A stretch of DNA of 64,000 bases. Origin: Coriobacteriia bacterium. Its GTDB lineage: Bacteria > Actinomycetota > Coriobacteriia > Coriobacteriales > Eggerthellaceae. Made by a program: the position numbers and the translations under genes. Location of the stretch: positions 62,001 through 126,000 of the forward strand of contig JAUNNF010000006.1 in the NCBI GenBank assembly GCA_030537355.1, in the 5' to 3' direction. Numbering within the stretch: the stretch's first letter is position 1; each line of letters starts with the position of its first letter. Positions 1 to 64,000 of this stretch are shown here, one piece after another. The notes beneath the pieces were generated by a model that was given only the letters and a program-made list of their open reading frames with translations, ran no database searches and was not told the DNA's origin.

Positions 1-213
1 GTTGGCGCTAAACCTGTTAGAGCTGTAGTACAGACAGATTTAGAGAACGAGGAAGCTGTTATCTTTTTACAGCATCGTTTAAAAAGAATGGGTGTAGAAC
101 GAGCATTAGCAGAAGCTGGCGCTATAGATGGCGATGAAATAAGAATAGCTGACAGATGTTTTGATTTTGAAAACACTGAAGGTCTTATGGACGAATATGG
201 GGAATTAGATTGA
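1..213 (+). CDS. obg: GTPase Obg/CgtA, C-terminal fragment
   Basis: This is the last 70 codons of an open frame that enters from the left edge and ends with TGA at 211-213. The translation matches the C-terminal OCT domain of the ribosome-assembly GTPase Obg. It has the neighbouring elements TDLENEEAVIFLQHRL, GVERALAEAGA and DGDEIRIAD that mark the end of this family. The GTP-binding G domain lies outside the window and cannot be checked. Obg acts on the 50S ribosomal subunit and in stress signalling. The stop codon overlaps the TTG start proposed for the next gene, so the two are probably co-transcribed. Confidence 0.85.
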   Translation, partial: VGAKPVRAVVQTDLENEEAVIFLQHRLKRMGVERALAEAGAIDGDEIRIADRCFDFENTEGLMDEYGELD

Positions 214-3191
214 TAGATTTTTTAAGAAATGGTACACCACAAAGTATAGTTGAGAGATATGAATCATTAAAGCATATTGCAGACAATACTGATTTTGGTG
301 AACTGGATAATAATATTGTTGTGGTTGACACCGAAGCAACTGGCTTATCTTTTACAAAAGATGAACTCATTCAAATTGCCGCAGCTAAGATTATGGAAGG
401 TAAAATTGTTGATTGGTATGTGACTTTCGTTGATCCTGGTCAGGAAATATCAGAAGAGATTGAACATTTAACTCATATTTCAAATGATGATGTTGCTGGT
501 GCTCCTACGCCCACAGAAGCTTTAACTGGTCTTGTTGAGTTTTCAGGTAATGCTGTTATGATGGCTCATAATGCTTCGTTTGATAAAACATTTTTAACAA
601 AACATGCTGCTGGTTATCCTTTACTCGAAAATATTTGGGTAGATACATTAGAATTGTCTCGCATTGCTTTTCCTAGATTAACCTCTCATAGATTAATAGA
701 TTTGGCTAAAGCTTTGGGTATTCAGGAGAGTACACATAGGGCCGATGACGACGTTGCAACTACTTGTATTTTGTATAGGTTAATATTGGCATGTATTACA
801 GAAATGCCAATTGAGCTTGTTAAAACTATTTCCGAATTAGCAGATACAGATATGTGGCCAACGAGTTATGTTTTTAAATTCGCATATAAATTTATGAGTG
901 AATATCTTGACGAAGGCGAAACTAATAGTTTTTCTATGATAAAGAAAATGCGCAATGAGCGTGTTCGTGAGCTTCCAACTCAAAACAAAAATGATGTTGA
1001 TTTAGAAGATATAGTTATGTCAGGTGTTGATGAGGATCATCCTGTTGTATCAACCGACAATTTACAGTTTCCAGATGAAAATGCCATTCTTAACGAATAC
1101 AGTAAAGATGGCCTACTTGGTAAAATATATCCTGATTTTGAGGAACGTGACGAACAAAAACAAATGGCCCATCATATTCTAGAAGCTTATAAAGAATCTA
1201 AAAATTTGGTTATAGAAGCAGGTACAGGTGTTGGTAAGTCAATGGCTTATTTAATACCATCAATTAAGTTAGCTAAAGATAATGAGATTATAGTTGGTGT
1301 TTCTACAAAAACAAATGCATTGTTAGACCAGTTAATTTATCATGAATTACCTGCTTTAAAGAAACAGATACCAGATTTGGTTTATTCTTCTTTAAAAGGT
1401 GCTAAACATTATATTTGCTTACGTAAGACTGCTTATCTTGCAGAGAGCCAGGCAAAATTGATTGATTTTAAAGGTGAGCAATTCTGCAATGCTGCTTCTA
1501 TTGCATCATTATTATCATATATTGAACAAACTTCATATGATGATTGTGATGGTATAAAAGTAAATGGCAGAGCTTTGTTTAAAAAACAATACACTTGTGC
1601 ATCTCATGAATGTTTGAGAGCAAAATGTCCATTTTACAGAAATGGATGTTTTGTGCATGGAGCACGAAGGATGGCTCATAATTCTGATATTGTTGTTACA
1701 AACCATACAATGATGTTTTGTGATATAAAAGCTGATGGAGGGCTTCTTCCTCCAATAAGATATTGGATTGTCGATGAGGCGCATGGAACAGAGTCTGAGG
1801 CACGCTCTGCATTTTCTTACGTGATAGGTGCTAGCGAATTGTTAGATTTATCTAAAGCTTTAAAAAGTGAATCTGTTAAGAAAAACTTATTTTTAAAAGC
1901 AACGAAAAATATTGACATAGATAGTCTTGTTGCTAAGGGCGATGCTGGACTCTCAAACGCTGAAGAAGTAGAAGGCAAAAATGTAATATTTGGTCTTCTT
2001 AAGAAGTGTATAACACGTGGTAAAGAAGCATCTGATGTGATAAAAAACTTTGCTGAACATTTTAATTTACTTTGCTCTTTTGCTCCTAAATCTAAAAATG
2101 GTTATGAATTTAGTGACATATGGATTGAACAATCTATTAGAGAAAGTGAAGAGTTTAATGAGCTTTATGGTTATGCTAAAGAATTTACAACCGTCTCTGA
2201 AGCATTGTTGTCTCAAGTACAAAATTTGGTAGCTTATCTCGATAATTATGAGAATACAGCAATTGTATCAAGAGAAATTTCAGCATTCATTTTTGAGTTG
2301 AAGGAGTTATTGAACGCATGTGATTTGTTTTTCTTTAATTCTAAGGAGGCATATGTATACCATGCGAATTTAAATACTCATAATACTATTGTGCAAGATC
2401 AACTTATTTGTGAGTTGATATACGTCGGTGATGCATTAAATGAAGGTTTTTATTCTCAGTCTAAGAGCATCATTATGACAAGTGCAACCTTGGCTATTGG
2501 AGATAGTTTTGAAGCTTTTGAGAACGCAGTAGGATTATCGCCTACAGAAACAACAGATATTCAGCTATCTTCAAGTTTTGATTATGATAACAATATGACA
2601 ATTTACGTTGCTAATGACATGCCAGATCCAAGGTCAGATTTATATTTAGATACATTATCGAATTTCTTAAGCAAACTCCATATTAAGAATAACGGAAGCC
2701 TACTCACATTATTTACGAATAGACGTGAGATGGAAAAATCGCATGAAACTGTAAAGGATGCAGTTGATCCTCTTCGTGTAATATGTCAAAAATGGGGAGT
2801 ATCAGCCAAAAGTTGCAGAGATGAATTTATTGCAGATGAAACTGTTTCGCTATTTGCCTTAAAATCTTTTTGGGAGGGTTTTGATGCTCCTGGTTCTACA
2901 TTAAAAGGTGTTGTAATTCCAAAATTGCCATTTGCATTGCCTAATGATCCATTGTATAAAGAAAGATGTGCTCGCGAGAATAATGCTTGGACAAAGTATG
3001 TATTAACTGAATCTATAATAGATGTTAAGCAAGCAGTTGGACGTCTTATAAGAAAGAGCAGCGATAAAGGATTTATTGTTTTTGCTGATTCTAGGATGAT
3101 TTCTAAATTTTATGGAAAAATGTTTTTAGCAAGTATGCCTTCAAAAAACATTAAAATAATGACTATTGATGAAATAATCAATGATTTATGA
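210..3191 (+). CDS. dinG: DinG-family helicase with N-terminal DEDD exonuclease domain
   Basis: A 993-residue two-domain protein. Residues about 36-195 form a DnaQ-like 3'-5' exonuclease, with D40 and E42 in the DTEATGL motif and the later AHNASFD and HRADDD motifs. The rest is an XPD/DinG-type superfamily 2 helicase. It has a Walker A motif near residues 337-344 (GTGVGKS), four cysteines at 463, 468, 473 and 480 placed like the Fe-S cluster ligands of this family, a DEAH box at 522-525, and a late QAVGRLIR motif VI. This exonuclease-helicase fusion is the layout of Bacillus DinG, and a role in DNA repair or in resolving unusual DNA structures is inferred. The start is TTG at 210, behind a GGGG-containing weak ribosome-binding site and overlapping the obg stop. 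The end overlaps the next gene by four bases (ATGA). Confidence 0.88.
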   Translation: MIDFLRNGTPQSIVERYESLKHIADNTDFGELDNNIVVVDTEATGLSFTKDELIQIAAAKIMEGKIVDWYVTFVDPGQEISEEIEHLTHISNDDVAGAPTPTEALTGLVEFSGNAVMMAHNASFDKTFLTKHAAGYPLLENIWVDTLELSRIAFPRLTSHRLIDLAKALGIQESTHRADDDVATTCILYRLILACITEMPIELVKTISELADTDMWPTSYVFKFAYKFMSEYLDEGETNSFSMIKKMRNERVRELPTQNKNDVDLEDIVMSGVDEDHPVVSTDNLQFPDENAILNEYSKDGLLGKIYPDFEERDEQKQMAHHILEAYKESKNLVIEAGTGVGKSMAYLIPSIKLAKDNEIIVGVSTKTNALLDQLIYHELPALKKQIPDLVYSSLKGAKHYICLRKTAYLAESQAKLIDFKGEQFCNAASIASLLSYIEQTSYDDCDGIKVNGRALFKKQYTCASHECLRAKCPFYRNGCFVHGARRMAHNSDIVVTNHTMMFCDIKADGGLLPPIRYWIVDEAHGTESEARSAFSYVIGASELLDLSKALKSESVKKNLFLKATKNIDIDSLVAKGDAGLSNAEEVEGKNVIFGLLKKCITRGKEASDVIKNFAEHFNLLCSFAPKSKNGYEFSDIWIEQSIRESEEFNELYGYAKEFTTVSEALLSQVQNLVAYLDNYENTAIVSREISAFIFELKELLNACDLFFFNSKEAYVYHANLNTHNTIVQDQLICELIYVGDALNEGFYSQSKSIIMTSATLAIGDSFEAFENAVGLSPTETTDIQLSSSFDYDNNMTIYVANDMPDPRSDLYLDTLSNFLSKLHIKNNGSLLTLFTNRREMEKSHETVKDAVDPLRVICQKWGVSAKSCRDEFIADETVSLFALKSFWEGFDAPGSTLKGVVIPKLPFALPNDPLYKERCARENNAWTKYVLTESIIDVKQAVGRLIRKSSDKGFIVFADSRMISKFYGKMFLASMPSKNIKIMTIDEIINDL

Positions 3192-4171
3192 ATAGAAACT
3201 TAGAAAAAATATTTAAAGATATTGATAAATCTAAACGCCTTATCATTTCTGGAGAAGATTGGAGTGATAACGATAATTCCAGTCAATTAAAAAAAAGATT
3301 TTTACCTAAGTTTATTATTTTCTTAATTTTATTGCTGGTTGTAATACTTATTTTGTTAAATTCAATTAATTCTAACAAAAGTCAAGATAATGGAGATACA
3401 CTATATTTATTTGAAAAAATTAGTAAAGTAGATTCCACAATAATTAAATTGGATAATGCAATTTCAGGGACAATAGATGCAGACAGAATTAAGTATTATA
3501 ATACAAGTGATGATGAAGTTAATAAAGCAAAAGTTGAACTCAATAAGATTAATGAAAATATAGATTTATTAGAAAATAATAATCATAGTATATATATAAC
3601 TTATGCAAGACAGGCCGTTGATACTAGATTACAAATGCTTGAATATGGAAACGCTATTTACAAAACGGCTTGTGTTGCAATTAATGCCGTTGAAGCTACT
3701 GAAGATTTTTGGAATTTGGCACTTCAAGCAGATAATTTGTTAAAAGAAGCTGACGATTGTTTAAGTAATAATATAAATATTAACGAAGCTACTAATAAAA
3801 GTCTTTATGCTAAAAGTCTATTAAATTCTTCAAAGGAAAAGATAAAAGTGATTAATGCTGCAGGTATAAAATTTGATCTAAGCGATTACGAACTATATAT
3901 AAATACAAAAATTGATGCAGCACAACATTGTATAGCTATGTGTAATGCGATAAATAATCTTGATGTAGATGGCACACAAAATGAAAGTCGTATGTATTTT
4001 GAAAAAGATAATTTGGCTATACAATATGCAAAAACAATCGTAAGTGTTCCTGCTCAACTTATTCGAACGCGCTATGACCTGGATGTAAAAGATGATGTTG
4101 ACATCTATAAAACTGTTAGAAAAGATTGTGCTGCCAATGATGCTTTAATTAGAAATTACTTAAATAATTAG
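3188..4171 (+). CDS. hypothetical membrane-anchored protein
   Basis: I do not recognise this 327-residue protein. It has a charged cytoplasmic N-terminus of about 35 residues, one strongly hydrophobic segment (about residues 39-59), and a long, mostly helical, asparagine- and lysine-rich domain with no motif I can name. The topology suggests an external domain on a single membrane anchor. It overlaps dinG by four bases, so translation is probably coupled. The adjacent dinG function gives no obvious clue to its role, and no catalytic residues stand out. Confidence 0.7.
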   Translation: MNRNLEKIFKDIDKSKRLIISGEDWSDNDNSSQLKKRFLPKFIIFLILLLVVILILLNSINSNKSQDNGDTLYLFEKISKVDSTIIKLDNAISGTIDADRIKYYNTSDDEVNKAKVELNKINENIDLLENNNHSIYITYARQAVDTRLQMLEYGNAIYKTACVAINAVEATEDFWNLALQADNLLKEADDCLSNNININEATNKSLYAKSLLNSSKEKIKVINAAGIKFDLSDYELYINTKIDAAQHCIAMCNAINNLDVDGTQNESRMYFEKDNLAIQYAKTIVSVPAQLIRTRYDLDVKDDVDIYKTVRKDCAANDALIRNYLNN

Positions 4172-4241
4172 TATAAAAATTTGAAATTGGGGTAAAATAT
4201 ACACCCCTTTACACAAAAATAAAAATGATGAGAGGATTATT

Positions 4242-6830
4242 ATGGCTGAAATATTAAAAGATGTAGAACATCTAGCTAATGAGATTGGTCCTAGACCAGC
4301 GGGAACTGAAGAAGAAAGAGTTGCTGCTATGTACATTGCGGAAAATATTCAGAAACGTAGTGGGCTTACTTTTGGTATCGAGGATTTTGAAGGCGCTAAA
4401 GGCAGAACAAGAGCCGTGCAATTATGTGCTATTGTTGGCGTTTTATTGTTTTTTATTGCTGTATTGTTGCCAATAATTTCTTGGCCTGCTTTTTTAGTTT
4501 GTGCTATTGCTGCTGTAATTGCAGTTTTAGAATTTTTAGAAAAACCTATATTGTCAAATTTTCTACGTTTTGGCGTTAGTCAAAATGTAGTCGCTAAATA
4601 TGAGCCTGGATATTCTAACGAGAAACAACATGTACAACGAAAAAGGAAAGTTATTATTATAAGTCATTACGATAGTGGTCATTCATACGGCAGCAATTCA
4701 GAAGGTTCAATGAACATATATGCTGTTGCAGGAATCCTATCTGTAATTGCCATATGCTTGATACCTATTATTTTATTAATTAAAGCTATAGCCTTTTCAT
4801 CCGCATCAGGAAGTACATTATTGCTTTTTATCATATTTGCAATTATTCTAGCGATATTTGCTCTTGCTCCTATTTTATTAGATTTCTTAGAAGCTCGTAA
4901 GCCATATTCTGATGGTGCAAATTGTAATGGTTCTGGAAGTGCTGCCCTAATTGAGATTGCAAGACAATTAGGTACTGGTTCATACGATCTGTCTGATGTG
5001 CCTGCAGGACCTAGACCTGTTGTTCATGGTATGGATGCTGCTGTTAGATCTAATTTGATTCCAGAAGGTGCTGAAATAGAATATACAGAGCCAGATATTA
5101 AAGATCCATTAGCTGCAAGAGAAGCAAGTCTTGCAAATGCTAAGGCCGCAATTGAAGCATTTACTGCTCCTCGTGCTCCTCGTAAACAATACGACGATGA
5201 TGGTAATGAAATAAAACCTGTTTTAGAAAATAAAGAAATAGAAGAAAAAGTAGAAGTTGAAATTGAACAAAAAACCGATGAAAATGTTGTGCCAAAATAT
5301 AAATCACAAGAAAAGCATGGTGAGACTCCGTCATGGTTTAAAACTGCTCAATCAAAAGCAAAAAAGAGCGACGAGGAAGATATTCCTGTAGAAGGACAAC
5401 GTTCTAGATTTGCTCATACAATGGATTATATGGCGAAAAAAGAAGAAGATGAAAAAAAGAAAAAAGAGGAAGAAGAAGAACGTGAGCGTGCAAAGATACG
5501 TGCAAGAATTGTTGAAGCTCAAAGACAAGCCGAAGAAGAAAGAAAACGTGAATTTGCTGAAGAAAAGCCTTTTGTTAAAGAAGGCTCAAAGGATAAGATG
5601 AGTTTGGATGAGAGATTTAAACGTCATCAAGAAGAAAAAGAAAAAAATCAGTTTCCAAAAATCGCTGAACCAGTTCAACCTAAAGAAGAAGTCGTTGAAG
5701 AAAAGAAAGTAGAAGAAGAAGTTAAAGAGGTTGAAAGCACACAAGCTATGCCTCAAGTTGATGTGGATAAAATTCAAGAGTCAAAGCAATATGCTCCACT
5801 AGACGATGCAGAATTTGTAAGCAGTAATGAGTTACCTAAAAATTCTTCAATGATAGACCTACCAGAAGTATTTACTGATAATCCTGAGCAATCTGACCCT
5901 GCATATGCTGAAGCATTGAAAGAAACTGATAAGGAAGTTGAACATGGCAAGTTTGGTACTGGATCATTTGCTGCAGTATCTGAACCAGAGGGAGTTGCAG
6001 GAGCTACAGGCACTTTTGCTCCTGTTTCAGAAGAGTTAATCAATGATGCTAGTAAGTCAGGTGAAATTGACATCGTTGTTGACGATGCAGATGATTCAGT
6101 TTATAAAGAAGGAGAATTTACCGATACTGGCGCTTTCGCAGGAGCTGGATATGTAGAGATGCCTGAAGAAAAACCAAAGAAGATTTTTGGTATTTTTGGC
6201 AGGAAAAAAGATTCTGGAAAACATTCTCAAGATGATGGTTTTGTAGAAGCTAAACCATATTCAGAAGGTGATATAAGTATTGATGATAATTGGGAAGGTG
6301 GGGCTTATGTACAAAATGAACCTCATGTTGAATCTATTGTTGAACCAGTGCCTGAATTTGAGCAGCAGATTCAAGAATTCCATAATCAAGCAATCAATAT
6401 TGATGTTTGGATGGTAGCTCTTGGTTCTGAAATTAAAGAAAATGCTGGTATTAAGGCTTTCTTATATGAGCATGCTAAAGAACTTAAAGGTGCTGTAATT
6501 ATTGATATTGAAGGTATTGGTGCTGGGCAATTATCACTTGTTGATACGGAAGGTTATATAACTAAATCTAAGACTTCACCTAGAACAAAGAGATATGTTC
6601 GCCAAGCTGCCAATAAACTCAATATTAAAATTCCAACCATTTCAATACCTTGGAGTTCAAGTAGTGCTGCTTATGCTAATAAACTTGGATTTAAAGCAAT
6701 CAGGCTCGTTGGAAGTGATGGTAAAAAACCAGCTTATTATTTACAAGATAATGATGTAATTGAGAATATTAACGAAGAAACTTTAAACAATAACATTGAT
6801 TATATCATGCAATTGATTCAATGTATTTAG
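4242..6830 (+). CDS. membrane-anchored M28-like protein with degenerate metal site
   Basis: 862 residues. The N-terminal part (1-250) and the last about 150 residues together resemble M28 aminopeptidases, but the fold is split. Hydrophobic segments occur at about 59-80, 82-100, 158-183 and 190-215. A highly charged insert of more than 400 residues follows, with a Glu/Lys coiled-coil stretch and an acidic region. H142 and D144 (SHYDSG) are at the usual first metal site. In the GADDNGSG-like motif the bridging Asp is replaced by Cys (GANCNGSG, C228). The paired Glu is reduced to S-E730-I, and the late conserved SDH is WSSSS (804-808). Loss of hydrolytic activity is inferred. A Shine-Dalgarno sequence (GAGAGGA) precedes the ATG. 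The 3' end overlaps tilS on the other strand by four bases. Confidence 0.72.
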   Translation: MAEILKDVEHLANEIGPRPAGTEEERVAAMYIAENIQKRSGLTFGIEDFEGAKGRTRAVQLCAIVGVLLFFIAVLLPIISWPAFLVCAIAAVIAVLEFLEKPILSNFLRFGVSQNVVAKYEPGYSNEKQHVQRKRKVIIISHYDSGHSYGSNSEGSMNIYAVAGILSVIAICLIPIILLIKAIAFSSASGSTLLLFIIFAIILAIFALAPILLDFLEARKPYSDGANCNGSGSAALIEIARQLGTGSYDLSDVPAGPRPVVHGMDAAVRSNLIPEGAEIEYTEPDIKDPLAAREASLANAKAAIEAFTAPRAPRKQYDDDGNEIKPVLENKEIEEKVEVEIEQKTDENVVPKYKSQEKHGETPSWFKTAQSKAKKSDEEDIPVEGQRSRFAHTMDYMAKKEEDEKKKKEEEEERERAKIRARIVEAQRQAEEERKREFAEEKPFVKEGSKDKMSLDERFKRHQEEKEKNQFPKIAEPVQPKEEVVEEKKVEEEVKEVESTQAMPQVDVDKIQESKQYAPLDDAEFVSSNELPKNSSMIDLPEVFTDNPEQSDPAYAEALKETDKEVEHGKFGTGSFAAVSEPEGVAGATGTFAPVSEELINDASKSGEIDIVVDDADDSVYKEGEFTDTGAFAGAGYVEMPEEKPKKIFGIFGRKKDSGKHSQDDGFVEAKPYSEGDISIDDNWEGGAYVQNEPHVESIVEPVPEFEQQIQEFHNQAINIDVWMVALGSEIKENAGIKAFLYEHAKELKGAVIIDIEGIGAGQLSLVDTEGYITKSKTSPRTKRYVRQAANKLNIKIPTISIPWSSSSAAYANKLGFKAIRLVGSDGKKPAYYLQDNDVIENINEETLNNNIDYIMQLIQCI

Positions 6831-7789
6831 ATTCGATTGCGTTTTAATCGATAAGATTGCATAGGCTCAACTAGCACACCATGTTTATTTGAGTGAACAG
6901 CATAATTATATTGAATATTGTCTGTATAGTTGTTAATCTTACAAGCTTGTAAGATTGATTTAATACTTTTTGTTTCTATTCGTTCTTCTTCAGGGAGAAG
7001 ATGTCGTAGAACTTTATAGATAATGCGACGTTTAATTACTGTATCTAAATTATTGAATTCAGGCTTAAATAGACAACTATTATTATTTAAATCTATTGTG
7101 TTTAAGTTAGCTTCAACTATTTTTTCTAAATAATCATTTTCATCAGAAATTAAATTCATTGTGTTAGAAAGCGTACCTAATAATTTAGGATTTTGCTCTA
7201 TAGCAAGAGGCACAATTTTGTGTCTTACATAAGCTCTAAATCTATCTGTGTCATTATTTGTTTTGTCTACTCTCCATGTTTGACCAATATTGCATAGATA
7301 ATTTTGAAGCTCTTCTCTCGAGCAGTCCAGTAAAGGTCTTACTATATCTCTATTTTTATAGCTAATTGATGTAAACCCTCCTGGTCCGGTTCCTACAATA
7401 GAACGCATATAAAAATTTTCTACCCTATCATTTACAGTATGTGCGGTAGCGATGACTGCATTTTCGTATCCCCATTCTTTCACTGCTTTGCGAGCATACC
7501 TATATCGTAATTTTCTACCATTAGCTTCAACATTACCATTTATTTTTTTTAGATCTTGTCTGTAAATAAAGGTTTTTAAACCTAAGTTTTTAACAAATTT
7601 TTCATCCTTTTTAGAATCATCATCACGCAGCATATGATTTAAGTGCATAATAGCTAGTGGGCCATCATGAATTTCTTGCATAATTTTAACTAAAGCAACA
7701 GAATCAGAGCCTCCAGATACCATTAACATAAGAGGAGTATCATCTTTAAAAAGTTTATAATTCTTAATTGTATTTTTGACTTTTTCCAT
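6827..7789 (-). CDS. tilS: tRNA(Ile)-lysidine synthetase TilS
   Basis: TilS converts C34 of the CAU-anticodon tRNA-Ile to lysidine with ATP and lysine, so that it reads AUA. The PP-loop ATPase signature SGGSDSVAL is near the N-terminus. It is followed by the family motifs LNHMLR and a later ATAHTVNDRVENFYMR segment. At about 320 residues it is the short actinobacterial or Firmicute-like form without a long C-terminal extension. I start it at the ATG at 7789, because TATAAT lies only six bases before that codon and no Shine-Dalgarno is visible. An in-frame TTG at 7804 would lie inside or upstream of that box. It is divergent from fhaA. Confidence 0.88.
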   Translation of the reverse strand: MEKVKNTIKNYKLFKDDTPLMLMVSGGSDSVALVKIMQEIHDGPLAIMHLNHMLRDDDSKKDEKFVKNLGLKTFIYRQDLKKINGNVEANGRKLRYRYARKAVKEWGYENAVIATAHTVNDRVENFYMRSIVGTGPGGFTSISYKNRDIVRPLLDCSREELQNYLCNIGQTWRVDKTNNDTDRFRAYVRHKIVPLAIEQNPKLLGTLSNTMNLISDENDYLEKIVEANLNTIDLNNNSCLFKPEFNNLDTVIKRRIIYKVLRHLLPEEERIETKSIKSILQACKINNYTDNIQYNYAVHSNKHGVLVEPMQSYRLKRNRI

Positions 7790-7795
7790 AGTTTC

Positions 7796-7801
7796 ATTAT
7801 A
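7796..7801 (-). promoter_or_regulatory. -10 element for a probably leaderless tilS mRNA
   Basis: TATAAT on the minus strand, preceded directly by TTG and followed by six bases and then the ATG of tilS at 7789. The expected transcription start would fall on or next to the A of the ATG. No purine-rich Shine-Dalgarno sequence fits between them. No good -35 hexamer is visible. Confidence 0.5.
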
Positions 7802-7866
7802 CAAAAAACTGGCATAAAGCCTCTCTAAATATGCGATAATAATAAAGACTTGAGAAAGGAGATAAA

Positions 7867-8760
7867 ATGGGTTTTTTCTCTAGATTCGAAAATAAAGTGG
7901 AAGACACATTTGATAGTATTGGTGATAAAATGTTTGATTCGCCAATTTCCCCAGTACAAATTGCAAAAAAAGCTGAAAAACAAATGCGCAGAAACAAAAT
8001 GGTGGGTGCTGGAAAACAATATGCGCCTACTCTTTATACCGTATTAGTCAATAGGCAAGATGACGAAAGACTTTTTGGATACTATTCTACACTTGCAGGC
8101 GAAACAGAAACATATCTTGAAGCCAAGGCTAACGATGCAGGTTTTGTTATGGATGGTCATCCATTGGTCAGGTTTATTGTTGATGAGGATTTAAAACATG
8201 GTAAGTTTGATGTTATTGCAGAAACTGTAGCGAGTGCAATAATTGAACAACTTAGAGCTGAAGAAATGCAACGTTATGGTATCAATAATCAACAAGTTTC
8301 ACAAGCTCAACCTCAACCGCAACCACAACCTCAACCTCAAATACAAGTAGAAAGTGCATTTGCTCCAGAGCCTCAACCTGCTCCTCAGCCTGCACCTGCA
8401 CCTGAGCCAACTCCTGCTCCAGCAGCAGCTCCAACTGCTGTATTTGCTGCACAGAATAACCAGGCACCAGTTAATAATAACGTGCCTAATGCTCAATTAC
8501 AGGATATGACATCTGGTCAAGTTTACACATTAAATTCCGCAACAGTTGTTATTGGCAGAGAAAATACATGTAACATTGTATTGTCAGATGTTAATACAAG
8601 TCGACAACATGCACAGATTTTGTTCAATAATGGTATGTGGATGTTGAATGATTTGGGCTCTACAAATGGTACTTTTGTTAACAACCAACAAATAACTTCA
8701 AGACAATTAAATCCTGGTGATGTTATTACAATTGGTGTTACAAATCTTAAATTTAATTAA
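7867..8760 (+). CDS. fhaA: FHA-domain protein FhaA (DUF3662 + FHA)
   Basis: 297 residues. The N-terminal about 125 residues match the DUF3662 domain of actinobacterial FhaA. A proline/glutamine/alanine-rich linker follows (about 140-195), encoded by a run of CAACCT-like repeats. The C-terminal 90 residues are an FHA phosphothreonine-binding domain, with GRE, SRQHA and LGSTNGTFVN motifs. In mycobacteria FhaA is a phospho-dependent partner of PknB substrates at the growing wall, and the same role is inferred here from the cluster. The start ATG follows a clear GAAAGGAG site. A candidate extended -10 (TGCGATAAT) lies at 7832-7840. Confidence 0.9.
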   Translation: MGFFSRFENKVEDTFDSIGDKMFDSPISPVQIAKKAEKQMRRNKMVGAGKQYAPTLYTVLVNRQDDERLFGYYSTLAGETETYLEAKANDAGFVMDGHPLVRFIVDEDLKHGKFDVIAETVASAIIEQLRAEEMQRYGINNQQVSQAQPQPQPQPQPQIQVESAFAPEPQPAPQPAPAPEPTPAPAAAPTAVFAAQNNQAPVNNNVPNAQLQDMTSGQVYTLNSATVVIGRENTCNIVLSDVNTSRQHAQILFNNGMWMLNDLGSTNGTFVNNQQITSRQLNPGDVITIGVTNLKFN

Positions 8761-8773
8761 AGTTGAGGTTGAT

Positions 8774-9187
8774 GTGATAGATATTGTTTTACTTGTTATC
8801 AGACTTGCATTAATTGCTCTCTTATATTTATTTTTATTTGCAATAATGAAAACGGGTATTGGTCTTGTAAAAGGACAACGTAAGGCAGATAAGCATTGGA
8901 CAGTTGCTGTTATACATGGGCCTAAAGAGTTAAGAGGTGTATCTATTCAGGTTAATGGTCCTGTTATTGTGGGTCGTAGTGCTGGTGCTGATATAGTAGT
9001 TGGTGCTGGTTATGTAAGTGGCAGACATTGTCGTTTTTCTTTAATGGGTAGCGATTTATTTGTCGAAGACCTTGGATCCACAAACGGAACTGCTGTTAAT
9101 GGACAATTAATTGATAGTCCTTATGCATTGAGAAATAATGATACAGTAACAGTTGGTGACGTTGATATTAAGGTCAGATATGCGTAA
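8774..9187 (+). CDS. fhaB: membrane-anchored FHA-domain protein FhaB
   Basis: 137 residues when started at GTG 8774, which has a GAGG site five bases upstream. An earlier in-frame ATG at 8717 lies inside fhaA and is rejected. One N-terminal transmembrane helix (about residues 2-24) is followed by a short basic linker and an FHA domain with VGRS, SGRHCRF and LGSTNGTAVNG motifs. This is the architecture of actinobacterial FhaB/FipA, a PknB substrate that links the kinase to division and wall growth. It overlaps pstP by eight bases, which supports one operon. Confidence 0.88.
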   Translation: MIDIVLLVIRLALIALLYLFLFAIMKTGIGLVKGQRKADKHWTVAVIHGPKELRGVSIQVNGPVIVGRSAGADIVVGAGYVSGRHCRFSLMGSDLFVEDLGSTNGTAVNGQLIDSPYALRNNDTVTVGDVDIKVRYA

Positions 9188-10268
9188 TTCTAAAGCTGAA
9201 CAGTCTATAAATTTTGGATGCAGAACAGATGTAGGTAGGGTACGAGACCATAATGAAGATAGTCTACTTGTAGAATCTCCATTATTTGCTGTGGCAGATG
9301 GTATGGGTGGACATGCCGCTGGAGAGGTTGCTTCTGAAATTGCTGTAGACAGTTTAACTAAACATGCTCCTCGCAATTTTGATGTAGATGGACTTGCTCG
9401 AGCAGTAGAGATTGCAAACGAGGATATCATCAAGGCTGTTTTAGAAGGCGAGGGAAAACAGGGCATGGGTACCACCATGACTGCAGCGATTATTGATGGT
9501 AATAAGGTATGCATTGCTCAGGTCGGAGATTCACGTGCTTATTTATTGCATAATTCTAAATTGCAACAGATTACTCGCGATCATAGTTTAATGGCTGACT
9601 TAATTGAAACTGGTCAAATAACACCTGCTGAAGCAAGGGTTCATCCAAATAGATCTTTGATAACTCGTGCTTTGGGTAGTGACCCAGATACATTTGCCGA
9701 TAAGTATGAGATTGAGGTTGAGTCTGGTGATAGACTTCTTCTTTGTTCTGATGGTTTGTCTGGAATGCTTGAAGATGATATTTTGCAAGGCTTTTTAAAC
9801 GAGACAAAAGATCCTCAAGAGTGTGCTGATAAGCTTATTGAACAAGCAAATGCTCATGGTGGCCAGGATAACATTACTGCTATTGTTGTTGACATTGATG
9901 CTTATGCTTCTGCAAAAAAGAAGAAAGTCGCAAAAAAGTCAAAAAGACTATTTGTCATAATAATTCTATTATTTTTGTTGATTATTGGTTGTGCTATTGG
10001 TTTTGGGGTCTTTGTTGTAGAGAATTCAGCGTATTTAGTCGAAGAAGATGGTTATGTTCAGGTATATAAGGGTGTACCAGGCAATTTTATGGGTATAGAG
10101 CTTTCACATAAAGAATATGGCACTGATATCTATGTTAAAGAATTACGCGAGAGTACACAAGAGCATTTTAAGGATGGCGTGATTAAAGTTTCAGGTATTG
10201 AAGCAGCTGATCGTATAATAGAAAATTATAAACAAGAAGTTTCTGAATTAAAGGCAAAGAAGAAATGA
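9180..10268 (+). CDS. pstP: PP2C-family Ser/Thr protein phosphatase PstP
   Basis: 362 residues from ATG 9180. The PPM/PP2C motifs occur in order: RDHNED, VADGMGGH, GMGTTMTAA, QVGDSRAYL, LLCSDGLSGML and GGQDNITAI, so the metal-binding aspartates are present. A basic patch leads into one transmembrane helix (about residues 256-280) and an external tail of about 80 residues, the topology of mycobacterial PstP. It is expected to dephosphorylate PknB and its substrates. It overlaps both fhaB (eight bases) and the next gene (four bases). Some upstream in-frame codons exist inside fhaB but lack a ribosome-binding site. Confidence 0.92.
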   Translation: MRNSKAEQSINFGCRTDVGRVRDHNEDSLLVESPLFAVADGMGGHAAGEVASEIAVDSLTKHAPRNFDVDGLARAVEIANEDIIKAVLEGEGKQGMGTTMTAAIIDGNKVCIAQVGDSRAYLLHNSKLQQITRDHSLMADLIETGQITPAEARVHPNRSLITRALGSDPDTFADKYEIEVESGDRLLLCSDGLSGMLEDDILQGFLNETKDPQECADKLIEQANAHGGQDNITAIVVDIDAYASAKKKKVAKKSKRLFVIIILLFLLIIGCAIGFGVFVVENSAYLVEEDGYVQVYKGVPGNFMGIELSHKEYGTDIYVKELRESTQEHFKDGVIKVSGIEAADRIIENYKQEVSELKAKKK

Positions 10269-13024
10269 CACGTAGAAACATAGAGTTGTTATTGTTAGGC
10301 ATTGCAAATGTTGTGTTTCTGCTTATGTACGGATCGTATTTGTTGAACTGTCCAGATGCTATAAATCTACAAAATATTATTATTCCATTTGCTTTTATTA
10401 TTTCTACTATTTTAGCTCATGTAGCAGTAAGAAAGCTTGCTCCTAATTCAGATCCAGCAATTCTCCCAATTGTGATGTGTTTAACTGGAATTGGTATTAC
10501 ATTTATTACTAGATTAGCTCCGGACCTAGCCCTTCGTCAGGTGATGTGGTTGTTTGCTGGTATTATTTGCATGATAGTTATTCTTGTATTAGTTAAACCA
10601 TTATCAAAGATTGCTAATTATAAATATACTTTTATGGTTGTTGGCTTTTTACTGTTGATTGCACCAATGCTTCCTATTTTGGGTCAAGAAATATATGGTT
10701 CGCGTATTTGGATTCATCTCGGACCATTTTCTTTTCAGCCAGGCGAACTTGCGAAGATTGCTATAGCATTATTTTTAGCAGGATATCTTGCGCACAATAG
10801 AGAGATGCTTTCTGTATTTACCCACAGGGTTGGTGTTTTCCAATTACCAGACCTACGAACATTGATGCCTCTTCTAATAATGTGGGTAATTTCAATGTTG
10901 ATTGTTATATTTGAAAAAGATTTAGGTTCTGCTCTTGTTTTCTTCTTTGTATTTATTACAATGCTTTATGTTGCGAGTGGAAGAAAATTTTATTTAGTTG
11001 TTTCTTTTATTTTGGCTGCAATAGCTGGATTATTTTTGTTTAGTGTATTTGGTCACGTACAAGATCGTGTTAATATTTGGCTTGATCCATTCCAAGATCC
11101 AACAGGAAGTGGCTTCCAAATAGTTCAATCTTTATATTCATTAGCAGATGGTGGTTTGTTTGGAAGCGGTATTGGAAAAGGCCTAGCAACACAAATACCT
11201 GTTGTAGAGTCTGACTTTATTTTTATTGCTATTGCTGAAGAGCTTGGACTTCTTGGTGGTGCAGCAGTATTACTATTGTTCTTATGCTTTGCAATTAGAG
11301 GTTTTTTGACGGCTTCGCGCGCAAAGAATGATGTTAGTTCATTTTTAACTGTTGGTCTTACTACTACGATTTTACTACAGGCTTTTATTATTGTAGCTGG
11401 TGTTACTAAATTAATTCCATTAACAGGGCTTACTCTTCCTTTTATTAGTCAGGGTGGTTCGTCCCTATTAGCTTCATTTGTTATTGTTGGATTTTTATTG
11501 AGATGTGGCGAAGAGGGAACAGGACATGAAAACGACTTGAAAGCTTCTGAAATATTGTTGTCTAATGGAGTCCTTGGACGTGTAAGCCTAGGTAAAAGGC
11601 TTACTGGCACATTGATTGTGTTTTCAATTTTGTTTGCTATTCTTGTTGCAAACTTAACTTATATTATGGTTGTTCAAGCAGATGAGATTAAGCATATGTC
11701 TGGAAATAATCACGTATTATTGAAAGAACAATACAACAAAAGAGGAGACATAGAAACTAAAGATGGAGTAGTGCTTGCAAAAAGCGAGAAACAAGAAGAT
11801 GGAACCTATGAGAGAAGATATCCTGCTGGATCGCTAGCATGTCATGTTGTAGGTTATGCATCCACAAGATTTGGTACAAGTGGTATTGAAGGTAGCCAAA
11901 ATGATTCGCTAAAGGGCGAGAAAAACTTCGCAACTTGGCAGGATGTTTTGAATAATATGATGGGTAAAACAAGCGAAGGTAACGATGTCACGCTTACTAT
12001 AAATTCTGATGTACAGAAGGCTGCTGAAGAGGCGCTGCAGGGCCGTAAAGGAGCATGTGTTGTTATTGACTCTGGAACTGGTGCTGTAATGGCTAGTGCT
12101 TCATCGCCATCTTATAAGAATAGTGACGTTGATGATATATTGTCTGGCAAAAATAACAATGATGATAGTTCTGCAATGTATAACAGAGCCACTCAGGCTT
12201 TGTATGCGCCAGGATCGACTTTTAAGATTGTAAGTTTATCTACAGCGCTTGCCGAGAATGTGGCAAAAGAAGATGATGTTTTTAATTCCCCAGGTGTCTT
12301 AGACATTGGAGGAGGAAAAGTTACAAACTTTAATAATTACGCATATGGTTCTATAACGCTAGCTAGAGCTACAGAAGTTTCTTCAAATACTGTGTATGCT
12401 CAGGTTGGTGAAAGATTAGGACAAGAGAGGCTTGTACGAGGTGCTGAAAAATTTATGTTTAACAAGAAGATAGATTTTGATATTGAAACAGCAACATCAT
12501 TGATGCCAGATCCAGATGAAATGACCTTATGGGAAACTGCATGGGCTGCTGCAGGTGAGCCTGTTGGTGAGCATCCTTCTCCTGCTGGACCACAGTCAAC
12601 AACTTTACAAATGGCTTTAGTTGGATGCGCCATAGCAAACAATGGTGTTATTTATGCACCTTATTTGGTTGACAGTATTAAAAATCCAAGTGGTGAGCAG
12701 TCGTATAATGCTCATTCTCATCCATTAACCACAGTATTTGGAAAAGATATTGCTAGACGTACAGCTGCTATTCTTGCGAATGTTGTAAGACGCGGTACTG
12801 GAACTCCTGCAGCTATAGATGGAGTAACAGTGGCTGGTAAAACAGGTACTGCAGAAAAAGGTGGAGGACGAGATGATAGTTGGTTTGTTGGTTTTGCTGA
12901 CTCTGACGAGGGTGGTAGTGCTGTTATAGCTATAGTCTTGGAAGACAGCAATGATGCTCCAGCAAAATCTCAAAATGTTTTGAAAGTTGCTCTTGAAAAA
13001 CAGGGGAAGTTAACAAATAAATAA
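10265..13024 (+). CDS. natural fusion of RodA (SEDS glycosyltransferase) and PBP2-type transpeptidase
   Basis: A single 919-residue frame joins two enzymes that are adjacent genes (rodA, pbpA) in most actinobacteria. Residues 1 to about 420 are a polytopic SEDS protein, with GSRIWIHLG, QPGELAKIA, FEKDLGSAL (containing the family's key Asp) and LTLPFISQGG motifs. A further hydrophobic helix (about 450-475) leads into a class B penicillin-binding transpeptidase. Its catalytic SxxK is at 651-654 (STFK), the SxN at 706-708 and the KTG at 859-861. The expected activities are peptidoglycan polymerisation and crosslinking at the membrane. No stop, frameshift or internal ribosome-binding site separates the halves. 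Confidence 0.92.
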   Translation: MTRRNIELLLLGIANVVFLLMYGSYLLNCPDAINLQNIIIPFAFIISTILAHVAVRKLAPNSDPAILPIVMCLTGIGITFITRLAPDLALRQVMWLFAGIICMIVILVLVKPLSKIANYKYTFMVVGFLLLIAPMLPILGQEIYGSRIWIHLGPFSFQPGELAKIAIALFLAGYLAHNREMLSVFTHRVGVFQLPDLRTLMPLLIMWVISMLIVIFEKDLGSALVFFFVFITMLYVASGRKFYLVVSFILAAIAGLFLFSVFGHVQDRVNIWLDPFQDPTGSGFQIVQSLYSLADGGLFGSGIGKGLATQIPVVESDFIFIAIAEELGLLGGAAVLLLFLCFAIRGFLTASRAKNDVSSFLTVGLTTTILLQAFIIVAGVTKLIPLTGLTLPFISQGGSSLLASFVIVGFLLRCGEEGTGHENDLKASEILLSNGVLGRVSLGKRLTGTLIVFSILFAILVANLTYIMVVQADEIKHMSGNNHVLLKEQYNKRGDIETKDGVVLAKSEKQEDGTYERRYPAGSLACHVVGYASTRFGTSGIEGSQNDSLKGEKNFATWQDVLNNMMGKTSEGNDVTLTINSDVQKAAEEALQGRKGACVVIDSGTGAVMASASSPSYKNSDVDDILSGKNNNDDSSAMYNRATQALYAPGSTFKIVSLSTALAENVAKEDDVFNSPGVLDIGGGKVTNFNNYAYGSITLARATEVSSNTVYAQVGERLGQERLVRGAEKFMFNKKIDFDIETATSLMPDPDEMTLWETAWAAAGEPVGEHPSPAGPQSTTLQMALVGCAIANNGVIYAPYLVDSIKNPSGEQSYNAHSHPLTTVFGKDIARRTAAILANVVRRGTGTPAAIDGVTVAGKTGTAEKGGGRDDSWFVGFADSDEGGSAVIAIVLEDSNDAPAKSQNVLKVALEKQGKLTNK

Positions 13025-13054
13025 TATATAATGAGTAGAGTTTAAGGAGTTATT

Positions 13055-14953
13055 GTGGCAGAGAACATGAATGGAAGAATTTTTAGTGGCCGATATAAAT
13101 TAACTGAACGTATTGGTACTGGGGGAATGGCTGAAGTTTACCGTGCAGACGACACTGTTTTAGGTCGTGTTGTAGCTGTAAAAGTAATGCTTCCAGCTTA
13201 TGCTAGCGATGCAGAATTTACAGAGCGATTTAGGACTGAAGCTGCAAGTGCTGCAAATTTACAAAATCCTTATATTGTTAATATTTATGATTGGGGTCAA
13301 GACAATCAAGATTATTTCATTGTAATGGAATATGTAAGAGGTAGTGATCTTAAATCTGGCATTCAGCAACGTGGTGCACTCTCACAAAAGAAAGTTGCTG
13401 AAATTGGTATGCAAGTATGTCAAGCATTAAGCGCTGCACACAATCAGGATATTATTCACCGTGATATTAAGCCACAAAATATTATGGTTCAGCCTGATGG
13501 CAATGTCAAAGTCATGGATTTTGGTATTGCAAGAGCTAAAAACTCTACAAAAACTCAAACTGGTTCAGTATTAGGTACAGCTCATTATATCTCTCCAGAA
13601 CAGGCTATGGGGAAAGATTTAACTGCCGCATCTGATATATATTCTCTTGGATGTGTTATGTATGAAGCAGTAACTGGTCAACTTCCTTTTGATGGACCAG
13701 ATGCTGTAAGTGTTGCAACTAAACAGGTTAATGATAAACCTGTCGCACCTCATACTATACGTAAAGATATAGATCCAGATCTAGAATCTATTATCGGTAT
13801 GGCTATGAATAAGGATCCTAAATCAAGATTTACTACTGCTAATGATATGCAAAATGCGCTTCGTGATTATCTTAGTGGTCGTCCTGTTAATTTAGGTAGT
13901 AGTGCTGCAAAAACAGCAGTTATTGGTGGAGTTGCTGGTGCAGCTGCTGGTGCAGCAATTGGAGCTGCAGCTGCAAGTCAGCCAGATAAAACAGGCGTTA
14001 TGCCAGCTGGCGCTGTTAAAGATAATCGAAGTAGACAACAAAAAAATTACACGAAGAATTCAGGCAAAAAAACAAAAAATCCTTCAAGAAAAAAGAAAAA
14101 AATTGCTATAGGTGTTGCTATTGCAGCTGTTATTGCCATAATTGTTGGTATATTTATTTTTAATAATGGTAATCAAGTACCTGATGTTGTAGGAAAACAA
14201 CTTGATGATGCTAAAACTATAATAACTCAAGAGGGTTTTGAGGTTGGTAAAATAGATAAAGTTTATAATTCAGAAAAACCTGAAAACGAAGTTATAAGTC
14301 AAGATCCAGGGTCATTTTTTAAGCAACCTAAAGGAACCAAAATCAATTTAGTTGTATCTCTTGGAGCCGAAATGGTTACTGTACCTGATGTTTTAGGTAA
14401 AAGTAGATCTGAGGCTCAAGATATTTTAGAAAAGGCAGGCTTTAAAGTTAAACTAGGCGATGAACAAAATTCTTCAAAATATGAAGCTGGAAAGGTAATG
14501 AGTCAAGATCCTGAAGGTAATAAGCAGGCACCAAAAGATTCTACAATAACTATTGTTATTAGTAAAGGTGCTGAAAGCGTAAATATTCCTAATGTTGTTG
14601 GTATGTCTGAGTCGGCTGCAAGTCACGCTATAGAATCTGCTGGATTTGTTTGTAATATCAACTACGATACAAGTGATACGGTTGATGAAGGTTATGTAAT
14701 TTCACAGTATCCAAATAGTGGTAATAAGGCAGATAAAGGCTCTACTGTTACAATTACTGTAAGTAAGGGTTCAGGTGCTGTTACTGTCCCTAATGTAGTT
14801 GGAATGTCTTTCGAACAAGCAAAATCTACATTGCAGGCAGCAGGATTTAACGTAAGTGTTTCAGGATCTGGAAATAAAGTTATTTCTCAAAGTCCAGTTT
14901 CTGGTAATAGAGCTCAAAAGGGATCTACTGTAACAATTACACTTGGTACTTAA
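13055..14953 (+). CDS. pknB: PASTA-domain Ser/Thr protein kinase PknB
   Basis: 632 residues, with a GTG start seven bases after an AAGGAG site. The kinase domain (about 10-275) has the glycine loop GTGGMAEVY, K43, HRDIKPQN with catalytic D137, DFG at 155-157 and GTAHYISPEQ. An Ala/Gly-rich stretch and a basic juxtamembrane region precede a transmembrane helix at about 349-370. Four PASTA repeats fill residues about 375-632, each opening with a PDVVG/PNVVG-like motif. PASTA repeats bind muropeptides or lipid II in this family. The kinase is expected to phosphorylate FhaA/FhaB partners and to be reversed by PstP. The stop codon is three bases before tRNA-Arg. Confidence 0.95.
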   Translation: MAENMNGRIFSGRYKLTERIGTGGMAEVYRADDTVLGRVVAVKVMLPAYASDAEFTERFRTEAASAANLQNPYIVNIYDWGQDNQDYFIVMEYVRGSDLKSGIQQRGALSQKKVAEIGMQVCQALSAAHNQDIIHRDIKPQNIMVQPDGNVKVMDFGIARAKNSTKTQTGSVLGTAHYISPEQAMGKDLTAASDIYSLGCVMYEAVTGQLPFDGPDAVSVATKQVNDKPVAPHTIRKDIDPDLESIIGMAMNKDPKSRFTTANDMQNALRDYLSGRPVNLGSSAAKTAVIGGVAGAAAGAAIGAAAASQPDKTGVMPAGAVKDNRSRQQKNYTKNSGKKTKNPSRKKKKIAIGVAIAAVIAIIVGIFIFNNGNQVPDVVGKQLDDAKTIITQEGFEVGKIDKVYNSEKPENEVISQDPGSFFKQPKGTKINLVVSLGAEMVTVPDVLGKSRSEAQDILEKAGFKVKLGDEQNSSKYEAGKVMSQDPEGNKQAPKDSTITIVISKGAESVNIPNVVGMSESAASHAIESAGFVCNINYDTSDTVDEGYVISQYPNSGNKADKGSTVTITVSKGSGAVTVPNVVGMSFEQAKSTLQAAGFNVSVSGSGNKVISQSPVSGNRAQKGSTVTITLGT

Positions 14954-14956
14954 AAC

Positions 14957-15032
14957 GTCCCTGTAGCTCAGTGGATAGAGCGTCGGTTTCCTAAACCGTG
15001 CGTCGGAGGTTCGACTCCTCTCAGGGACGCCA
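14957..15032 (+). tRNA. tRNA-Arg (CCT)
   Basis: A cloverleaf can be drawn: acceptor GTCCCTG/CAGGGAC, D arm GCTC/GAGC, anticodon loop TTCCTAA (CCT), T arm GGAGG-TTCGACT-CCTCT, and encoded CCA. It begins three bases after the pknB stop codon, so it may be transcribed with that operon. Its 3' end lies one base from the stop codon of the convergent yjbQ gene. Confidence 0.93.
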
Positions 15033-15033
15033 T

Positions 15034-15435
15034 TTAACTGATTATGGTTGCTATAAGTTTTCTCGGGTCTGCGTGATTCCTGAATTCGCAAAGGTATATT
15101 CCTTGCCATGTACCTAAGGCTAGCTTGCCGTTTTGAATTGGTATACTTAAACTTGGTCCTACAAGAATACTTTTTGCATGAGATGGCATATCATCACTGC
15201 CTTCTATTGTATGTGTATAGTATGGTTGATTTTCTGGAACCAAATGATTAAAGATATTTTCAAGGTCAACTTGTACGTCAGGATCATAATTTTCACTAAT
15301 TGCTAATCCTGCACTTGTATGCTGGATAAATAAATTAAGAATACCTTTTTCTGGAAGAGGAATATTAATTTCGTTAGTGATTAGATTAAAACCTCTTTGT
15401 TTAGCATTTAGTGATATGTTGTATTGCTCAGTCAT
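15034..15435 (-). CDS. yjbQ: YjbQ/UPF0047 family protein
   Basis: 133 residues, matching the small UPF0047/YjbQ family, which is described as having secondary thiamine-phosphate synthase activity. The conserved blocks seen are LFIQHTSAGLAISENYDPDV, the central HTIEGSDDMPSH segment and the GTWQGIYLCEFR near the C-terminus. The ATG at 15435 lies six T-residues after the CCA end of tRNA-Cys on the same strand, and no Shine-Dalgarno is visible. The mRNA is therefore probably made by read-through of the tRNA-Gly/tRNA-Cys transcript. An upstream extension of the frame would run through the tRNA and is rejected. Confidence 0.85.
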   Translation of the reverse strand: MTEQYNISLNAKQRGFNLITNEINIPLPEKGILNLFIQHTSAGLAISENYDPDVQVDLENIFNHLVPENQPYYTHTIEGSDDMPSHAKSILVGPSLSIPIQNGKLALGTWQGIYLCEFRNHADPRKLIATIIS

Positions 15436-15441
15436 AAAAAA

Positions 15442-15515
15442 TGGAGGCGACATCCAGATTCGAACTGGAGATAAAGGCTTTGCAGGCCTCTGCCTTACCA
15501 CTTGGCCATGTCGCC
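15442..15515 (-). tRNA. tRNA-Cys (GCA)
   Basis: Minus-strand cloverleaf with acceptor GGCGACA/TGTCGCC, anticodon loop CTGCAAA (GCA), a TTCGAAT T-loop and encoded CCA. It lies eight bases downstream of tRNA-Gly and six bases upstream of the yjbQ start codon, suggesting one tRNA-Gly-tRNA-Cys-yjbQ transcript. Confidence 0.93.
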
Positions 15516-15523
15516 CTAAAAAA

Positions 15524-15599
15524 TGGAGCGGACGACGGGGTTCGAACCCGCGACCCCAACCTTGGCAAGGTTGTGCTCTACCAGCTGAGCCACGTCCGC
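15524..15599 (-). tRNA. tRNA-Gly (GCC)
   Basis: Minus-strand cloverleaf with acceptor GCGGACG/CGTCCGC, D arm GCTC/GAGC, anticodon loop TTGCCAA (GCC), T arm GCGGG-TTCGAAC-CCCGT and encoded CCA. It is the first gene of the leftward tRNA transcript. Its predicted -10 is only about ten bases upstream. Confidence 0.94.
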
Positions 15600-15609
15600 G
15601 CGAGCAACT

Positions 15610-15660
15610 ATGATACCAAAAATCAATTGAATTGCAAGTATTATTTAAAATTTTTATGAT
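15610..15660. promoter_or_regulatory. divergent tRNA promoters sharing one -35 hexamer
   Basis: Rightward: TTGCAA (15632-15637), a 17-base spacer, TATGAT (15655-15660), then tRNA-Val from 15677. Leftward: the same TTGCAA, which is its own reverse complement, a 16-base spacer, and TATCAT (15615-15610) preceded by TGG as in an extended -10, then tRNA-Gly from 15599. Both predicted starts fall 4-10 bases before the mature tRNAs. Confidence 0.6.
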
Positions 15661-15676
15661 AGAATAGCTAATTCGT

Positions 15677-15751
15677 GGGCGATTAGCTCAGGGGGAGAGT
15701 GCTTGCTCGACACGCAAGAGGTCACTGGTTCGAAACCAGTATCGCCCACCA
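15677..15751 (+). tRNA. tRNA-Val (GAC)
   Basis: Cloverleaf with acceptor GGGCGAT/ATCGCCC, D arm GCTC/GAGT, anticodon arm CTTGC-TCGACAC-GCAAG (GAC), T arm CTGG-TTCGAAA-CCAG and encoded CCA. The 3' end is one base from the stop codon of the convergent gene at 15753. Confidence 0.93.
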
Positions 15752-15752
15752 C

Positions 15753-16547
15753 TTACTCAACCCTTATTCCAACATATATTGAATTGTCAGGAAGATTTAT
15801 ATTGTATACATCCTTAAATTTAATGGCCGATATCCTCCAAGAAACACTTTTGCCATTATATTTGGCTGTTCCTGTTGAATATGTATTTCCAAGCTCGTCT
15901 GTGTCACTTTTACTTATATATGAGTCTTCAAAATTTTGTGTCTCTAATGCTAATTTTATAGCTACGTCCTCTGTTCCTGATTTGAAGTCTACATATCTAA
16001 TTCTTGCAAATTTATTAGCGTTTCTATCTACAGTTAGTTCCCAACCGCCGTTGTAGATATAAGAAGCCTCATTTGCATCAATATTGTTCAAGCCCTTTTT
16101 TACAATTGATTCTACTTTTTTTAAATCACTTCCATCCGGAGCCTTAAATTTGTCGTAAAAATTTTCGTCATTCTTGGCATGTTCGTTTGGAACTTGAGTC
16201 ATATTTGCAAGTTCGTTATCGATTTCATCGTTAGACATATTTAAAAATTTAGGAACAAATGGTATTGAATAATCAATTTGCTTAGATAAGTTTTCTTCTA
16301 CTGAACTACCACTAATGATTGTATGATTGATAAGTCCGCTACATTGGATAAGTAGTATAAGAGCAGCAATACCTATAGCTATGGCAATAACAATCAAAGC
16401 ATTTCTGTTAGTAAAAATATTTAGTTTTTGGCTTTTTGTTAACGGTTTAGAGCTATAGAAAATTGTATTTCCGCGTTTAACTTTAGGTAACTCTTTTTCT
16501 CTATCAGGAATTTTATTTATAAATTCTTGAAACTTATTCATAATCAT
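15753..16547 (-). CDS. hypothetical membrane-anchored protein
   Basis: 264 residues and not recognised. A basic N-terminus of about 50 residues precedes one hydrophobic helix (about 51-68), then an external domain rich in Asp, Asn and Lys with no catalytic motif I can name. The C-terminal half has alternating hydrophobic strands, suggesting a small beta-rich domain. Two in-frame ATGs (16547 and 16541) are possible starts. Both overlap the end of the upstream lipid-kinase-like gene, so translation is probably coupled and no separate ribosome-binding site is seen. Confidence 0.7.
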   Translation of the reverse strand: MIMNKFQEFINKIPDREKELPKVKRGNTIFYSSKPLTKSQKLNIFTNRNALIVIAIAIGIAALILLIQCSGLINHTIISGSSVEENLSKQIDYSIPFVPKFLNMSNDEIDNELANMTQVPNEHAKNDENFYDKFKAPDGSDLKKVESIVKKGLNNIDANEASYIYNGGWELTVDRNANKFARIRYVDFKSGTEDVAIKLALETQNFEDSYISKSDTDELGNTYSTGTAKYNGKSVSWRISAIKFKDVYNINLPDNSIYVGIRVE

Positions 16548-17451
16548 TATTATAATTGTTTATACATTCTTCACATACTACATATTTTGCAGCACCTTCT
16601 AAATTTTTTGCGCTAAATGGTGTGGTTAGCTCAGTAATATCATTATCTGTGTGAATATCCATCTTATGTTCAGTTTCTATTTTTATATTTTTTGCGAGAT
16701 AAACTTCTATGGCGTCTGATCGGTCAGGGAAGTTGATAGCATTATCAAGTGCAGCTGCAGTTAATGTTGGAATGTAATCTATGGCTGTTTTTGCCTTAAG
16801 TACTACAACATCTAGCTTTCCATCGCGAGGTCTGTTTTTATGGGTCATTGATAAATCAAAACCAATTTTCGTAAAATTTAGCAACATTATGCCAACACCC
16901 TCAGTAAAGATTTCTTTGTCATCTAAAGTTAACTTTATTTTTGAAGGCTCTGGCTTAAAATTGGAAAGAGCTGCTCCTGCGTATGCAAATGGACCCCAGA
17001 ATCTCCTCCTAGGTTTTGCGCCCTTAGTAATAGCTGTGCTAAAACCTGCTCCAGCATTAAATCCAAATCCGTACCTGTGTTTACCTACCTGAATCTCTCC
17101 TATATCAAAGTTTAAGGTAAGATTTTGTCTTGCTAATTTTGCGAGAGCATGTGGTTCTGTAGGCATAAACAAATTTTCTGCAATAATATTGTCAGTACCT
17201 GCAGGAAATGGAAGAATAGGAATGTTTGTATTTGAAAGAAGATAGCTTACTGTACCAACTGTTGTGTCGCCTCCAACGGCCACTACCATATCAAAGTTTT
17301 TAGCATCAATTAAAAAACTTCTTAAATCAGTATTACCATCAGAACTTCTCAGAACAATTTCATCGCCATCTTTTGCAAAAGAGCGTATAAAATCATAGAT
17401 TGCACCGTTGCCATAACCTGATGCTAAATTGTTTACAATAAGCATTTTCAT
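16534..17451 (-). CDS. diacylglycerol/sphingosine kinase-like protein
   Basis: 305 residues of the DagK/LCB5 lipid-kinase fold. The N-terminus IVNNLASGYGNG corresponds to the NPxSGxG loop. The nucleotide-binding motif, normally GGDGT, reads G60-G61-D62-T63-T64. It is followed by FPAGTDNIIAEN (usually GTxNDFA) and GFGFNAGAGFS. The expected reaction is ATP-dependent phosphorylation of a lipid hydroxyl at the membrane face. The GGDGT-to-GGDTT change is unusual, but the rest of the fold is kept. TATTAT (17464-17459) lies seven bases before the ATG with no Shine-Dalgarno between, so the mRNA is probably leaderless. The gene is divergent from rnd and overlaps the downstream unknown gene. Confidence 0.78.
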   Translation of the reverse strand: MKMLIVNNLASGYGNGAIYDFIRSFAKDGDEIVLRSSDGNTDLRSFLIDAKNFDMVVAVGGDTTVGTVSYLLSNTNIPILPFPAGTDNIIAENLFMPTEPHALAKLARQNLTLNFDIGEIQVGKHRYGFGFNAGAGFSTAITKGAKPRRRFWGPFAYAGAALSNFKPEPSKIKLTLDDKEIFTEGVGIMLLNFTKIGFDLSMTHKNRPRDGKLDVVVLKAKTAIDYIPTLTAAALDNAINFPDRSDAIEVYLAKNIKIETEHKMDIHTDNDITELTTPFSAKNLEGAAKYVVCEECINNYNNDYE

Positions 17452-17458
17452 AAGTAAA

Positions 17459-17482
17459 ATAATACAACAAATCCTTTATAAT
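17459..17482. promoter_or_regulatory. back-to-back -10 elements of the lipid-kinase gene and rnd
   Basis: Minus strand: TATTAT at 17464-17459, seven bases before the ATG at 17451. Plus strand: TATAAT at 17477-17482, eleven bases before the ATG at 17494. The whole intergenic gap is 42 bases. Neither start codon has a convincing Shine-Dalgarno sequence. The -35 region of each promoter must lie over the other promoter or inside the other gene. Confidence 0.5.
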
Positions 17483-17493
17483 ATTCGCCATAA

Positions 17494-18660
17494 ATGTTTA
17501 TAACTAATCAAAAAGATTTAAGTGATTTTTTGGCAAGAGCCAACAAAAGTGATGCCGTTTCTGTCGATACCGAATTTATACGAGATAATACCTACTGGCC
17601 TAAACTTTGTTTACTTCAGATGGCTTTGAAAGACGAGGATGTTTTAATAGATCCTTTTAAAGTTGATGTCAGTGTAATTGCTGATTTATTTAAAAATGAG
17701 CATGTGGTAAAAATCTTTCATTCACCAAGGCAGGATATAGAAATTCTCCGTCATGAGTGCGGTTATTTTCCAATACCACTTTTTGATACACAAACAGCCG
17801 CGGCCTTTTTGGGATATTCTCTGCAAATAGGCTATGGTCATCTTGTGGAAAAAGAATTAGGTGTTCATCTAAAAAAAGGTGATTCTTATTCTGATTGGGC
17901 TATGAGACCCTTATCAAAATCGCAATTACAGTATGCTGCTGATGATGTTATATATTTACATGACTTGTATTATAAGATGTCAAAACGCCTCAAAGATTTG
18001 GGGCGATTGGATTGGGTAGCTCAAGATACAAATGCAAAATATTTATATGCAAAAGTGTATGATATTGAGCCACGTGAGAGATTTGCTAAACTTAAACATT
18101 TGGGTTCTCTAAAAGACAAACAGATCTCTATTGCAAGAGAAGTTTGCGAGTGGCGTGAAAATTATGCAATGGAGCATGATATGCCTAGAAAATGGGTCCT
18201 AACTGATAATCAAATACTTGAAATTTGTAAACGTAAGCCTAATAACATAAGCGAGCTTTTTAAAATCAGAGATATTAAGAAAAATTTTGATACTAAATCC
18301 GCCCGAGAAATTGTTGATGCTGTTAAAGCAGGGGTGACTTCTAAAGAATTTCCTTATATCAATAAGGCTGGAGACGTTCAATATCGAAATGAAGATTTTT
18401 CTAATTATGATATAGAAGGCGAGATAGATTTAATGTCTGCAATTGTTAGAATTCGCGCTAAGGAAAACTATATAGCACCTCAAGTTTTATCGTCTAAAAC
18501 TGATTTAAACTTAATTGCTCATGGTGTGAGGTCAGACATTCCAACGCTTAAGGGTTGGCGTAGAGAAATCGTTGGCCTAGATTTACTCGATTTGATGGAT
18601 GGTAAAATTAGTCTTAAATTAGATAAAGGCAAGGTGATAAAAAAATGTATTTCCCAATAG
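17494..18660 (+). CDS. rnd: ribonuclease D
   Basis: 388 residues. The N-terminal DEDDy 3'-5' exonuclease domain has D25 and E27 in VSVDTEF, HSPRQDIEIL, and YAADDVIYLHDLY with the Tyr of the DEDDy subgroup. HRDC-like helical regions follow (about 210-290). It is expected to trim the 3' ends of tRNA and other stable RNAs. The last 16 bases overlap the next gene. The start has no obvious Shine-Dalgarno, and a TATAAT lies close upstream. Confidence 0.9.
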   Translation: MFITNQKDLSDFLARANKSDAVSVDTEFIRDNTYWPKLCLLQMALKDEDVLIDPFKVDVSVIADLFKNEHVVKIFHSPRQDIEILRHECGYFPIPLFDTQTAAAFLGYSLQIGYGHLVEKELGVHLKKGDSYSDWAMRPLSKSQLQYAADDVIYLHDLYYKMSKRLKDLGRLDWVAQDTNAKYLYAKVYDIEPRERFAKLKHLGSLKDKQISIAREVCEWRENYAMEHDMPRKWVLTDNQILEICKRKPNNISELFKIRDIKKNFDTKSAREIVDAVKAGVTSKEFPYINKAGDVQYRNEDFSNYDIEGEIDLMSAIVRIRAKENYIAPQVLSSKTDLNLIAHGVRSDIPTLKGWRREIVGLDLLDLMDGKISLKLDKGKVIKKCISQ

Positions 18661-19334
18661 GATTTGGTGGTAGTGGTTATTGGATGGTATTTTTTATAAT
18701 ACCAATGATTTTAGGAGCTTGTGCGTCAGGTGCTGCCAATAGAAGATTAAATAAGTATGCTCAAGTTGCAAATGATGTAGGATTGACTGGAGCGCAAGCA
18801 GCAGCTAATATGTTAAATTTTCACGAAGTATCAGGTGTAGGTATTGGTACAGGTGGAAGTGGCCAGGATTTTTATAATCCTAAAGACAATACAATTTCTC
18901 TTTCATCCTCTTATTATTCACAAGCATCAGTTACAGCCATTGCTGTGGCATGTCATGAGGCAGGTCATGCGTGTCAACATGCTCAAGGTTATGGGCCTAT
19001 AAAATTTAGAACTGCATTAGTTCCTGTTGTAAATATGGTATCAAATGCATGGATATTTATTTTACTTGCAGGAATTATTTTTAATATAGTGGGGCTTAGC
19101 TATATTGCAGTTATTGCTTTTGGCTTAACTCTTTTATTTCATCTAGTTACACTTCCAGTAGAATTTAATGCTTCCACAAGGGCTATTAAATACCTTGAAA
19201 CCTTAAGTTTATCTGATAATCAGTTTAAGGCATGTAAGCGAATTCTTTGGTCATGCGCTATGACATATGTTGTTGCTGCACTTATCTCAGCATTACAACT
19301 TATTTGGGTATTATTGCGTACAAGACGAGATTAA
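18645..19334 (+). CDS. YugP-type membrane zinc metallopeptidase
   Basis: 229 residues, matching the Zn_peptidase_2/YugP family. One hydrophobic helix lies near the N-terminus (about 11-27). The zinc-binding HEAGH motif is at residues 104-108, followed by ACQHAQGY. Two or three hydrophobic segments are in the C-terminal half. VEFNASTRA near residue 178 matches the family's conserved downstream block. The natural substrate is not known to me. The ATG is preceded by AAGGTGAT inside the rnd reading frame, so this start is well supported. xseA begins right after its stop. Confidence 0.85.
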   Translation: MYFPIGFGGSGYWMVFFIIPMILGACASGAANRRLNKYAQVANDVGLTGAQAAANMLNFHEVSGVGIGTGGSGQDFYNPKDNTISLSSSYYSQASVTAIAVACHEAGHACQHAQGYGPIKFRTALVPVVNMVSNAWIFILLAGIIFNIVGLSYIAVIAFGLTLLFHLVTLPVEFNASTRAIKYLETLSLSDNQFKACKRILWSCAMTYVVAALISALQLIWVLLRTRRD

Positions 19335-20531
19335 ATGGAGAGGCCCGAAACATATTCAGTTAGCGATGCTTTGATGATAGCTAAGATAGGCCTTGAGACT
19401 ATTCACATTAAAATAATAGGTGAAGTTTCAGAGCTTAATGCAAAGCCTGGATACAAAGCTGTTTATTTTACAATTAAGGATAAAAATTCTGCTCTTCCAT
19501 GTCTTATGTGGAAAAATAGATATATGGCTATGGATGCTGACTTGGAACTAGGATCAATGGTAGAAGTTGAAGGCAGGTTTAGTTTATATCAAGCTAAAGG
19601 TAGAATGAACTTTGATGTTGAGTCTTATAATTTAGCAGGCGAGGGAGAGCTACGTATGCAAGTAGCCAAGCTTGCTAAAAAACTTGAGAAAGAAGGTCTT
19701 ACATCAATTGAGAGAAAAAAACCAATTCCCGAATTTACATCAAGAGTAGGAGTAGTAACATCTCCTCGTGGTGCAGTTATTCATGATATATTGCGAACAA
19801 TCAATAGACGCATGCCTACAATTAATGTTGTATTTGCAGGATGTGCAGTTGAAGGCAATAATGCACCTAGTGATATGATTGCCGCTCTAGATTTACTAGA
19901 TAAACAAAATTGTGACGTAATTATACTTGCTAGAGGTGGTGGCTCATTTGAAGATTTGATGCCTTTTAATGATGAGGCCTTGGCATTGAAAATTGTTGAT
20001 ATGGAGACGCCTGTAATTACAGGAATTGGTCATGAACCTGACAACACAATTGCTGATCTGGTCTCTGATTTTAGGGCGTCTACTCCAACAGCAGCAGCAG
20101 AAAAGGTAAGTTATAATCTTGTTGATTATATTAGTAATTATACAGCACGCCTAGATAATGTTAAAAGATCTACACTGAACAGACTTCAATTAACTAGAGA
20201 TAGGTTAAATGACATTGCTTCGCGTCCTATATTTGCTGACCCAACAAAGTTATTTGCATCTGATTTTCAAACTCTAGATTATATACATGAAAAATTAATT
20301 AGTTTGGATTTATTAAAAGATTTTAATAATCAGGTTTCTCTAGCTGCAGCAAAGTTAGAGGACAAATCACCATTAACTATACTTTCTCGTGGTTATAGTG
20401 CAACAACAGATGTAAATGGTAAATTAGTTAAAAGTATAAATGATGTAAATATTGACGACGATATTAATGTAGCCGTTTCAGATGGTATTATAAATGCTAG
20501 AATAAGGAGTAAGCATGAGCAAGAAAATTGA
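19335..20531 (+). CDS. xseA: exodeoxyribonuclease VII large subunit
   Basis: 398 residues. The N-terminal OB-fold (about 1-105) contains GEVSELN and YFTIKDKNSALPC. The catalytic domain has TSPRGAVIHDI, LARGGGSFEDL and TGIGHEPDNTIADLVSDFRASTPTAAAE, all diagnostic for XseA. A helical region follows. With XseB it degrades single-stranded DNA to oligonucleotides in repair. The ATG directly follows the stop of the upstream gene, and the end overlaps xseB by 17 bases. Confidence 0.95.
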   Translation: MERPETYSVSDALMIAKIGLETIHIKIIGEVSELNAKPGYKAVYFTIKDKNSALPCLMWKNRYMAMDADLELGSMVEVEGRFSLYQAKGRMNFDVESYNLAGEGELRMQVAKLAKKLEKEGLTSIERKKPIPEFTSRVGVVTSPRGAVIHDILRTINRRMPTINVVFAGCAVEGNNAPSDMIAALDLLDKQNCDVIILARGGGSFEDLMPFNDEALALKIVDMETPVITGIGHEPDNTIADLVSDFRASTPTAAAEKVSYNLVDYISNYTARLDNVKRSTLNRLQLTRDRLNDIASRPIFADPTKLFASDFQTLDYIHEKLISLDLLKDFNNQVSLAAAKLEDKSPLTILSRGYSATTDVNGKLVKSINDVNIDDDINVAVSDGIINARIRSKHEQEN

Positions 20532-20730
20532 AGATATGTCTTTTAGAGAAGCAATGGAGGAGCTTAATCAAGTTGTATCACAGCTCGAGAGCAATAAGCT
20601 TGAACTTGAAGAAAGCTTGGAAAAGTACAAGTATGGAGTTGAGCTTTTGACTATGTTAAAAGAACGGTTAAATACTGCTTCAGTTTCTGTTGAAGAGTTA
20701 ATGGGTCAGATAGAAGATAATGAGGGTTAA
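20515..20730 (+). CDS. xseB: exodeoxyribonuclease VII small subunit
   Basis: 71 residues, the usual length of XseB. It has the SFREAMEELNQVVSQLE and LEESLEKYKYGVEL helices that form the coiled coil binding XseA. The start ATG overlaps the end of xseA and has an AAGGAG site. Confidence 0.93.
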   Translation: MSKKIEDMSFREAMEELNQVVSQLESNKLELEESLEKYKYGVELLTMLKERLNTASVSVEELMGQIEDNEG

Positions 20731-20732
20731 TT

Positions 20733-21779
20733 ATGTCAGAATCTAGTTTTGAGGCAAGCTTAAAAAAGAGTAATGATGTATGGGCTGATATTGATGTCAA
20801 TCCAAACAAATATAGGATGCTTACAGGCGATAGGCCAACTGGTCACTTGCATATAGGTCATTATTTTGGTAGTTTAAAAAACAGAGTTGAACTCCAAAAT
20901 AAAGGTGTCAATACCATGATTTTGATAGCGGATTATCAGGTTATTACAGACAGAGATAATACCGAGCATATAGAGGATTATGTTTACAATATGCTAGCTG
21001 ACTATATGGCTTGTGGTGTTGATCCTAAAAAGACACCTATTTTTTGCCATAGTGCTGTGGCTGCACTTAACCAGTTGATGCTTCCTTTCTTGTCTTTAGT
21101 TTCTGAAGCTGAATTACTTCGTAATCCTACTGTCAAAACAGAGCAAGCTGCAAGCGGTCATGAATTAACTGGTCTTCTGTTAACTTATCCAGTACATCAG
21201 GCTTGCGATATTCTTTTTTGCAAGGCTAACATTGTACCAGTTGGAAAAGATCAGCTTCCTCATATCGAGCAGACTCGTCAAATTGCTCGCCGTTTCAATA
21301 AACGTTATAAAAAAGTATTTAGAGAGCCTGTTGGATTATTGTCTGACGCTATTGAGGTTCCAGGTTTAGATGGAAGAAAGATGTCAAAGAGTTATGGTAA
21401 TGCAATTTCACTTGCTATGACAGAAGATGAGACAGCAAAACTCATTCGTAAAAGCCAGACAGATAGCGACAGAAATATTACTTATGATCCAGAGAATAGG
21501 CCTGGTGTATCTGCTTTACTTACAACAGCATCGCTATGTAGTGGAAAAAGCCAAGAAGATATAGCAGCTGAAATTGGCGATGGAGGCTCAGGTCAATTAA
21601 AAGCTTATGTAACAGAGTCTGTTAACAATTTCTTAAAAGACATAAGGGTTAAACGAGAAACTTATCTATCTGATAAGGCTCAATTAAAATCTATTTTAAA
21701 TGAGGGAAATAAGTTTGCTAATCATATTGCAGAGAAGACTTTAGAAGAAGTTAAATCTGCAATGAAAATGAACTATTAA
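20733..21779 (+). CDS. trpS: tryptophanyl-tRNA synthetase
   Basis: 348 residues, class I aminoacyl-tRNA synthetase. The HIGH-type motif appears as TGHLHIGHYFGSL after the TGDRPT loop, and the KMSKS loop as GRKMSKSYGN. It charges tRNA-Trp in the cytosol. It starts two bases after the xseB stop and ends at a strong hairpin terminator, making it the last gene of the rnd-to-trpS run. No T-box leader is present. Confidence 0.95.
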   Translation: MSESSFEASLKKSNDVWADIDVNPNKYRMLTGDRPTGHLHIGHYFGSLKNRVELQNKGVNTMILIADYQVITDRDNTEHIEDYVYNMLADYMACGVDPKKTPIFCHSAVAALNQLMLPFLSLVSEAELLRNPTVKTEQAASGHELTGLLLTYPVHQACDILFCKANIVPVGKDQLPHIEQTRQIARRFNKRYKKVFREPVGLLSDAIEVPGLDGRKMSKSYGNAISLAMTEDETAKLIRKSQTDSDRNITYDPENRPGVSALLTTASLCSGKSQEDIAAEIGDGGSGQLKAYVTESVNNFLKDIRVKRETYLSDKAQLKSILNEGNKFANHIAEKTLEEVKSAMKMNY

Positions 21780-21805
21780 AAAAACCCCGATTTCTCGGGG
21801 TTTTT
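21780..21805. terminator. bidirectional rho-independent terminator
   Basis: A perfect inverted repeat with an A-run, CCCCGA, a TTTC loop, TCGGGG and a T-run. It sits between the convergent ends of trpS and the NlpC/P60 gene and can serve both strands, because it has A-tract and U-tract arms. Confidence 0.9.
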
Positions 21806-21810
21806 AAATT

Positions 21811-22833
21811 TTAATATTTAACGAAAACCATGCCTCCTTGGACACCACCATAGCTTACCATTTGTCCACTGCATGGAGCGTGAATCATTGATCCGCCACC
21901 AGCATAAATACCACAATGTTCTTCGTTAACGCAGATATTTCCCGGGCCTGGATTGCTTACTCGAGGCCAGCCTAAGAATGTATATGTAGTTCCTAATCTA
22001 GTCCATCCACCCGTACAACAATGGCTTACAAAACCACTACAATCACAACCAGAAGGGCTACATCCACCCCATACATAAGGTATTTTACCAACACATGCCA
22101 CTGCATTATTATATATGGTAGTACTTCCACCATCACCACCACCTGGTGGTATATCTCCACCACCAGATGGCTTGTATTTTTCACTTTCTTGACGTTGTTG
22201 TTCTTGCATAGCAGCTTGTTGATCAGCTGTTAAAGAATTCAACTTTGCATTCAATGCATTAAGTGTTGATTCTGCATTGTTTTTGATTGCGGCAGCTTCA
22301 TCTGTTTTTGCCGTAGCTACAGCTAATTGTTCATTAAGTATTGCTTCTTGCTGTTCGTTTTCTTCTTTAAGCTGAATACATTTAGTGACAGATCTTCCGT
22401 CTTTAATACTTTGCGAATTAAGATAATCTAAGTTGTTGGCAAATTCAATAAAATCTTTTGCTTCAAACAAACATCCAATAATTCCTGATAAAGTTGAATT
22501 TCTGTATATTGCACGACTACGTTTAGAAATTTGTTTTTTCAAAGCAGCAATTTTAATTTTGTTTTCTTCAATAGTTCTGTGCGCCTCATCAACCTTAGCT
22601 TGAGCTTCTTGCTGATCTTCTAGAGCTTCATAATAATCACGAGAAAGAGCATCAAGTCCGCTACTAGCTTGATTAATTTCAGCTTGAATATCTGCTATTT
22701 CATCAGCTTTTGCTTGAGTTGGAGTAGAACATAATACTCCAAATAAAATAGCAGCGATTATACCGACTGCTAACCCTATACTTATTATTAAACTATAAAC
22801 GTTATGCCTTACGCTTATCTTATTGTTTGTCAT
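21811..22833 (-). CDS. secreted coiled-coil NlpC/P60 peptidoglycan hydrolase
   Basis: 340 residues from ATG 22833. That codon has an AAGGAGG site ten bases upstream, whereas an in-frame TTG nine bases earlier is too close to the site. The N-terminal signal anchor is at about 14-34. A long PcsB-like coiled coil follows (about 44-215), then a glycine-rich linker and a C-terminal NlpC/P60 domain. C265 in DCSGF, H307 in EEHCGIY and H318 are the likely catalytic residues. A peptidoglycan endopeptidase that separates daughter cells is the likely role, which fits the divergent ftsZ. The domain is rich in cysteines (CDCSGFVSHCC). Confidence 0.88.
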   Translation of the reverse strand: MTNNKISVRHNVYSLIISIGLAVGIIAAILFGVLCSTPTQAKADEIADIQAEINQASSGLDALSRDYYEALEDQQEAQAKVDEAHRTIEENKIKIAALKKQISKRSRAIYRNSTLSGIIGCLFEAKDFIEFANNLDYLNSQSIKDGRSVTKCIQLKEENEQQEAILNEQLAVATAKTDEAAAIKNNAESTLNALNAKLNSLTADQQAAMQEQQRQESEKYKPSGGGDIPPGGGDGGSTTIYNNAVACVGKIPYVWGGCSPSGCDCSGFVSHCCTGGWTRLGTTYTFLGWPRVSNPGPGNICVNEEHCGIYAGGGSMIHAPCSGQMVSYGGVQGGMVFVKY

Positions 22834-22889
22834 AAATAACAACCTCCTTATTTAATGCTACGTTTCAAGTCTTCGCATAAAGCTCGAAT

Positions 22890-22918
22890 ATTGTACCATA
22901 TTTGATAAATAATGCAAA
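22890..22918 (-). promoter_or_regulatory. promoter of the NlpC/P60 gene
   Basis: Reading leftward: TTTGCA (22918-22913), a 17-base spacer ending in TGG, then TACAAT (22895-22890). The TG just before the -10 makes it an extended element. The start would give a leader of about 50 bases before the ATG. Confidence 0.5.
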
Positions 22919-22953
22919 CTTTTTTAAATTTTTTAAAAAAAAAGTTTTTTTTC

Positions 22954-22982
22954 TTGCTTGTGTATCTTTTTTAGTGTACTAT
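22954..22982 (+). promoter_or_regulatory. ftsZ promoter
   Basis: TTGCTT (22954-22959), a 17-base spacer and TACTAT (22977-22982). Immediately upstream is an A/T-only stretch with T- and A-runs (22916-22952) that could act as a curved or UP-like element. The leader before the ftsZ ATG is about 43 bases. Confidence 0.6.
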
Positions 22983-23031
22983 ATCCAACATATGTGAAAA
23001 ATGTATAAGTTAGTTAATTGGAGGAATAAAT

Positions 23032-24120
23032 ATGCCAATTCAAAAAGGTTCAGAAAGACTTGCGGTTATTAAAGTCGTTGGTGTTGGTGGTGGTGGCACA
23101 AATGCTGTAAACCGTATGGTTGAAGCAAATGTAAAAGGCGTTGAATTTATTGCTGTAAATACTGATAGACAAGCCCTTTATATGTCTAATGCTGATAAAG
23201 TTATTCATATTGGTGAAGAACTTACTCGTGGTCTTGGTGCTGGCGCTAATCCAGAAATTGGCTGTCAGGCTGCTGAAGAAAGCAGGAGTGAGATTCGTGA
23301 CGCATTAGCAGAAGCAGATATGGTATTTATTACCGCTGGTGAAGGTGGCGGTACTGGTACTGGAGCTGCTCCAATTGTTGCTGAAATTGCGCGTGAGGAA
23401 ATTGGTGCATTAACAGTTGGTGTTGTTACAAAACCATTTGCATTTGAAGGACGCTTACGTAAAAATCAAGCTGACCAGGGTATAGATCTTTTATCCCAAA
23501 AAGTAGATACTTTAATTGTTATTCCTAATGATAGACTACTTGAGATTGTTGAGAAAAAGACAAGCATGATTGATGCTTTTAGAATTGCTGATGATACACT
23601 TCGTCAAGGTATCCAAGGTGTTACTGATTTGATTACTATTCCAGGACTTATCAATCTGGATTTTGCCGACATTAGAACTGTTATGAAAGATGCTGGTACT
23701 GCTATGATGGGTATTGGTATTGCTTCTGGTGAAACTCGTGCTCTAGATGCTGCCCAGCAAGCTACAAATTCTAGTTTGTTAGAAGCTTCTATTAGTGGCG
23801 CAACAAGAGTTCTTTTCTCAATTGCTGGTGGTCCAGACTTGACATTGACTGAAGTTGATCAAGCTGCTAAAACAGTGGAGGCTTGTGCTGACGATTCAGC
23901 AAATATCATTTATGGTCAAATTATTGACGAGAATCTAGATGATAGTGTTCGCATTACTGTTATTGCTACTGGTTTTAAAGGTGGTGCCCCTAAAAAGGTT
24001 TCTATATTAGAAACGACTTCTGAGCCGCTAAGTTCTCCTGTTCCTGCAGTAGAAAACAAAGAGAGCGATTCTCAAGTTGAGGACGAGGAATACATTCCTG
24101 ATTTCTTAAAACGCGATTAA
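23032..24120 (+). CDS. ftsZ: cell division protein FtsZ
   Basis: 362 residues. GTP-binding motifs are [13 protein letters not shown] and the tubulin signature [20 protein letters not shown]-like PNDRLLEI and the [11 protein letters not shown] loop complete the GTPase core. The conserved C-terminal peptide YIPDFLKRD, which binds SepF and other partners, is present after a short acidic linker. It polymerises into the division ring. A GGAGG site precedes the ATG. It is followed by sepF, yggT and divIVA, the usual actinobacterial division order. Confidence 0.97.
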
Positions 24121-24133
24121 TTTCTGGAGCCCT

Positions 24134-24847
24134 ATGCCGCAAAATTTCTACAATGAAGAAGTTGAAGGCATGGGCTCTATTGATAACAATTCTACATTAG
24201 ATCCAAGAGATTCATTTTCTGACAGATTTGAAGTAAAGCAACGTTCTACAACGTCATCTAGAATTTTTAATAAAAACAGAAATTATTCTAATACTGGCGG
24301 AAGTGTTGATATGCGCAGTGTTCCTAAAAGTAAGAATCGAGTTTCTATTGAAAAACCATATTCTTCTGAAGGTTTAAACTCGCTATTTGTTCCAAGTGCT
24401 GATATGAGTAAGTATGACGAGCAAAAAATAGAGAACAATCGTGTAAGTAATGAGGATATGGAATCTAGCGTAAGCCAAGGCAAAAACGGCCGTTTACAGG
24501 TAAAAGTTGAAGGACTTTCTTTTAAGCCTGATTATTCTTATTCAGAAACAATAAACAATGCTCGCAAGGTTAATCGTAAGATAAAAGTATTAAAACCTAT
24601 CAGTTATAGCTCAGTTAAAGATATTACAGTCGCATTTAAAGCAGGTAATATATTGGTTTTATCATTAAAACATACAGATGCAAAAATAGCAAATAAGATA
24701 CTAGATTTTGCTTTAGGCGCATCTAGCATGTGCAATGCAAAAGTTAGTGTCGAGGCCAATAAAACTTATGTTTTTAACAGCGGAGCAGACTTAACAAAAG
24801 AAGAGAAACTTGAATGCATTGATCAGGGGGTTACGTTTAAATCATGA
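24134..24847 (+). CDS. sepF: cell division protein SepF
   Basis: 237 residues. The C-terminal about 90 residues (from KIKVLKPISYSSVKDI) are a SepF domain. The long N-terminal region is low-complexity and rich in Ser, Asn and Arg, as in actinobacterial SepF. SepF is a membrane-binding FtsZ anchor that polymerises at the septum, and it takes the place of FtsA in organisms like this. No typical amphipathic membrane helix is obvious at the extreme N-terminus. A GGAG site lies upstream of ATG 24134. It overlaps yggT by four bases. Confidence 0.85.
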   Translation: MPQNFYNEEVEGMGSIDNNSTLDPRDSFSDRFEVKQRSTTSSRIFNKNRNYSNTGGSVDMRSVPKSKNRVSIEKPYSSEGLNSLFVPSADMSKYDEQKIENNRVSNEDMESSVSQGKNGRLQVKVEGLSFKPDYSYSETINNARKVNRKIKVLKPISYSSVKDITVAFKAGNILVLSLKHTDAKIANKILDFALGASSMCNAKVSVEANKTYVFNSGADLTKEEKLECIDQGVTFKS

Positions 24848-25110
24848 TATTTAGAATTATTATATATATTGCTCATGCCTACTCGTTAATAATATTTATT
24901 TATTGTATATTGTCGTGGTTTCCTTTTGATTCTGTGCTTAAAGTAAAAAATGTATTGGGTAAAATTGTTGATCCATATCTTAACTTATTTAGAAAATTGA
25001 TTCCACCAATAGGTGGCACAATAGATATAAGTCCTATACTCGCCATTGTTGTTTTGGAATTTGCAATCAACATAATAATTAGAGTGTTATCTAACTTAAT
25101 TATTGTATAA
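24844..25110 (+). CDS. yggT: YggT/YlmG family membrane protein
   Basis: 88 residues with two hydrophobic segments around the family motif WFPFDS and the block VDPYLNLFRKLIPPIGG-IDISPI. This family sits beside sepF in Gram-positive division clusters and is implicated in envelope or chromosome organisation. It starts with an ATGA overlap on the sepF stop. Confidence 0.9.
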   Translation: MIFRIIIYIAHAYSLIIFIYCILSWFPFDSVLKVKNVLGKIVDPYLNLFRKLIPPIGGTIDISPILAIVVLEFAINIIIRVLSNLIIV

Positions 25111-25111
25111 T
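25106..25111 (+). promoter_or_regulatory. candidate divIVA -10 element
   Basis: TATAAT overlapping the yggT stop codon and preceded directly by TTG, as before tilS. It is followed 30 bases later by the divIVA ATG and its AGGAGAGG ribosome-binding site. A -35 is not obvious, so this is only a candidate internal promoter. Confidence 0.4.
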
Positions 25112-25140
25112 GTAAGAAAATCAAGGAGAGAGGAAAAATT

Positions 25141-25848
25141 ATGGCATTAACAGCAAGCGATATTGATAATCAGAGTTTTTCAGTTGACAGAAAAGGTTAT
25201 AGTATTGAAGAAGTTGACGTATTTTTAGAGAGAGTTTCTAAGGAAGTCGATATTTTTAATTCTAAAATTTCAGAGTATGAAAAAAAGATTCAAAGTATCA
25301 ATGATGATGCTAGAGCGGAAGCTTCTCAAAAAAATGCAGAACTTGAAAAAAAAATTGCAGATCAGCAATCTGAAATTGAAAAACTTAATAAAGAACTTGA
25401 AGATAGAACTGTTGACGGTAAAGCAATTTCTGAAGCCTTAATTGTTGCACAGCGTTCTGCTGAAAAAATTGTTGCTGAAGCAAATGATAAATCTGCAAAA
25501 ATTATTAAAGACGCTAACGAGAAGGCTGATTATATTGAAAAAGATGCTGACGATCAAAAGAAACGTGTTCTTGCTGAGATAGATAAATTAGATAAGGAAC
25601 GTAAAGCTACTCAAAAAGAGTATCAGGGAATGTTAAGAGATATTGTATCTGCTATGAATAAACACTTGACTGATGTTAATGCTGAACCAAAAAAGAAAGA
25701 CGACGCAGATAAAACAAACTCTTCTAAGCCTGTCAAGCAAGCAAAAGCTCCTGCTCCAAAACCAGCAGCTGTTACTCCAAAACCTGAACCTCAAAAAGAT
25801 TTTTCTGGATTTGGTGATACAGATTTTGGTGAGGATGCTATTGACTAA
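25141..25848 (+). CDS. divIVA: DivIVA-domain polar growth/division protein
   Basis: 235 residues. The N-terminal DivIVA lipid-binding domain reads ALTASDIDNQSFSVDRKGYS and EEVDVFLERV. A long coiled coil follows (about 30-180). The tail is Lys/Pro/Ala-rich and ends in an acidic peptide. DivIVA/Wag31-type proteins bind curved membranes and recruit the wall machinery, and they are substrates of PknB-type kinases in actinobacteria, whose gene cluster lies upstream in this window. Strong ribosome-binding site (AGGAGAGG). Confidence 0.93.
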   Translation: MALTASDIDNQSFSVDRKGYSIEEVDVFLERVSKEVDIFNSKISEYEKKIQSINDDARAEASQKNAELEKKIADQQSEIEKLNKELEDRTVDGKAISEALIVAQRSAEKIVAEANDKSAKIIKDANEKADYIEKDADDQKKRVLAEIDKLDKERKATQKEYQGMLRDIVSAMNKHLTDVNAEPKKKDDADKTNSSKPVKQAKAPAPKPAAVTPKPEPQKDFSGFGDTDFGEDAID

Positions 25849-26134
25849 TAAATATACTAACATTGTAAATGTACATGTCACGCCCAAAAGTGGGCGTGAT
25901 TGTTTATGTGGACTGGAACCTGATCAAAAGGGCATGCCATTGCTTAAAATTAAAGTTACTGCTCCTCCTGATAAAGGTAAGGCAAACATGGCTGTTTGTA
26001 ATTTATTAAGCAAAAGTATAAAAATACCTAAAAGTAAAATCAATGTGATTAGAGGTCACAAGTCTAGGTATAAACAAGTTGGTATAGATTGCGAAGAGGA
26101 TAAATTTAATTCTTGGTTAGATACTTGTCTTTAA
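25841..26134 (+). CDS. YggU/DUF167 family protein
   Basis: 97 residues matching the small DUF167/UPF0235 family: VHVTPKSGRD, LKIKVTAPPDKGKAN and INVIRGHKSRYKQV. Its function is unknown. The start is chosen as TTG 25841, which has GGTGAGG six bases upstream. The ATG at 25835 directly abuts that site, leaving no spacing. It overlaps the divIVA end by eight bases. Its 3' end overlaps the convergent phosphatase gene by 29 bases. Confidence 0.82.
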   Translation: MTNKYTNIVNVHVTPKSGRDCLCGLEPDQKGMPLLKIKVTAPPDKGKANMAVCNLLSKSIKIPKSKINVIRGHKSRYKQVGIDCEEDKFNSWLDTCL

Positions 26135-26903
26135 GTTTTTGCTTTATATCCTCGCTAATTTTTAATTCGTTAGTAATATAGTTATCTACAGAACCATATT
26201 CATCAATAACATAGTTAACTAAGCTTTCTATATATTCTATATCAGAAGTTTGCATATACATAAAAGCATCTACATTGATATTAAAATCAAATTTCTCAAT
26301 AATTTTGTCCATTGATTGTTCAATATGAGGAATTAAGAAACCTGTTGAATAAATATAATCATCATATATTGTATCCTTGTCAACTCCTAAAATGTATAAG
26401 ATGAGTGCTGCAGCCATTCCAGCTCGATCTTTTCCATAGCTACAGTGCCAATATGTTGCATTTGTATTATCATCTGCTAATATGTTAATAAAGTTTCTGT
26501 ACGCTTTTTGAGAATCTTTGTTACTGGCGATAAGAATATAAAAATCTGACATTAGTTTTTTTGCTTCTTTTTCTGTAAGAACATGCGCTTGCTCAAGAGT
26601 CATACTTTGCGATTCTTTGTCTTTAGCAAGAATCATTTTCATTTTTTTGACTATTGGATTGTGTATGTATTTAGAATTAGGAAACTTATCTTGTGGATGT
26701 GGCATTTCTTCAACTTCATTAAAAGTACGAAGATCAATTATTGTATCTATTTTGTTTGATAATGTTTTCGTATCATTGTCAGAAGCATAAAATAAAGCTG
26801 TACCTCTAAAAAGCTTACCTTTTTTTATAATACTACCATCCTTGGTTTTTGTACCACCAAGGTCTCTTACGTTTTGTAATGTTTCAAAATTATATACTTT
26901 CAT
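26106..26903 (-). CDS. tyrosine-protein phosphatase (Y_phosphatase3 type)
   Basis: 265 residues. The N-terminal NVRDLGG motif and LFRGTAL are typical of this bacterial dual-specificity or lipid phosphatase group. The catalytic HCX5R loop is H153-C154 to R160 (HCSYGKDRAG). The substrate is unknown and could be a phosphoprotein or a phosphoinositide-like lipid. The ATG is seven bases after the CCA of tRNA-Ser(CGA) on the same strand and has no Shine-Dalgarno. The gene therefore appears to be the last member of an htrA-tRNA-tRNA-phosphatase transcript. Confidence 0.87.
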   Translation of the reverse strand: MKVYNFETLQNVRDLGGTKTKDGSIIKKGKLFRGTALFYASDNDTKTLSNKIDTIIDLRTFNEVEEMPHPQDKFPNSKYIHNPIVKKMKMILAKDKESQSMTLEQAHVLTEKEAKKLMSDFYILIASNKDSQKAYRNFINILADDNTNATYWHCSYGKDRAGMAAALILYILGVDKDTIYDDYIYSTGFLIPHIEQSMDKIIEKFDFNINVDAFMYMQTSDIEYIESLVNYVIDEYGSVDNYITNELKISEDIKQKLKDKYLTKN

Positions 26904-26910
26904 AATTTAA

Positions 26911-27003
26911 TGGCGGAGGAGGAGGGATTCGAACCCTCGTGACCACTAACGTGGCCAAACAGTTTTCGAGACTGCCGCCTTACGACCTCTCGGCCACTCC
27001 TCC
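26911..27003 (-). tRNA. tRNA-Ser (CGA)
   Basis: Minus-strand class II tRNA of 93 bases. Acceptor GGAGGAG/CTCCTCC, anticodon loop CTCGAAA (CGA), a long variable arm (TTTGGCCACGTTAGTGGTCA), T-loop TTCGAAT and encoded CCA. It is separated by one base from the second tRNA-Ser. Confidence 0.92.
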
Positions 27004-27004
27004 A

Positions 27005-27096
27005 TGGCGGAGAGATGGGGATTCGAACCCCAGATACCCGGTTAGGGCATACACGATTTCCAATCGTGCTCCTTCGGCCAGCTCGGACATCTCTCC
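27005..27096 (-). tRNA. tRNA-Ser (GGA)
   Basis: Minus-strand class II tRNA of 92 bases. Acceptor GGAGAGA/TCTCTCC, anticodon arm CGATT-loop-AATCG with GGA, a long variable arm, T-loop TTCGAAT and encoded CCA. Its 5' end lies five bases after the htrA stop codon, so it probably has no promoter of its own. Confidence 0.92.
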
Positions 27097-27101
27097 TTAA
27101 A

Positions 27102-28376
27102 TTAGTACCCGAAAAAGTATTTCCATAAATCCTCGTAATTAGGGTTTGTACCACTCTTTTGTTTTTGAGTGCTCTTTTGCTGAGTTTGACCTTCGTCAGA
27201 TCCAAGAGTTACTTCTACTGTGTCGGTATGACCATCTCTATATACTTGCATTTCAACTTTATCTCCTGGATTGTGACCTCGTATTGCAAGTAATAAATCA
27301 TTACTTGTGGCAACATCTTTATCGTCAACTTTGGTAATTATGTTTCCGACTTTGAGTCCTGCTTTATCTGCAGGGCCACCATTTGTGACTCCATTAATAT
27401 AAGCTCCGCCAGAAACGTTCCATCCATATTGTTTTGCAGCATTTTGATCAACAGTTGTAATTGATACACCTAATTGAGCATGAGATGGCGTTTTACCTTC
27501 CATGATTTGTTTAGCTAAATCGATTGCATAATTTACTGGTATTGCAAAACCAACACCAGAATAATTACCTGAGTTTGATTGAATTAGAGCATTGATACCA
27601 ATTAATTGTCCGTTTTTATCTACAAGTGCTCCACCGCTGTTTCCTGGATTGATAGCCGCGTCTGTTTGAATTAAGTTTGTGTAAACCTTACTTGAGCCAT
27701 CAGATTGTGATGAAACAACTTGGCTTCTTGATTTGGCTGAAACAATTCCAGTTGATACAGATTGTTCCAGACCAAATGGGCTTCCGATTGCCATAACCCA
27801 TTCGCCAATTTTAATTTTGTCACTGTCTGAAAGCTCTATTGGCTTTAAGCCTTTTGCATCTTTTAATTTAATTACAGCAATATCACTAGAAGCATCCTCG
27901 CCAACTTTTGTAGCTTCTTTAAGTTCGCCATTTGCTGTTGCTTTAATTGTTGCAGCTCCTTCAATAACATGCTGATTAGTAATTATATAGCCATCTTCGC
28001 TAAGTATAACTCCACTTCCAAGTGATGATAGTTGAGCTTCAGAGCCAGCTGTTTTCTGAGAGTATACGTTGATTGAAACAACGCTTGGTAAGCATTTATT
28101 CGCAACGGCTTCAGCTAATGTTTCTGAATCATCGCTTTGAGTAATAGCCGTAGAAGATGTTGAACCAATAGTTGTTTTACCACAAGCACCAATAATTAAT
28201 GCGATAATTAGTACAATTATACATGCTGCCAATGCTCCTAAAAATGCTATAACAAAAATTCTTTTATCTTTGTCACTAAATTTCTTCTTTATCGGATTAG
28301 AACGATATGTGCCATTAGTTTTGAACTCAACTTTAGTTCCACCACTAAAAGCTGATTTTTTATCTTCTATTGCCAT
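27102..28376 (-). CDS. HtrA/DegP-type membrane serine protease with PDZ domain
   Basis: 424 residues. A cytoplasmic N-terminus of about 38 residues leads to one transmembrane helix (about 41-63). The trypsin-like domain carries the triad H136 (TNQHVIEG), D165 (SDIAVIKL) and S247 (NPGNSGGAL). A C-terminal PDZ domain covers about 305-400, followed by a Gln/Lys-rich tail. It is expected to degrade or chaperone misfolded exported proteins at the outer face of the membrane. A strong AAAGGAGG site precedes the ATG. It is divergent from the sortase and is followed within five bases by two tRNA-Ser genes. Confidence 0.92.
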   Translation of the reverse strand: MAIEDKKSAFSGGTKVEFKTNGTYRSNPIKKKFSDKDKRIFVIAFLGALAACIIVLIIALIIGACGKTTIGSTSSTAITQSDDSETLAEAVANKCLPSVVSINVYSQKTAGSEAQLSSLGSGVILSEDGYIITNQHVIEGAATIKATANGELKEATKVGEDASSDIAVIKLKDAKGLKPIELSDSDKIKIGEWVMAIGSPFGLEQSVSTGIVSAKSRSQVVSSQSDGSSKVYTNLIQTDAAINPGNSGGALVDKNGQLIGINALIQSNSGNYSGVGFAIPVNYAIDLAKQIMEGKTPSHAQLGVSITTVDQNAAKQYGWNVSGGAYINGVTNGGPADKAGLKVGNIITKVDDKDVATSNDLLLAIRGHNPGDKVEMQVYRDGHTDTVEVTLGSDEGQTQQKSTQKQKSGTNPNYEDLWKYFFGY

Positions 28377-28451
28377 TGTTCCTCCTTTGTTTTGTGTAGC
28401 TATTTTACACCTTTTAGTTTAAGTCTTGGTAATAATATGTATTTTTTAAGC

Positions 28452-28457
28452 TATAAT
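28452..28457 (+). promoter_or_regulatory. -10 element for a probably leaderless sortase mRNA
   Basis: TATAAT, then eight bases, then the GTG start at 28466. The predicted transcription start falls on or within two bases of the initiation codon. There is no Shine-Dalgarno sequence. No well-placed -35 was found. Confidence 0.5.
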
Positions 28458-28465
28458 TAAACTTT

Positions 28466-29401
28466 GTGAAAGATGATTTAGAAAATATACCAAGTACTGA
28501 AGAAAATATTGAAGGTGCTCATTTTGGTAAGCATGTTTCTCAGTATGATAATTATGGACGTGCTGGTTCAAAGCATGCAAAATCATTTGATAAAATGTAT
28601 CAAGCTTATGATGGTAGTGTAGCAGCTAAACCTAAGAAAAAGCGAAAAGGCCCAGTTTTTTGGATTTCATTATTTATTATGATTGCTGCATTAATTGCCA
28701 TTGCAGTTCTTGTAGGTGGCTATGTTGAGGGCTGTATGAAATATAAAAATATTGCCGATGACGTTTTTAAAGATCGAAACGAGCTTAACCTTGCTGATAT
28801 GAAAGTAGATTGGGATAAATTGTTGGCTACAAATCCTGATACTGTAGGATGGGTTTACTGTCCTGATACTGCTATTAATTATCCAGTTGTTCATACAGAC
28901 AATAATGATAAATACTTAAAGACCTCTTTTGAAGGATATCAAAGTTATGTTTCATATGGCACTATTTTTGTTGATTACCATAATAAGCATGATCTTTCTG
29001 ATCAAAATATTGTTTCTTATGGTCATCATATGAACGATGGTTCTATGTATTCAGCAATTGCAGATATGAAAGAAGAAGATTTTCTAAATTCTCATAAAAC
29101 AATTTACTTTTTAACTCCTAATGGTAATTACAGATTATGTGCATTTACTCTTTGTCATGTTGATGCTAGTGAGCCTATCGTACAAACCAATTTTAGTACG
29201 CCACAAAAAATGACAGATTATATACAAGATAAGATTAATAGAGGAGTTTCTCATTTGCAACCTAGCATTCCAGATCCTGCCTTAATGTCTAAAATTTTTA
29301 CTTTTTCTACATGTGACAATTATCTAACTGATGGTCGATATATTTTATTTGCATATGTTGCAGAATCAACAGTTGCAGGAGTTAATGGTCTGGAGAAATA
29401 A
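28466..29401 (+). CDS. class B sortase
   Basis: 311 residues. A lysine-rich cytoplasmic segment (55-62) is followed by one transmembrane helix (about 65-87). The sortase B domain has TVGWVYCPDTAINYPVV, YGTIFVDY and SYGHHMNDGSMY with the catalytic His at 187 or 188. C283 is in TFSTCDN and R291 in DGRYIL. It should attach sorting-signal proteins to peptidoglycan or link pilin-like subunits. No substrate gene with a recognisable sorting signal was found next to it. The start is GTG, and the upstream signals suggest a leaderless mRNA. The downstream gene follows after two bases. Confidence 0.92.
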   Translation: MKDDLENIPSTEENIEGAHFGKHVSQYDNYGRAGSKHAKSFDKMYQAYDGSVAAKPKKKRKGPVFWISLFIMIAALIAIAVLVGGYVEGCMKYKNIADDVFKDRNELNLADMKVDWDKLLATNPDTVGWVYCPDTAINYPVVHTDNNDKYLKTSFEGYQSYVSYGTIFVDYHNKHDLSDQNIVSYGHHMNDGSMYSAIADMKEEDFLNSHKTIYFLTPNGNYRLCAFTLCHVDASEPIVQTNFSTPQKMTDYIQDKINRGVSHLQPSIPDPALMSKIFTFSTCDNYLTDGRYILFAYVAESTVAGVNGLEK

Positions 29402-29403
29402 AT

Positions 29404-30510
29404 TTGCGTTTTATCAAGAATAATATTCAGAAGATCCTCATTGGTATAATAATTATTGTTGTTTTGGCTGTAGCCTTACTTAGAGGTGATCAGTTTTTGG
29501 AGCTTATAAATACCATGAAAGATGGGTCTCCAATTCCTCTTGTTCTTGCAATATTAACCCAGTTATGCAAATATTTCGCTCAGAGTTTTGCTTATTCCTT
29601 TAGTTTTAAGGCAGTAGGTGAAAAAATGCGTGCTAGAGATACGCTCCCTCTTGTTTTTGGTACATTTTTTATGAATACTATTGCTCCGTCTATGAACTTG
29701 GCAGGAACTACATTAGTTGTAGATGATGCAAGACGTAGAGGTATTGATCCTGGCAAATCTACATCAGCTGCTCTTCTTATGCAGATTACCATCGATGGTG
29801 CATTTACAACAGTTATGATCTGCGCATTTGCTCTATTGCTTTTTACTGTAGGCTTAAATCCATTATGGATTATCATGGGAAGTGTTGTTGTATGTCTTGT
29901 ATTATTTATGATTGGCATTCTTGTTATGGCCAAGAAAAATCCTAAGTTCTTGTATTTTTTCTTAGGAAAAGTTGAAAAGCTTGTCAATAAAATTGCTTCT
30001 AAGTTTACTAAAAAACCAGTTAAACCTTGGGCAGAGAGAATCGTTGGTAATTTTAGTGAAGCTTCAAGTTTAGTATCAAAGAATATGAAATGGGTTTTTG
30101 CAGCTTATGGTTGTTCTTTGTTTGCAAGTATATGTGAGCTCACTTGCTTTGCTTTATGCGGTATTGCATTTGGTATTTATCAACCAGAACCTCTAATTTG
30201 TGGTTACGTTGTAGCTACTTTATTTGCGATGATATCTATTACTCCACAAGGTGTAGGTGTGGTAGAAGCTATGGTTGTTGTTGCATTTGCCGCTTATGGT
30301 GAGAATGCAGCAGCTGCAACGGCTACTGGTCTTGTTTATCGAGGTATAGTATTCTGGATGCCATTTGGTATTGGTGCAGTTCTTATGACTCAGCTTAAAG
30401 CATTTAAAGGTGCTACTAAAAAATCTGTTAAAGAAGTTGTAGACAAACGAGAAGAGTTTGAAGAAACAGGTGGAGTGACCTTTAAGGAGTTCGGCGAAAA
30501 AGACGTCTAA
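29404..30510 (+). CDS. LPG-synthase-TM/UPF0104 family membrane protein
   Basis: 368 residues with about eight hydrophobic segments. It matches the flippase-like membrane domain of lysylphosphatidylglycerol synthase (YbhN/AglD group). The marker segments are NTIAPSMNLAGTT in the first half and ISITPQGVGVVEA in the second, typical of this family. There is no aminoacyl-transferase domain. A role in moving or modifying lipids or lipid-linked sugars is inferred. TTG is the start, with GGAG eight bases upstream. The 3' end overlaps ppk on the other strand by 29 bases. Confidence 0.82.
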   Translation: MRFIKNNIQKILIGIIIIVVLAVALLRGDQFLELINTMKDGSPIPLVLAILTQLCKYFAQSFAYSFSFKAVGEKMRARDTLPLVFGTFFMNTIAPSMNLAGTTLVVDDARRRGIDPGKSTSAALLMQITIDGAFTTVMICAFALLLFTVGLNPLWIIMGSVVVCLVLFMIGILVMAKKNPKFLYFFLGKVEKLVNKIASKFTKKPVKPWAERIVGNFSEASSLVSKNMKWVFAAYGCSLFASICELTCFALCGIAFGIYQPEPLICGYVVATLFAMISITPQGVGVVEAMVVVAFAAYGENAAAATATGLVYRGIVFWMPFGIGAVLMTQLKAFKGATKKSVKEVVDKREEFEETGGVTFKEFGEKDV

Positions 30511-32668
30511 AGAAGCCAGCTTTTTTCTCCTTTGATCTTAATGTTTTTTCTGCTTCTTCAGCTGATTTTTGATAAGACTCTTTAATTAGTTCTATTTGTG
30601 CGTCAAAGTCACCTTGTGGTTTTGTATATTCTCCATCAAATTGCAATTCCCTTAATTTAGATGTGTCTCTCAAACATGTAATGATGTAGTCTTGCACTTT
30701 AATTCTTAAATCATCTTTTAATATAGGCCATGCTACTTCAACTCTTTTGTCCATATTTCTTGTCATTAAATCTGCGCTTGATAGGTATATTTTCATATTA
30801 TCAATTGGTCCAAAACCATATATACGAGAATGTTCAAGCAGCCTTCCAACAATAGATACGACTTTAATATTGTCAGTATATTTTTTAATTCCAGGTTTTA
30901 AACAACTGATTCCTCGGCATAAAATAATTGTTTTAACACCAGCCTTATTTGCTTTTACTAGGTGTTTAATGATGTCAACATCAGTAACAGAATTTGTTTT
31001 AAAGAATATACCACAAGGTAATCCCTGCATTTTTTTGTTTATTTGATCGTCAATATTAGCAATTACTCTATTTTTTATCTGCATAGGAGCTACACACATT
31101 AATGAATAATTGTCAGAGATGTTTTCTAATGCCATGTTACGGAAAAATTCTTCTGCGTCCTTACCAAAAGCATAGTTAGATGTGAAATAGGCAAAATCAG
31201 TATATAGCTTAGCAGTCACCTCATGATAGTTACCAGTTCCGAATTGTGTAATACGTTGTATTTGACCATGCCGTTTGCGTCTTGTGATTAAGCATACTTT
31301 GCTGTGTACTTTATAATTTTCGAATCCATAGAGCACTTTTGCACCAGCTTCTTCAAAACGTTGTGACCATTGAATGTTGTTACCTTCGTCAAATCTAGCT
31401 CTAAGCTCGAGTAAGGTTGTAACATCTTTTCCGTTTTCTGCAGCAGCAATTAGGGCTTCTGCTAATCTTGATTGGTCTGCAAGTCTATATAAAGTAATTC
31501 TGATAGACAAAACATCTACGTCATTTGCAGCTTCTTGTACAAGCTTAACCATAGGATCAAAGCTTTCATATGGGTAGCTAATTAGATAATCTCGATGAGA
31601 TACTTGGTCTAAGATGCTTTTATCTGGATCTAATTCAGCAGGCCATTGTGGGGTAAAAGGTTTGTATGTCAGTTTATTGCGAGTTTTCTCACTTACTAAA
31701 TCTTTCAGATCAGCACAGTAACTCATGTCAAGTGGTACAAGTGTTGTAAAAAGTTGATTGTCTCGAAGCATTAATTTTTGTTTTAGGTAAGCTTTAACTG
31801 TTTTTGACAATGGTCGTTCACTCACAAGTCTAACTGGTGCTAGGCGAGTACGTTTTTTTAGAATACGTTTCATATGTTCTCTAAAATCGTCGCCAATTTC
31901 ATCCGTTCCTTCTATAACGTCTAAGTCAGCGTTTCTTGTTACCATAATAATATTTGTATGTTTAACCTTGTACATACTAAAAATACTTTTTACTTCCAGT
32001 TGAATTATTTGTTCAAGTAATGTGTATTGAACTCCCTCATCTGAAGGTAATTTGATAATGCGCTTACATCTTGGAGGCATAGGTATTATGCCTAGTGTTG
32101 TATCTGTATCTTCAAGACGAACGATAACAAAAATAGAACCATTCTCAAGGTGTGGAAATGGATGATGTGGATTTATAATTTGTGGGGCCAAAAATGGCAT
32201 CACATTCTCTTCCATATATTTGTGTACATATTTCTTTTGTTTACTGTTTAGTTCACTACCCATTAAATAAGTAAGTCCACGCTTCGATAATTTATCGTTG
32301 ATTTCTTTGAATGTTTTTTCTTGTATTTTTAAGAGACGATAGCATTCTTTGTTGATTGCATCAATTTGTTGACGAGGAGTCATGCCACTTTTATTGTCAT
32401 AAACTGTTTCTTTAACCAGAGTTAAATCTGTAATGCTTCCGACTCTAACCATATAAAATTCTTGCAAGTTTGAACTAAATATTGATGTAAAGTTCATACG
32501 CTCAAGTAATGGATTATCAGAATTTTTACCTTGATCAAGTACGCGTTCGTTGAATTTTAACCAAGAGAGTTCACGATTTTGTAAATAAACAGGCGTTTTT
32601 ACTTTTGTTTTTATTTTGTATTCAGCAAGCTGTTTTTTGTCAACAGTCTTTATGCTCTTTTTCGCCAT
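30482..32668 (-). CDS. ppk: polyphosphate kinase 1
   Basis: 728 residues, typical PPK1 length. The N-terminal block YLQNRELSWLKFNERVL, then SNLQEFYMVRVG, are family marks. The catalytic histidine that becomes phosphorylated is H455 in ENYKVHSKVCLITRR. The second phospholipase-D-like half has GPIDNMKIYLSSADLMTRNMDKRVE. PPK1 polymerises inorganic polyphosphate from ATP. The ribosome-binding site is AGGAAAGGA. The C-terminal tail is short and basic (GFFRRLFRRTP) and lies in the overlap with the convergent gene. Confidence 0.95.
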   Translation of the reverse strand: MAKKSIKTVDKKQLAEYKIKTKVKTPVYLQNRELSWLKFNERVLDQGKNSDNPLLERMNFTSIFSSNLQEFYMVRVGSITDLTLVKETVYDNKSGMTPRQQIDAINKECYRLLKIQEKTFKEINDKLSKRGLTYLMGSELNSKQKKYVHKYMEENVMPFLAPQIINPHHPFPHLENGSIFVIVRLEDTDTTLGIIPMPPRCKRIIKLPSDEGVQYTLLEQIIQLEVKSIFSMYKVKHTNIIMVTRNADLDVIEGTDEIGDDFREHMKRILKKRTRLAPVRLVSERPLSKTVKAYLKQKLMLRDNQLFTTLVPLDMSYCADLKDLVSEKTRNKLTYKPFTPQWPAELDPDKSILDQVSHRDYLISYPYESFDPMVKLVQEAANDVDVLSIRITLYRLADQSRLAEALIAAAENGKDVTTLLELRARFDEGNNIQWSQRFEEAGAKVLYGFENYKVHSKVCLITRRKRHGQIQRITQFGTGNYHEVTAKLYTDFAYFTSNYAFGKDAEEFFRNMALENISDNYSLMCVAPMQIKNRVIANIDDQINKKMQGLPCGIFFKTNSVTDVDIIKHLVKANKAGVKTIILCRGISCLKPGIKKYTDNIKVVSIVGRLLEHSRIYGFGPIDNMKIYLSSADLMTRNMDKRVEVAWPILKDDLRIKVQDYIITCLRDTSKLRELQFDGEYTKPQGDFDAQIELIKESYQKSAEEAEKTLRSKEKKAGFFRRLFRRTP

Positions 32669-32684
32669 TTAATCATCCTTTCCT

Positions 32685-32700
32685 CTATAATACATTATAG
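32685..32700. promoter_or_regulatory. palindromic back-to-back -10 boxes for ppk and the ABC-F gene
   Basis: A perfect inverted repeat, CTATAAT-AC-ATTATAG. Its plus strand gives TATAAT at 32686-32691 for the ABC-F gene, eight bases before GTG 32700. Its minus strand gives TATAAT at 32699-32694 for ppk, whose ATG follows about 25 bases later with a good ribosome-binding site. The two boxes are two bases apart. Confidence 0.55.
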
Positions 32701-34619
32701 TGATTATACAGATAGAAAATATAGAAAAAACATATCCTGGCAAAACATTATTTACAGATGTTAATCTTCGCTTACAAGAAGGTGACAGATTAGCTTTAGT
32801 CGGTGATAACGGAGCAGGTAAAACAACCCTACTTAATATTATTTCAGGCGAAGAGACTCCAGATTCTGGCCATATTACTAAAGCTCGAGATATTAAAATA
32901 GGCTATCTCACTCAAGAAGCAATTGAAATGGGAGAAAATTCCACATTTGATGAAGTTATAGAATCACAACACACTATTCTCGATATCAAAAAACGCTTAC
33001 AAGAGCTAGAAAACAATATGGATGATTTGGAAGAATATGGCAAGCTTCAAGATAAATATGAGTCAATGGGAGGTTATGAGTTAAAAGCAAAAGTAAACTC
33101 TGTTCTTTTCGGCTTAGGTTTTAAGGAAGAAGATTTAAGCAGAAAAACTACTGAATTTTCAGGTGGGTGGCAAATGAGAATAGCTTTGGCTAAATTGCTA
33201 GTTCAAAAACCTGAAGTTTTGCTTTTGGACGAACCAACAAATCATCTTGATCTAGAAAGTGTTACTTGGCTAGAAAATTTTTTGAAAGATTATAGCGGGT
33301 CTATAATAGTTGTTAGTCACGATAGAGAATTTCTTGACAATATGGTTAACCAGGTAGCTGATTTAAACAATGGCAATATTAAGTTATATAAAGGAAACTA
33401 TTCAAAATTTATTAAAGATAGAGATTTATATATAGAGCAACTTAAAAATAAACGAAAACGTCAGTTAGATGAAATGCACAGGTTAGAAGTTTTTGTTGAG
33501 CGATTTAGATATAAAGCTACAAAGGCTAGGCAAGCACAAGAGCGGCAAGCTCGGCTTGATCGCATAAGAGAAGAACTTATAGAAATTCCTGAATCACGGA
33601 AAAAGATCCATTTTAAATTTAAACAACCTCCTAGAACAGGAGATTTGGTTGTACATGCTAATCAAATATCTAAGCGTTATGGTGATAATGTCGTCTATGA
33701 GAATGCTGATTTTAAAATGTATAGAGGAGATAAAATTGCTCTTGTTGGGCCCAATGGCTCTGGTAAGTCAACTCTTCTAAAAATGATTGCAGGGACATTA
33801 AAGCCAGATTCTGGCAAAGTCAAATACGGCGTTCATGTGACTCATATGTATTATGCACAGCATCAGTTAGATGAGTTAAATACAGAAAACACTGTATTTG
33901 AAGAACTTGATAATGCTGCTTCTGGCTGGACTATGGGACAAGTGAGAAGTTTACTAGGAGCATTCCTTTTTAAGGGTGATGATATAGAAAAAAAAGTATC
34001 TGTCTTGTCAGGAGGTGAAAAGTCCCGTCTTGCTCTCGCAAAAATGTTAGTTGAACCTGCCCCGTTTCTATGCTTGGATGAGCCAACAAACCATCTCGAC
34101 ATCTCAAGCTCTGATGTGTTAGAGACTGCTTTAAAAGAATTTGAAGGGACAATACTTTTTATCACTCATGATAGGCACTTAATAAATAACGTATGCAATA
34201 AGGTTGTCGAAATAATACCAGGTAAAATTACATTATATGATGGTAATTATGAGTATTATCAGTATAAAAAAGAAATGCTGGATAAGCCAAATGAATATGC
34301 AAATGCTGTTCCAAGAGTCAGAGATAGAAAGAAAAAATCAAAAGAACAAAAGCGTGTAGAAGCCGAGCGACGTAATGCAATTTATGCAGCCACACATGGG
34401 CTTAAAGACAGACTCGCTGATATAAATGCTGAACTTAATGGCAAACGAAAAAGATTAGAAGAACTAAATGAAATTTTATCAGATCCAAAATTTTATACAG
34501 AGAGAGATGATAGTCAAAGTATAATAAAGGAACATGGAGAGCTAAAGAAAAACATTCAGTTTTTAGAAGACGAATGGTTAGATATAAGTGAGAAGATTGA
34601 GGAGGCACAGAATGCGTAA
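32700..34619 (+). CDS. ABC-F family ATPase
   Basis: 639 residues with two ABC domains and no membrane segment. Walker A motifs are GDNGAGKTT and GPNGSGKST. Signature and Walker B regions are FSGGWQMRIALAKLL...LLLDEPTNHLD and LSGGEKSRLALAKML...LCLDEPTNHLD. An interdomain linker (about 240-320) is basic and helical, and the C-terminal region is a coiled coil rich in Arg and Lys. ABC-F proteins act on ribosomes as translation factors or give antibiotic resistance, and which applies here cannot be told. The GTG start has no Shine-Dalgarno. A TATAAT eight bases upstream suggests a leaderless mRNA. It overlaps the next gene by eight bases. Confidence 0.92.
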   Translation: MIIQIENIEKTYPGKTLFTDVNLRLQEGDRLALVGDNGAGKTTLLNIISGEETPDSGHITKARDIKIGYLTQEAIEMGENSTFDEVIESQHTILDIKKRLQELENNMDDLEEYGKLQDKYESMGGYELKAKVNSVLFGLGFKEEDLSRKTTEFSGGWQMRIALAKLLVQKPEVLLLDEPTNHLDLESVTWLENFLKDYSGSIIVVSHDREFLDNMVNQVADLNNGNIKLYKGNYSKFIKDRDLYIEQLKNKRKRQLDEMHRLEVFVERFRYKATKARQAQERQARLDRIREELIEIPESRKKIHFKFKQPPRTGDLVVHANQISKRYGDNVVYENADFKMYRGDKIALVGPNGSGKSTLLKMIAGTLKPDSGKVKYGVHVTHMYYAQHQLDELNTENTVFEELDNAASGWTMGQVRSLLGAFLFKGDDIEKKVSVLSGGEKSRLALAKMLVEPAPFLCLDEPTNHLDISSSDVLETALKEFEGTILFITHDRHLINNVCNKVVEIIPGKITLYDGNYEYYQYKKEMLDKPNEYANAVPRVRDRKKKSKEQKRVEAERRNAIYAATHGLKDRLADINAELNGKRKRLEELNEILSDPKFYTERDDSQSIIKEHGELKKNIQFLEDEWLDISEKIEEAQNA

Positions 34620-35580
34620 AATAATGGGTTTAACCGTACTGACTTGTTTGTTAAGTGTATTAGTTTTTAGTGCATGTAATTCATCTAAGACAATTGACGC
34701 CAATGAACTTAAAGCTAATTCAAAGACTGATGCCGCATATAATACAAAATATTTACAAGGTTTAATGGATAAAGCTTCAGATGAAAAAGCTACTATTATT
34801 TTACCTGAAGGTAAATTTTATTTTGCTGAGCAAGAGACTTTATTTGACGGACAAGAAACTTATGCAATTAAATGTAGAAATAACGTAACAGTAACTGGCG
34901 CTGGAACAAAAACTATTTTGTATCCTATTGGTGAGATTGGGCCTGATAGAAGTGGCGGAATTGATATGTTCTTCTTTAATGATTATAGGGAATCAAATTT
35001 CACTAACCCTAACTATCTGGAGAATGCCAACTTTAATAATTTTGTCATAGATGGCGCCAATACAAAACTCTCTCATTACAATACAGCAGGAAAAGGCTTT
35101 ATGATTAATCTTTTTAAAAATTGTAATTTTGAAAAACTCATAGTTAGAAACATAGATGCTACTGGAATAGGCATTGACTGCCCTGTTAACTCAACCATTA
35201 AAGATTGTATAACAGAAAATTGTGGTAAGTCTGCAACATTACAAGATCAAGGTGCTAGTGGCATTGGAATAGGCTTTGGTTATTCTGCTGATGAGTCTCT
35301 AACTATTTCTAATTGCCAATGTTTTGGAAGTAAAAAATTTGGTATTTTCTTTGAATGGCAAGGAAGGTGGAATTCTACTACCGAAAAAGCTTATTCGCAT
35401 AAAGATCATAAAAAATTCTTGATAGAAAATTGTTATGCTTCAAAAAATGAATTCGCTGACCTTGGTGGTCTATATTCTTATGATGTTGAGTATAATAATT
35501 GTTTCGGAGATAAATACTATTTTGGTCCAAATTCAAGTGGAAATTTAATTGACGGGAAGGAGTACAATGGAAACAAGTAG
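34612..35580 (+). CDS. lipoprotein with predicted right-handed beta-helix
   Basis: 322 residues from ATG 34612, which has GAGGAGG upstream. A lipoprotein signal peptide ends VLVFSAC, with the acylated cysteine at 22. The remainder has repeated short hydrophobic strands with Asn and Gly turns, such as NCNFEKLIVRNI, STIKDCITENC and ESLTISNCQCFG. These resemble pectate-lyase-like parallel beta-helix coils, and an opening block APYN-like segment with ILPEGKFYF fits that class. A polysaccharide-binding or -degrading role is inferred, and no catalytic residues are assigned. It overlaps the ABC-F gene upstream and the DUF4434 gene downstream by 14 bases. Confidence 0.75.
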   Translation: MRKIMGLTVLTCLLSVLVFSACNSSKTIDANELKANSKTDAAYNTKYLQGLMDKASDEKATIILPEGKFYFAEQETLFDGQETYAIKCRNNVTVTGAGTKTILYPIGEIGPDRSGGIDMFFFNDYRESNFTNPNYLENANFNNFVIDGANTKLSHYNTAGKGFMINLFKNCNFEKLIVRNIDATGIGIDCPVNSTIKDCITENCGKSATLQDQGASGIGIGFGYSADESLTISNCQCFGSKKFGIFFEWQGRWNSTTEKAYSHKDHKKFLIENCYASKNEFADLGGLYSYDVEYNNCFGDKYYFGPNSSGNLIDGKEYNGNK

Positions 35581-36658
35581 AAGAAATTTTTTAAAGGGTG
35601 CAGCGGGAGCTGCTGCTGTAGCTGGAGCTGTTGGATTGGTTAGTGGTTGTAATTCAGACAGCGAGTCTGCTGCTAATCCTGTAAAACAAACTAAAAATGA
35701 TGATTCTTATTTAATTGTCGACAAAGCTAATGGTCTTAAAATTACAGGAACATTCCTAGATGAAATATCTCATGATATTCCTCATCAAAACTGGGGTCCT
35801 AAGGAGTGGGAAGCAGATTTCAAATACATGAAGGCAATTGGTATTGATACTGTAATTATGATTAGGTGTGGTTATCGTAAATTTGTAACCTGGCCATGCG
35901 AGTATCTACTTAAAAAAGGTTGTTATATGCCATCAATGGATACTCTTGAACTTTTTATGTCACTTGCTGATAAATACGATATGAAGTTTTATCTTGGTCT
36001 TTATGACAGTGGCGTTTATTGGGATACCAATAATATGGACAATGAAGTTGAATGTAATAAATATGTTGTTGATGAATTTATGAAAAAATATTCTCATCAT
36101 AAGAGTTTCTATGGATGGTATATTAGTACCGAAATTTCTAGAAACAATAGAGGTTGTGCACAGGCTATTCATGATCTAGGTAAGATTTGTAAAGATCATG
36201 CAAACAAGCCTACGTTTATTTCTCCTTGGATTGACGGCAAAAAGGCTGTAGATGCAGGAAGTGGTCAAGCTACAAAGCAAGGAGTTACAGTATCTCAACA
36301 TGAAAAAGAATGGGATGAAATTTTTAGTGGTATTAAAGATGTTGTCGATGCTTGCGCATTTCAGGATGGTCATATTGATTATGATGAATTAGATACATTT
36401 TTTACAGTGAACAAAAAACTTGCAGATAAGTATGGTATTGAGTGTTGGACAAATGCTGAGAGCTTTGACAGAGATATGCCAATAGATTTTCTTCCATTAA
36501 AGTTTGACAAACTTAGAATGAAACTAGAAGCTGCTAAGCGTTGCAATTATGATAAAGCTATAACTTTTGAGTTTAGTCATTTTATGAGTCCGCAGAGCGC
36601 TTACCAGCAAGCAGGACACCTATATAATAGATATAGAGATTATTTTGGTATTAATTAG
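35567..36658 (+). CDS. Tat-exported lipoprotein, DUF4434 glycosidase-like TIM barrel
   Basis: 363 residues from ATG 35567, which has GGGAAGGAG upstream. The N-terminus carries a twin-arginine motif SRRNFLKG, an Ala/Gly-rich hydrophobic stretch, and a lipobox LVSGC with Cys 28, so it is probably a Tat-secreted lipoprotein. The mature part matches DUF4434: W-PKEWEADFKYMKAIGIDTVI, DKYDMKFYLGLY, SFYGWYISTEI and the late FEFSHFMSP. Several acidic residues (for example E in STEIS) could be catalytic in a glycoside-hydrolase-like barrel. Its neighbours suggest a role in an amino-sugar glycan pathway. Confidence 0.78.
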   Translation: METSRRNFLKGAAGAAAVAGAVGLVSGCNSDSESAANPVKQTKNDDSYLIVDKANGLKITGTFLDEISHDIPHQNWGPKEWEADFKYMKAIGIDTVIMIRCGYRKFVTWPCEYLLKKGCYMPSMDTLELFMSLADKYDMKFYLGLYDSGVYWDTNNMDNEVECNKYVVDEFMKKYSHHKSFYGWYISTEISRNNRGCAQAIHDLGKICKDHANKPTFISPWIDGKKAVDAGSGQATKQGVTVSQHEKEWDEIFSGIKDVVDACAFQDGHIDYDELDTFFTVNKKLADKYGIECWTNAESFDRDMPIDFLPLKFDKLRMKLEAAKRCNYDKAITFEFSHFMSPQSAYQQAGHLYNRYRDYFGIN

Positions 36659-36666
36659 GAGATCTT

Positions 36667-38178
36667 ATGTATAAGTTTTTTTCGAAATTAGGGAGATCGT
36701 TATTATTGCCTATTGCAGTATTACCTGCAGCTGGTTTATTACTAGGTTTAGGTAGTGCATTTTCGGATAATAATATTTTACGAATGCTACCAATACTTGA
36801 TAATGATTTTTGTCTTGCTGTTTTTGGCGTAATGAAAAGCGCTGGAAGTATAGTTTTTAGTAATATTGCATTAATTTTTTCAATTGGTATTGCTGTTGGA
36901 TTTGCTAAAGACAAACAGGGCGTTGCTGGCTTGTCTAGTGCAATTTCTTTTTTGATTTTTAATGCAGTATTAAAATACATTTCTTCTTTGGTTTTCCCAG
37001 ACGCAACTGTGGATACAGGTGTTTTGGGTGCAATTGTTATCGGTTTAACAGTTTCTTATCTTCACAATAAATTTTATAAAATTAAACTACCAGACGCACT
37101 TGCCTTTTTTGGAGGATCACGTTTTGTTCCTATAGTAAGTTCGCTAGCTGCTATTTTTTGGGGTGTTTTCTTTTCGTTTACATGGTCTTATATATTTACA
37201 GGGCTTTTATTTGTTGGACAATGGATATCTGGTTTAGGAATTTTCGGTTCATTTTTATATGGATTTTTTATGCGGTTATTAAATGCAGTTGGACTACATC
37301 ATGCAATTTATCCATTGTTTTACTATACTGAATTGGGCGGAACTGAAATGGTAAACGGACAATTAGTTTCAGGTGCTCAAAATATATTCTTTGCACAAAT
37401 GGCTGACCCTAATTTTGAAGGTTTGTATACGTCAAGCTTAAAGTATTTTTCTGGAAGATATCCAACAATAATGTTTGGAGTTCCAGCAGCCGCTCTTGCT
37501 ATATATTTTGCTATACCTAAAAAGAATAGACAAAAATTCAAAGGTCTTTATTTGAGTGGAGGACTATCATCGTTTTTGACTGGAGTTACAGAACCAATTG
37601 AATATACGTTTTTGTTTGTAGCTCCATGGTTGTATATTATTCATGCTGTATTAGATGGTTTATCATTTATGCTTACAGATTTATTTGCTGTTAGAATTGG
37701 TAGTGTGTTTAGTGGAGGTTTTATTGAGTTTTCGTTATTTGGAATAGTACAAACAAATGAACAGACTCACTGGATAGTATGTGTAATTATAGGTCTTGTT
37801 TGGGCTGTTGTTTATTTTGTTATTTTTAGTTTTTGCATTAGAAAATTTAAAGTTGCAGTTCCAGGAATGAATGATGAAGATCCAGCTGCAATTGAAAAGG
37901 GTATTAATGCTATAAGAGGTAAAGATTCGTCAATTCAATTAGATATTATTAAGGGTCTTGGCGGAAAAGAAAACATTAAAGATGTTAGTGCTTGCGCAAC
38001 TCGCTTGCGTGTTAGCGTTGCAGATTCTAGCAAAGTTGATTCAGATGCCCTTAAAAAGACGGGGGCATTAGCTGTTATTAATAAAGGTGGTGGAGTTCAG
38101 GCAGTGTATGGTACAAAAGCTGATTTAATAAGTACACAGGTAAATGAAGCGTTGCGAACGGAGATTAATGATGAATGA
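36667..38178 (+). CDS. PTS glucose/N-acetylglucosamine-family EIICB transporter
   Basis: 503 residues. The EIIC domain (about 1-400) has about ten hydrophobic segments and the family start LGRSLLLPIAVLPAAGLLLG, plus SGGLSSFLTGVTEPIEYTF. The EIIB domain (about 415-500) carries the phosphorylated cysteine in SACATRLRV. There is no EIIA domain, so a separate EIIA must supply phosphate. The IIC-IIB order and sequence are closest in appearance to GlcNAc/glucose carriers. The adjacent nanE makes N-acetylmannosamine or another amino sugar a likely substrate. The ribosome-binding site is AGGAG just upstream. Confidence 0.9.
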   Translation: MYKFFSKLGRSLLLPIAVLPAAGLLLGLGSAFSDNNILRMLPILDNDFCLAVFGVMKSAGSIVFSNIALIFSIGIAVGFAKDKQGVAGLSSAISFLIFNAVLKYISSLVFPDATVDTGVLGAIVIGLTVSYLHNKFYKIKLPDALAFFGGSRFVPIVSSLAAIFWGVFFSFTWSYIFTGLLFVGQWISGLGIFGSFLYGFFMRLLNAVGLHHAIYPLFYYTELGGTEMVNGQLVSGAQNIFFAQMADPNFEGLYTSSLKYFSGRYPTIMFGVPAAALAIYFAIPKKNRQKFKGLYLSGGLSSFLTGVTEPIEYTFLFVAPWLYIIHAVLDGLSFMLTDLFAVRIGSVFSGGFIEFSLFGIVQTNEQTHWIVCVIIGLVWAVVYFVIFSFCIRKFKVAVPGMNDEDPAAIEKGINAIRGKDSSIQLDIIKGLGGKENIKDVSACATRLRVSVADSSKVDSDALKKTGALAVINKGGGVQAVYGTKADLISTQVNEALRTEINDE

Positions 38179-38836
38179 TTTGTTGAAGAAGCTAGAAGGT
38201 AAATTAATAGTAAGTTGTCAAGCGTATCCTGGTGAGCCTATGAGAAATCCAGAGACAATGGCTCAAATTGCTGCTGCTGCTGAAATTGGTGGAGCTGCTG
38301 CAATCAGATGTCAAGGCTTATCGGATATAGCTGCAATTAAAGGAAGAGTTCAGGTTCCAGTAATTGGACTTTGGAAAGAAGGTCATGATGGTGTTTATAT
38401 TACACCATCTACAAGACATGCTATTGCATGTATAAACGCTGGGAGTGACATTGTTGCTATTGATGCTACGGGTCGACCTCGCCCAGATGGTACATATTTT
38501 GAAGATACTGTAGCTGCAATTAAAGGTAAGACTTTAATTATGGCTGATTGTTCATGTAAAGAAGACGTTGAACGAGCATTAGCTGTTGGTGTTGATATTG
38601 TATCGACTACTCTTGGTGGTTATGTTGAAGGGACTCGTAAAACAGAAGGTCCTGACCTTGAATTTTTAACTGAGGCTGTGAAAATTGCTGGTGATACACC
38701 TGTGTTTTGCGAAGGAAGGGTCCATACTCCTGCACAAGCTAGGGCTGCTATTGATGCTGGAGCATATTCTGTTGTAGTTGGTACTGCTATTACCCATCCA
38801 ACAAGTATTACAACATGGTTTAAGGAAGCATTATGA
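38171..38836 (+). CDS. nanE: N-acetylmannosamine-6-phosphate 2-epimerase
   Basis: 221 residues, full length for NanE. It has LIVSCQAYPGEPM, AAIRCQG, IGLWKEG, AIDATGRPRPDG, MADCSC and VCEGR-like FCEGRVHTP motifs of this TIM-barrel enzyme. It converts ManNAc-6-phosphate to GlcNAc-6-phosphate. ATG codons at 38168 and 38171 are both in frame. The second has better spacing (seven bases) from CGGAG. The start lies inside the end of the PTS gene, so uptake and epimerisation are co-translated. Confidence 0.92.
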   Translation: MNDLLKKLEGKLIVSCQAYPGEPMRNPETMAQIAAAAEIGGAAAIRCQGLSDIAAIKGRVQVPVIGLWKEGHDGVYITPSTRHAIACINAGSDIVAIDATGRPRPDGTYFEDTVAAIKGKTLIMADCSCKEDVERALAVGVDIVSTTLGGYVEGTRKTEGPDLEFLTEAVKIAGDTPVFCEGRVHTPAQARAAIDAGAYSVVVGTAITHPTSITTWFKEAL

Positions 38837-39438
38837 ATGATTTTTCAGTAGCACTAGGTTTAGTCGATTATTTTAATGTCTTATTTACAGGACTTTTTTA
38901 TTATGTATTGCTTAAGAATATTAAACCTAATATAGATAAATTTTTATATTGGGTGATTATGATAGGTGCAATGTTAACTGTGTTTTTCTCCTTCTGCATC
39001 CCTACATATAAGGTATCAATTGGTATTGAGCATTATGAGTACGAAACCCCTTATGGAATTTTATTTATGACTTACTTAGGATTTTTAATTTCAGGTGTGG
39101 GGATGTTTATTGCTGTTTTCTTTAGGAATAAAAACAAGAAGCTTGAAGTATTAAGTGGTGCTCCTCTTGCTGTATATCAAAATGCCGTATTTCTTGCAAT
39201 GCTTGGTAAAGTTTTAATGTATGCATGCATTATTAAGATGGCTATAAAAAGAAAAAAATGGTCGTCACTTATACTTTACGCTTTTAGTTTAGTATTAATT
39301 TTTATTATGTGTTACATTGCCAATTTTGGCACAATTCCTGTTGCATGGGCACATTGGATTGTAGAGATTGTAAATATTACTTGTCAAGTTGCCTTATTTT
39401 TTGGTACAGTAATTCTGTTTAAAGAAAGGAAACATTAA
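38833..39438 (+). CDS. hypothetical polytopic membrane protein
   Basis: 201 residues with about six hydrophobic helices and short loops, and no family I recognise. Conserved-looking polar residues inside membrane segments are few. It starts with an ATGA overlap on the nanE stop and its last A is shared with the htpG ATG, so it is firmly inside the amino-sugar operon. A transport or sensing role next to the PTS carrier is only a guess from position. Confidence 0.7.
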   Translation: MNDFSVALGLVDYFNVLFTGLFYYVLLKNIKPNIDKFLYWVIMIGAMLTVFFSFCIPTYKVSIGIEHYEYETPYGILFMTYLGFLISGVGMFIAVFFRNKNKKLEVLSGAPLAVYQNAVFLAMLGKVLMYACIIKMAIKRKKWSSLILYAFSLVLIFIMCYIANFGTIPVAWAHWIVEIVNITCQVALFFGTVILFKERKH

Positions 39439-41252
39439 TGAAAAAATTTAAAACAGAATCACAAAAATTATTGGATTTAATGATCAATTCTATTTATACC
39501 AATAAAGAAATATTTTTAAGAGAATTGATTTCAAACGCTTCTGATGCTGTTGATAAATTACATTTCAAGAGCTTGACTGATAAGAGTATTGATGAGAAAT
39601 TTGAAATTTTCATTAAGTCAGATAAAAAAGCTAGGACATTAACAGTATCCGACAACGGAATCGGTATGAACAAGGATGAGCTCGACAAAAATTTAGGCAC
39701 AATCGCTCATTCTGACAGCATGAATTTTAAAGATAAGGATGAGATTGACATCATTGGTCAGTTTGGTGTTGGTTTTTACTCTGTATTTATGGTGGCTGAT
39801 AAAGTAGAAGTTACATCTAAGGCATATGGCGAAAAATCTGCTTATGTTTGGAAGAGTGATGGGGTAAAAGGTTATACAGTTGACGAGGGAACAAGAAAGT
39901 CTCGTGGTACTGATGTTTTGCTTCATTTAAAAGAAGGCGAGGAATACGATAAGTTCCTAGAAGAATATACACTTACTGACTTGATTAAGCGCTTTAGTAA
40001 TTATGTTCGCTATCCAATCAAGATGGAAGTTACTAAGTCTCGCAAAAAAGACGATTCAGATGAATATGAAGATTACACCGAGATTGATACAGTTAATAGT
40101 ATGGTTCCTATTTGGAAGCGTAAGAAATCTGAAGTTAAGAAGGATGAATATGCCGAATTTTACAAATCAAACTTCCACGATTTTGCTGATCCGTTGATGC
40201 ATTTTGACATTCACGCTGAGGGAACACTTAATTATGATGCACTAATTTATATTCCATCAGTGGCTCCATTTGATCTGTATAGTAAAGAGTATAAAAAAGG
40301 CCTGCAGCTATACACAAGTAACGTGCTTATCATGGATAAATGCGAGGATTTGGTGCCAGATTATTTCAATTTCTTAAAAGGTGTTGTAGACAGCCCTGAT
40401 TTAACACTCAATATTTCTCGTGAGACCTTGCAACAAAACTCTGAACTTGCTGCTATTGCACGAAGAATTGAAAAGCGTGTTAATAAAGAGCTCACAAAAA
40501 TGTGTGAGAGTAAACGTGAAGATTATGAGACATTCTTTAAGAACTTCGGACGTGTAATTAAGTTTGGTATTTATTCCACTTATGGGGCGAAGAAAGATGA
40601 CCTCGCCGATTTACTTTTGTTTTACAGTGCTAGAAATAAAAAGATGGTGACCTTGAAGGAATTTGTTAAAGATAAACCTAAGTATATTTACTATGCTGCA
40701 GGAACTGACACTAATCAATTAGCAAAAATGCCTGCAGTAACCACTCTTCAAAATAAAGATATTGATGTATTACTTTTGACTGAAGATATTGATGAATTCT
40801 GTATTCAGGCAATGATGAACTATGATGATATTGAGTTTAAGAATGTTGCAAGTGGTGATCTTGATATTGATTCTGAGGAAGATAAGAAAAAGACTGAAAA
40901 GTTAAACAAAGACAACGAGAAGCTATTTAAGAAAATGAAGAAAGTGATTGGGGTTGACGTAAAGATTACTAATAGAGTAACTGATGCTCCTGCTTGCATT
41001 AGTGCTGAGGGTCCTGTTTCGTTTGAGATGGAGCGAGTTATGGCTGAGACTCCAGGTGCTAATGACGTGACTGCTACTCGCGTACTTGAGCTAAATCCAA
41101 AGCATAAGGTATTTAAAGTTTTGAAAGAAGCTGATGACAAAAAGCTTAAATTGTATTCACAGCTTTTATATGATCAAGCATGCTTGGTAGAAGGTCTACC
41201 TATATCCGATCCTGTTGAGTATGCTAAAAACGTTTCTAAGTTGATGGTATAG
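39438..41252 (+). CDS. htpG: Hsp90-family chaperone HtpG
   Basis: 604 residues. The GHKL ATPase N-domain has the YTNKEIFLRELISNASDAVDKL helix, SDNGIGM, and GQFGVGFYS. Middle and C-terminal domains are complete, with SPDLTLNISRETLQQN containing the catalytic Arg block. HtpG is a cytosolic ATP-dependent chaperone. The start ATG shares a base with the preceding stop and has an AAAGGA site. It has no heat-shock operator of its own, unlike dnaK 2 kb downstream, and appears to be transcribed with the amino-sugar genes. Confidence 0.96.
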   Translation: MKKFKTESQKLLDLMINSIYTNKEIFLRELISNASDAVDKLHFKSLTDKSIDEKFEIFIKSDKKARTLTVSDNGIGMNKDELDKNLGTIAHSDSMNFKDKDEIDIIGQFGVGFYSVFMVADKVEVTSKAYGEKSAYVWKSDGVKGYTVDEGTRKSRGTDVLLHLKEGEEYDKFLEEYTLTDLIKRFSNYVRYPIKMEVTKSRKKDDSDEYEDYTEIDTVNSMVPIWKRKKSEVKKDEYAEFYKSNFHDFADPLMHFDIHAEGTLNYDALIYIPSVAPFDLYSKEYKKGLQLYTSNVLIMDKCEDLVPDYFNFLKGVVDSPDLTLNISRETLQQNSELAAIARRIEKRVNKELTKMCESKREDYETFFKNFGRVIKFGIYSTYGAKKDDLADLLLFYSARNKKMVTLKEFVKDKPKYIYYAAGTDTNQLAKMPAVTTLQNKDIDVLLLTEDIDEFCIQAMMNYDDIEFKNVASGDLDIDSEEDKKKTEKLNKDNEKLFKKMKKVIGVDVKITNRVTDAPACISAEGPVSFEMERVMAETPGANDVTATRVLELNPKHKVFKVLKEADDKKLKLYSQLLYDQACLVEGLPISDPVEYAKNVSKLMV

Positions 41253-41558
41253 TTGACTGAATTTGAATATAGCGTATTTGCAACAATAAGAAAAATCCCT
41301 AAGGGATGCGTTGCTACATATGGACAAATTGCGAGGCTGGCCGGACACGAGCGAGCCTCGCGTGCTGTAGGAACTGCTCTTCATTTTAACCCTGATCCTA
41401 AAGGTACTCCATGCTATAGGGTAGTAAATTCCAAAGGACAATTAGCATCAGCTTTTGCCTTCGGTGGTATAGAAAAACAGAAAGAATTACTCCAAAAAGA
41501 CGGAATAATTGTTAAAAATTATAAGGTAGATTTATCTATCTACCAGTGGGAACAGTAG
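41253..41558 (+). CDS. MGMT/ATL-like alkyltransferase family protein
   Basis: 101 residues, matching only the DNA-binding domain of O6-methylguanine-DNA methyltransferase. It has KIPKGCVATYGQIARLAG, SRAVGTALHFNP with the Arg finger, and the active-site motif PCYRV (C54, Y55) where active enzymes have PCHRV. The acceptor Cys is kept, so it differs from alkyltransferase-like proteins with Trp there. Loss of the His may reduce activity. The TTG start follows the htpG stop directly, with only a weak upstream GATGG. Confidence 0.85.
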   Translation: MTEFEYSVFATIRKIPKGCVATYGQIARLAGHERASRAVGTALHFNPDPKGTPCYRVVNSKGQLASAFAFGGIEKQKELLQKDGIIVKNYKVDLSIYQWEQ

Positions 41559-41594
41559 AAAACTTAAAAAATCTTTAAATTTATTATAAAAAAA

Positions 41595-41624
41595 CTTGAC
41601 AAGAACAGACTCAGGTTTTATAAT
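41595..41624 (+). promoter_or_regulatory. dnaK promoter with overlapping HspR operator (HAIR-like)
   Basis: Consensus promoter: TTGACA (41596-41601), a 17-base spacer, TATAAT (41619-41624). Over the -35 and spacer lies an inverted repeat CTTGACA-N7-ACTCAGG (41595-41615), close to the HAIR consensus CTTGAGT-N7-ACTCAAG bound by HspR. HspR is encoded four genes downstream, so autoregulation by promoter occlusion is expected. Confidence 0.8.
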
Positions 41625-41656
41625 ACCTTCAGCTAAATTGAAAAGGAGTGATTAAA

Positions 41657-43576
41657 ATGGCTAAGATATTAGGAATTGATTTAGGTACAACAAATAGTGC
41701 CATGGCTGTGATGGAAGGATCAGAGCCAGAAATTTTAGTAAACGCTGAGGGCGATAGAACTACCCCTAGTGTTGAAGGTTTCAGAAAAGATGGCGAACGC
41801 GTTGTTGGTAAAGCTGCAAAAAACCAAGCTGTTACTAATCCAGAGAATACAGTTAACTCTGTAAAACGTTTTATTGGCCGTTCATTTAATGAAACAAAAG
41901 AAGAGCAAAAAACGGTTGCTTACAAAGTAAAGAATGGAAAGGATGGAAGAGCAGTTGTTGACATTGATGGTAAAGATTATACGCCAGAAGAAGTAAGTGC
42001 TATGGTTCTTCAAAAATTGAAGAATGACGCTGAAAAGCAAACTGGCGAGACTATCACTAAAGCTGTTATTACTGTTCCAGCTTACTTTAATGATGCACAA
42101 CGTCAAGCAACAAAGGATGCGGGCAAGATTGCAGGACTCGAAGTTGAGCGTATTGTAAACGAGCCAACTGCTGCAGCACTTGCTTATGGTCTTGATAAAT
42201 CCAAAAAAGAAGAGAAAATATTGGTATTTGACCTTGGTGGTGGTACATTTGATGTTTCAATTTTGGAACTTGGAGATGGTGTTTTTGAGGTAGCGTCAAC
42301 TGCTGGTGATAATCACTTAGGCGGCGATGATTGGGATCAACGTGTTATTGATTGGATGGCTGATAAATTCAAGAGTGATAACAATATTGATCTTCGCGAT
42401 GATAAGATGGCGCTTCAAAGACTTAAAGAAGCTGCTGAAAAAGCAAAAATGGAACTATCAAATACAACTCAAACAAACATTAATCTTCCATTTATTACTG
42501 CAGACGATTCAGGTCCAAAACACTTGGATGTTACATTAACAAGAACAGAGTTTGAGCGTATAACTTCAGATCTGCTTGATAGATGTAAAGTCCCTGTTGA
42601 ACATGCATTAAGTGATGCCGGTGTTAAATCTGGCGAGATTGATGAGGTAATTTTAGTTGGTGGATCAACACGTATGCCAGCTGTACAAGATCTTGTAAAG
42701 AAAATGACTGGTAAAGATCCTAACATGTCAGTAAACCCTGATGAGGTTGTTGCTATGGGAGCTGCTGTGCAAGGTGGTGTACTTACAGGTGATGTTAAAG
42801 GTATTTTATTACTCGATGTTACCCCATTATCCCTTGGTGTTGAGACAATGGGTGGCGTTATGACTCGCATGATTGAGCGTAATACAACAATACCTGCTAA
42901 GAAAACTGAGATTTACTCAACAGCTGCTGACAATCAAACAAGTGTAGAGATTCATGTATTACAAGGTGAGCGTCCAATGGCTGCTGCTAACAAGACATTG
43001 GGTAGATTCCAACTCAATGGAATTCCTTCTGCTCCTCGTGGTGTACCTCAAATCGAAGTTACATTTGATATTGATGCAAACGGTATCGTAAATGTATCAG
43101 CAAAAGACTTAGGTACAGGTCAGCAACAGCAAATTACCATCAGTGGTTCAACTGCTCTGTCTGATGATGAGGTTGATAAGATGGTAAAGGATGCTGAGGC
43201 TCATGCTGAAGAAGATAAGGCTCACAAAGAGGAAGTTGAGACAAGAAACAATGCAGAGAGTTTAGTTGCTGCAACTGAAAAAACAATTTCTGAACTTGGA
43301 GATAAGGTTCCAGCTGATACTAAGAAGAATGCAGAAGATGCAATAGATAAAGTTAAGAAAGCTCTAGAGGGCGAGGATATGGAAGCTGTTAAATCTGCTA
43401 CAGAAGAATTACAGCAAGCAGGTTATAAGATTGCTGAGGTTGCTTATAGTCAACAACAAGCACAAGGTCAACCAAATCCAGAACCAGGTGCAGAGCAGCC
43501 AAAGAGTGATGATGATACAATCGAAGCTGATTATGAAGTTGTAGATGATGACAAAAAGGAAGATGACAAGAAATAA
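41657..43576 (+). CDS. dnaK: chaperone DnaK (Hsp70)
   Basis: 639 residues from ATG 41657, which has AAGGAG upstream. The in-frame GTG at 41648 overlaps that site and is rejected. The ATPase domain has [30 protein letters not shown] and [14 protein letters not shown]. The substrate-binding domain has the [11 protein letters not shown] block, and the C-terminal tail is acidic. It is the first gene of dnaK-grpE-dnaJ-hspR-clpB. Its promoter is consensus and covered by a HAIR-like operator. Confidence 0.98.
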
Positions 43577-43587
43577 GGTGATTATCT

Positions 43588-44214
43588 ATGGCTAAAAAGA
43601 AACAAACAAATAACAAAAAGGGTAAGGCGGAAGCAAAGGCTTCCGCTAAGCCTAAACAAACAGATGAAGAATGGTTAGAAGAAGAGCTCGGTGATGATGC
43701 CGATAAATTAATGGCAGAAGCCGCTGAGAAAATTAAAAAATTAGAAGCTGATTTAAAAGAGTGGAATGATAAGTATTTACGTCTTCATGCAGAATGGGAT
43801 ACTTACAGAAGACGTACAGCTGAACAGCGAGAACAAGACAGAGCTACAGCTACTGAAGACCTTGTTACAGATATGCTACCTGTGCTTGATGATTTTGAGA
43901 GAAGTATTGCTTATGCCAATACAAATGGCGAGAAAGGCTTGCTTGAAGGAATTGAGGCAGTTTACACAAAGCTTGGTCTCGTCTTAAAAAAACATGGAGC
44001 TGAAGTTATTAATCCTGCACAGTTCGAAGCTTTTAATGCACTAGAACATCAGGCTGTATCTACTGTTGAGAACAAAGATGAGTATGATGAAAGCGTTGCT
44101 AATGTATTGCAAAAAGGCTTTAAGATGGGTAGCAAAGTAATAAGGCCTGCTACTGTAGTCGTCACAACAGGAGGGGATCCTCGTCCTAAAGAAGAAGAAG
44201 ACGAGGAGAACTAA
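43588..44214 (+). CDS. grpE: nucleotide exchange factor GrpE
   Basis: 208 residues. A Lys/Ala-rich low-complexity N-terminus precedes a long helix (about 45-100), then the beta domain with VKEVINPAQFEAFN-like HGAEVINPAQFEAFNALEHQAV and FKMGSKVIRPATVVV. GrpE releases ADP from DnaK. It starts 12 bases after the dnaK stop with GGTGATTAT upstream. Confidence 0.95.
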   Translation: MAKKKQTNNKKGKAEAKASAKPKQTDEEWLEEELGDDADKLMAEAAEKIKKLEADLKEWNDKYLRLHAEWDTYRRRTAEQREQDRATATEDLVTDMLPVLDDFERSIAYANTNGEKGLLEGIEAVYTKLGLVLKKHGAEVINPAQFEAFNALEHQAVSTVENKDEYDESVANVLQKGFKMGSKVIRPATVVVTTGGDPRPKEEEDEEN

Positions 44215-44233
44215 AAGTTAGGGGGTGATGTGA

Positions 44234-45112
44234 ATGGCAGGTAGCGCACCAGATTATTACAAAATTTTGGGCGTCAGTAAAAATGCTGACGCTGGTGAAA
44301 TAAAAAAAGCTTTTAGAAAACTTGCTCAAAAACATCATCCAGATGCTGGTGGTGATGAGGCAAAGTTTAAAGAAATAAATGAAGCTTATGAAGTCTTAAG
44401 TGACGATAAGAAACGTCAAGTTTATGATCAGTTTGGAAGTGTTGGTGGTGCTAATCCGTTTGCAGGAGGTGGCAACCCATTCCAAGGTCAAAATATTCAC
44501 TTTGGTGGATTTAATATTGAGGATTTGTTCTCAGGTGTTAGTGGCTGGAGTGACATACTTGAGCGTATGCGTGGCGGTGAAGGCGCGTTTGGTACGGAAT
44601 GGGATTTTAGATCTAACGGAGGAGCTGGTTTTGGACGGCGTGTTCCGGACATACAAGCTGAGTTGCCAATAACAGTTGAGGAAGCGTATAGTGGAGCTAA
44701 CAAAAAATTTAGTATTTCTGGAGCTGGTTCCATTAGTTTAAAGATTCCTGCTAAAACAAAAGATGGTACAAAGTTTAGGCTTAAAGGACAAGGTCAAAAT
44801 GGTGGAGATCTTATTGTAATTACTCGTGTTTCTCCTCATCCTTATTTTAAGATTGAGGATGGCAATTTGATTATTGATACTCCAGTTACAATATGTGAGG
44901 CGTGCCTTGGAGGTAAGATTGAAGTACCAACACCTGATGGTAAGCGTGTAAGAATTAATGTTCCTGCAGGATGTAAAAATGGAGCAAAACTAAAAGTTAA
45001 AGATATATATGTAAGATTAAATGTTGTTGTTCCAAAAAAATTAAATAGAAAGCAAAAGAAAGTTATGGAAGAGTATGCAAAGCTTGAAGACAAAGGAGTT
45101 AGAAAATGGTAG
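44234..45112 (+). CDS. dnaJ: DnaJ/CbpA-type co-chaperone lacking the zinc-finger domain
   Basis: 292 residues. The J domain (5-70) has HPD at 35-37. A Gly/Phe-rich region follows (about 70-135), then C-terminal substrate-binding domains. The CxxCxGxG zinc repeats are absent, so it is the type II (CbpA-like) form. Near the end, [18 protein letters not shown] joins two strands that are normally separated by about 12 residues (a GKGxP...GD loop), which suggests a small in-frame deletion or shortened loop. It stimulates DnaK ATPase. A GGGGGTGAT site precedes the ATG. It overlaps hspR by seven bases. Confidence 0.9.
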
Positions 45113-45519
45113 GTGAAGATAGAGATCGACCAGTATATATGATCAGTGTGGCTGCAGAGCTCACTGGTATGCATCCTCAAACTTTGCGTGCATACGAAAC
45201 ACGTGGGCTAGTTATCCCTCAGAGAACTAACGGAAATACTCGCAAGTATTCGCAAGCAGACATAGAAAAGCTTGAACTTATAAATGAGTTAACTGATGAA
45301 GGGATTAATTTAGCTGGGGTTATCAGAATTATGGACTTGCAAGGTAGGCTTGAAGAACGCGATAAAGAGGTTGATGACCTGCATAATAGAGTTAGACGTC
45401 TAGCCGACCGAGTTCATGAACTTGAAACTAGAGAGAGTGTAAAGTCACTTGTTGAAGACGAGACAACTCTCGCAATTAGACGCCACGGTGGCGTTTTGGG
45501 TGAAATATTAGATTTATAG
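45106..45519 (+). CDS. hspR: MerR-family heat-shock repressor HspR
   Basis: 137 residues. The MerR-type helix-turn-helix reads [26 protein letters not shown] and is followed by [10 protein letters not shown]-like [17 protein letters not shown] coiled-coil dimerisation helix follows. Position after dnaJ and before clpB is the actinobacterial signature. It should repress the operon at the HAIR-like site before dnaK and be titrated by DnaK. Confidence 0.94.
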
Positions 45520-45534
45520 AAGAGGTGGTTTATT

Positions 45535-48240
45535 ATGAATATGGGAAATTTAGGAAAATTAGCATTAACAGCACAAGAGGCATTGCAAACAACTATGAGC
45601 GTTGCGAGTGATGCTCAATCAAGCATGGCCCAACCTATACATATGTTAAAAGCTTTGCTTGAGGCAAAGGAAAATAACATAAGCGCAATTATTAAAAGGA
45701 TTGGTGCTGATCCTGAACAAATTTTAAAGAATACTAACGATGAGATAGAAAAGATGCCAAAAACAACTCAGAGTACAGGGGGCATGATTCCTATGGGAGC
45801 ACCTGGTCCTGAGTTGATGAATTTGATAGATGTTGCAGTTAAGACTGCTGAGAAGTTGGGTGATAGCTATGCAACTACAGAGCACTTGTTGATTGCCCTT
45901 GCAAAAGATAATGGTGCAGCAGGTAAAATTCTGAATGCGGCAGGTATTTCTGGAAAAAATATTGAGGAAGCATACGACAAACTTCGAGGTGATACTCGTG
46001 TTACAGATCAGACTGAAAAAGCTCAGTTTGAGGCTTTGGAACAGTATGGCCAAAACTTGACACAGATGGCAAGAGAAGGAAAACTTGATCCTGTCATTGG
46101 TAGAGGAGACGAGATTAGACGTACAATTCAGGTCTTATCTCGCAGGACTAAAAATAATCCAGTTCTTATTGGTGAACCTGGAACTGGTAAAACCGCAATT
46201 GTAGAAGGCCTCGCTCAGCGTATTGTTGCAGGAGATGTGCCTTCATCTATCCAGAATAAGGACATTATAAGCTTAGATCTTGGAGCTATGATGGCAGGTG
46301 CCAAGTATAGAGGTGAGTTTGAAGATAGGTTGAAAGCTGTTCTTCGTGAAGTAAAAGATGCCGAAGGCCAGATTATACTTTTCATTGATGAGCTGCACAC
46401 AATTGTTGGTGCTGGTACTAGTGGAGATTCGTCATTAGATGCTGGAAATATGTTAAAGCCTGCGCTTGCGCGTGGCGAGCTTCATGCAATAGGTGCAACA
46501 ACTTTAGATGAGTATCGTAAACATGTTGAGAAAGATGCAGCACTTGAGCGAAGGTTCCAAACAGTTCTTATTGGTGAACCAACAGTTGAAGATACAATTG
46601 CAATTCTACGTGGTTTAAAAGAAAAATATGAGATCCATCATGGTGTTAGAATTCAGGATGGTGCAATAGTTACTGCTGCTGAGCTTTCTAATAGATACAT
46701 TACTGACAGGTTTTTACCTGACAAGGCCATCGATTTAATGGACGAAGCTGCTTCTCGCCTGCGTATAGAAATAGATAGTATGCCTGAAGAAGTTGATGCT
46801 CAAGAGCGTAAGCTCACTCAGATGCAAATTGAAGAACAGGCTTTAATGAAGGAAAAAGATGACACATCTAAGGAGCGTCTGGAAAAACTAAGAAGCAAGA
46901 TTGCAGCTGCTAAAGACGAACTAGATAACCAGAAAGCTGAATGGCAAAATGAGAAAGATGTTATTGTCAATGTTCAGAATTTAAAAGGCGATATTGATAA
47001 GGCTAAACAAGATGAGGAACGTGCAACACGTGAGGGTAATTTGTCGCAAGCATCTGAAATTAGATACAGTTTAATTCCTCAATTAGAAGAACAGCTTAAA
47101 GAGGCTGAAAAAATTCTCGCCAAAAAACAGAAAGAAGGAGCAATCTTAAAAGAAGAAGTAACTTCTGATGAAGTTGCAGAAGTAGTTTCACATTGGACAG
47201 GAATTCCTGTTACAAAGATGATGCAAGGTGAGTTGCAAAAATTAGCTGACCTTGAGAATAGATTACACGAGAGAGTTATAGGCCAAAATGATTCTGTATC
47301 TGCTGTAGCAGGGGCTATAAGACGTTCACGCTCAGGACTTTCTGATCCAGACAAACCAATTGGCTCATTTTTGTTCTTAGGACCAACTGGTGTTGGTAAA
47401 ACTGAACTTGCAAAAGCATTGGCTGAACAGCTATTTGATACAGAACGCGCTATGGTTCGTATTGATATGAGCGAGTATATGGAGAAGTTCAGTGTACAAC
47501 GTTTGATTGGTGCTCCTCCAGGATATGTTGGATATGACGAGGGTGGTCAGTTAACAGAGGCTGTAAGACGTAAACCATATAGTGTTATTTTACTCGACGA
47601 GATCGAGAAAGCTCATCCTGATGTGTTTAATATACTTTTACAGGTATTAGATGACGGCAGGCTTACTGATGGTCAGGGCCGTATCGTTAGTTTTAAAAAT
47701 ACAATTATCATTATGACTAGTAATGTGGGTTCTGACAAGATTAGGGAGATTAACGAGAAGCGTGAAGGTAAAGTTCCAAGTGAGCCTAAGAAAAAAGATG
47801 ACGGTAAAACATTAGCTGATCTCGCAAATCAACCTATGGAGAATACAGCAAAGGCCATGGCTGAACTTGCTTCAAAGATCAATAATGCCTTAAAAGATAC
47901 TTTTAAACCAGAGTTCTTGAACAGAATTGACGAGATTATTACTTTTGATGAGCTAGGCCTTACGGATATCGAGAAAATTGCTGATCTTGTTTTGGATGAT
48001 GTAAGATGCCGTCTTTCAGACAAAAAGATTAAGCTTGATGTAGATCAAGAGGCTTTAGAACACCTATCAATTGATGGTTATGATCCAGTTTATGGTGCAC
48101 GACCACTCAAGCGTCTTGTTCAACGAGAAATTGTTGATCGTATCGCAAATGAGGCTGTAGCTGGTAATTTAAATGACAATTCAAAAATCAAAGTGTTTAT
48201 TAACAAAAATGGAGATTACGATATAAAAGTTAATAAATAA
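45535..48240 (+). CDS. clpB: ATP-dependent disaggregase ClpB
   Basis: 901 residues. An N-domain (about 1-150) is followed by AAA+ module 1 with Walker A GEPGTGKT near 212, and a middle coiled-coil region (about 410-530). AAA+ module 2 has GPTGVGKTELAKALAE near 618 and DEIEKAHPDVFNILLQ. An extra charged insert of about 40 residues (EKREGKVPSEPKKKDDGKT...) lies between TSNVGSD and FKPEFLNRIDEI. ClpB rescues aggregated proteins with DnaK. A GAGGTGG site precedes the ATG, and a terminator follows. It is the last gene of the HspR operon. Confidence 0.96.
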   Translation: MNMGNLGKLALTAQEALQTTMSVASDAQSSMAQPIHMLKALLEAKENNISAIIKRIGADPEQILKNTNDEIEKMPKTTQSTGGMIPMGAPGPELMNLIDVAVKTAEKLGDSYATTEHLLIALAKDNGAAGKILNAAGISGKNIEEAYDKLRGDTRVTDQTEKAQFEALEQYGQNLTQMAREGKLDPVIGRGDEIRRTIQVLSRRTKNNPVLIGEPGTGKTAIVEGLAQRIVAGDVPSSIQNKDIISLDLGAMMAGAKYRGEFEDRLKAVLREVKDAEGQIILFIDELHTIVGAGTSGDSSLDAGNMLKPALARGELHAIGATTLDEYRKHVEKDAALERRFQTVLIGEPTVEDTIAILRGLKEKYEIHHGVRIQDGAIVTAAELSNRYITDRFLPDKAIDLMDEAASRLRIEIDSMPEEVDAQERKLTQMQIEEQALMKEKDDTSKERLEKLRSKIAAAKDELDNQKAEWQNEKDVIVNVQNLKGDIDKAKQDEERATREGNLSQASEIRYSLIPQLEEQLKEAEKILAKKQKEGAILKEEVTSDEVAEVVSHWTGIPVTKMMQGELQKLADLENRLHERVIGQNDSVSAVAGAIRRSRSGLSDPDKPIGSFLFLGPTGVGKTELAKALAEQLFDTERAMVRIDMSEYMEKFSVQRLIGAPPGYVGYDEGGQLTEAVRRKPYSVILLDEIEKAHPDVFNILLQVLDDGRLTDGQGRIVSFKNTIIIMTSNVGSDKIREINEKREGKVPSEPKKKDDGKTLADLANQPMENTAKAMAELASKINNALKDTFKPEFLNRIDEIITFDELGLTDIEKIADLVLDDVRCRLSDKKIKLDVDQEALEHLSIDGYDPVYGARPLKRLVQREIVDRIANEAVAGNLNDNSKIKVFINKNGDYDIKVNK

Positions 48241-48246
48241 ACATTT

Positions 48247-48276
48247 AAGGCGGAGCAAAAACTCCGCCTTTTTTCT
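48247..48276 (+). terminator. rho-independent terminator after clpB
   Basis: A nine-base-pair stem AAGGCGGAG/CTCCGCCTT with a six-base loop CAAAAA, followed by a T-rich tail. It closes the dnaK-clpB operon. Confidence 0.9.
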
Positions 48277-48284
48277 CTTTGCTT

Positions 48285-48293
48285 TGCTATAAT
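48285..48293 (+). promoter_or_regulatory. extended -10 promoter
   Basis: TGC-TATAAT immediately after the clpB terminator, about 30 bases before the ATG at 48323. A consensus -35 is missing, as is common with extended -10 elements. It probably drives the unknown membrane gene and the two permeases behind it. Confidence 0.55.
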
Positions 48294-48322
48294 GTAGCGC
48301 TGTAATTTAAGAGGTGATTTTA

Positions 48323-49207
48323 ATGGCTGAAACAAAAGCTACAAAAGGCACAACAAAGAAAAAAACTGCAACAAAAAAGAAGAAAACTTCATCAAAGATA
48401 AAAGCTCCTAAATTTGCTGTTGCGTTAGACAAAAAATTTAGCAAATTTAAAATTAAGCATTGGTATTATTTAACAGGCCCATTAGCATTGGTGTCATTGG
48501 TTTTATTTGACGTTTTAGGTGGTCTTAACTTTCCTGATTATAATTGGTTTACAGATGCTCCAAAAAAGATTTTAGCAGGAGATTCAAATTCATTTGTAAT
48601 TGGGCTCATATTCATTTTACTATATTTGATTCTTGCTCTTTTTTCTGCATTTTGTATTTATAGGTTTTTTAAATCAAAACGAGTTAATAAACTTATGAAA
48701 AGGGGCCTTCTGATTTTAATGATTGGAATTTTTGTAACAGTTTTAAGTATGTGTATATTCAATACTCAAAATGCATCTACACAGAATGGTATAATATCAG
48801 CTGCTCAAATTGTAACTAAAACTGAGAATGTCCAATCTGACGATGGCGAATCATCAGAGACTAAAACAGTTGTTGATGAAGATGCAACATCTAAAAATGA
48901 AGAACGTTTTTCAGAGCTTATGTCTCAACCAGATGTTCTGGCAAATGGTATAACAGCAAGTGTGGCAACATTATTATGCTTAGCTGCATATGTGCTTATT
49001 GCTCTCGGCGGATTTAAGAAACGAGGAATTTTGTTTATGGGGTGTATCGCAATTGCATCAGGTATTTTCTTGTTATTTGGTTTAATTGCGCCAAGTTTCT
49101 TAGGCTCTGATATTTTTGGTATTAATTCACGTTTTGCATTTTATTGTGATGGTTTATTTTTAGCCTTAGCTTCTTCATATATATACGTTACATTTAAGGA
49201 AAAATAG
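48323..49207 (+). CDS. hypothetical membrane protein with lysine-rich N-terminus
   Basis: 294 residues from ATG 48323, with AGAGGTGAT upstream. Residues 1-30 are almost only Lys, Thr, Ala and Ser, like the tail of the rpoD product in this window. Hydrophobic helices follow at about 48-65, 92-117, 127-150, 207-228, 232-255 and near the C-terminus. A long polar loop rich in Ser, Asp and Glu separates the third and fourth helices. No family is recognised. It precedes two amino-acid permeases by two bases and may be co-expressed with them. Confidence 0.7.
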   Translation: MAETKATKGTTKKKTATKKKKTSSKIKAPKFAVALDKKFSKFKIKHWYYLTGPLALVSLVLFDVLGGLNFPDYNWFTDAPKKILAGDSNSFVIGLIFILLYLILALFSAFCIYRFFKSKRVNKLMKRGLLILMIGIFVTVLSMCIFNTQNASTQNGIISAAQIVTKTENVQSDDGESSETKTVVDEDATSKNEERFSELMSQPDVLANGITASVATLLCLAAYVLIALGGFKKRGILFMGCIAIASGIFLLFGLIAPSFLGSDIFGINSRFAFYCDGLFLALASSYIYVTFKEK

Positions 49208-49209
49208 AC

Positions 49210-50559
49210 TTGTCTGAAAATCAGCAAAATTCTGGCACTTTAGGCAGAAAGTTAGGTCTTTCTGCCGTTATTGCATTAGGTGTAGGTTCTACAATTGGCA
49301 CTGGTATTTTTTCTACCATGTCTGAAGTGGCTTTAGCTGCTGGTTCAAGTTTGTTTTTAGTTCTTGCTTTTTTTATTGGAGCCCTTTTGCAATTACCAGC
49401 TAGTTTTTGTTATTCGGAACTATCAAGTGCATATCCTGAAGATGGTGGTTATTATGTATATTTACGAGAAGCAGGTTCGCGTCCTCTTGCTTTTCTTTGT
49501 GGTTGGGTATGCTTTTGGGCAACTGACCCTCCATCAGTATCCATCATGGCATTAGGACTTGTTAATTATTTGTCAGTATTGTTGCCATTTGATAATTTTG
49601 TTTTACGCATGATTGCTGTAGGCGTTATATTGATTTTTATGTTTTTACACCTGCGTTCTGTTAAGGCTGGTGGTATTTTTCAAATTTGTATCACTATTTT
49701 GAAGCTTTTGCCTTTTATTATCATAATCGGTTTTGGTATTTTCTTTATAAATCAAGAATTGTTTATGAATGCTCAAATTAGTGATGGATTTCATGGTCAG
49801 CCTGGCTTTATTGCTTTATTTGCAGCTATTTCTGCTACAACTTTTGCATTTGATGGTATGTATTCGCCATGTTATTTATCAGGAGAAGTTAAGAATCCAC
49901 GACGTGTTTTACCGATCGGTCTTATTGCAACTGCAATTATCATTTTGCTTTTATATACAGGACTCACAATGGTATCTACAGGAATGCTATCGATTGATCA
50001 AATTGCGAACAGCCCTGCACCAATTGCCTTAGTTGCTTCGCAAATTCCTTTTATTGGTCATTATGCTGGATTGGTAGTTGCTATTATGGCTGTACTTGTA
50101 ATTTTAGGTTCTATGTCAAGTGCTATTATGTATCAACCACGTATTGAATATGCAATGGCAAAGGATGGATACTTCTTTAAAGTATTTGGTATTGTTTCTA
50201 AAAAATACAATACTCCATCTGGTGCAATAATAGCTCATTGTATGCTGATTATATTGCTGACTTTTGTAGGAAACTTAACTGAATTGCTAGGTTATTTTAC
50301 ACTTGTGTCTTTGATTAAAAATTTAATGGCAATTAGTACAATTGTTGTTCTCCGAAAAAAAGAAGGTTACAACCCATTTTATAGAGCTCCATTAGGTTGG
50401 CTATTTCCTATAATTGCTATTGTTATGAATTTAATTTTGATTATTGTTACATTTATAGCAGCACCTATTGGAGGTGTAGTTTGTGCAGTAGCAATGATTG
50501 CTACAGGCCTTCCTGCATATTATTTTTGGAATAGGCGTAAAACAAAAAACAATGAATAG
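49210..50559 (+). CDS. APC-superfamily amino acid permease
   Basis: 449 residues with about 12 hydrophobic segments. The first helix has LGRKLGLSAVIALGVGSTIGTGIF, containing the GxGxGIF substrate loop of APC permeases, and ELSSAYPEDGGYYVYLREAGSR follows helix 2. It probably imports or exchanges an amino acid, with specificity unknown. TTG is the start, two bases after the previous stop. It is clearly paralogous to the next gene. Confidence 0.88.
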   Translation: MSENQQNSGTLGRKLGLSAVIALGVGSTIGTGIFSTMSEVALAAGSSLFLVLAFFIGALLQLPASFCYSELSSAYPEDGGYYVYLREAGSRPLAFLCGWVCFWATDPPSVSIMALGLVNYLSVLLPFDNFVLRMIAVGVILIFMFLHLRSVKAGGIFQICITILKLLPFIIIIGFGIFFINQELFMNAQISDGFHGQPGFIALFAAISATTFAFDGMYSPCYLSGEVKNPRRVLPIGLIATAIIILLLYTGLTMVSTGMLSIDQIANSPAPIALVASQIPFIGHYAGLVVAIMAVLVILGSMSSAIMYQPRIEYAMAKDGYFFKVFGIVSKKYNTPSGAIIAHCMLIILLTFVGNLTELLGYFTLVSLIKNLMAISTIVVLRKKEGYNPFYRAPLGWLFPIIAIVMNLILIIVTFIAAPIGGVVCAVAMIATGLPAYYFWNRRKTKNNE

Positions 50560-51871
50560 AGAATTAGGTAGAAAAATTGGCCTATTTGCAGTGATAGGTC
50601 TTGGTGTTGGGGCAACTGTCGGTTCTGGGATTTTCTCAACAATCTCTGAAGTTGCAGGAGTTGCAGGTTCTGGATTAATTTTAGTTGTTGCTTTTTTAAT
50701 AGGAGCACTTCTTCAAATTCCACAGGCCTTGAGTTATGCTGAACTTGCTAGCGCTTATCCTGAAGATGGAGGGCAATATGTTTATTTTCGTGAGGCAGGA
50801 TCAAGGTTTTTGGCTTTTATGTGTGGCTGGATCACTTTTTTAGCAGTTGATCCTCCTGGACTATCGGTAATGGCCATCGCTATATCTAATTATTTGGGAG
50901 TTATTTTAAATTTTCATCCAGCTGTTTTACGTGGAATTAGTATTTTAATAGTTATATTTTTTATGTGTTTGCATATGCGCTCAGTAAAAATTGGTGGTAT
51001 TGTCCAAGCAGTAATTACTGTTATTAAACTTATTCCTTTTGTTTTAATTATTGGAATTGGTGCATTTTGTATTAATCCGGATTTGTTTATGTCCACAACA
51101 AGTGTTGAAAATTCAACCCCTGGAATAATTGCTCTTTTGGGAGCTATTGCAATGACTACATATTCATTTGATGGAATGTTTGCGGCGTGTTATGTTTCAG
51201 GAGAAATAAAAAATCCTGCTAAAAATTTACCTAGGGGATTAATTTGGTCTACTATTATTGTGCTTGTATTGTATGTAGGTTTGGCAGCAGCCGCCACAGG
51301 GCTTATGCCAATGAGTGAATTGGCACAAAGTTCTGCTCCAATTGCTGATATGGCATCTAAATTACCACAAATTGGTGCTTTCGCAGGACCAGCAATTGCC
51401 ATTGTCGCTGTTATTGTTATTGTAGGAGCTCTGTCTAGTTGTTTATTGTATATGCCAAGAGTTGAATACGTAATGGCAAAAGATGGACTGTTCTTCTCTA
51501 TTTTTGCTTGTGTTCATAAAAAATATAAAACTCCACATATGGCAATTTTTCTATTTAGTGTGCTAGTTATTATTCTTGCGATGTTTTCTAACTTAAGTGA
51601 TTTGTTAAGCTATGTTACAGCTCTTGTATTGCTTAAAAATTGTGCTTCAATTGCAACAATATTTGTTCTTAGAAAAAAGAACGGATATAAACCTACATAT
51701 AAGGCACCAGGAGGATATTTGATGCCAATTCTTTCTGTTGGTTTGACTTTTGTTATGTTTATGTCAGCCCTTTTTTCATCTTCCATTTTCGGGGTAATTA
51801 CATGTCTTGCTATCATTGCTCTTGGTATTCCGGTTTATATCTTTTGGAACCGCAAAAATGCTACTAGCTAA
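50552..51871 (+). CDS. APC-superfamily amino acid permease, tandem paralogue
   Basis: 439 residues with about 12 hydrophobic segments. It is similar over its whole length to the preceding permease: LGRKIGLFAVIGLGVGATVGSGIFSTISEVA, ELASAYPEDGGQYVYFREAGSR and the ending PVYIFWNRK. It arose by gene duplication and the two may form a pair with different substrates. ATG 50552 overlaps the stop of the first copy by eight bases. Earlier in-frame codons lie inside the first gene. No Shine-Dalgarno is visible, so coupled translation is likely. Confidence 0.88.
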   Translation: MNRELGRKIGLFAVIGLGVGATVGSGIFSTISEVAGVAGSGLILVVAFLIGALLQIPQALSYAELASAYPEDGGQYVYFREAGSRFLAFMCGWITFLAVDPPGLSVMAIAISNYLGVILNFHPAVLRGISILIVIFFMCLHMRSVKIGGIVQAVITVIKLIPFVLIIGIGAFCINPDLFMSTTSVENSTPGIIALLGAIAMTTYSFDGMFAACYVSGEIKNPAKNLPRGLIWSTIIVLVLYVGLAAAATGLMPMSELAQSSAPIADMASKLPQIGAFAGPAIAIVAVIVIVGALSSCLLYMPRVEYVMAKDGLFFSIFACVHKKYKTPHMAIFLFSVLVIILAMFSNLSDLLSYVTALVLLKNCASIATIFVLRKKNGYKPTYKAPGGYLMPILSVGLTFVMFMSALFSSSIFGVITCLAIIALGIPVYIFWNRKNATS

Positions 51872-54095
51872 TGTTGTCTTAGACATACAATCATCATCTC
51901 TTAATAAGCCATTTACTTATATTGCACCTAAAAATGCTTCTGTAGGAAAGCTTGTCATGGTACCTTTTGGACATCAATACAAATGCGGATTTATAGTGGA
52001 TGTATTTGATGGCGAGGGGGATAATTTAAAAAAAATAAAAAAAATAGTTTCTAAATCGTATTTTGATGAGGATTCTATTGAGTTTGCCAAATTTATATCT
52101 ACACGCTATATGGCACCACTAGCATCATGTATCAGATTATTTACTCCTCCTGGATCTATTGCCAAGTGCAAAAAGATTGATGGCGAATGGCAATTGATAG
52201 AGCCTCAAGTTAAAGAGACTTTTGAGGATTATGTATTAGCAGATGATAATTTTAAAAATTTTGTTCCTCGAGATAATGCTGTAAAACAAAGGCAAATCAT
52301 ACATGCACTCAAACAAGGTGAAGTAAAAAAATCTGAATTGGCTTTGGAATACGGTTCTGTTACACAAGTCTTAAAATCATTGGAAGCGGAAGGCGTAGTT
52401 AAAATAGAGCGTCGTCGTCGTATCAGAGACGTAAAAACAAATATAGAGCAAGTAAAAGATTTTGATTTAACAGACGGTCAAAAAGATGCGCTGAATATTA
52501 TTAAAAATAGTGGTAATAGAAAATTTGTTATTGATGGAATTACTGGTAGTGGTAAAACTGAAATTTATATCCGAGCAATTCAGGAAGAGTTAAAAAAAGA
52601 AAAATCAGCAATTGTATTGGTTCCAGAAATTTCACTTACTCCTCAAACTGTAGCAAGATTCAGATCAAGATTTGGTGATACTGTTGCAGTATTACATTCA
52701 AAAATGAGCGCAGGTGAGCGTTTTGACCAATGGGATTTATTACTTCAAGGCCAAGCTAAAGTAGTGGTCGGAGCTAGGAGTGCGCTTTTCGCCCCTGTAA
52801 AAAACCTCGGAATAATTGTTATCGACGAGGAACATGAAAGTTCATACAAGCAAGAAAGTTTGCCTCGCTATGTAACAAGAGATTGTGCTGAGTATCTAGC
52901 AGATCAAAAAAACGCAAAACTTATTTTGGGTTCAGCAACTCCATCTATTGAGGCACTATATAAAACAGAGTATAATCCTGAGTGGACTCGTATATTTTTG
53001 CCTGAACGCACAAATAAGCTTCCAATGCCAAAAATCAAAGTTGTTGATATGGGTATGGAATTTAAAAGTGGTTCAACTGCGCTGTTTTCACAAACTTTAA
53101 AGCATGAGCTTGAGCAAACAATTTCAAAAGGTCAAAAAGCTGTTTTGCTGCATAATAGGCGAGGCTTTGCAAATTATATGTTTTGTAGAGAATGTGGTTA
53201 TATTCCAATGTGTGATCATTGCTCAACTTCACTCACATATCACGCTAGATTGCAGACTGAAAACGGCGCTCGTGAGATGCTAATGTGTCATCATTGTGGA
53301 CATTTGGAATTTCCAACTGCCAAATGTCCCAAATGCGGAAGCCCTTATTTTGCAAAGCTGGGTGCAGGTACTCAAAGTGTTGAGGATCAGTTGCATGAAT
53401 TATTTCCTGATGTCAAAATTGTTAGGATGGATGCAGATACAACAAGAAAAAAAGATGGACATCTTAAATGTTTAGAAGAGTTTGCTATGCCCGGGCCTGC
53501 TGTGTTGTTAGGAACTCAAATGATAGCCAAAGGCTTAGATTTTGATGATGTTACACTTGTTGGAGTTATACTCGCAGATACAAATTTGAGTTTGCCAGAT
53601 TTTAGAAGCGAAGAACGCACATTTAATCTTATTAGCCAAGTTGCTGGCCGAGCAGGACGTGCTAACTTACCTGGGCGAGTAGTAGTTCAAACTTATAACC
53701 CTGATAATAATAGCATCAGATGTGCTGCCAACTATGATAGATCAAGCTTTTTATCAGAGCAATTCCAAAAGAGAGAACTTTTAAAATATCCTCCTTATAC
53801 AAGGCTTATAAATTTGATTGTATACGCAAATAATGAAGATGACGCAGAGTCTGCAACTAAAGATTTATGTGAACATTTAAATAGATATAATGCTGCATAT
53901 GATTTTAATTGGGACATATCAGGACCAAATGTTTGTGTGCTGGCTAAAATTCGTGGTCAATATCGATATCATATTTTAATCAAATCATCATCTGGTGATA
54001 AGCTTTCTGATGACTTATCAAAAATAATGGAGAAGTATAAAACTCGCAAGAATATTTCTTTGCAAATTGATGTTGATCCAACAAGTTTATACTAA
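51858..54095 (+). CDS. priA: primosomal replication-restart helicase PriA
   Basis: 745 residues from ATG 51858, overlapping the permease by 14 bases. The N-terminal 3'-DNA-binding domain (about 1-105) is followed by a winged-helix region. The helicase core has GITGSGKTEIYIRA, DEEHESSYKQ, GSATPS and VAGRAGR. Two zinc-binding cysteine clusters are present between the helicase lobes: CRECGY...CDHC and CHHCGH...CPKCGS. PriA restarts stalled replication forks. All expected catalytic motifs are intact. Confidence 0.96.
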   Translation: MLLANVVLDIQSSSLNKPFTYIAPKNASVGKLVMVPFGHQYKCGFIVDVFDGEGDNLKKIKKIVSKSYFDEDSIEFAKFISTRYMAPLASCIRLFTPPGSIAKCKKIDGEWQLIEPQVKETFEDYVLADDNFKNFVPRDNAVKQRQIIHALKQGEVKKSELALEYGSVTQVLKSLEAEGVVKIERRRRIRDVKTNIEQVKDFDLTDGQKDALNIIKNSGNRKFVIDGITGSGKTEIYIRAIQEELKKEKSAIVLVPEISLTPQTVARFRSRFGDTVAVLHSKMSAGERFDQWDLLLQGQAKVVVGARSALFAPVKNLGIIVIDEEHESSYKQESLPRYVTRDCAEYLADQKNAKLILGSATPSIEALYKTEYNPEWTRIFLPERTNKLPMPKIKVVDMGMEFKSGSTALFSQTLKHELEQTISKGQKAVLLHNRRGFANYMFCRECGYIPMCDHCSTSLTYHARLQTENGAREMLMCHHCGHLEFPTAKCPKCGSPYFAKLGAGTQSVEDQLHELFPDVKIVRMDADTTRKKDGHLKCLEEFAMPGPAVLLGTQMIAKGLDFDDVTLVGVILADTNLSLPDFRSEERTFNLISQVAGRAGRANLPGRVVVQTYNPDNNSIRCAANYDRSSFLSEQFQKRELLKYPPYTRLINLIVYANNEDDAESATKDLCEHLNRYNAAYDFNWDISGPNVCVLAKIRGQYRYHILIKSSSGDKLSDDLSKIMEKYKTRKNISLQIDVDPTSLY

Positions 54096-54156
54096 AAATT
54101 GGTATAAAATTTTATTTTTATGGTATATATAATTAGAGTTATTTAGTGAGGTTTAA

Positions 54157-55752
54157 ATGGCAACAAAAACAAAAAAGACAACAAAGAAAAAAACAACTGT
54201 AGCAGCCAAAAAAACTACACATAAGAAGGCGGCTACAAAAGCTAAACCAAAAAAGACTACTGCCAAAAAAACTACAAAGGCTGCAGCTACAAAAAAGAAA
54301 ACAACAGCAGCTAAAAAGCCTAAAGCTAAAGTATCTAAAAAAAAGACAGTCTCAAAAGCTAAACCTAAGAAGGCTACTACAAAAGCTAAACCTAAAAAAC
54401 CTTCGACTAAAAAAACTACAAAATCAAAGAAAAAACAAGGTGAGAAAATCGCTAAAGAAATGGAAGCCTTGTTTGATGCAATGAACGATGATGCAGACTT
54501 AATCGACAAAGAAATTCTTGCTTCTCGTGCTGCTGCAGAAGAACCAATCGAAGAAGACGAAGAATTAGATGATGGCGATATCGAAGAAGGAATGGATGAT
54601 TCTGAAATTGATAAACAAGTTGCCAAGCAGGCGAAAGAAGATAAAGAAAACGGCGATGAAGTTGAGATTGAAAATGAAGAAACAATTTTAGAAGGCATTC
54701 CAGATGAGGAATTAAAGAAGGTTGTTGACACAACTAATCTTCCAAAAGTTAACAATAAAAATACACGTTCAGCTAAAGTTAAGGCTCGTAAACGTGCTGT
54801 TGACTCAACTACAGTTTTGCTCATTGGGGATCCTGTTAGGATGTACCTCAAAGAAATTGGACGCGTTCCACTCCTTTCTGCCGCTCAAGAAAAATCCTTA
54901 GCGATGAAAATTGAACATGGCGAGGAAGCTGCAAAGCGTCTCGATGAGCTTGATATGGCAGTGCGTGAAGGTAAGAAAGTTGATCGCAAAGAACGTAGAC
55001 GTCTATCTCGCGTTGAACAGGTAGGTTTGGATGCAAAGTCTGACTTGACTGAAGCAAACCTTCGTCTCGTTGTTTCCATTGCTAAAAGATATATCGGTCG
55101 TGGCATGAATTTTTTGGATCTTATACAAGAAGGTAATTTGGGCCTTATTCGCGCGGTTGAAAAGTTTGATTACCGCAAGGGTTTCAAGTTTTCTACTTAT
55201 GCAACTTGGTGGATTCGCCAAGCAATCACTCGTGCTATCGCAGATCAAGCTCGTACAATTCGTATTCCTGTTCATATGGTTGAAACCATCAATAAGATGA
55301 CGCGCATTCAGCGTCAGCTCTTACAGGAGATGGGACGTGATCCAACAGCTGAGGAAATTGGCGAGAAAATGGATTTACCACCTGAGCGTGTTCGTGAGAT
55401 CCAGCGCATAAGCCAGGAACCTGTAAGCTTAGAAACTCCAATTGGTGAGGAGGAAGACAGTCAGCTCTCTGATTTTATTGAGGACGAGAAGGCTGTTATG
55501 CCAATTGATGCTGCGTCCTTCTCGCTATTGCAAGACCAGTTGATGAAAGTGTTGGGTTCTCTTGGTGAGCGTGAACGTAAAGTAATTACATTGCGTTTTG
55601 GCTTACAGGATGGACTTCCTCATACTTTAGAGGAAGTAGGAAACGAGTTTAATGTTACTCGCGAGCGTATTCGTCAGATTGAGAGTAAGACCCTTGCAAA
55701 ACTTAGACACCCATCAAGATCTTCGAAACTGAGAAATTACTTGAATGAATAA
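54157..55752 (+). CDS. rpoD: primary sigma factor RpoD/SigA with histone-H1-like tail
   Basis: 531 residues. Residues 1-95 are almost wholly Lys, Ala, Thr and Pro, like a linker-histone tail and like the tails of mycobacterial and streptomycete principal sigma factors. An acidic stretch (about 130-180) follows. Then region 1.2 ([18 protein letters not shown]), 2 ([58 protein letters not shown]), 3 and 4 ([20 protein letters not shown]). It recruits RNA polymerase to consensus promoters such as that of dnaK. A TATAAT at 54128-54133 and a GAGG site precede the ATG. Confidence 0.97.
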
Positions 55753-56944
55753 GCGTAGTCATCATTATCTAACTTATGCAATTGTAGCACTGATTTTTGG
55801 TGTTGCGACTTGCATGATTATGTTTAAAATTCCGACAATTTTAACTAGATTGATGGAAATTATTGAGTGTGATGCCAACGACGCATCCATTTTTATGTCG
55901 TCTTACACACTTATCAGTTGTATTTTTGCATTGCCGGTAGTTTTATTGCTGCGAAAGTTAGGACCTTTACAAATTGCTGTTATTGGTGCCGCATTTGCGC
56001 TGGTTGGAAGCATACTTGGTGCTTTTAGTGTTTATTTAGAAGGCGATAAGGATTATTATTTGCTAGCTATATCACGTGGTATTGAGGGCATTAATTATGT
56101 TTTTGCTAGTATATGCTTGCCAATGCTTATTAAAAATTCAGTTGACAAAAAGAACACTGGTGTTTGTCTTTCAATTTATTCGGTATTTTTTCCGTTAGGC
56201 TCTTTTATTGGTACAAGCTTAACACCAATTATTTTTACAAGTTGTGGATTTGAGTTCACTTGGCTTATCTATGCTGGAGTTATGCTAGTTGCTGGCCTTT
56301 TGCTTTTGTATGTTTTCAAGGATACAAAAACTGTTGTTGAGGCAAGCGACAACAAAAAGCACAATCCGGCCAGTCCTGCTAGTATCGTATTTTTCATGGT
56401 CTCTTGGTGTCTCTTCTGCTTAATGCAAATTGCAATGCTTAATTATTTCCCGATTTATTTGAATACACATTTTGGTATGGATTCGTCTTTGAGCGGCTTG
56501 CTCACTACTCTTCCATCGTTAATTTGCATACCTTTATGTATTTTTGCGGGTCACTTAAGCGATAAGTTTGGAACTTATAAGTATGTGTATGTAGTAACAT
56601 TGGCATTGTTAACTCCTGGTTTGTTTTTGATATTTACTACTGAGGGTGCAGCTTTGGTTATTGGTTATATACTTGTAACTTTAGGTCTTGTCTGCCCTGC
56701 TGTAAACGCAATTGCTGTATTTGAGTTGTTTTGTTCAAAGTATTCCGGAATTGGTATGGCCCTTCTTATTGCTGTTTGTTGCTTAGGGCAAAGTATTGGT
56801 TCTTGGATCATGCAGGTATTAATCGGCAATGATTTTACAGGTTGGATGCAAGGTGCCATTTTCTTACTCGTTTGTGGTATTGTTGCTGTTATTTGTGCGG
56901 TTTTAGCTAGAAGCCAAAGACGCCCATTATCAAACAAAAAATAA
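55745..56944 (+). CDS. major facilitator superfamily transporter
   Basis: 399 residues with about 12 hydrophobic segments, a duplicated six-helix pattern and the loop motif [11 protein letters not shown] between helices 8 and 9. It resembles the sugar-phosphate/nitrate-type or CynX-like MFS permeases in general form, but the substrate is not evident. It overlaps the rpoD stop by eight bases, and it may be translationally coupled. Its 3' end overlaps the convergent unknown gene by 38 bases. Confidence 0.85.
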
Positions 56945-57515
56945 GTCCAGCAACCATCATTAAAAAGAATATGCTTCCTACATAGCATCCAGGATTTTTG
57001 TCACGTGCGGCTTCAACTAGCTTATCAAGAAATCCCATTTTAGATTTTATTATGGCTTGGCCTTCTTCAAGTTTAGGTTTTGGCATAAGTTCTTTTGGTT
57101 GCCATTTTCCGTTTGTTTCTATGATTTTATTTACTGTAAATTTGTCTATTTCAAATTTTGGACGATTACCTTGTTCTAATCTTTTTTGAATGAGGTCACA
57201 AAAAATTTTAAAAGCACCTATTTTTGGATCATGCGCAATTATTAGAATTTCGCCCCAATGAGCACCTCCATCAGAATAGGCTACAAAGGTAAGATATATA
57301 TTTATAGTAAAGTTTTTATTTTTTAGAATTGATATCTCACGTGCTATATCTGCGTCAACCTCGCCGATGTCTTGATTGAATTTATTTAATATTGTTTTAC
57401 CAGAAAGGGTAAAATTATCACCAATTATGCTGTTAGAACTGCACAAATGGGCTGTTTGTTTTTTGCCCTTTGACGTGAAGTTTATGTATTTTGAAAAAGC
57501 TTCTGTTGTTTTCAT
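56907..57515 (-). CDS. hypothetical tail-anchored protein
   Basis: 202 residues and not recognised. A mixed alpha/beta soluble domain covers residues 1 to about 170, and one hydrophobic helix at about 180-200 ends the protein, a tail-anchor topology. TAAAAT (57527-57522) lies six bases before the ATG, and the only purine-rich sequence between is AGG right next to the start, so a leaderless mRNA is likely. It is divergent from mfd across the repeat-bearing gap. Confidence 0.65.
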   Translation of the reverse strand: MKTTEAFSKYINFTSKGKKQTAHLCSSNSIIGDNFTLSGKTILNKFNQDIGEVDADIAREISILKNKNFTINIYLTFVAYSDGGAHWGEILIIAHDPKIGAFKIFCDLIQKRLEQGNRPKFEIDKFTVNKIIETNGKWQPKELMPKPKLEEGQAIIKSKMGFLDKLVEAARDKNPGCYVGSIFFLMMVAGLIFCLIMGVFGF

Positions 57516-57605
57516 GCCTAGATTTTAACATATTTAAAATTTGCGGAGTTTTGATAATTTATTGTTTATATCTTCAGATAATTTCAAAAATCAGAGAAAA
57601 TATGT

Positions 57606-57758
57606 CTAAAACGATAGGTTGTGTGGTATTTAAATTAATAATTTCATCAAATATCAGCTTAATTTAGGGGTTAACAAATTTTCCCTGGTGTTTTGTCATT
57701 AGGATTTATTTATTGTGATATATATTTTGCAAAATTACCACATAACCTATCATTTTGG
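57606..57758. repeat. repeat unit A: inverted pair of a 24-base motif
   Basis: The motif has the core ATAGGTTGTG flanked by an A-run on the left and GGTATTT on the right. It occurs at 57608-57631 (plus) and, reverse-complemented with a few changes, at 57734-57756 (minus). The loop between holds GGTTAACAAATTTT...CTGG at 57669-57688. Similarity to unit B continues into the flanks on both sides. Confidence 0.85.
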
Positions 57759-57790
57759 ATGAAATTAGTCTAAATTTTTAACATTTATGA

Positions 57791-57944
57791 CAAAAATAAT
57801 AGGTTGTGGGTATTTTGGCCACTGTTTTCAATAAATTATTAACTTATATAAAGGTTAAATAAATTTTTATCTGGGCTTTAACTGATCTGTTAATTAAAAT
57901 TCTTGAATTTTATTTGTAAAAACACCCTCAACCTATTATTTTGG
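57791..57944. repeat. repeat unit B: second inverted pair of the same motif
   Basis: Motif copies at 57793-57816 (plus) and 57919-57942 (minus) differ at about two positions. Core-to-core spacing is 131 bases here and 130 in unit A, and the A-to-B offset is 185-186 bases. The inner GGTTAA...AAATTTT...CTGG block recurs at 57853-57874, 184 bases after its counterpart in unit A. Confidence 0.85.
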
Positions 57945-58032
57945 AGGAATATTTATAAATTTTATAGATATTTCATTATTTTGCGCTTCATAATTGATTT
58001 ATATTTCTTTAAATCATTTTGTAAGATACAAT

Positions 58033-61000
58033 ATGACTATGGTTTTTGAGAATCTCAGAAATATTATTTGTAGTTGTTCTGAACTTACTGATTTTAATAA
58101 TAAATTTAAATCAGGGTTTGATGCTACCCTTGCAGTTGCGAGCTCAATGAGACCTTTGCTTGCTGCATTGTATTTTGATAAACCAACACTTATTGTTATT
58201 CCAGGTAAGGATAGTGCAAAATCATTTACTGCTGAATTAATTGGATATCTAGGCAAGGATAAAGTTTTGTATTATCGAGATTCTAAGATGCAGTCTATAC
58301 ATACACTGACTAGTAAGCAAAATAAAATAATAATTGCTAGTAGTCAAGATATCATGCGCAAAATACCATACAAATCTAAAGAATTCTGCAAGCCCGTTTG
58401 TTTAAAGGTGGGCAATGATTACGATTATGATGAGCTAATTGCGCGGTTTGTTAAAATGGGCTATACAAATCTTGACGTATTAGATGGTCCTGGAACTTTT
58501 ACCACAAAAGGTGGAATTATAGATATTTATGCTGACAGTGCAATTCGGCTTGACTTTTTTGGCGATGAGCTGGAGGAAATAAAACACATAGTGACGTCAA
58601 CTGGACAAGCTATCAATCAGCTCGAATCGGTTGAAATTTATCCGTATAACAACATTCAATACACAGACAGTGACCTAAACCGTGCTCACACGAAGTTGGA
58701 ACCTCGCGCACGTACAAATAAACAAATTCGAGAGTTCCTTGAGAAGCTAGATAGCGAAATATCATTTGATCAAGTCGAGTTTTTGGAACCATATTTATTT
58801 GACAAGATGGTAAACATTACAGAATTTATGAATGAGGATACAGTACTTATCCAGTCAGAGCCACGGGCAATTTTTGATGATATGTTACATATTGACGAGG
58901 AGCTTAATGAGAAATATAAGGGTTCTAGTTTCAGCAAAAGTGATCTTTACTCAGGAGTTCAAGATACCAATTGGGGATGTGGTCAAAAAATATCTTATGT
59001 ATCCATCTTGCAAAAAGAACAGCAGGTCGACTCAAAACTTACCATCAAGCGTCCTCAAAAACATAAAAACACAGAGCACTTATCATCAATTCTTAGAAAC
59101 TATATAGAAAGTGATTTTTACACAGTATTAAATATAGTTAACGCTCAAGCAAAACATGATATGAAGTTGGAGCTCACTGATTATGGCCTGTCCTTTGACG
59201 AGACGAATCAGCTTCACAAAAAACTTGTAAATATTGCTTCACTTAATTTCAATATGTCCTTTGTGCTACCTGAAGCCAACTTAACTGTCATCAATCTAGA
59301 TGTTTTTAAACAACCAACACAGCATGTAGACATTACAAAAATTACATTTCCATATAGGCCAGGAGATTTTGTTGTTCATTCCTTTCACGGCATTGCTAAA
59401 TTTATTGACATGGTCAAGCGTGATTTGCACGGAACAGAGCGAGATTACCTTCTACTTGAATATGCAGAAGGCGATAAACTCTATGTTCCAATCGAGCAGT
59501 TGGGTCGCGTCACAAAGTATGTTGGTCCGCAAGGTCAAAATCCACGCATAACTCGTCTTGGAACGGCTGACTGGTCTCGTGCTATGTCAAAAGCGCGCAA
59601 AGCAACCAAGAAAATGGCATTTGATTTGATCGACGTTTACAGCAGAAGAGCAATTGCTAAGGGTCACCAATTTGCCGAGGACAATGAACTAATGCAACAG
59701 ATGGAAGACGATTTTCCATATATTGAGACGGACGACCAGGCAGCAGCAATTGAGGCGGTTAAAGCTGACATGGAGTCTGAGCGTCCGATGGATAGACTCA
59801 TATGTGGCGATGTCGGTTTTGGTAAGACTGAAGTTGCGCTACGTGCGGCTTTTAAATGCGTGAACGACAAGATGCAAGTAATGTTTTTATGTCCAACGAC
59901 CATACTTGCACAGCAGCATTTTTCAACTTTTAGAGATAGGCTTGCTAAATACAATGTCAAGATAGAAGTCCTTTCGCGTTTTAAAACCGCTGCTGAGAGC
60001 AAGCGTATAGTTGATGATTTTGCTGAAGGTAAGCTTGACATTTTAATTGGAACTCATAGGCTTTTGTCACGAGACATTAATCCTAAAAACTTAGGCCTTA
60101 TAATTATTGACGAGGAACAGCGTTTTGGTGTCGCTCACAAAGAGCAACTAAAAAATTTCCGAGACTCTGTTGACGTATTAACACTAAGCGCAACTCCAAT
60201 TCCACGTACTATGCAAATGGCAACATCTGGGGTGAGAGATATGAGTCTCATCATGACCCCTCCAGACAACAGACGTGCGGTGGATGTTCACGTCGGCGAG
60301 TGGGACCTTGATATTGTCTCTGACGCAATTAGGCGAGAACTTGCACGTGGTGGTCAGGTTTATTACATTTCAAACAGGGTTAATACAATTGATGATGTTG
60401 CCTCTCAAGTGGGATTGAGTGTTGGTGAAGCCCGTATAGGTGTTGCTCATGGAAAAATGCAAAAACAGCAGCTTGAAAACGTTATGGAAGATTTTAGTGC
60501 TGGAAAATTTGACATTCTGGTTTCGACCACTATCGTTGAAAGTGGTATTGATAATCCCAACACAAATACTCTCATCATTGATGGTGCTGAGCGTCTTGGC
60601 CTCTCACAAATGTATCAGCTGAAAGGACGCGTTGGCAGAAGTGTCGATCAGGCTTATGCCTACTTTCTCTTCAAAGACAATGCAATGCTCAATGAAAATG
60701 CTATTGCTCGCTTAAAAGCAATAGACGAGTATACAGAACTAGGTTCCGGCTTACAGATTGCCATGCGTGACCTTGAGATCAGAGGTGCAGGTAATTTTCT
60801 GGGCGCTGAACAAAGCGGAAATGTGTCTAGCGTTGGTTTTGACCTCTTTGCGCAGATGCTTAAAGGCGCAATCGAAAATGCTCAGGGCTTGCATACTGTC
60901 GAGGATTACCTGCAACCATCAATTTCAGATATAACTGTTAACATCCCAGGTAGTGCTTATTTTCCAGATGAGTATATCGAAAATGTTGATGACCGTGTGC

Positions 61001-61356
61001 TATGGTACAGAAAATTTGCGAGTGCTGCCAGCATCGAGGAAGTGTTTGAATTAGAATCTGATTTGCTTGAATCCTATCCAGATATTCCAAACGTTGCTCA
61101 AAACTTGATATTAAAATCAAGGATCGCTGGTCTTGCTGTAAAGCATGGATTCAAACTAATAAGTGTTAATGGTGGAAAGCTTGTTTTAGAAGGTCGCGAG
61201 TTGAATAAAACTCAATCTCGCTCAATAAAAGTAATCGGCGGACGCTATTTTGAAAAAAATAATCGTATAAACTTTGATTTAAAAAAGCTTTTTGGTACAG
61301 AGTCTGAGAATTTGTTTAACGATGTTTATTCTTTCTTGGATGATTTAAATTTTTAG
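58033..61356 (+). CDS. mfd: transcription-repair coupling factor Mfd
   Basis: About 1107 residues. It has the UvrB-like N-terminal modules, the RNA-polymerase-interacting domain (PGDFVVHSFHGIAKF...YLLLEYAEGDKLYVP), and the translocase with GDVGFGKTEVALRAAFK, DEEQRFGVAHKEQLK, LSATPIPRTMQM and a GRVGRS motif VI, followed by the C-terminal TRCF domain. Mfd removes RNA polymerase stalled at lesions and recruits UvrA. The start is uncertain: ATG 58033 directly follows TACAAT (58027-58032). If that box is the -10, only the ATG at 58039 would be in the mRNA, as a leaderless start. No Shine-Dalgarno is seen. Confidence 0.93.
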   Translation: MTMVFENLRNIICSCSELTDFNNKFKSGFDATLAVASSMRPLLAALYFDKPTLIVIPGKDSAKSFTAELIGYLGKDKVLYYRDSKMQSIHTLTSKQNKIIIASSQDIMRKIPYKSKEFCKPVCLKVGNDYDYDELIARFVKMGYTNLDVLDGPGTFTTKGGIIDIYADSAIRLDFFGDELEEIKHIVTSTGQAINQLESVEIYPYNNIQYTDSDLNRAHTKLEPRARTNKQIREFLEKLDSEISFDQVEFLEPYLFDKMVNITEFMNEDTVLIQSEPRAIFDDMLHIDEELNEKYKGSSFSKSDLYSGVQDTNWGCGQKISYVSILQKEQQVDSKLTIKRPQKHKNTEHLSSILRNYIESDFYTVLNIVNAQAKHDMKLELTDYGLSFDETNQLHKKLVNIASLNFNMSFVLPEANLTVINLDVFKQPTQHVDITKITFPYRPGDFVVHSFHGIAKFIDMVKRDLHGTERDYLLLEYAEGDKLYVPIEQLGRVTKYVGPQGQNPRITRLGTADWSRAMSKARKATKKMAFDLIDVYSRRAIAKGHQFAEDNELMQQMEDDFPYIETDDQAAAIEAVKADMESERPMDRLICGDVGFGKTEVALRAAFKCVNDKMQVMFLCPTTILAQQHFSTFRDRLAKYNVKIEVLSRFKTAAESKRIVDDFAEGKLDILIGTHRLLSRDINPKNLGLIIIDEEQRFGVAHKEQLKNFRDSVDVLTLSATPIPRTMQMATSGVRDMSLIMTPPDNRRAVDVHVGEWDLDIVSDAIRRELARGGQVYYISNRVNTIDDVASQVGLSVGEARIGVAHGKMQKQQLENVMEDFSAGKFDILVSTTIVESGIDNPNTNTLIIDGAERLGLSQMYQLKGRVGRSVDQAYAYFLFKDNAMLNENAIARLKAIDEYTELGSGLQIAMRDLEIRGAGNFLGAEQSGNVSSVGFDLFAQMLKGAIENAQGLHTVEDYLQPSISDITVNIPGSAYFPDEYIENVDDRVLWYRKFASAASIEEVFELESDLLESYPDIPNVAQNLILKSRIAGLAVKHGFKLISVNGGKLVLEGRELNKTQSRSIKVIGGRYFEKNNRINFDLKKLFGTESENLFNDVYSFLDDLNF

Positions 61357-61383
61357 ACAATTAGATTTATTATTTGGTATTAT
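61354..61383 (+). promoter_or_regulatory. tRNA-Gln promoter
   Basis: TAGACA (61354-61359, overlapping the mfd stop), an 18-base spacer and TATTAT (61378-61383), 13 bases before the mature tRNA-Gln. Confidence 0.55.
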
Positions 61384-61396
61384 ATGAGCTCGCAGT

Positions 61397-61470
61397 TGGA
61401 GTGTCGTCTAATGGTAGGACAGCGGTTTCTGGTGCCGTATGTGAGGGTTCGACTCCTTCCACTCCAGCCA
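61397..61470 (+). tRNA. tRNA-Gln (CTG)
   Basis: Cloverleaf with acceptor TGGAGTG/CACTCCA, anticodon loop TTCTGGT (CTG), T arm GAGG-TTCGACT-CCTT and encoded CCA. The U-starting acceptor is typical of bacterial tRNA-Gln. The next gene starts 54 bases further on with its own ribosome-binding site. Confidence 0.93.
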
Positions 61471-61524
61471 TTTTTGCTTTTCTAGTGTTATTAGTAATAT
61501 AATATTTTTGTAAGAGGTGAGCAC

Positions 61525-63186
61525 ATGAGAGAATTTTTGGAGAAATTTTACGAGCATGGATTTGATGTTCAAAAAAAATTTCAAAAAATGGCAGATAATC
61601 CAATTTATTATAATAGAGAATTACTTTTTAGATTACTTCAAGACAATAAAGATACAAAGATTGGGCAGAAATATGATTTTGCAAGTATTAAGACTGTCGA
61701 GGAATACCAAAAGCGTGTTCCAATTTCTACCTATGCTGATTATGAAGATGCGATTTTAAGGATGACAGAGAATGGTGAAACTAATATTTTAACTTCGTAC
61801 CCAATTATGCTTTATGCAAAATCATCTGGTACGTCAGGATGTCCAAAATGCATTCCATCTACTGTTGAACATGCTAAAGTGATAAAAAATTACCTTTGTA
61901 ATTTAAAGTATAAGCTTATTGGTGATAAACTCGGCAAAGATTGCTTTGATGGTAAATGTTTACTAGCTGTTGAAAAGTTACTAACTAAGCTTCCATGCGG
62001 TATTTTGTATGGGCCTATCTCGAGTATGATGTTTGAAGCTTTTGGTGAAAATTACGAGGATTATTTAACTTCTCCAAAAGAAATCGTTGAGTTCGATGGA
62101 AAGTCAGATTTAGTTTATCTTACAGCAAGGTTTGCTATGCAGGAAGTGGATTTAACCGAAATTGTAGCTACATTTTCTACAAGAATACTTGACGTTTTCC
62201 GATATATAAATAAGAATTCGCAGCTTTTGATTCATGATATAGAGACGGGGACAATTGATGAGTGTATTAAAATTTTACCGAAAACTAAAGATGCACTCTT
62301 AAAGAAGATCAAGCCAATGCCACAAAGAGCAGAGGAGTTAAGAGACGTCTTTGATAACACTGATGATATTTGCTTAGCTAAGAAAATCTGGCCCAGACTC
62401 GCATATGTTCAAACAATAGGCACATCTAGTTTTAAAAGCTATATGGATAAACTGAAAACATATATAGGTGATACTGATATTTTTTATGTAGGGTTAATGG
62501 CATCGGAAGGTATTTTTACTTATCCGCTAGATATAAATTCTACAAAAGCTGTTCCATGCCCTGATTTTATGTTTTATGAATTTTTACCAGCAGGCACTAA
62601 CAACACAGAAGAAATTGTAACAATTGATAATCTTGAGATTGGCAAAGAGTATGAAATTATAACAACTAATTTAAGTGGTTTTTATCGTTATCGAATGGGT
62701 GACGTTGTAAGAGTTTCAGGGATGTACAAAAATACACCAATACTTGAATTTGTACATCGAATTAATTATAACGTTAGTATTTTCGGCGAAAAGACAGGTG
62801 AAGATATGTTTAATGATGCTATTGCAGCTGTTGAAAAAAAGCTTGGTATTGATATTGTTGATTATTCTGCTTTTGAGGATAAGGAATCAGAAAAGTCTAG
62901 ATATGGTTTATTTGTTGAAATAGGGGACAATTCAAGGAAAGTTACTAAAGAACAGCTAACGAGAGCTTTAGATTTAGAACTTTGTAGTTGTAATTCTAGT
63001 TATAAAAAATGTAGAGAATCTAAAATGCTTTCAATAATAAATTTAACATACTTACAACCAGAAACTTATATACTTCTTAATGAAATGCTTCTATATAGAG
63101 GGTTTTCAACTGCACAAATTAAACCGCCTCATATTTTGACTGAAGAGTTTAAGTACAATTTTTTGAAAGCATTAAGGCGTCCTTAG
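61525..63186 (+). CDS. GH3-family acyl-adenylating protein
   Basis: 553 residues that match the GH3 (auxin-responsive) branch of the adenylate-forming superfamily over the whole length. Motif 1 is SSGTSGCPK (about 100-108). Motif 2 is YVGLMASEGIF with the expected Ser-Glu, and motif 3 is LSGFYRYRMGDVVRV. GEKTGED lies near the C-terminal domain. Plant GH3 enzymes join amino acids to hormone acids through an acyl-AMP. Bacterial substrates are mostly unknown. AAGAGGTGAG lies before the ATG. It ends eight bases from the convergent GDPD-like gene. Confidence 0.87.
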   Translation: MREFLEKFYEHGFDVQKKFQKMADNPIYYNRELLFRLLQDNKDTKIGQKYDFASIKTVEEYQKRVPISTYADYEDAILRMTENGETNILTSYPIMLYAKSSGTSGCPKCIPSTVEHAKVIKNYLCNLKYKLIGDKLGKDCFDGKCLLAVEKLLTKLPCGILYGPISSMMFEAFGENYEDYLTSPKEIVEFDGKSDLVYLTARFAMQEVDLTEIVATFSTRILDVFRYINKNSQLLIHDIETGTIDECIKILPKTKDALLKKIKPMPQRAEELRDVFDNTDDICLAKKIWPRLAYVQTIGTSSFKSYMDKLKTYIGDTDIFYVGLMASEGIFTYPLDINSTKAVPCPDFMFYEFLPAGTNNTEEIVTIDNLEIGKEYEIITTNLSGFYRYRMGDVVRVSGMYKNTPILEFVHRINYNVSIFGEKTGEDMFNDAIAAVEKKLGIDIVDYSAFEDKESEKSRYGLFVEIGDNSRKVTKEQLTRALDLELCSCNSSYKKCRESKMLSIINLTYLQPETYILLNEMLLYRGFSTAQIKPPHILTEEFKYNFLKALRRP

Positions 63187-63194
63187 CAGACTTC

Positions 63195-64000
63195 CTAAAA
63201 GTAATCTGCAAAAGCATACATGAACTTTGGCATGCCATTAGTAGAATTTAGCTCAACAGCATTTTGTACGCGCATGGTGGTTAAACCGTCTATCTGTAGT
63301 TTTGTCGCATCTTCAATTTTGTTTTTCGCTTGAATGTCAAGTACAATTATTTTCTTACCTGCTCCATGAATGTTTTTAACAGTTGTGTTGTCCACAACCC
63401 ATAAATCAAAACCTAGGGTATCAGCATCATTAAATTCGCTAAAATCCCCTATTGCAGAACCAATCTTGAATATGGTTTTTATTTCTTGATCATGTTTTTT
63501 TATTTCAACAATATCATCATATTTTGTTGAAGAAATTCGACATATATTTTTGTTATCTTTAATGGCATTAAGGATGATATCAATTTTGTTATCTTTATAG
63601 TCAATTTCGCTAATGTCTAGAATTAAGTTAATATTGTTTTCTTTGGCACAAGCAATAGCTTCTTTAAGAGTGCATATGCTGTCGATCATGATACCTTCTT
63701 TTGTAAAGGCGCGAGTTTTGTTTTGTGTGATTTCATCATAATTTTTATCTGGATTAATACTTTGCTTTATACCTAAAAATGTTATATTGTCATTTGATAT
63801 TTGTATATCAACTTCTATTGCATTTGCTCCAAGTTTAGATGCAGATTTGATTGCTCCTATACTGTTTTCTGTCGATTCCATTAAAGCTTTTCTGTCTGCA
63901 ATAATCTCTCGAGTTTCTATTTCTGCGTGTCTTGGCATTTTTTGCGCATAAAATAAAGTAGCTGTAAAAAAGAGAATGCTTAAAACTACAATTATTATAA
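63195..64000 (-). CDS. degenerate GDPD-like membrane protein, 5' end beyond window
   Basis: A frame that stays open to the right edge, giving at least 268 residues. The visible N-terminal part is a hydrophobic helix (IIIVVLSILFFTATLFYA), so translation does not begin at the internal ATG at 63938. The following domain resembles glycerophosphodiester phosphodiesterases: ADRKALMESTENSIGAIKSA corresponds to the AHRG..PENT start, and NAIEVDIQISND keeps the Glu and Asp of the E-x-D motif. Both catalytic histidines are replaced: HRG reads DRK, and the HD after the strand reads GIK. Loss of activity is inferred. The membrane part probably continues upstream. Confidence 0.7.
   Translation of the reverse strand, partial: IIIVVLSILFFTATLFYAQKMPRHAEIETREIIADRKALMESTENSIGAIKSASKLGANAIEVDIQISNDNITFLGIKQSINPDKNYDEITQNKTRAFTKEGIMIDSICTLKEAIACAKENNINLILDISEIDYKDNKIDIILNAIKDNKNICRISSTKYDDIVEIKKHDQEIKTIFKIGSAIGDFSEFNDADTLGFDLWVVDNTTVKNIHGAGKKIIVLDIQAKNKIEDATKLQIDGLTTMRVQNAVELNSTNGMPKFMYAFADYF

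What the first reader, a model, noticed from the sequence alone, without database searches (positions are those of the whole stretch)
57596..57966. A tandem-duplicated 185-base unit with four alternating copies of an unexplained motif before mfd
Four copies of a 24-base motif (core ATAGGTTGTG) lie in the order plus, minus, plus, minus. Cores are 130, 55 and 131 bases apart, and unit-to-unit spacing is 185-186 bases. Similarity extends to an inner GGTTAA...CTGG block and to both flanks, so the whole unit was duplicated and then diverged while the motifs stayed closest. This constraint suggests function. Possible roles: a DNA-looping operator for the divergent unknown gene and mfd, a structured RNA with long stems, a segregation or replication site, or remains of a small inverted-repeat element. 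It is in the window's only long non-coding gap.
Basis: partly seen in the sequence, partly recalled or inferred. Interest (0 to 1): 0.78.

Follow-up and report, generated by a model that had tools for sequence, protein, structure and literature searches.

The report
Paired curved-DNA protein-docking elements between genes
The four motifs before mfd are two copies of a small DNA element that this bacterium carries 18 times between genes: two mirror-image docking sites set in naturally curved DNA and kept a whole number of DNA helix turns apart, which points to an unknown protein-DNA assembly and not to an RNA.

Summary
Two arm subfamilies (GATAGGTTGTGGGGTAT and TTAGTTGTGTGGTAAAAA) form 18 inverted pairs at 16 intergenic loci of this 1.51-Mb genome, and none was found in 137 other genomes of its family. 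Arm-to-arm distance takes only four values (138-139, 148-150, 159-160, 170-171 bp), one helical turn apart. A third, asymmetric box (CWGGKNTTTTRT) lies between the arms at offsets that also move in turns. The rest of the interior is unalignable. A-tracts are phase-locked to every arm at ~10.3 bp from about -80 to +65 (power 0.87, best of 2000 controls 0.14), and 150 bp centred on an arm is predicted to be strongly curved. Mismatches between arms show no RNA-strand signature. Gene orientation around the loci matches long gaps in general, so a promoter or terminator role is unlikely. Most likely it is a protein-organised, wrapped or looped DNA element whose arms, box and phasing are kept by selection at each locus while its interior drifts. 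Whether its job is chromosome topology (BIME-like) or end-pairing for movement (MITE/REPIN-like) is open. No transposase and no target duplication were found. The binding protein is unknown.

The parts
57528..57607 (.). left outer flank with A-tracts phased at ~10.3 bp to the arm (curved DNA)
   Evidence: phase-locked A-tract profile over 31 arms; 150 bp centred on this arm at the 4.4th percentile of AT-matched end-to-end distance
57606..57632 (+). arm 1 (unit 1 left): CTAAAACGATAGGTTGTGTGGTATTTA
   Evidence: (46.3 bits)
57685..57696 (+). central box of unit 1: CTGGTGTTTTGT, 77 bp from arm 1, 60 bp from arm 2
   Evidence: Gibbs motif score 257 against 161-178 for shuffled interiors
57732..57758 (-). 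arm 2 (unit 1 right): CCAAAATGATAGGTTATGTGGTAATTT; 5'-to-5' spacing to arm 1 = 148 bp
   Evidence: (49.4 bits)
57757..57792 (.). shared AT-rich spacer with central AAATTT between the back-to-back arms (37 bp 5' to 5', the same in all three tandem loci of the genome)
57791..57817 (+). arm 3 (unit 2 left): CAAAAATAATAGGTTGTGGGTATTTTG
   Evidence: (47.5 bits)
57871..57882 (+). central box of unit 2: CTGGGCTTTAAC, 78 bp from arm 3, 60 bp from arm 4
57918..57944 (-). arm 4 (unit 2 right): CCAAAATAATAGGTTGAGGGTGTTTTT; spacing to arm 3 = 149 bp
   Evidence: (44.7 bits)
57945..58022 (.). right outer flank with phased A-tracts, running up to the 5' end of mfd

Best explanation
Each unit is a DNA-level nucleoprotein element. 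An unidentified sequence-specific protein docks on two inverted arms, each in the middle of ~150 bp of intrinsically curved DNA (A-tracts every helical turn on both sides), and a central asymmetric box provides a third contact. Because all sites lie on the same face of the helix, the DNA can be wrapped or folded into one compact complex of ~300 bp. Shown from sequence: inverted arms, helical quantisation of arm and box spacing, phased A-tracts locked to the arms, unconserved interior, dispersal over 16 loci, indifference to gene orientation. Inferred: that a protein wraps it, and that it works as a chromosome-topology or architecture site (as BIME-2 elements do for gyrase in E. coli) that spread through this lineage by copying, and not as an operator for mfd.
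For: 18 inverted pairs found with a spacing window of 115-200 bp fall only at 138-139 (3), 148-150 (9), 159-160 (3) and 170-171 (3). R = 0.957 at ~10.7 bp; 0 of 200,000 random sets reach it; a conservative 8-class test gives p = 5e-5. Box offsets of 68/78/88/99 from one arm and 39/50/60/70 from the other. A-tract periodicity locked to arms from -80 inward: power 0.87 against 0.14 at most in 2000 AT-matched controls; 16 of 18 elements have a strong window, and elements hold 11 of the 17 top-ranked windows of the genome. Curvature centred on arms is at about the 5th AT-matched percentile, the mid-element only at the 25th. Interiors score close to shuffled sequence apart from the box while arms are ~79-91% alike. 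Gap orientation 9 tandem/4 divergent/3 convergent against 61/24/15% of all gaps of at least 300 bp.
Against: No binding protein identified and no footprint data. No copy in any other genome held, so constraint is inferred within one genome and not from orthologous loci. The scatter, tandem copies, lineage restriction and clustering (8 of 16 loci on one contig, p = 4e-4) also fit a mobile element. The topology role rests on analogy. No HU/IHF family protein was found in the order, so an IHF-type bender is not available as the central factor.
Confidence: 0.6

Rival explanations
1. Non-autonomous mobile element (MITE or REPIN-like). The arms are transposase-binding ends, the box is an accessory bending site, and helical phasing reflects the need to pair two ends across only ~150 bp of stiff DNA.
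For: Terminal-inverted-repeat-like arms, length 140-175 bp, AT-rich, intergenic, orientation-indifferent, tandem copies at 3 loci and a solo arm, lineage-private, regional subfamilies (six of eight loci of the window's arm type within 72 kb). Three Y1 transposase (PF01797) genes exist in the genome.
Against: No target-site duplication signal (best z 2.8 in 690 tests). No Y1 transposase gene lies beside an arm. Neutral dead copies should lose spacing as the interior decays, but all 18 keep it. Phased A-tracts extend ~80 bp outside the arms, where an insert's target should be random.
Confidence: 0.28
2. Strong gyrase-type wrapping sites: each arm is the centre of a ~130-150 bp topoisomerase wrap.
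For: The E. coli gyrase motif is a 130-bp pattern with a central part and two flanks of 10.75-bp periodic G+C content, and gyrase binds BIME-2 (PMC6379681). Here each arm core is flanked on both sides by 10.3-bp phased A-tracts and curvature is centred on the arm.
Against: Gyrase sites are degenerate; here a ~12-bp core is nearly invariant, arms come in helically spaced inverted pairs with a third box, and the family is private to one lineage although gyrase is universal.
Confidence: 0.12
3. Operator pair for a looping transcription regulator of neighbouring genes, mfd included.
For: Helically phased inverted sites are typical of repression loops; 4 loci are divergent gaps, this one among them.
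Against: 3 loci lie between convergent gene ends and 9 in tandem gaps, matching the distribution of all long gaps; neighbours share no function.
Confidence: 0.07
4. Structured RNA with a long terminal stem.
For: Single units fold better than shuffled sequence on both strands (z -2.8 to -4.7); arms of one element resemble each other more than arms of others in the window's arm type (p = 0.001).
Against: Mismatched arm positions in elements with an assigned box strand give 8 G-U pairs on the box strand, 8 on the other and 24 with no pair; spacing steps of one DNA turn have no reason in an RNA; no Rfam match. Template-switch correction of near inverted repeats can explain arm similarity.
Confidence: 0.02

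Closest known systems
BIME-2 / REP arrays with DNA gyrase (E. coli)
   Same: intergenic, units in alternating orientation, tandem combinations, link to DNA wrapping
   Different: arms are not REP palindromes, far fewer copies, pair spacing quantised by helical turn, phased A-tract flanks, extra central box
E. coli gyrase 130-bp motif / phage Mu strong gyrase site
   Same: core flanked on both sides by ~10.3-10.8-bp periodic A/T signal
   Different: near-invariant specific core, paired inverted cores, lineage-private
Correia elements and other bacterial MITEs
   Same: size 140-175 bp, inverted terminal arms of ~25 bp, AT-rich, intergenic, internal site
   Different: no target duplication seen, no parental transposase seen, interior unconserved except a box, phasing extends outside the arms, no HU/IHF family protein found in the order
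REPINs
   Same: two conserved inverted ends with a less conserved spacer
   Different: arms are not themselves palindromic REPs, spacing ~150 bp and quantised, no linked Y1 transposase

Membership tests
MITE / Correia-type element | terminal inverted repeats, short (under ~400 bp), no protein coded | tested here: met
   arms of ~25 bp, unit 140-175 bp
MITE / Correia-type element | target-site duplication | tested here: not met
   no excess of left/right flank identity over mismatched pairs
MITE / Correia-type element | autonomous relative with the same ends | tested here: inconclusive
   all strong arm hits in the 93%-complete genome are these elements and none flanks an ORF of transposase type among the neighbours listed; an assembly gap could hide one
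REPIN (RAYT-mobilised) | ends contain REP palindromes | tested here: not met
   arm core has no internal palindrome like the REP cores cited in PMC3116915
REPIN (RAYT-mobilised) | Y1 (RAYT) transposase linked to ends | tested here: not met
   three PF01797 genes, none beside an arm
gyrase motif / strong gyrase site | ~10.5-10.8-bp periodic A/T in both flanks of a central core | tested here: met
   compared with PMC6379681
gyrase motif / strong gyrase site | gyrase binding or cleavage | not testable with these tools
   needs Topo-Seq or footprinting
structured non-coding RNA | compensatory or G-U-biased stem changes on the transcribed strand | tested here: not met
   8 G-U sense against 8 antisense, 24 without pair
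Rfam families | match at gathering score | tested here: not met
   only tRNAs in the window

The most novel reading that the evidence does not exclude
A dedicated, lineage-specific chromosome-folding element of bacteria, nucleosome-like in DNA design: about 300 bp with A-tracts phased over the whole length and paired docking sites kept an integral number of helical turns apart, read by an undiscovered architectural protein in an order in which the HU/IHF family was not found.
Probability: 0.3. Interest if true: 0.92.

Novelty: new variant of a known kind. Interest (0 to 1): 0.74.

Why it matters
A binding-site pair whose spacing evolves only in whole helical turns is direct sequence evidence for a looped or wrapped complex in living cells. 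Few dispersed bacterial repeats have an inferred physical design. If the reader protein is found, this lineage would be a natural system for asking how chromosomes are organised in a bacterial order where no HU/IHF family protein was detected.

Tried and rejected
RNA hairpin or small RNA: folds well but fails the strand test. Local mfd operator: the family is genome-wide. Invertible promoter: convergent-gap copies make it unlikely; read data would be needed. Target-duplication search: nothing. Exact pattern in genome contigs (6 hits in unrelated organisms, about the chance number) and viral contigs (0). Other strong A-tract windows of the genome: no further arm families seen in those inspected, one looks like oriC. 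De novo search in 800 kb of a relative (G008): no analogue. Papers on helical dependence of transposon end distance, and on HU in this class of bacteria: nothing usable.

Full report
What is in the window. Between a small unknown gene (56907-57515, minus strand) and mfd (likely start 58033; the ORF is open from 57994) lie four copies of one motif in the order +,-,+,-. They form two inverted pairs, 57606-57758 and 57791-57944.

Genome-wide family. The core occurs 20 times exactly in the 1.51-Mb genome against 2 for the reversed control. A sequence profile of the arm (A3, R1) finds 21 arms at eight loci, with a clear gap to the next score (40.1 to 12.6 bits). A k-mer survey of the fetched genome revealed a sister arm, AAAATGTTTAGTTGTGTGGTAAAAAT. 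A joint weight matrix, scanned for inverted pairs 115-200 bp apart, returns exactly 18 pairs at 16 loci, all above 49 bits although the cut-off was 16. All are in intergenic gaps, next to unrelated genes. No other genome of the family (137) has the paired pattern, and arm-profile hits there are weak single matches at chance level. GTDB-wide and viral pattern scans gave about the chance number of hits or none.

Helical quantisation. The 5'-to-5' arm spacing takes only the values 138, 138, 139, 148, 149 (seven times), 150, 159, 159, 160, 170, 171, 171. The circular concentration is 0.957 at ~10.7 bp, and none of 200,000 random sets reaches it. Counting each spacing class once per subfamily still gives p = 5e-5. 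A Gibbs search in the interiors finds one further motif, C(A/T)GG(T/G)NTTTT(A/G)T, scoring 257 against 161-178 in shuffled interiors. In clear cases its distance to either arm also moves in steps of ~10.5 bp (68, 78, 88, 99; 39, 50, 60, 70). The motif is weak or unassigned in C9:79683 and C13:49150. Back-to-back arms of tandem units are 37 bp apart in all three cases.

Curved DNA. Averaged over 31 arms with unshared flanks, A/T trinucleotide runs peak every ~10.3 bp from about -80 to the arm and continue inward to about +65. Spectral power over -70 to -3 is 0.87 against at most 0.14 in 2000 AT-matched controls. Elements hold 11 of the 17 windows with the strongest 10-11-bp periodicity in the genome. 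With a wedge model (parameters from my own memory), 150 bp centred on an arm has a median end-to-end ratio of 0.62-0.67 against 0.90 for AT-matched DNA, while the mid-element is much less curved.

Why not RNA. Single units fold well, but arm mismatches are as often G-U on one strand as on the other (8 and 8), and 24 are not pairable at all. RNA has no reason to keep a DNA helical step. Likeness of the two arms within one element (p = 0.001 in the window's arm type) can come from template-switch correction of near inverted repeats.

Why not simply a transposon. The dispersal, tandem copies and lineage restriction fit one, and that rival is kept at 0.28. But there is no target duplication, no transposase seen beside these ends, phasing that reaches ~80 bp outside the arms, and spacing preserved while the interior has become unalignable (mean interior score -0.011 against -0.040 shuffled). 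Dead copies should not keep phase.

Why not a promoter device. The loci are 9 tandem, 4 divergent and 3 convergent; long gaps of this genome are 61, 24 and 15%. The 16 loci account for a good part of the roughly 112 gaps of at least 300 bp.

Most likely mechanism. A specific protein holds two inverted arms, and a central contact, on one face of pre-curved DNA, giving a compact wrapped or looped complex. The anatomy is well supported; the protein and the cellular purpose are inferred. The nearest known behaviour is that of BIME-2 elements and strong gyrase sites: the E. coli gyrase motif has a central part flanked by 10.75-bp periodic regions (PMC6379681). It is not filed as a member of either.

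Context. No HU/IHF family member (PF00216) was found in this genome or in 40 relatives, while 9 of 14 control genomes have it. Intrinsic curvature may therefore do work that HU/IHF does elsewhere; this is inference. The organism's identity was not given; gene content suggests a low-G+C member of the Coriobacteriales (inference).

Limits. One genome only, 93% complete and in 19 contigs; no expression or binding data; ORF calls are mechanical.

Noticed in passing
G000 C4:206453-206763, C9:164594-164877, C12:124728-125010, C13:13123-13445, C5:58342-58415: A third arm family, TGGACAAAAYYCAATTAATAGGGTTT, usually four arms (++--) with direct spacing 72-73 bp, inner spacing 137 bp (177 at C13) and the same CWGG box at 41 or 51 bp from the arm, but without the A-tract phasing. 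The C4 and C9 copies are 91% identical over 425 bp, so these whole elements have been copied recently.
   Followed up: partly
G000 C4:89999-91051, C9:32854-33897, C13:13453-14475: Three of four paralogues of a protein with a weak DUF559/PD-(D/E)XK nuclease-like C-terminus lie directly beside elements, each of a different arm family. A candidate reader protein, or chance.
   Followed up: partly
G000 and 40 relatives: No HU/IHF (PF00216) match in any of 41 genomes from ten families of the order, though the same search finds it in 9 of 14 control genomes.
   Followed up: partly
G000 C9:20000-112000: A ~90-kb stretch of core genes at 38-43% G+C in a genome of ~35%; six of the eight loci of the window's arm type lie in it.
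   Followed up: no
G000 C7:146526, C12:658 and nine other sites: Hairpin TAGGGGCTGCCCCCAA repeated, two copies close to Y1 transposase genes (C7:146091, C12:194): probably a separate IS200- or RAYT-type repeat system.
   Followed up: no
G000 contig ends (C5, C6, C7, C8, C9, C11, C12, C16, C18, C19): Contigs end in TGCGTATGCTAGTC... or TGCAAATGTCAAGCG...GATTCTCATTGAAAAAT, probably two ends of a multi-copy insertion sequence that broke the assembly.
   Followed up: no
G000 C7:111790-112100: Cluster of TTATCCACA/TGTGGAAA-like boxes with AT-rich DNA, a candidate replication origin.
   Followed up: no
G008 C1 (first 800 kb): A relative carries frequent short repeats ATGGCTGGCACC and AAGTCTGACATG/CATGTCAGACTT, of unknown role.
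   Followed up: no
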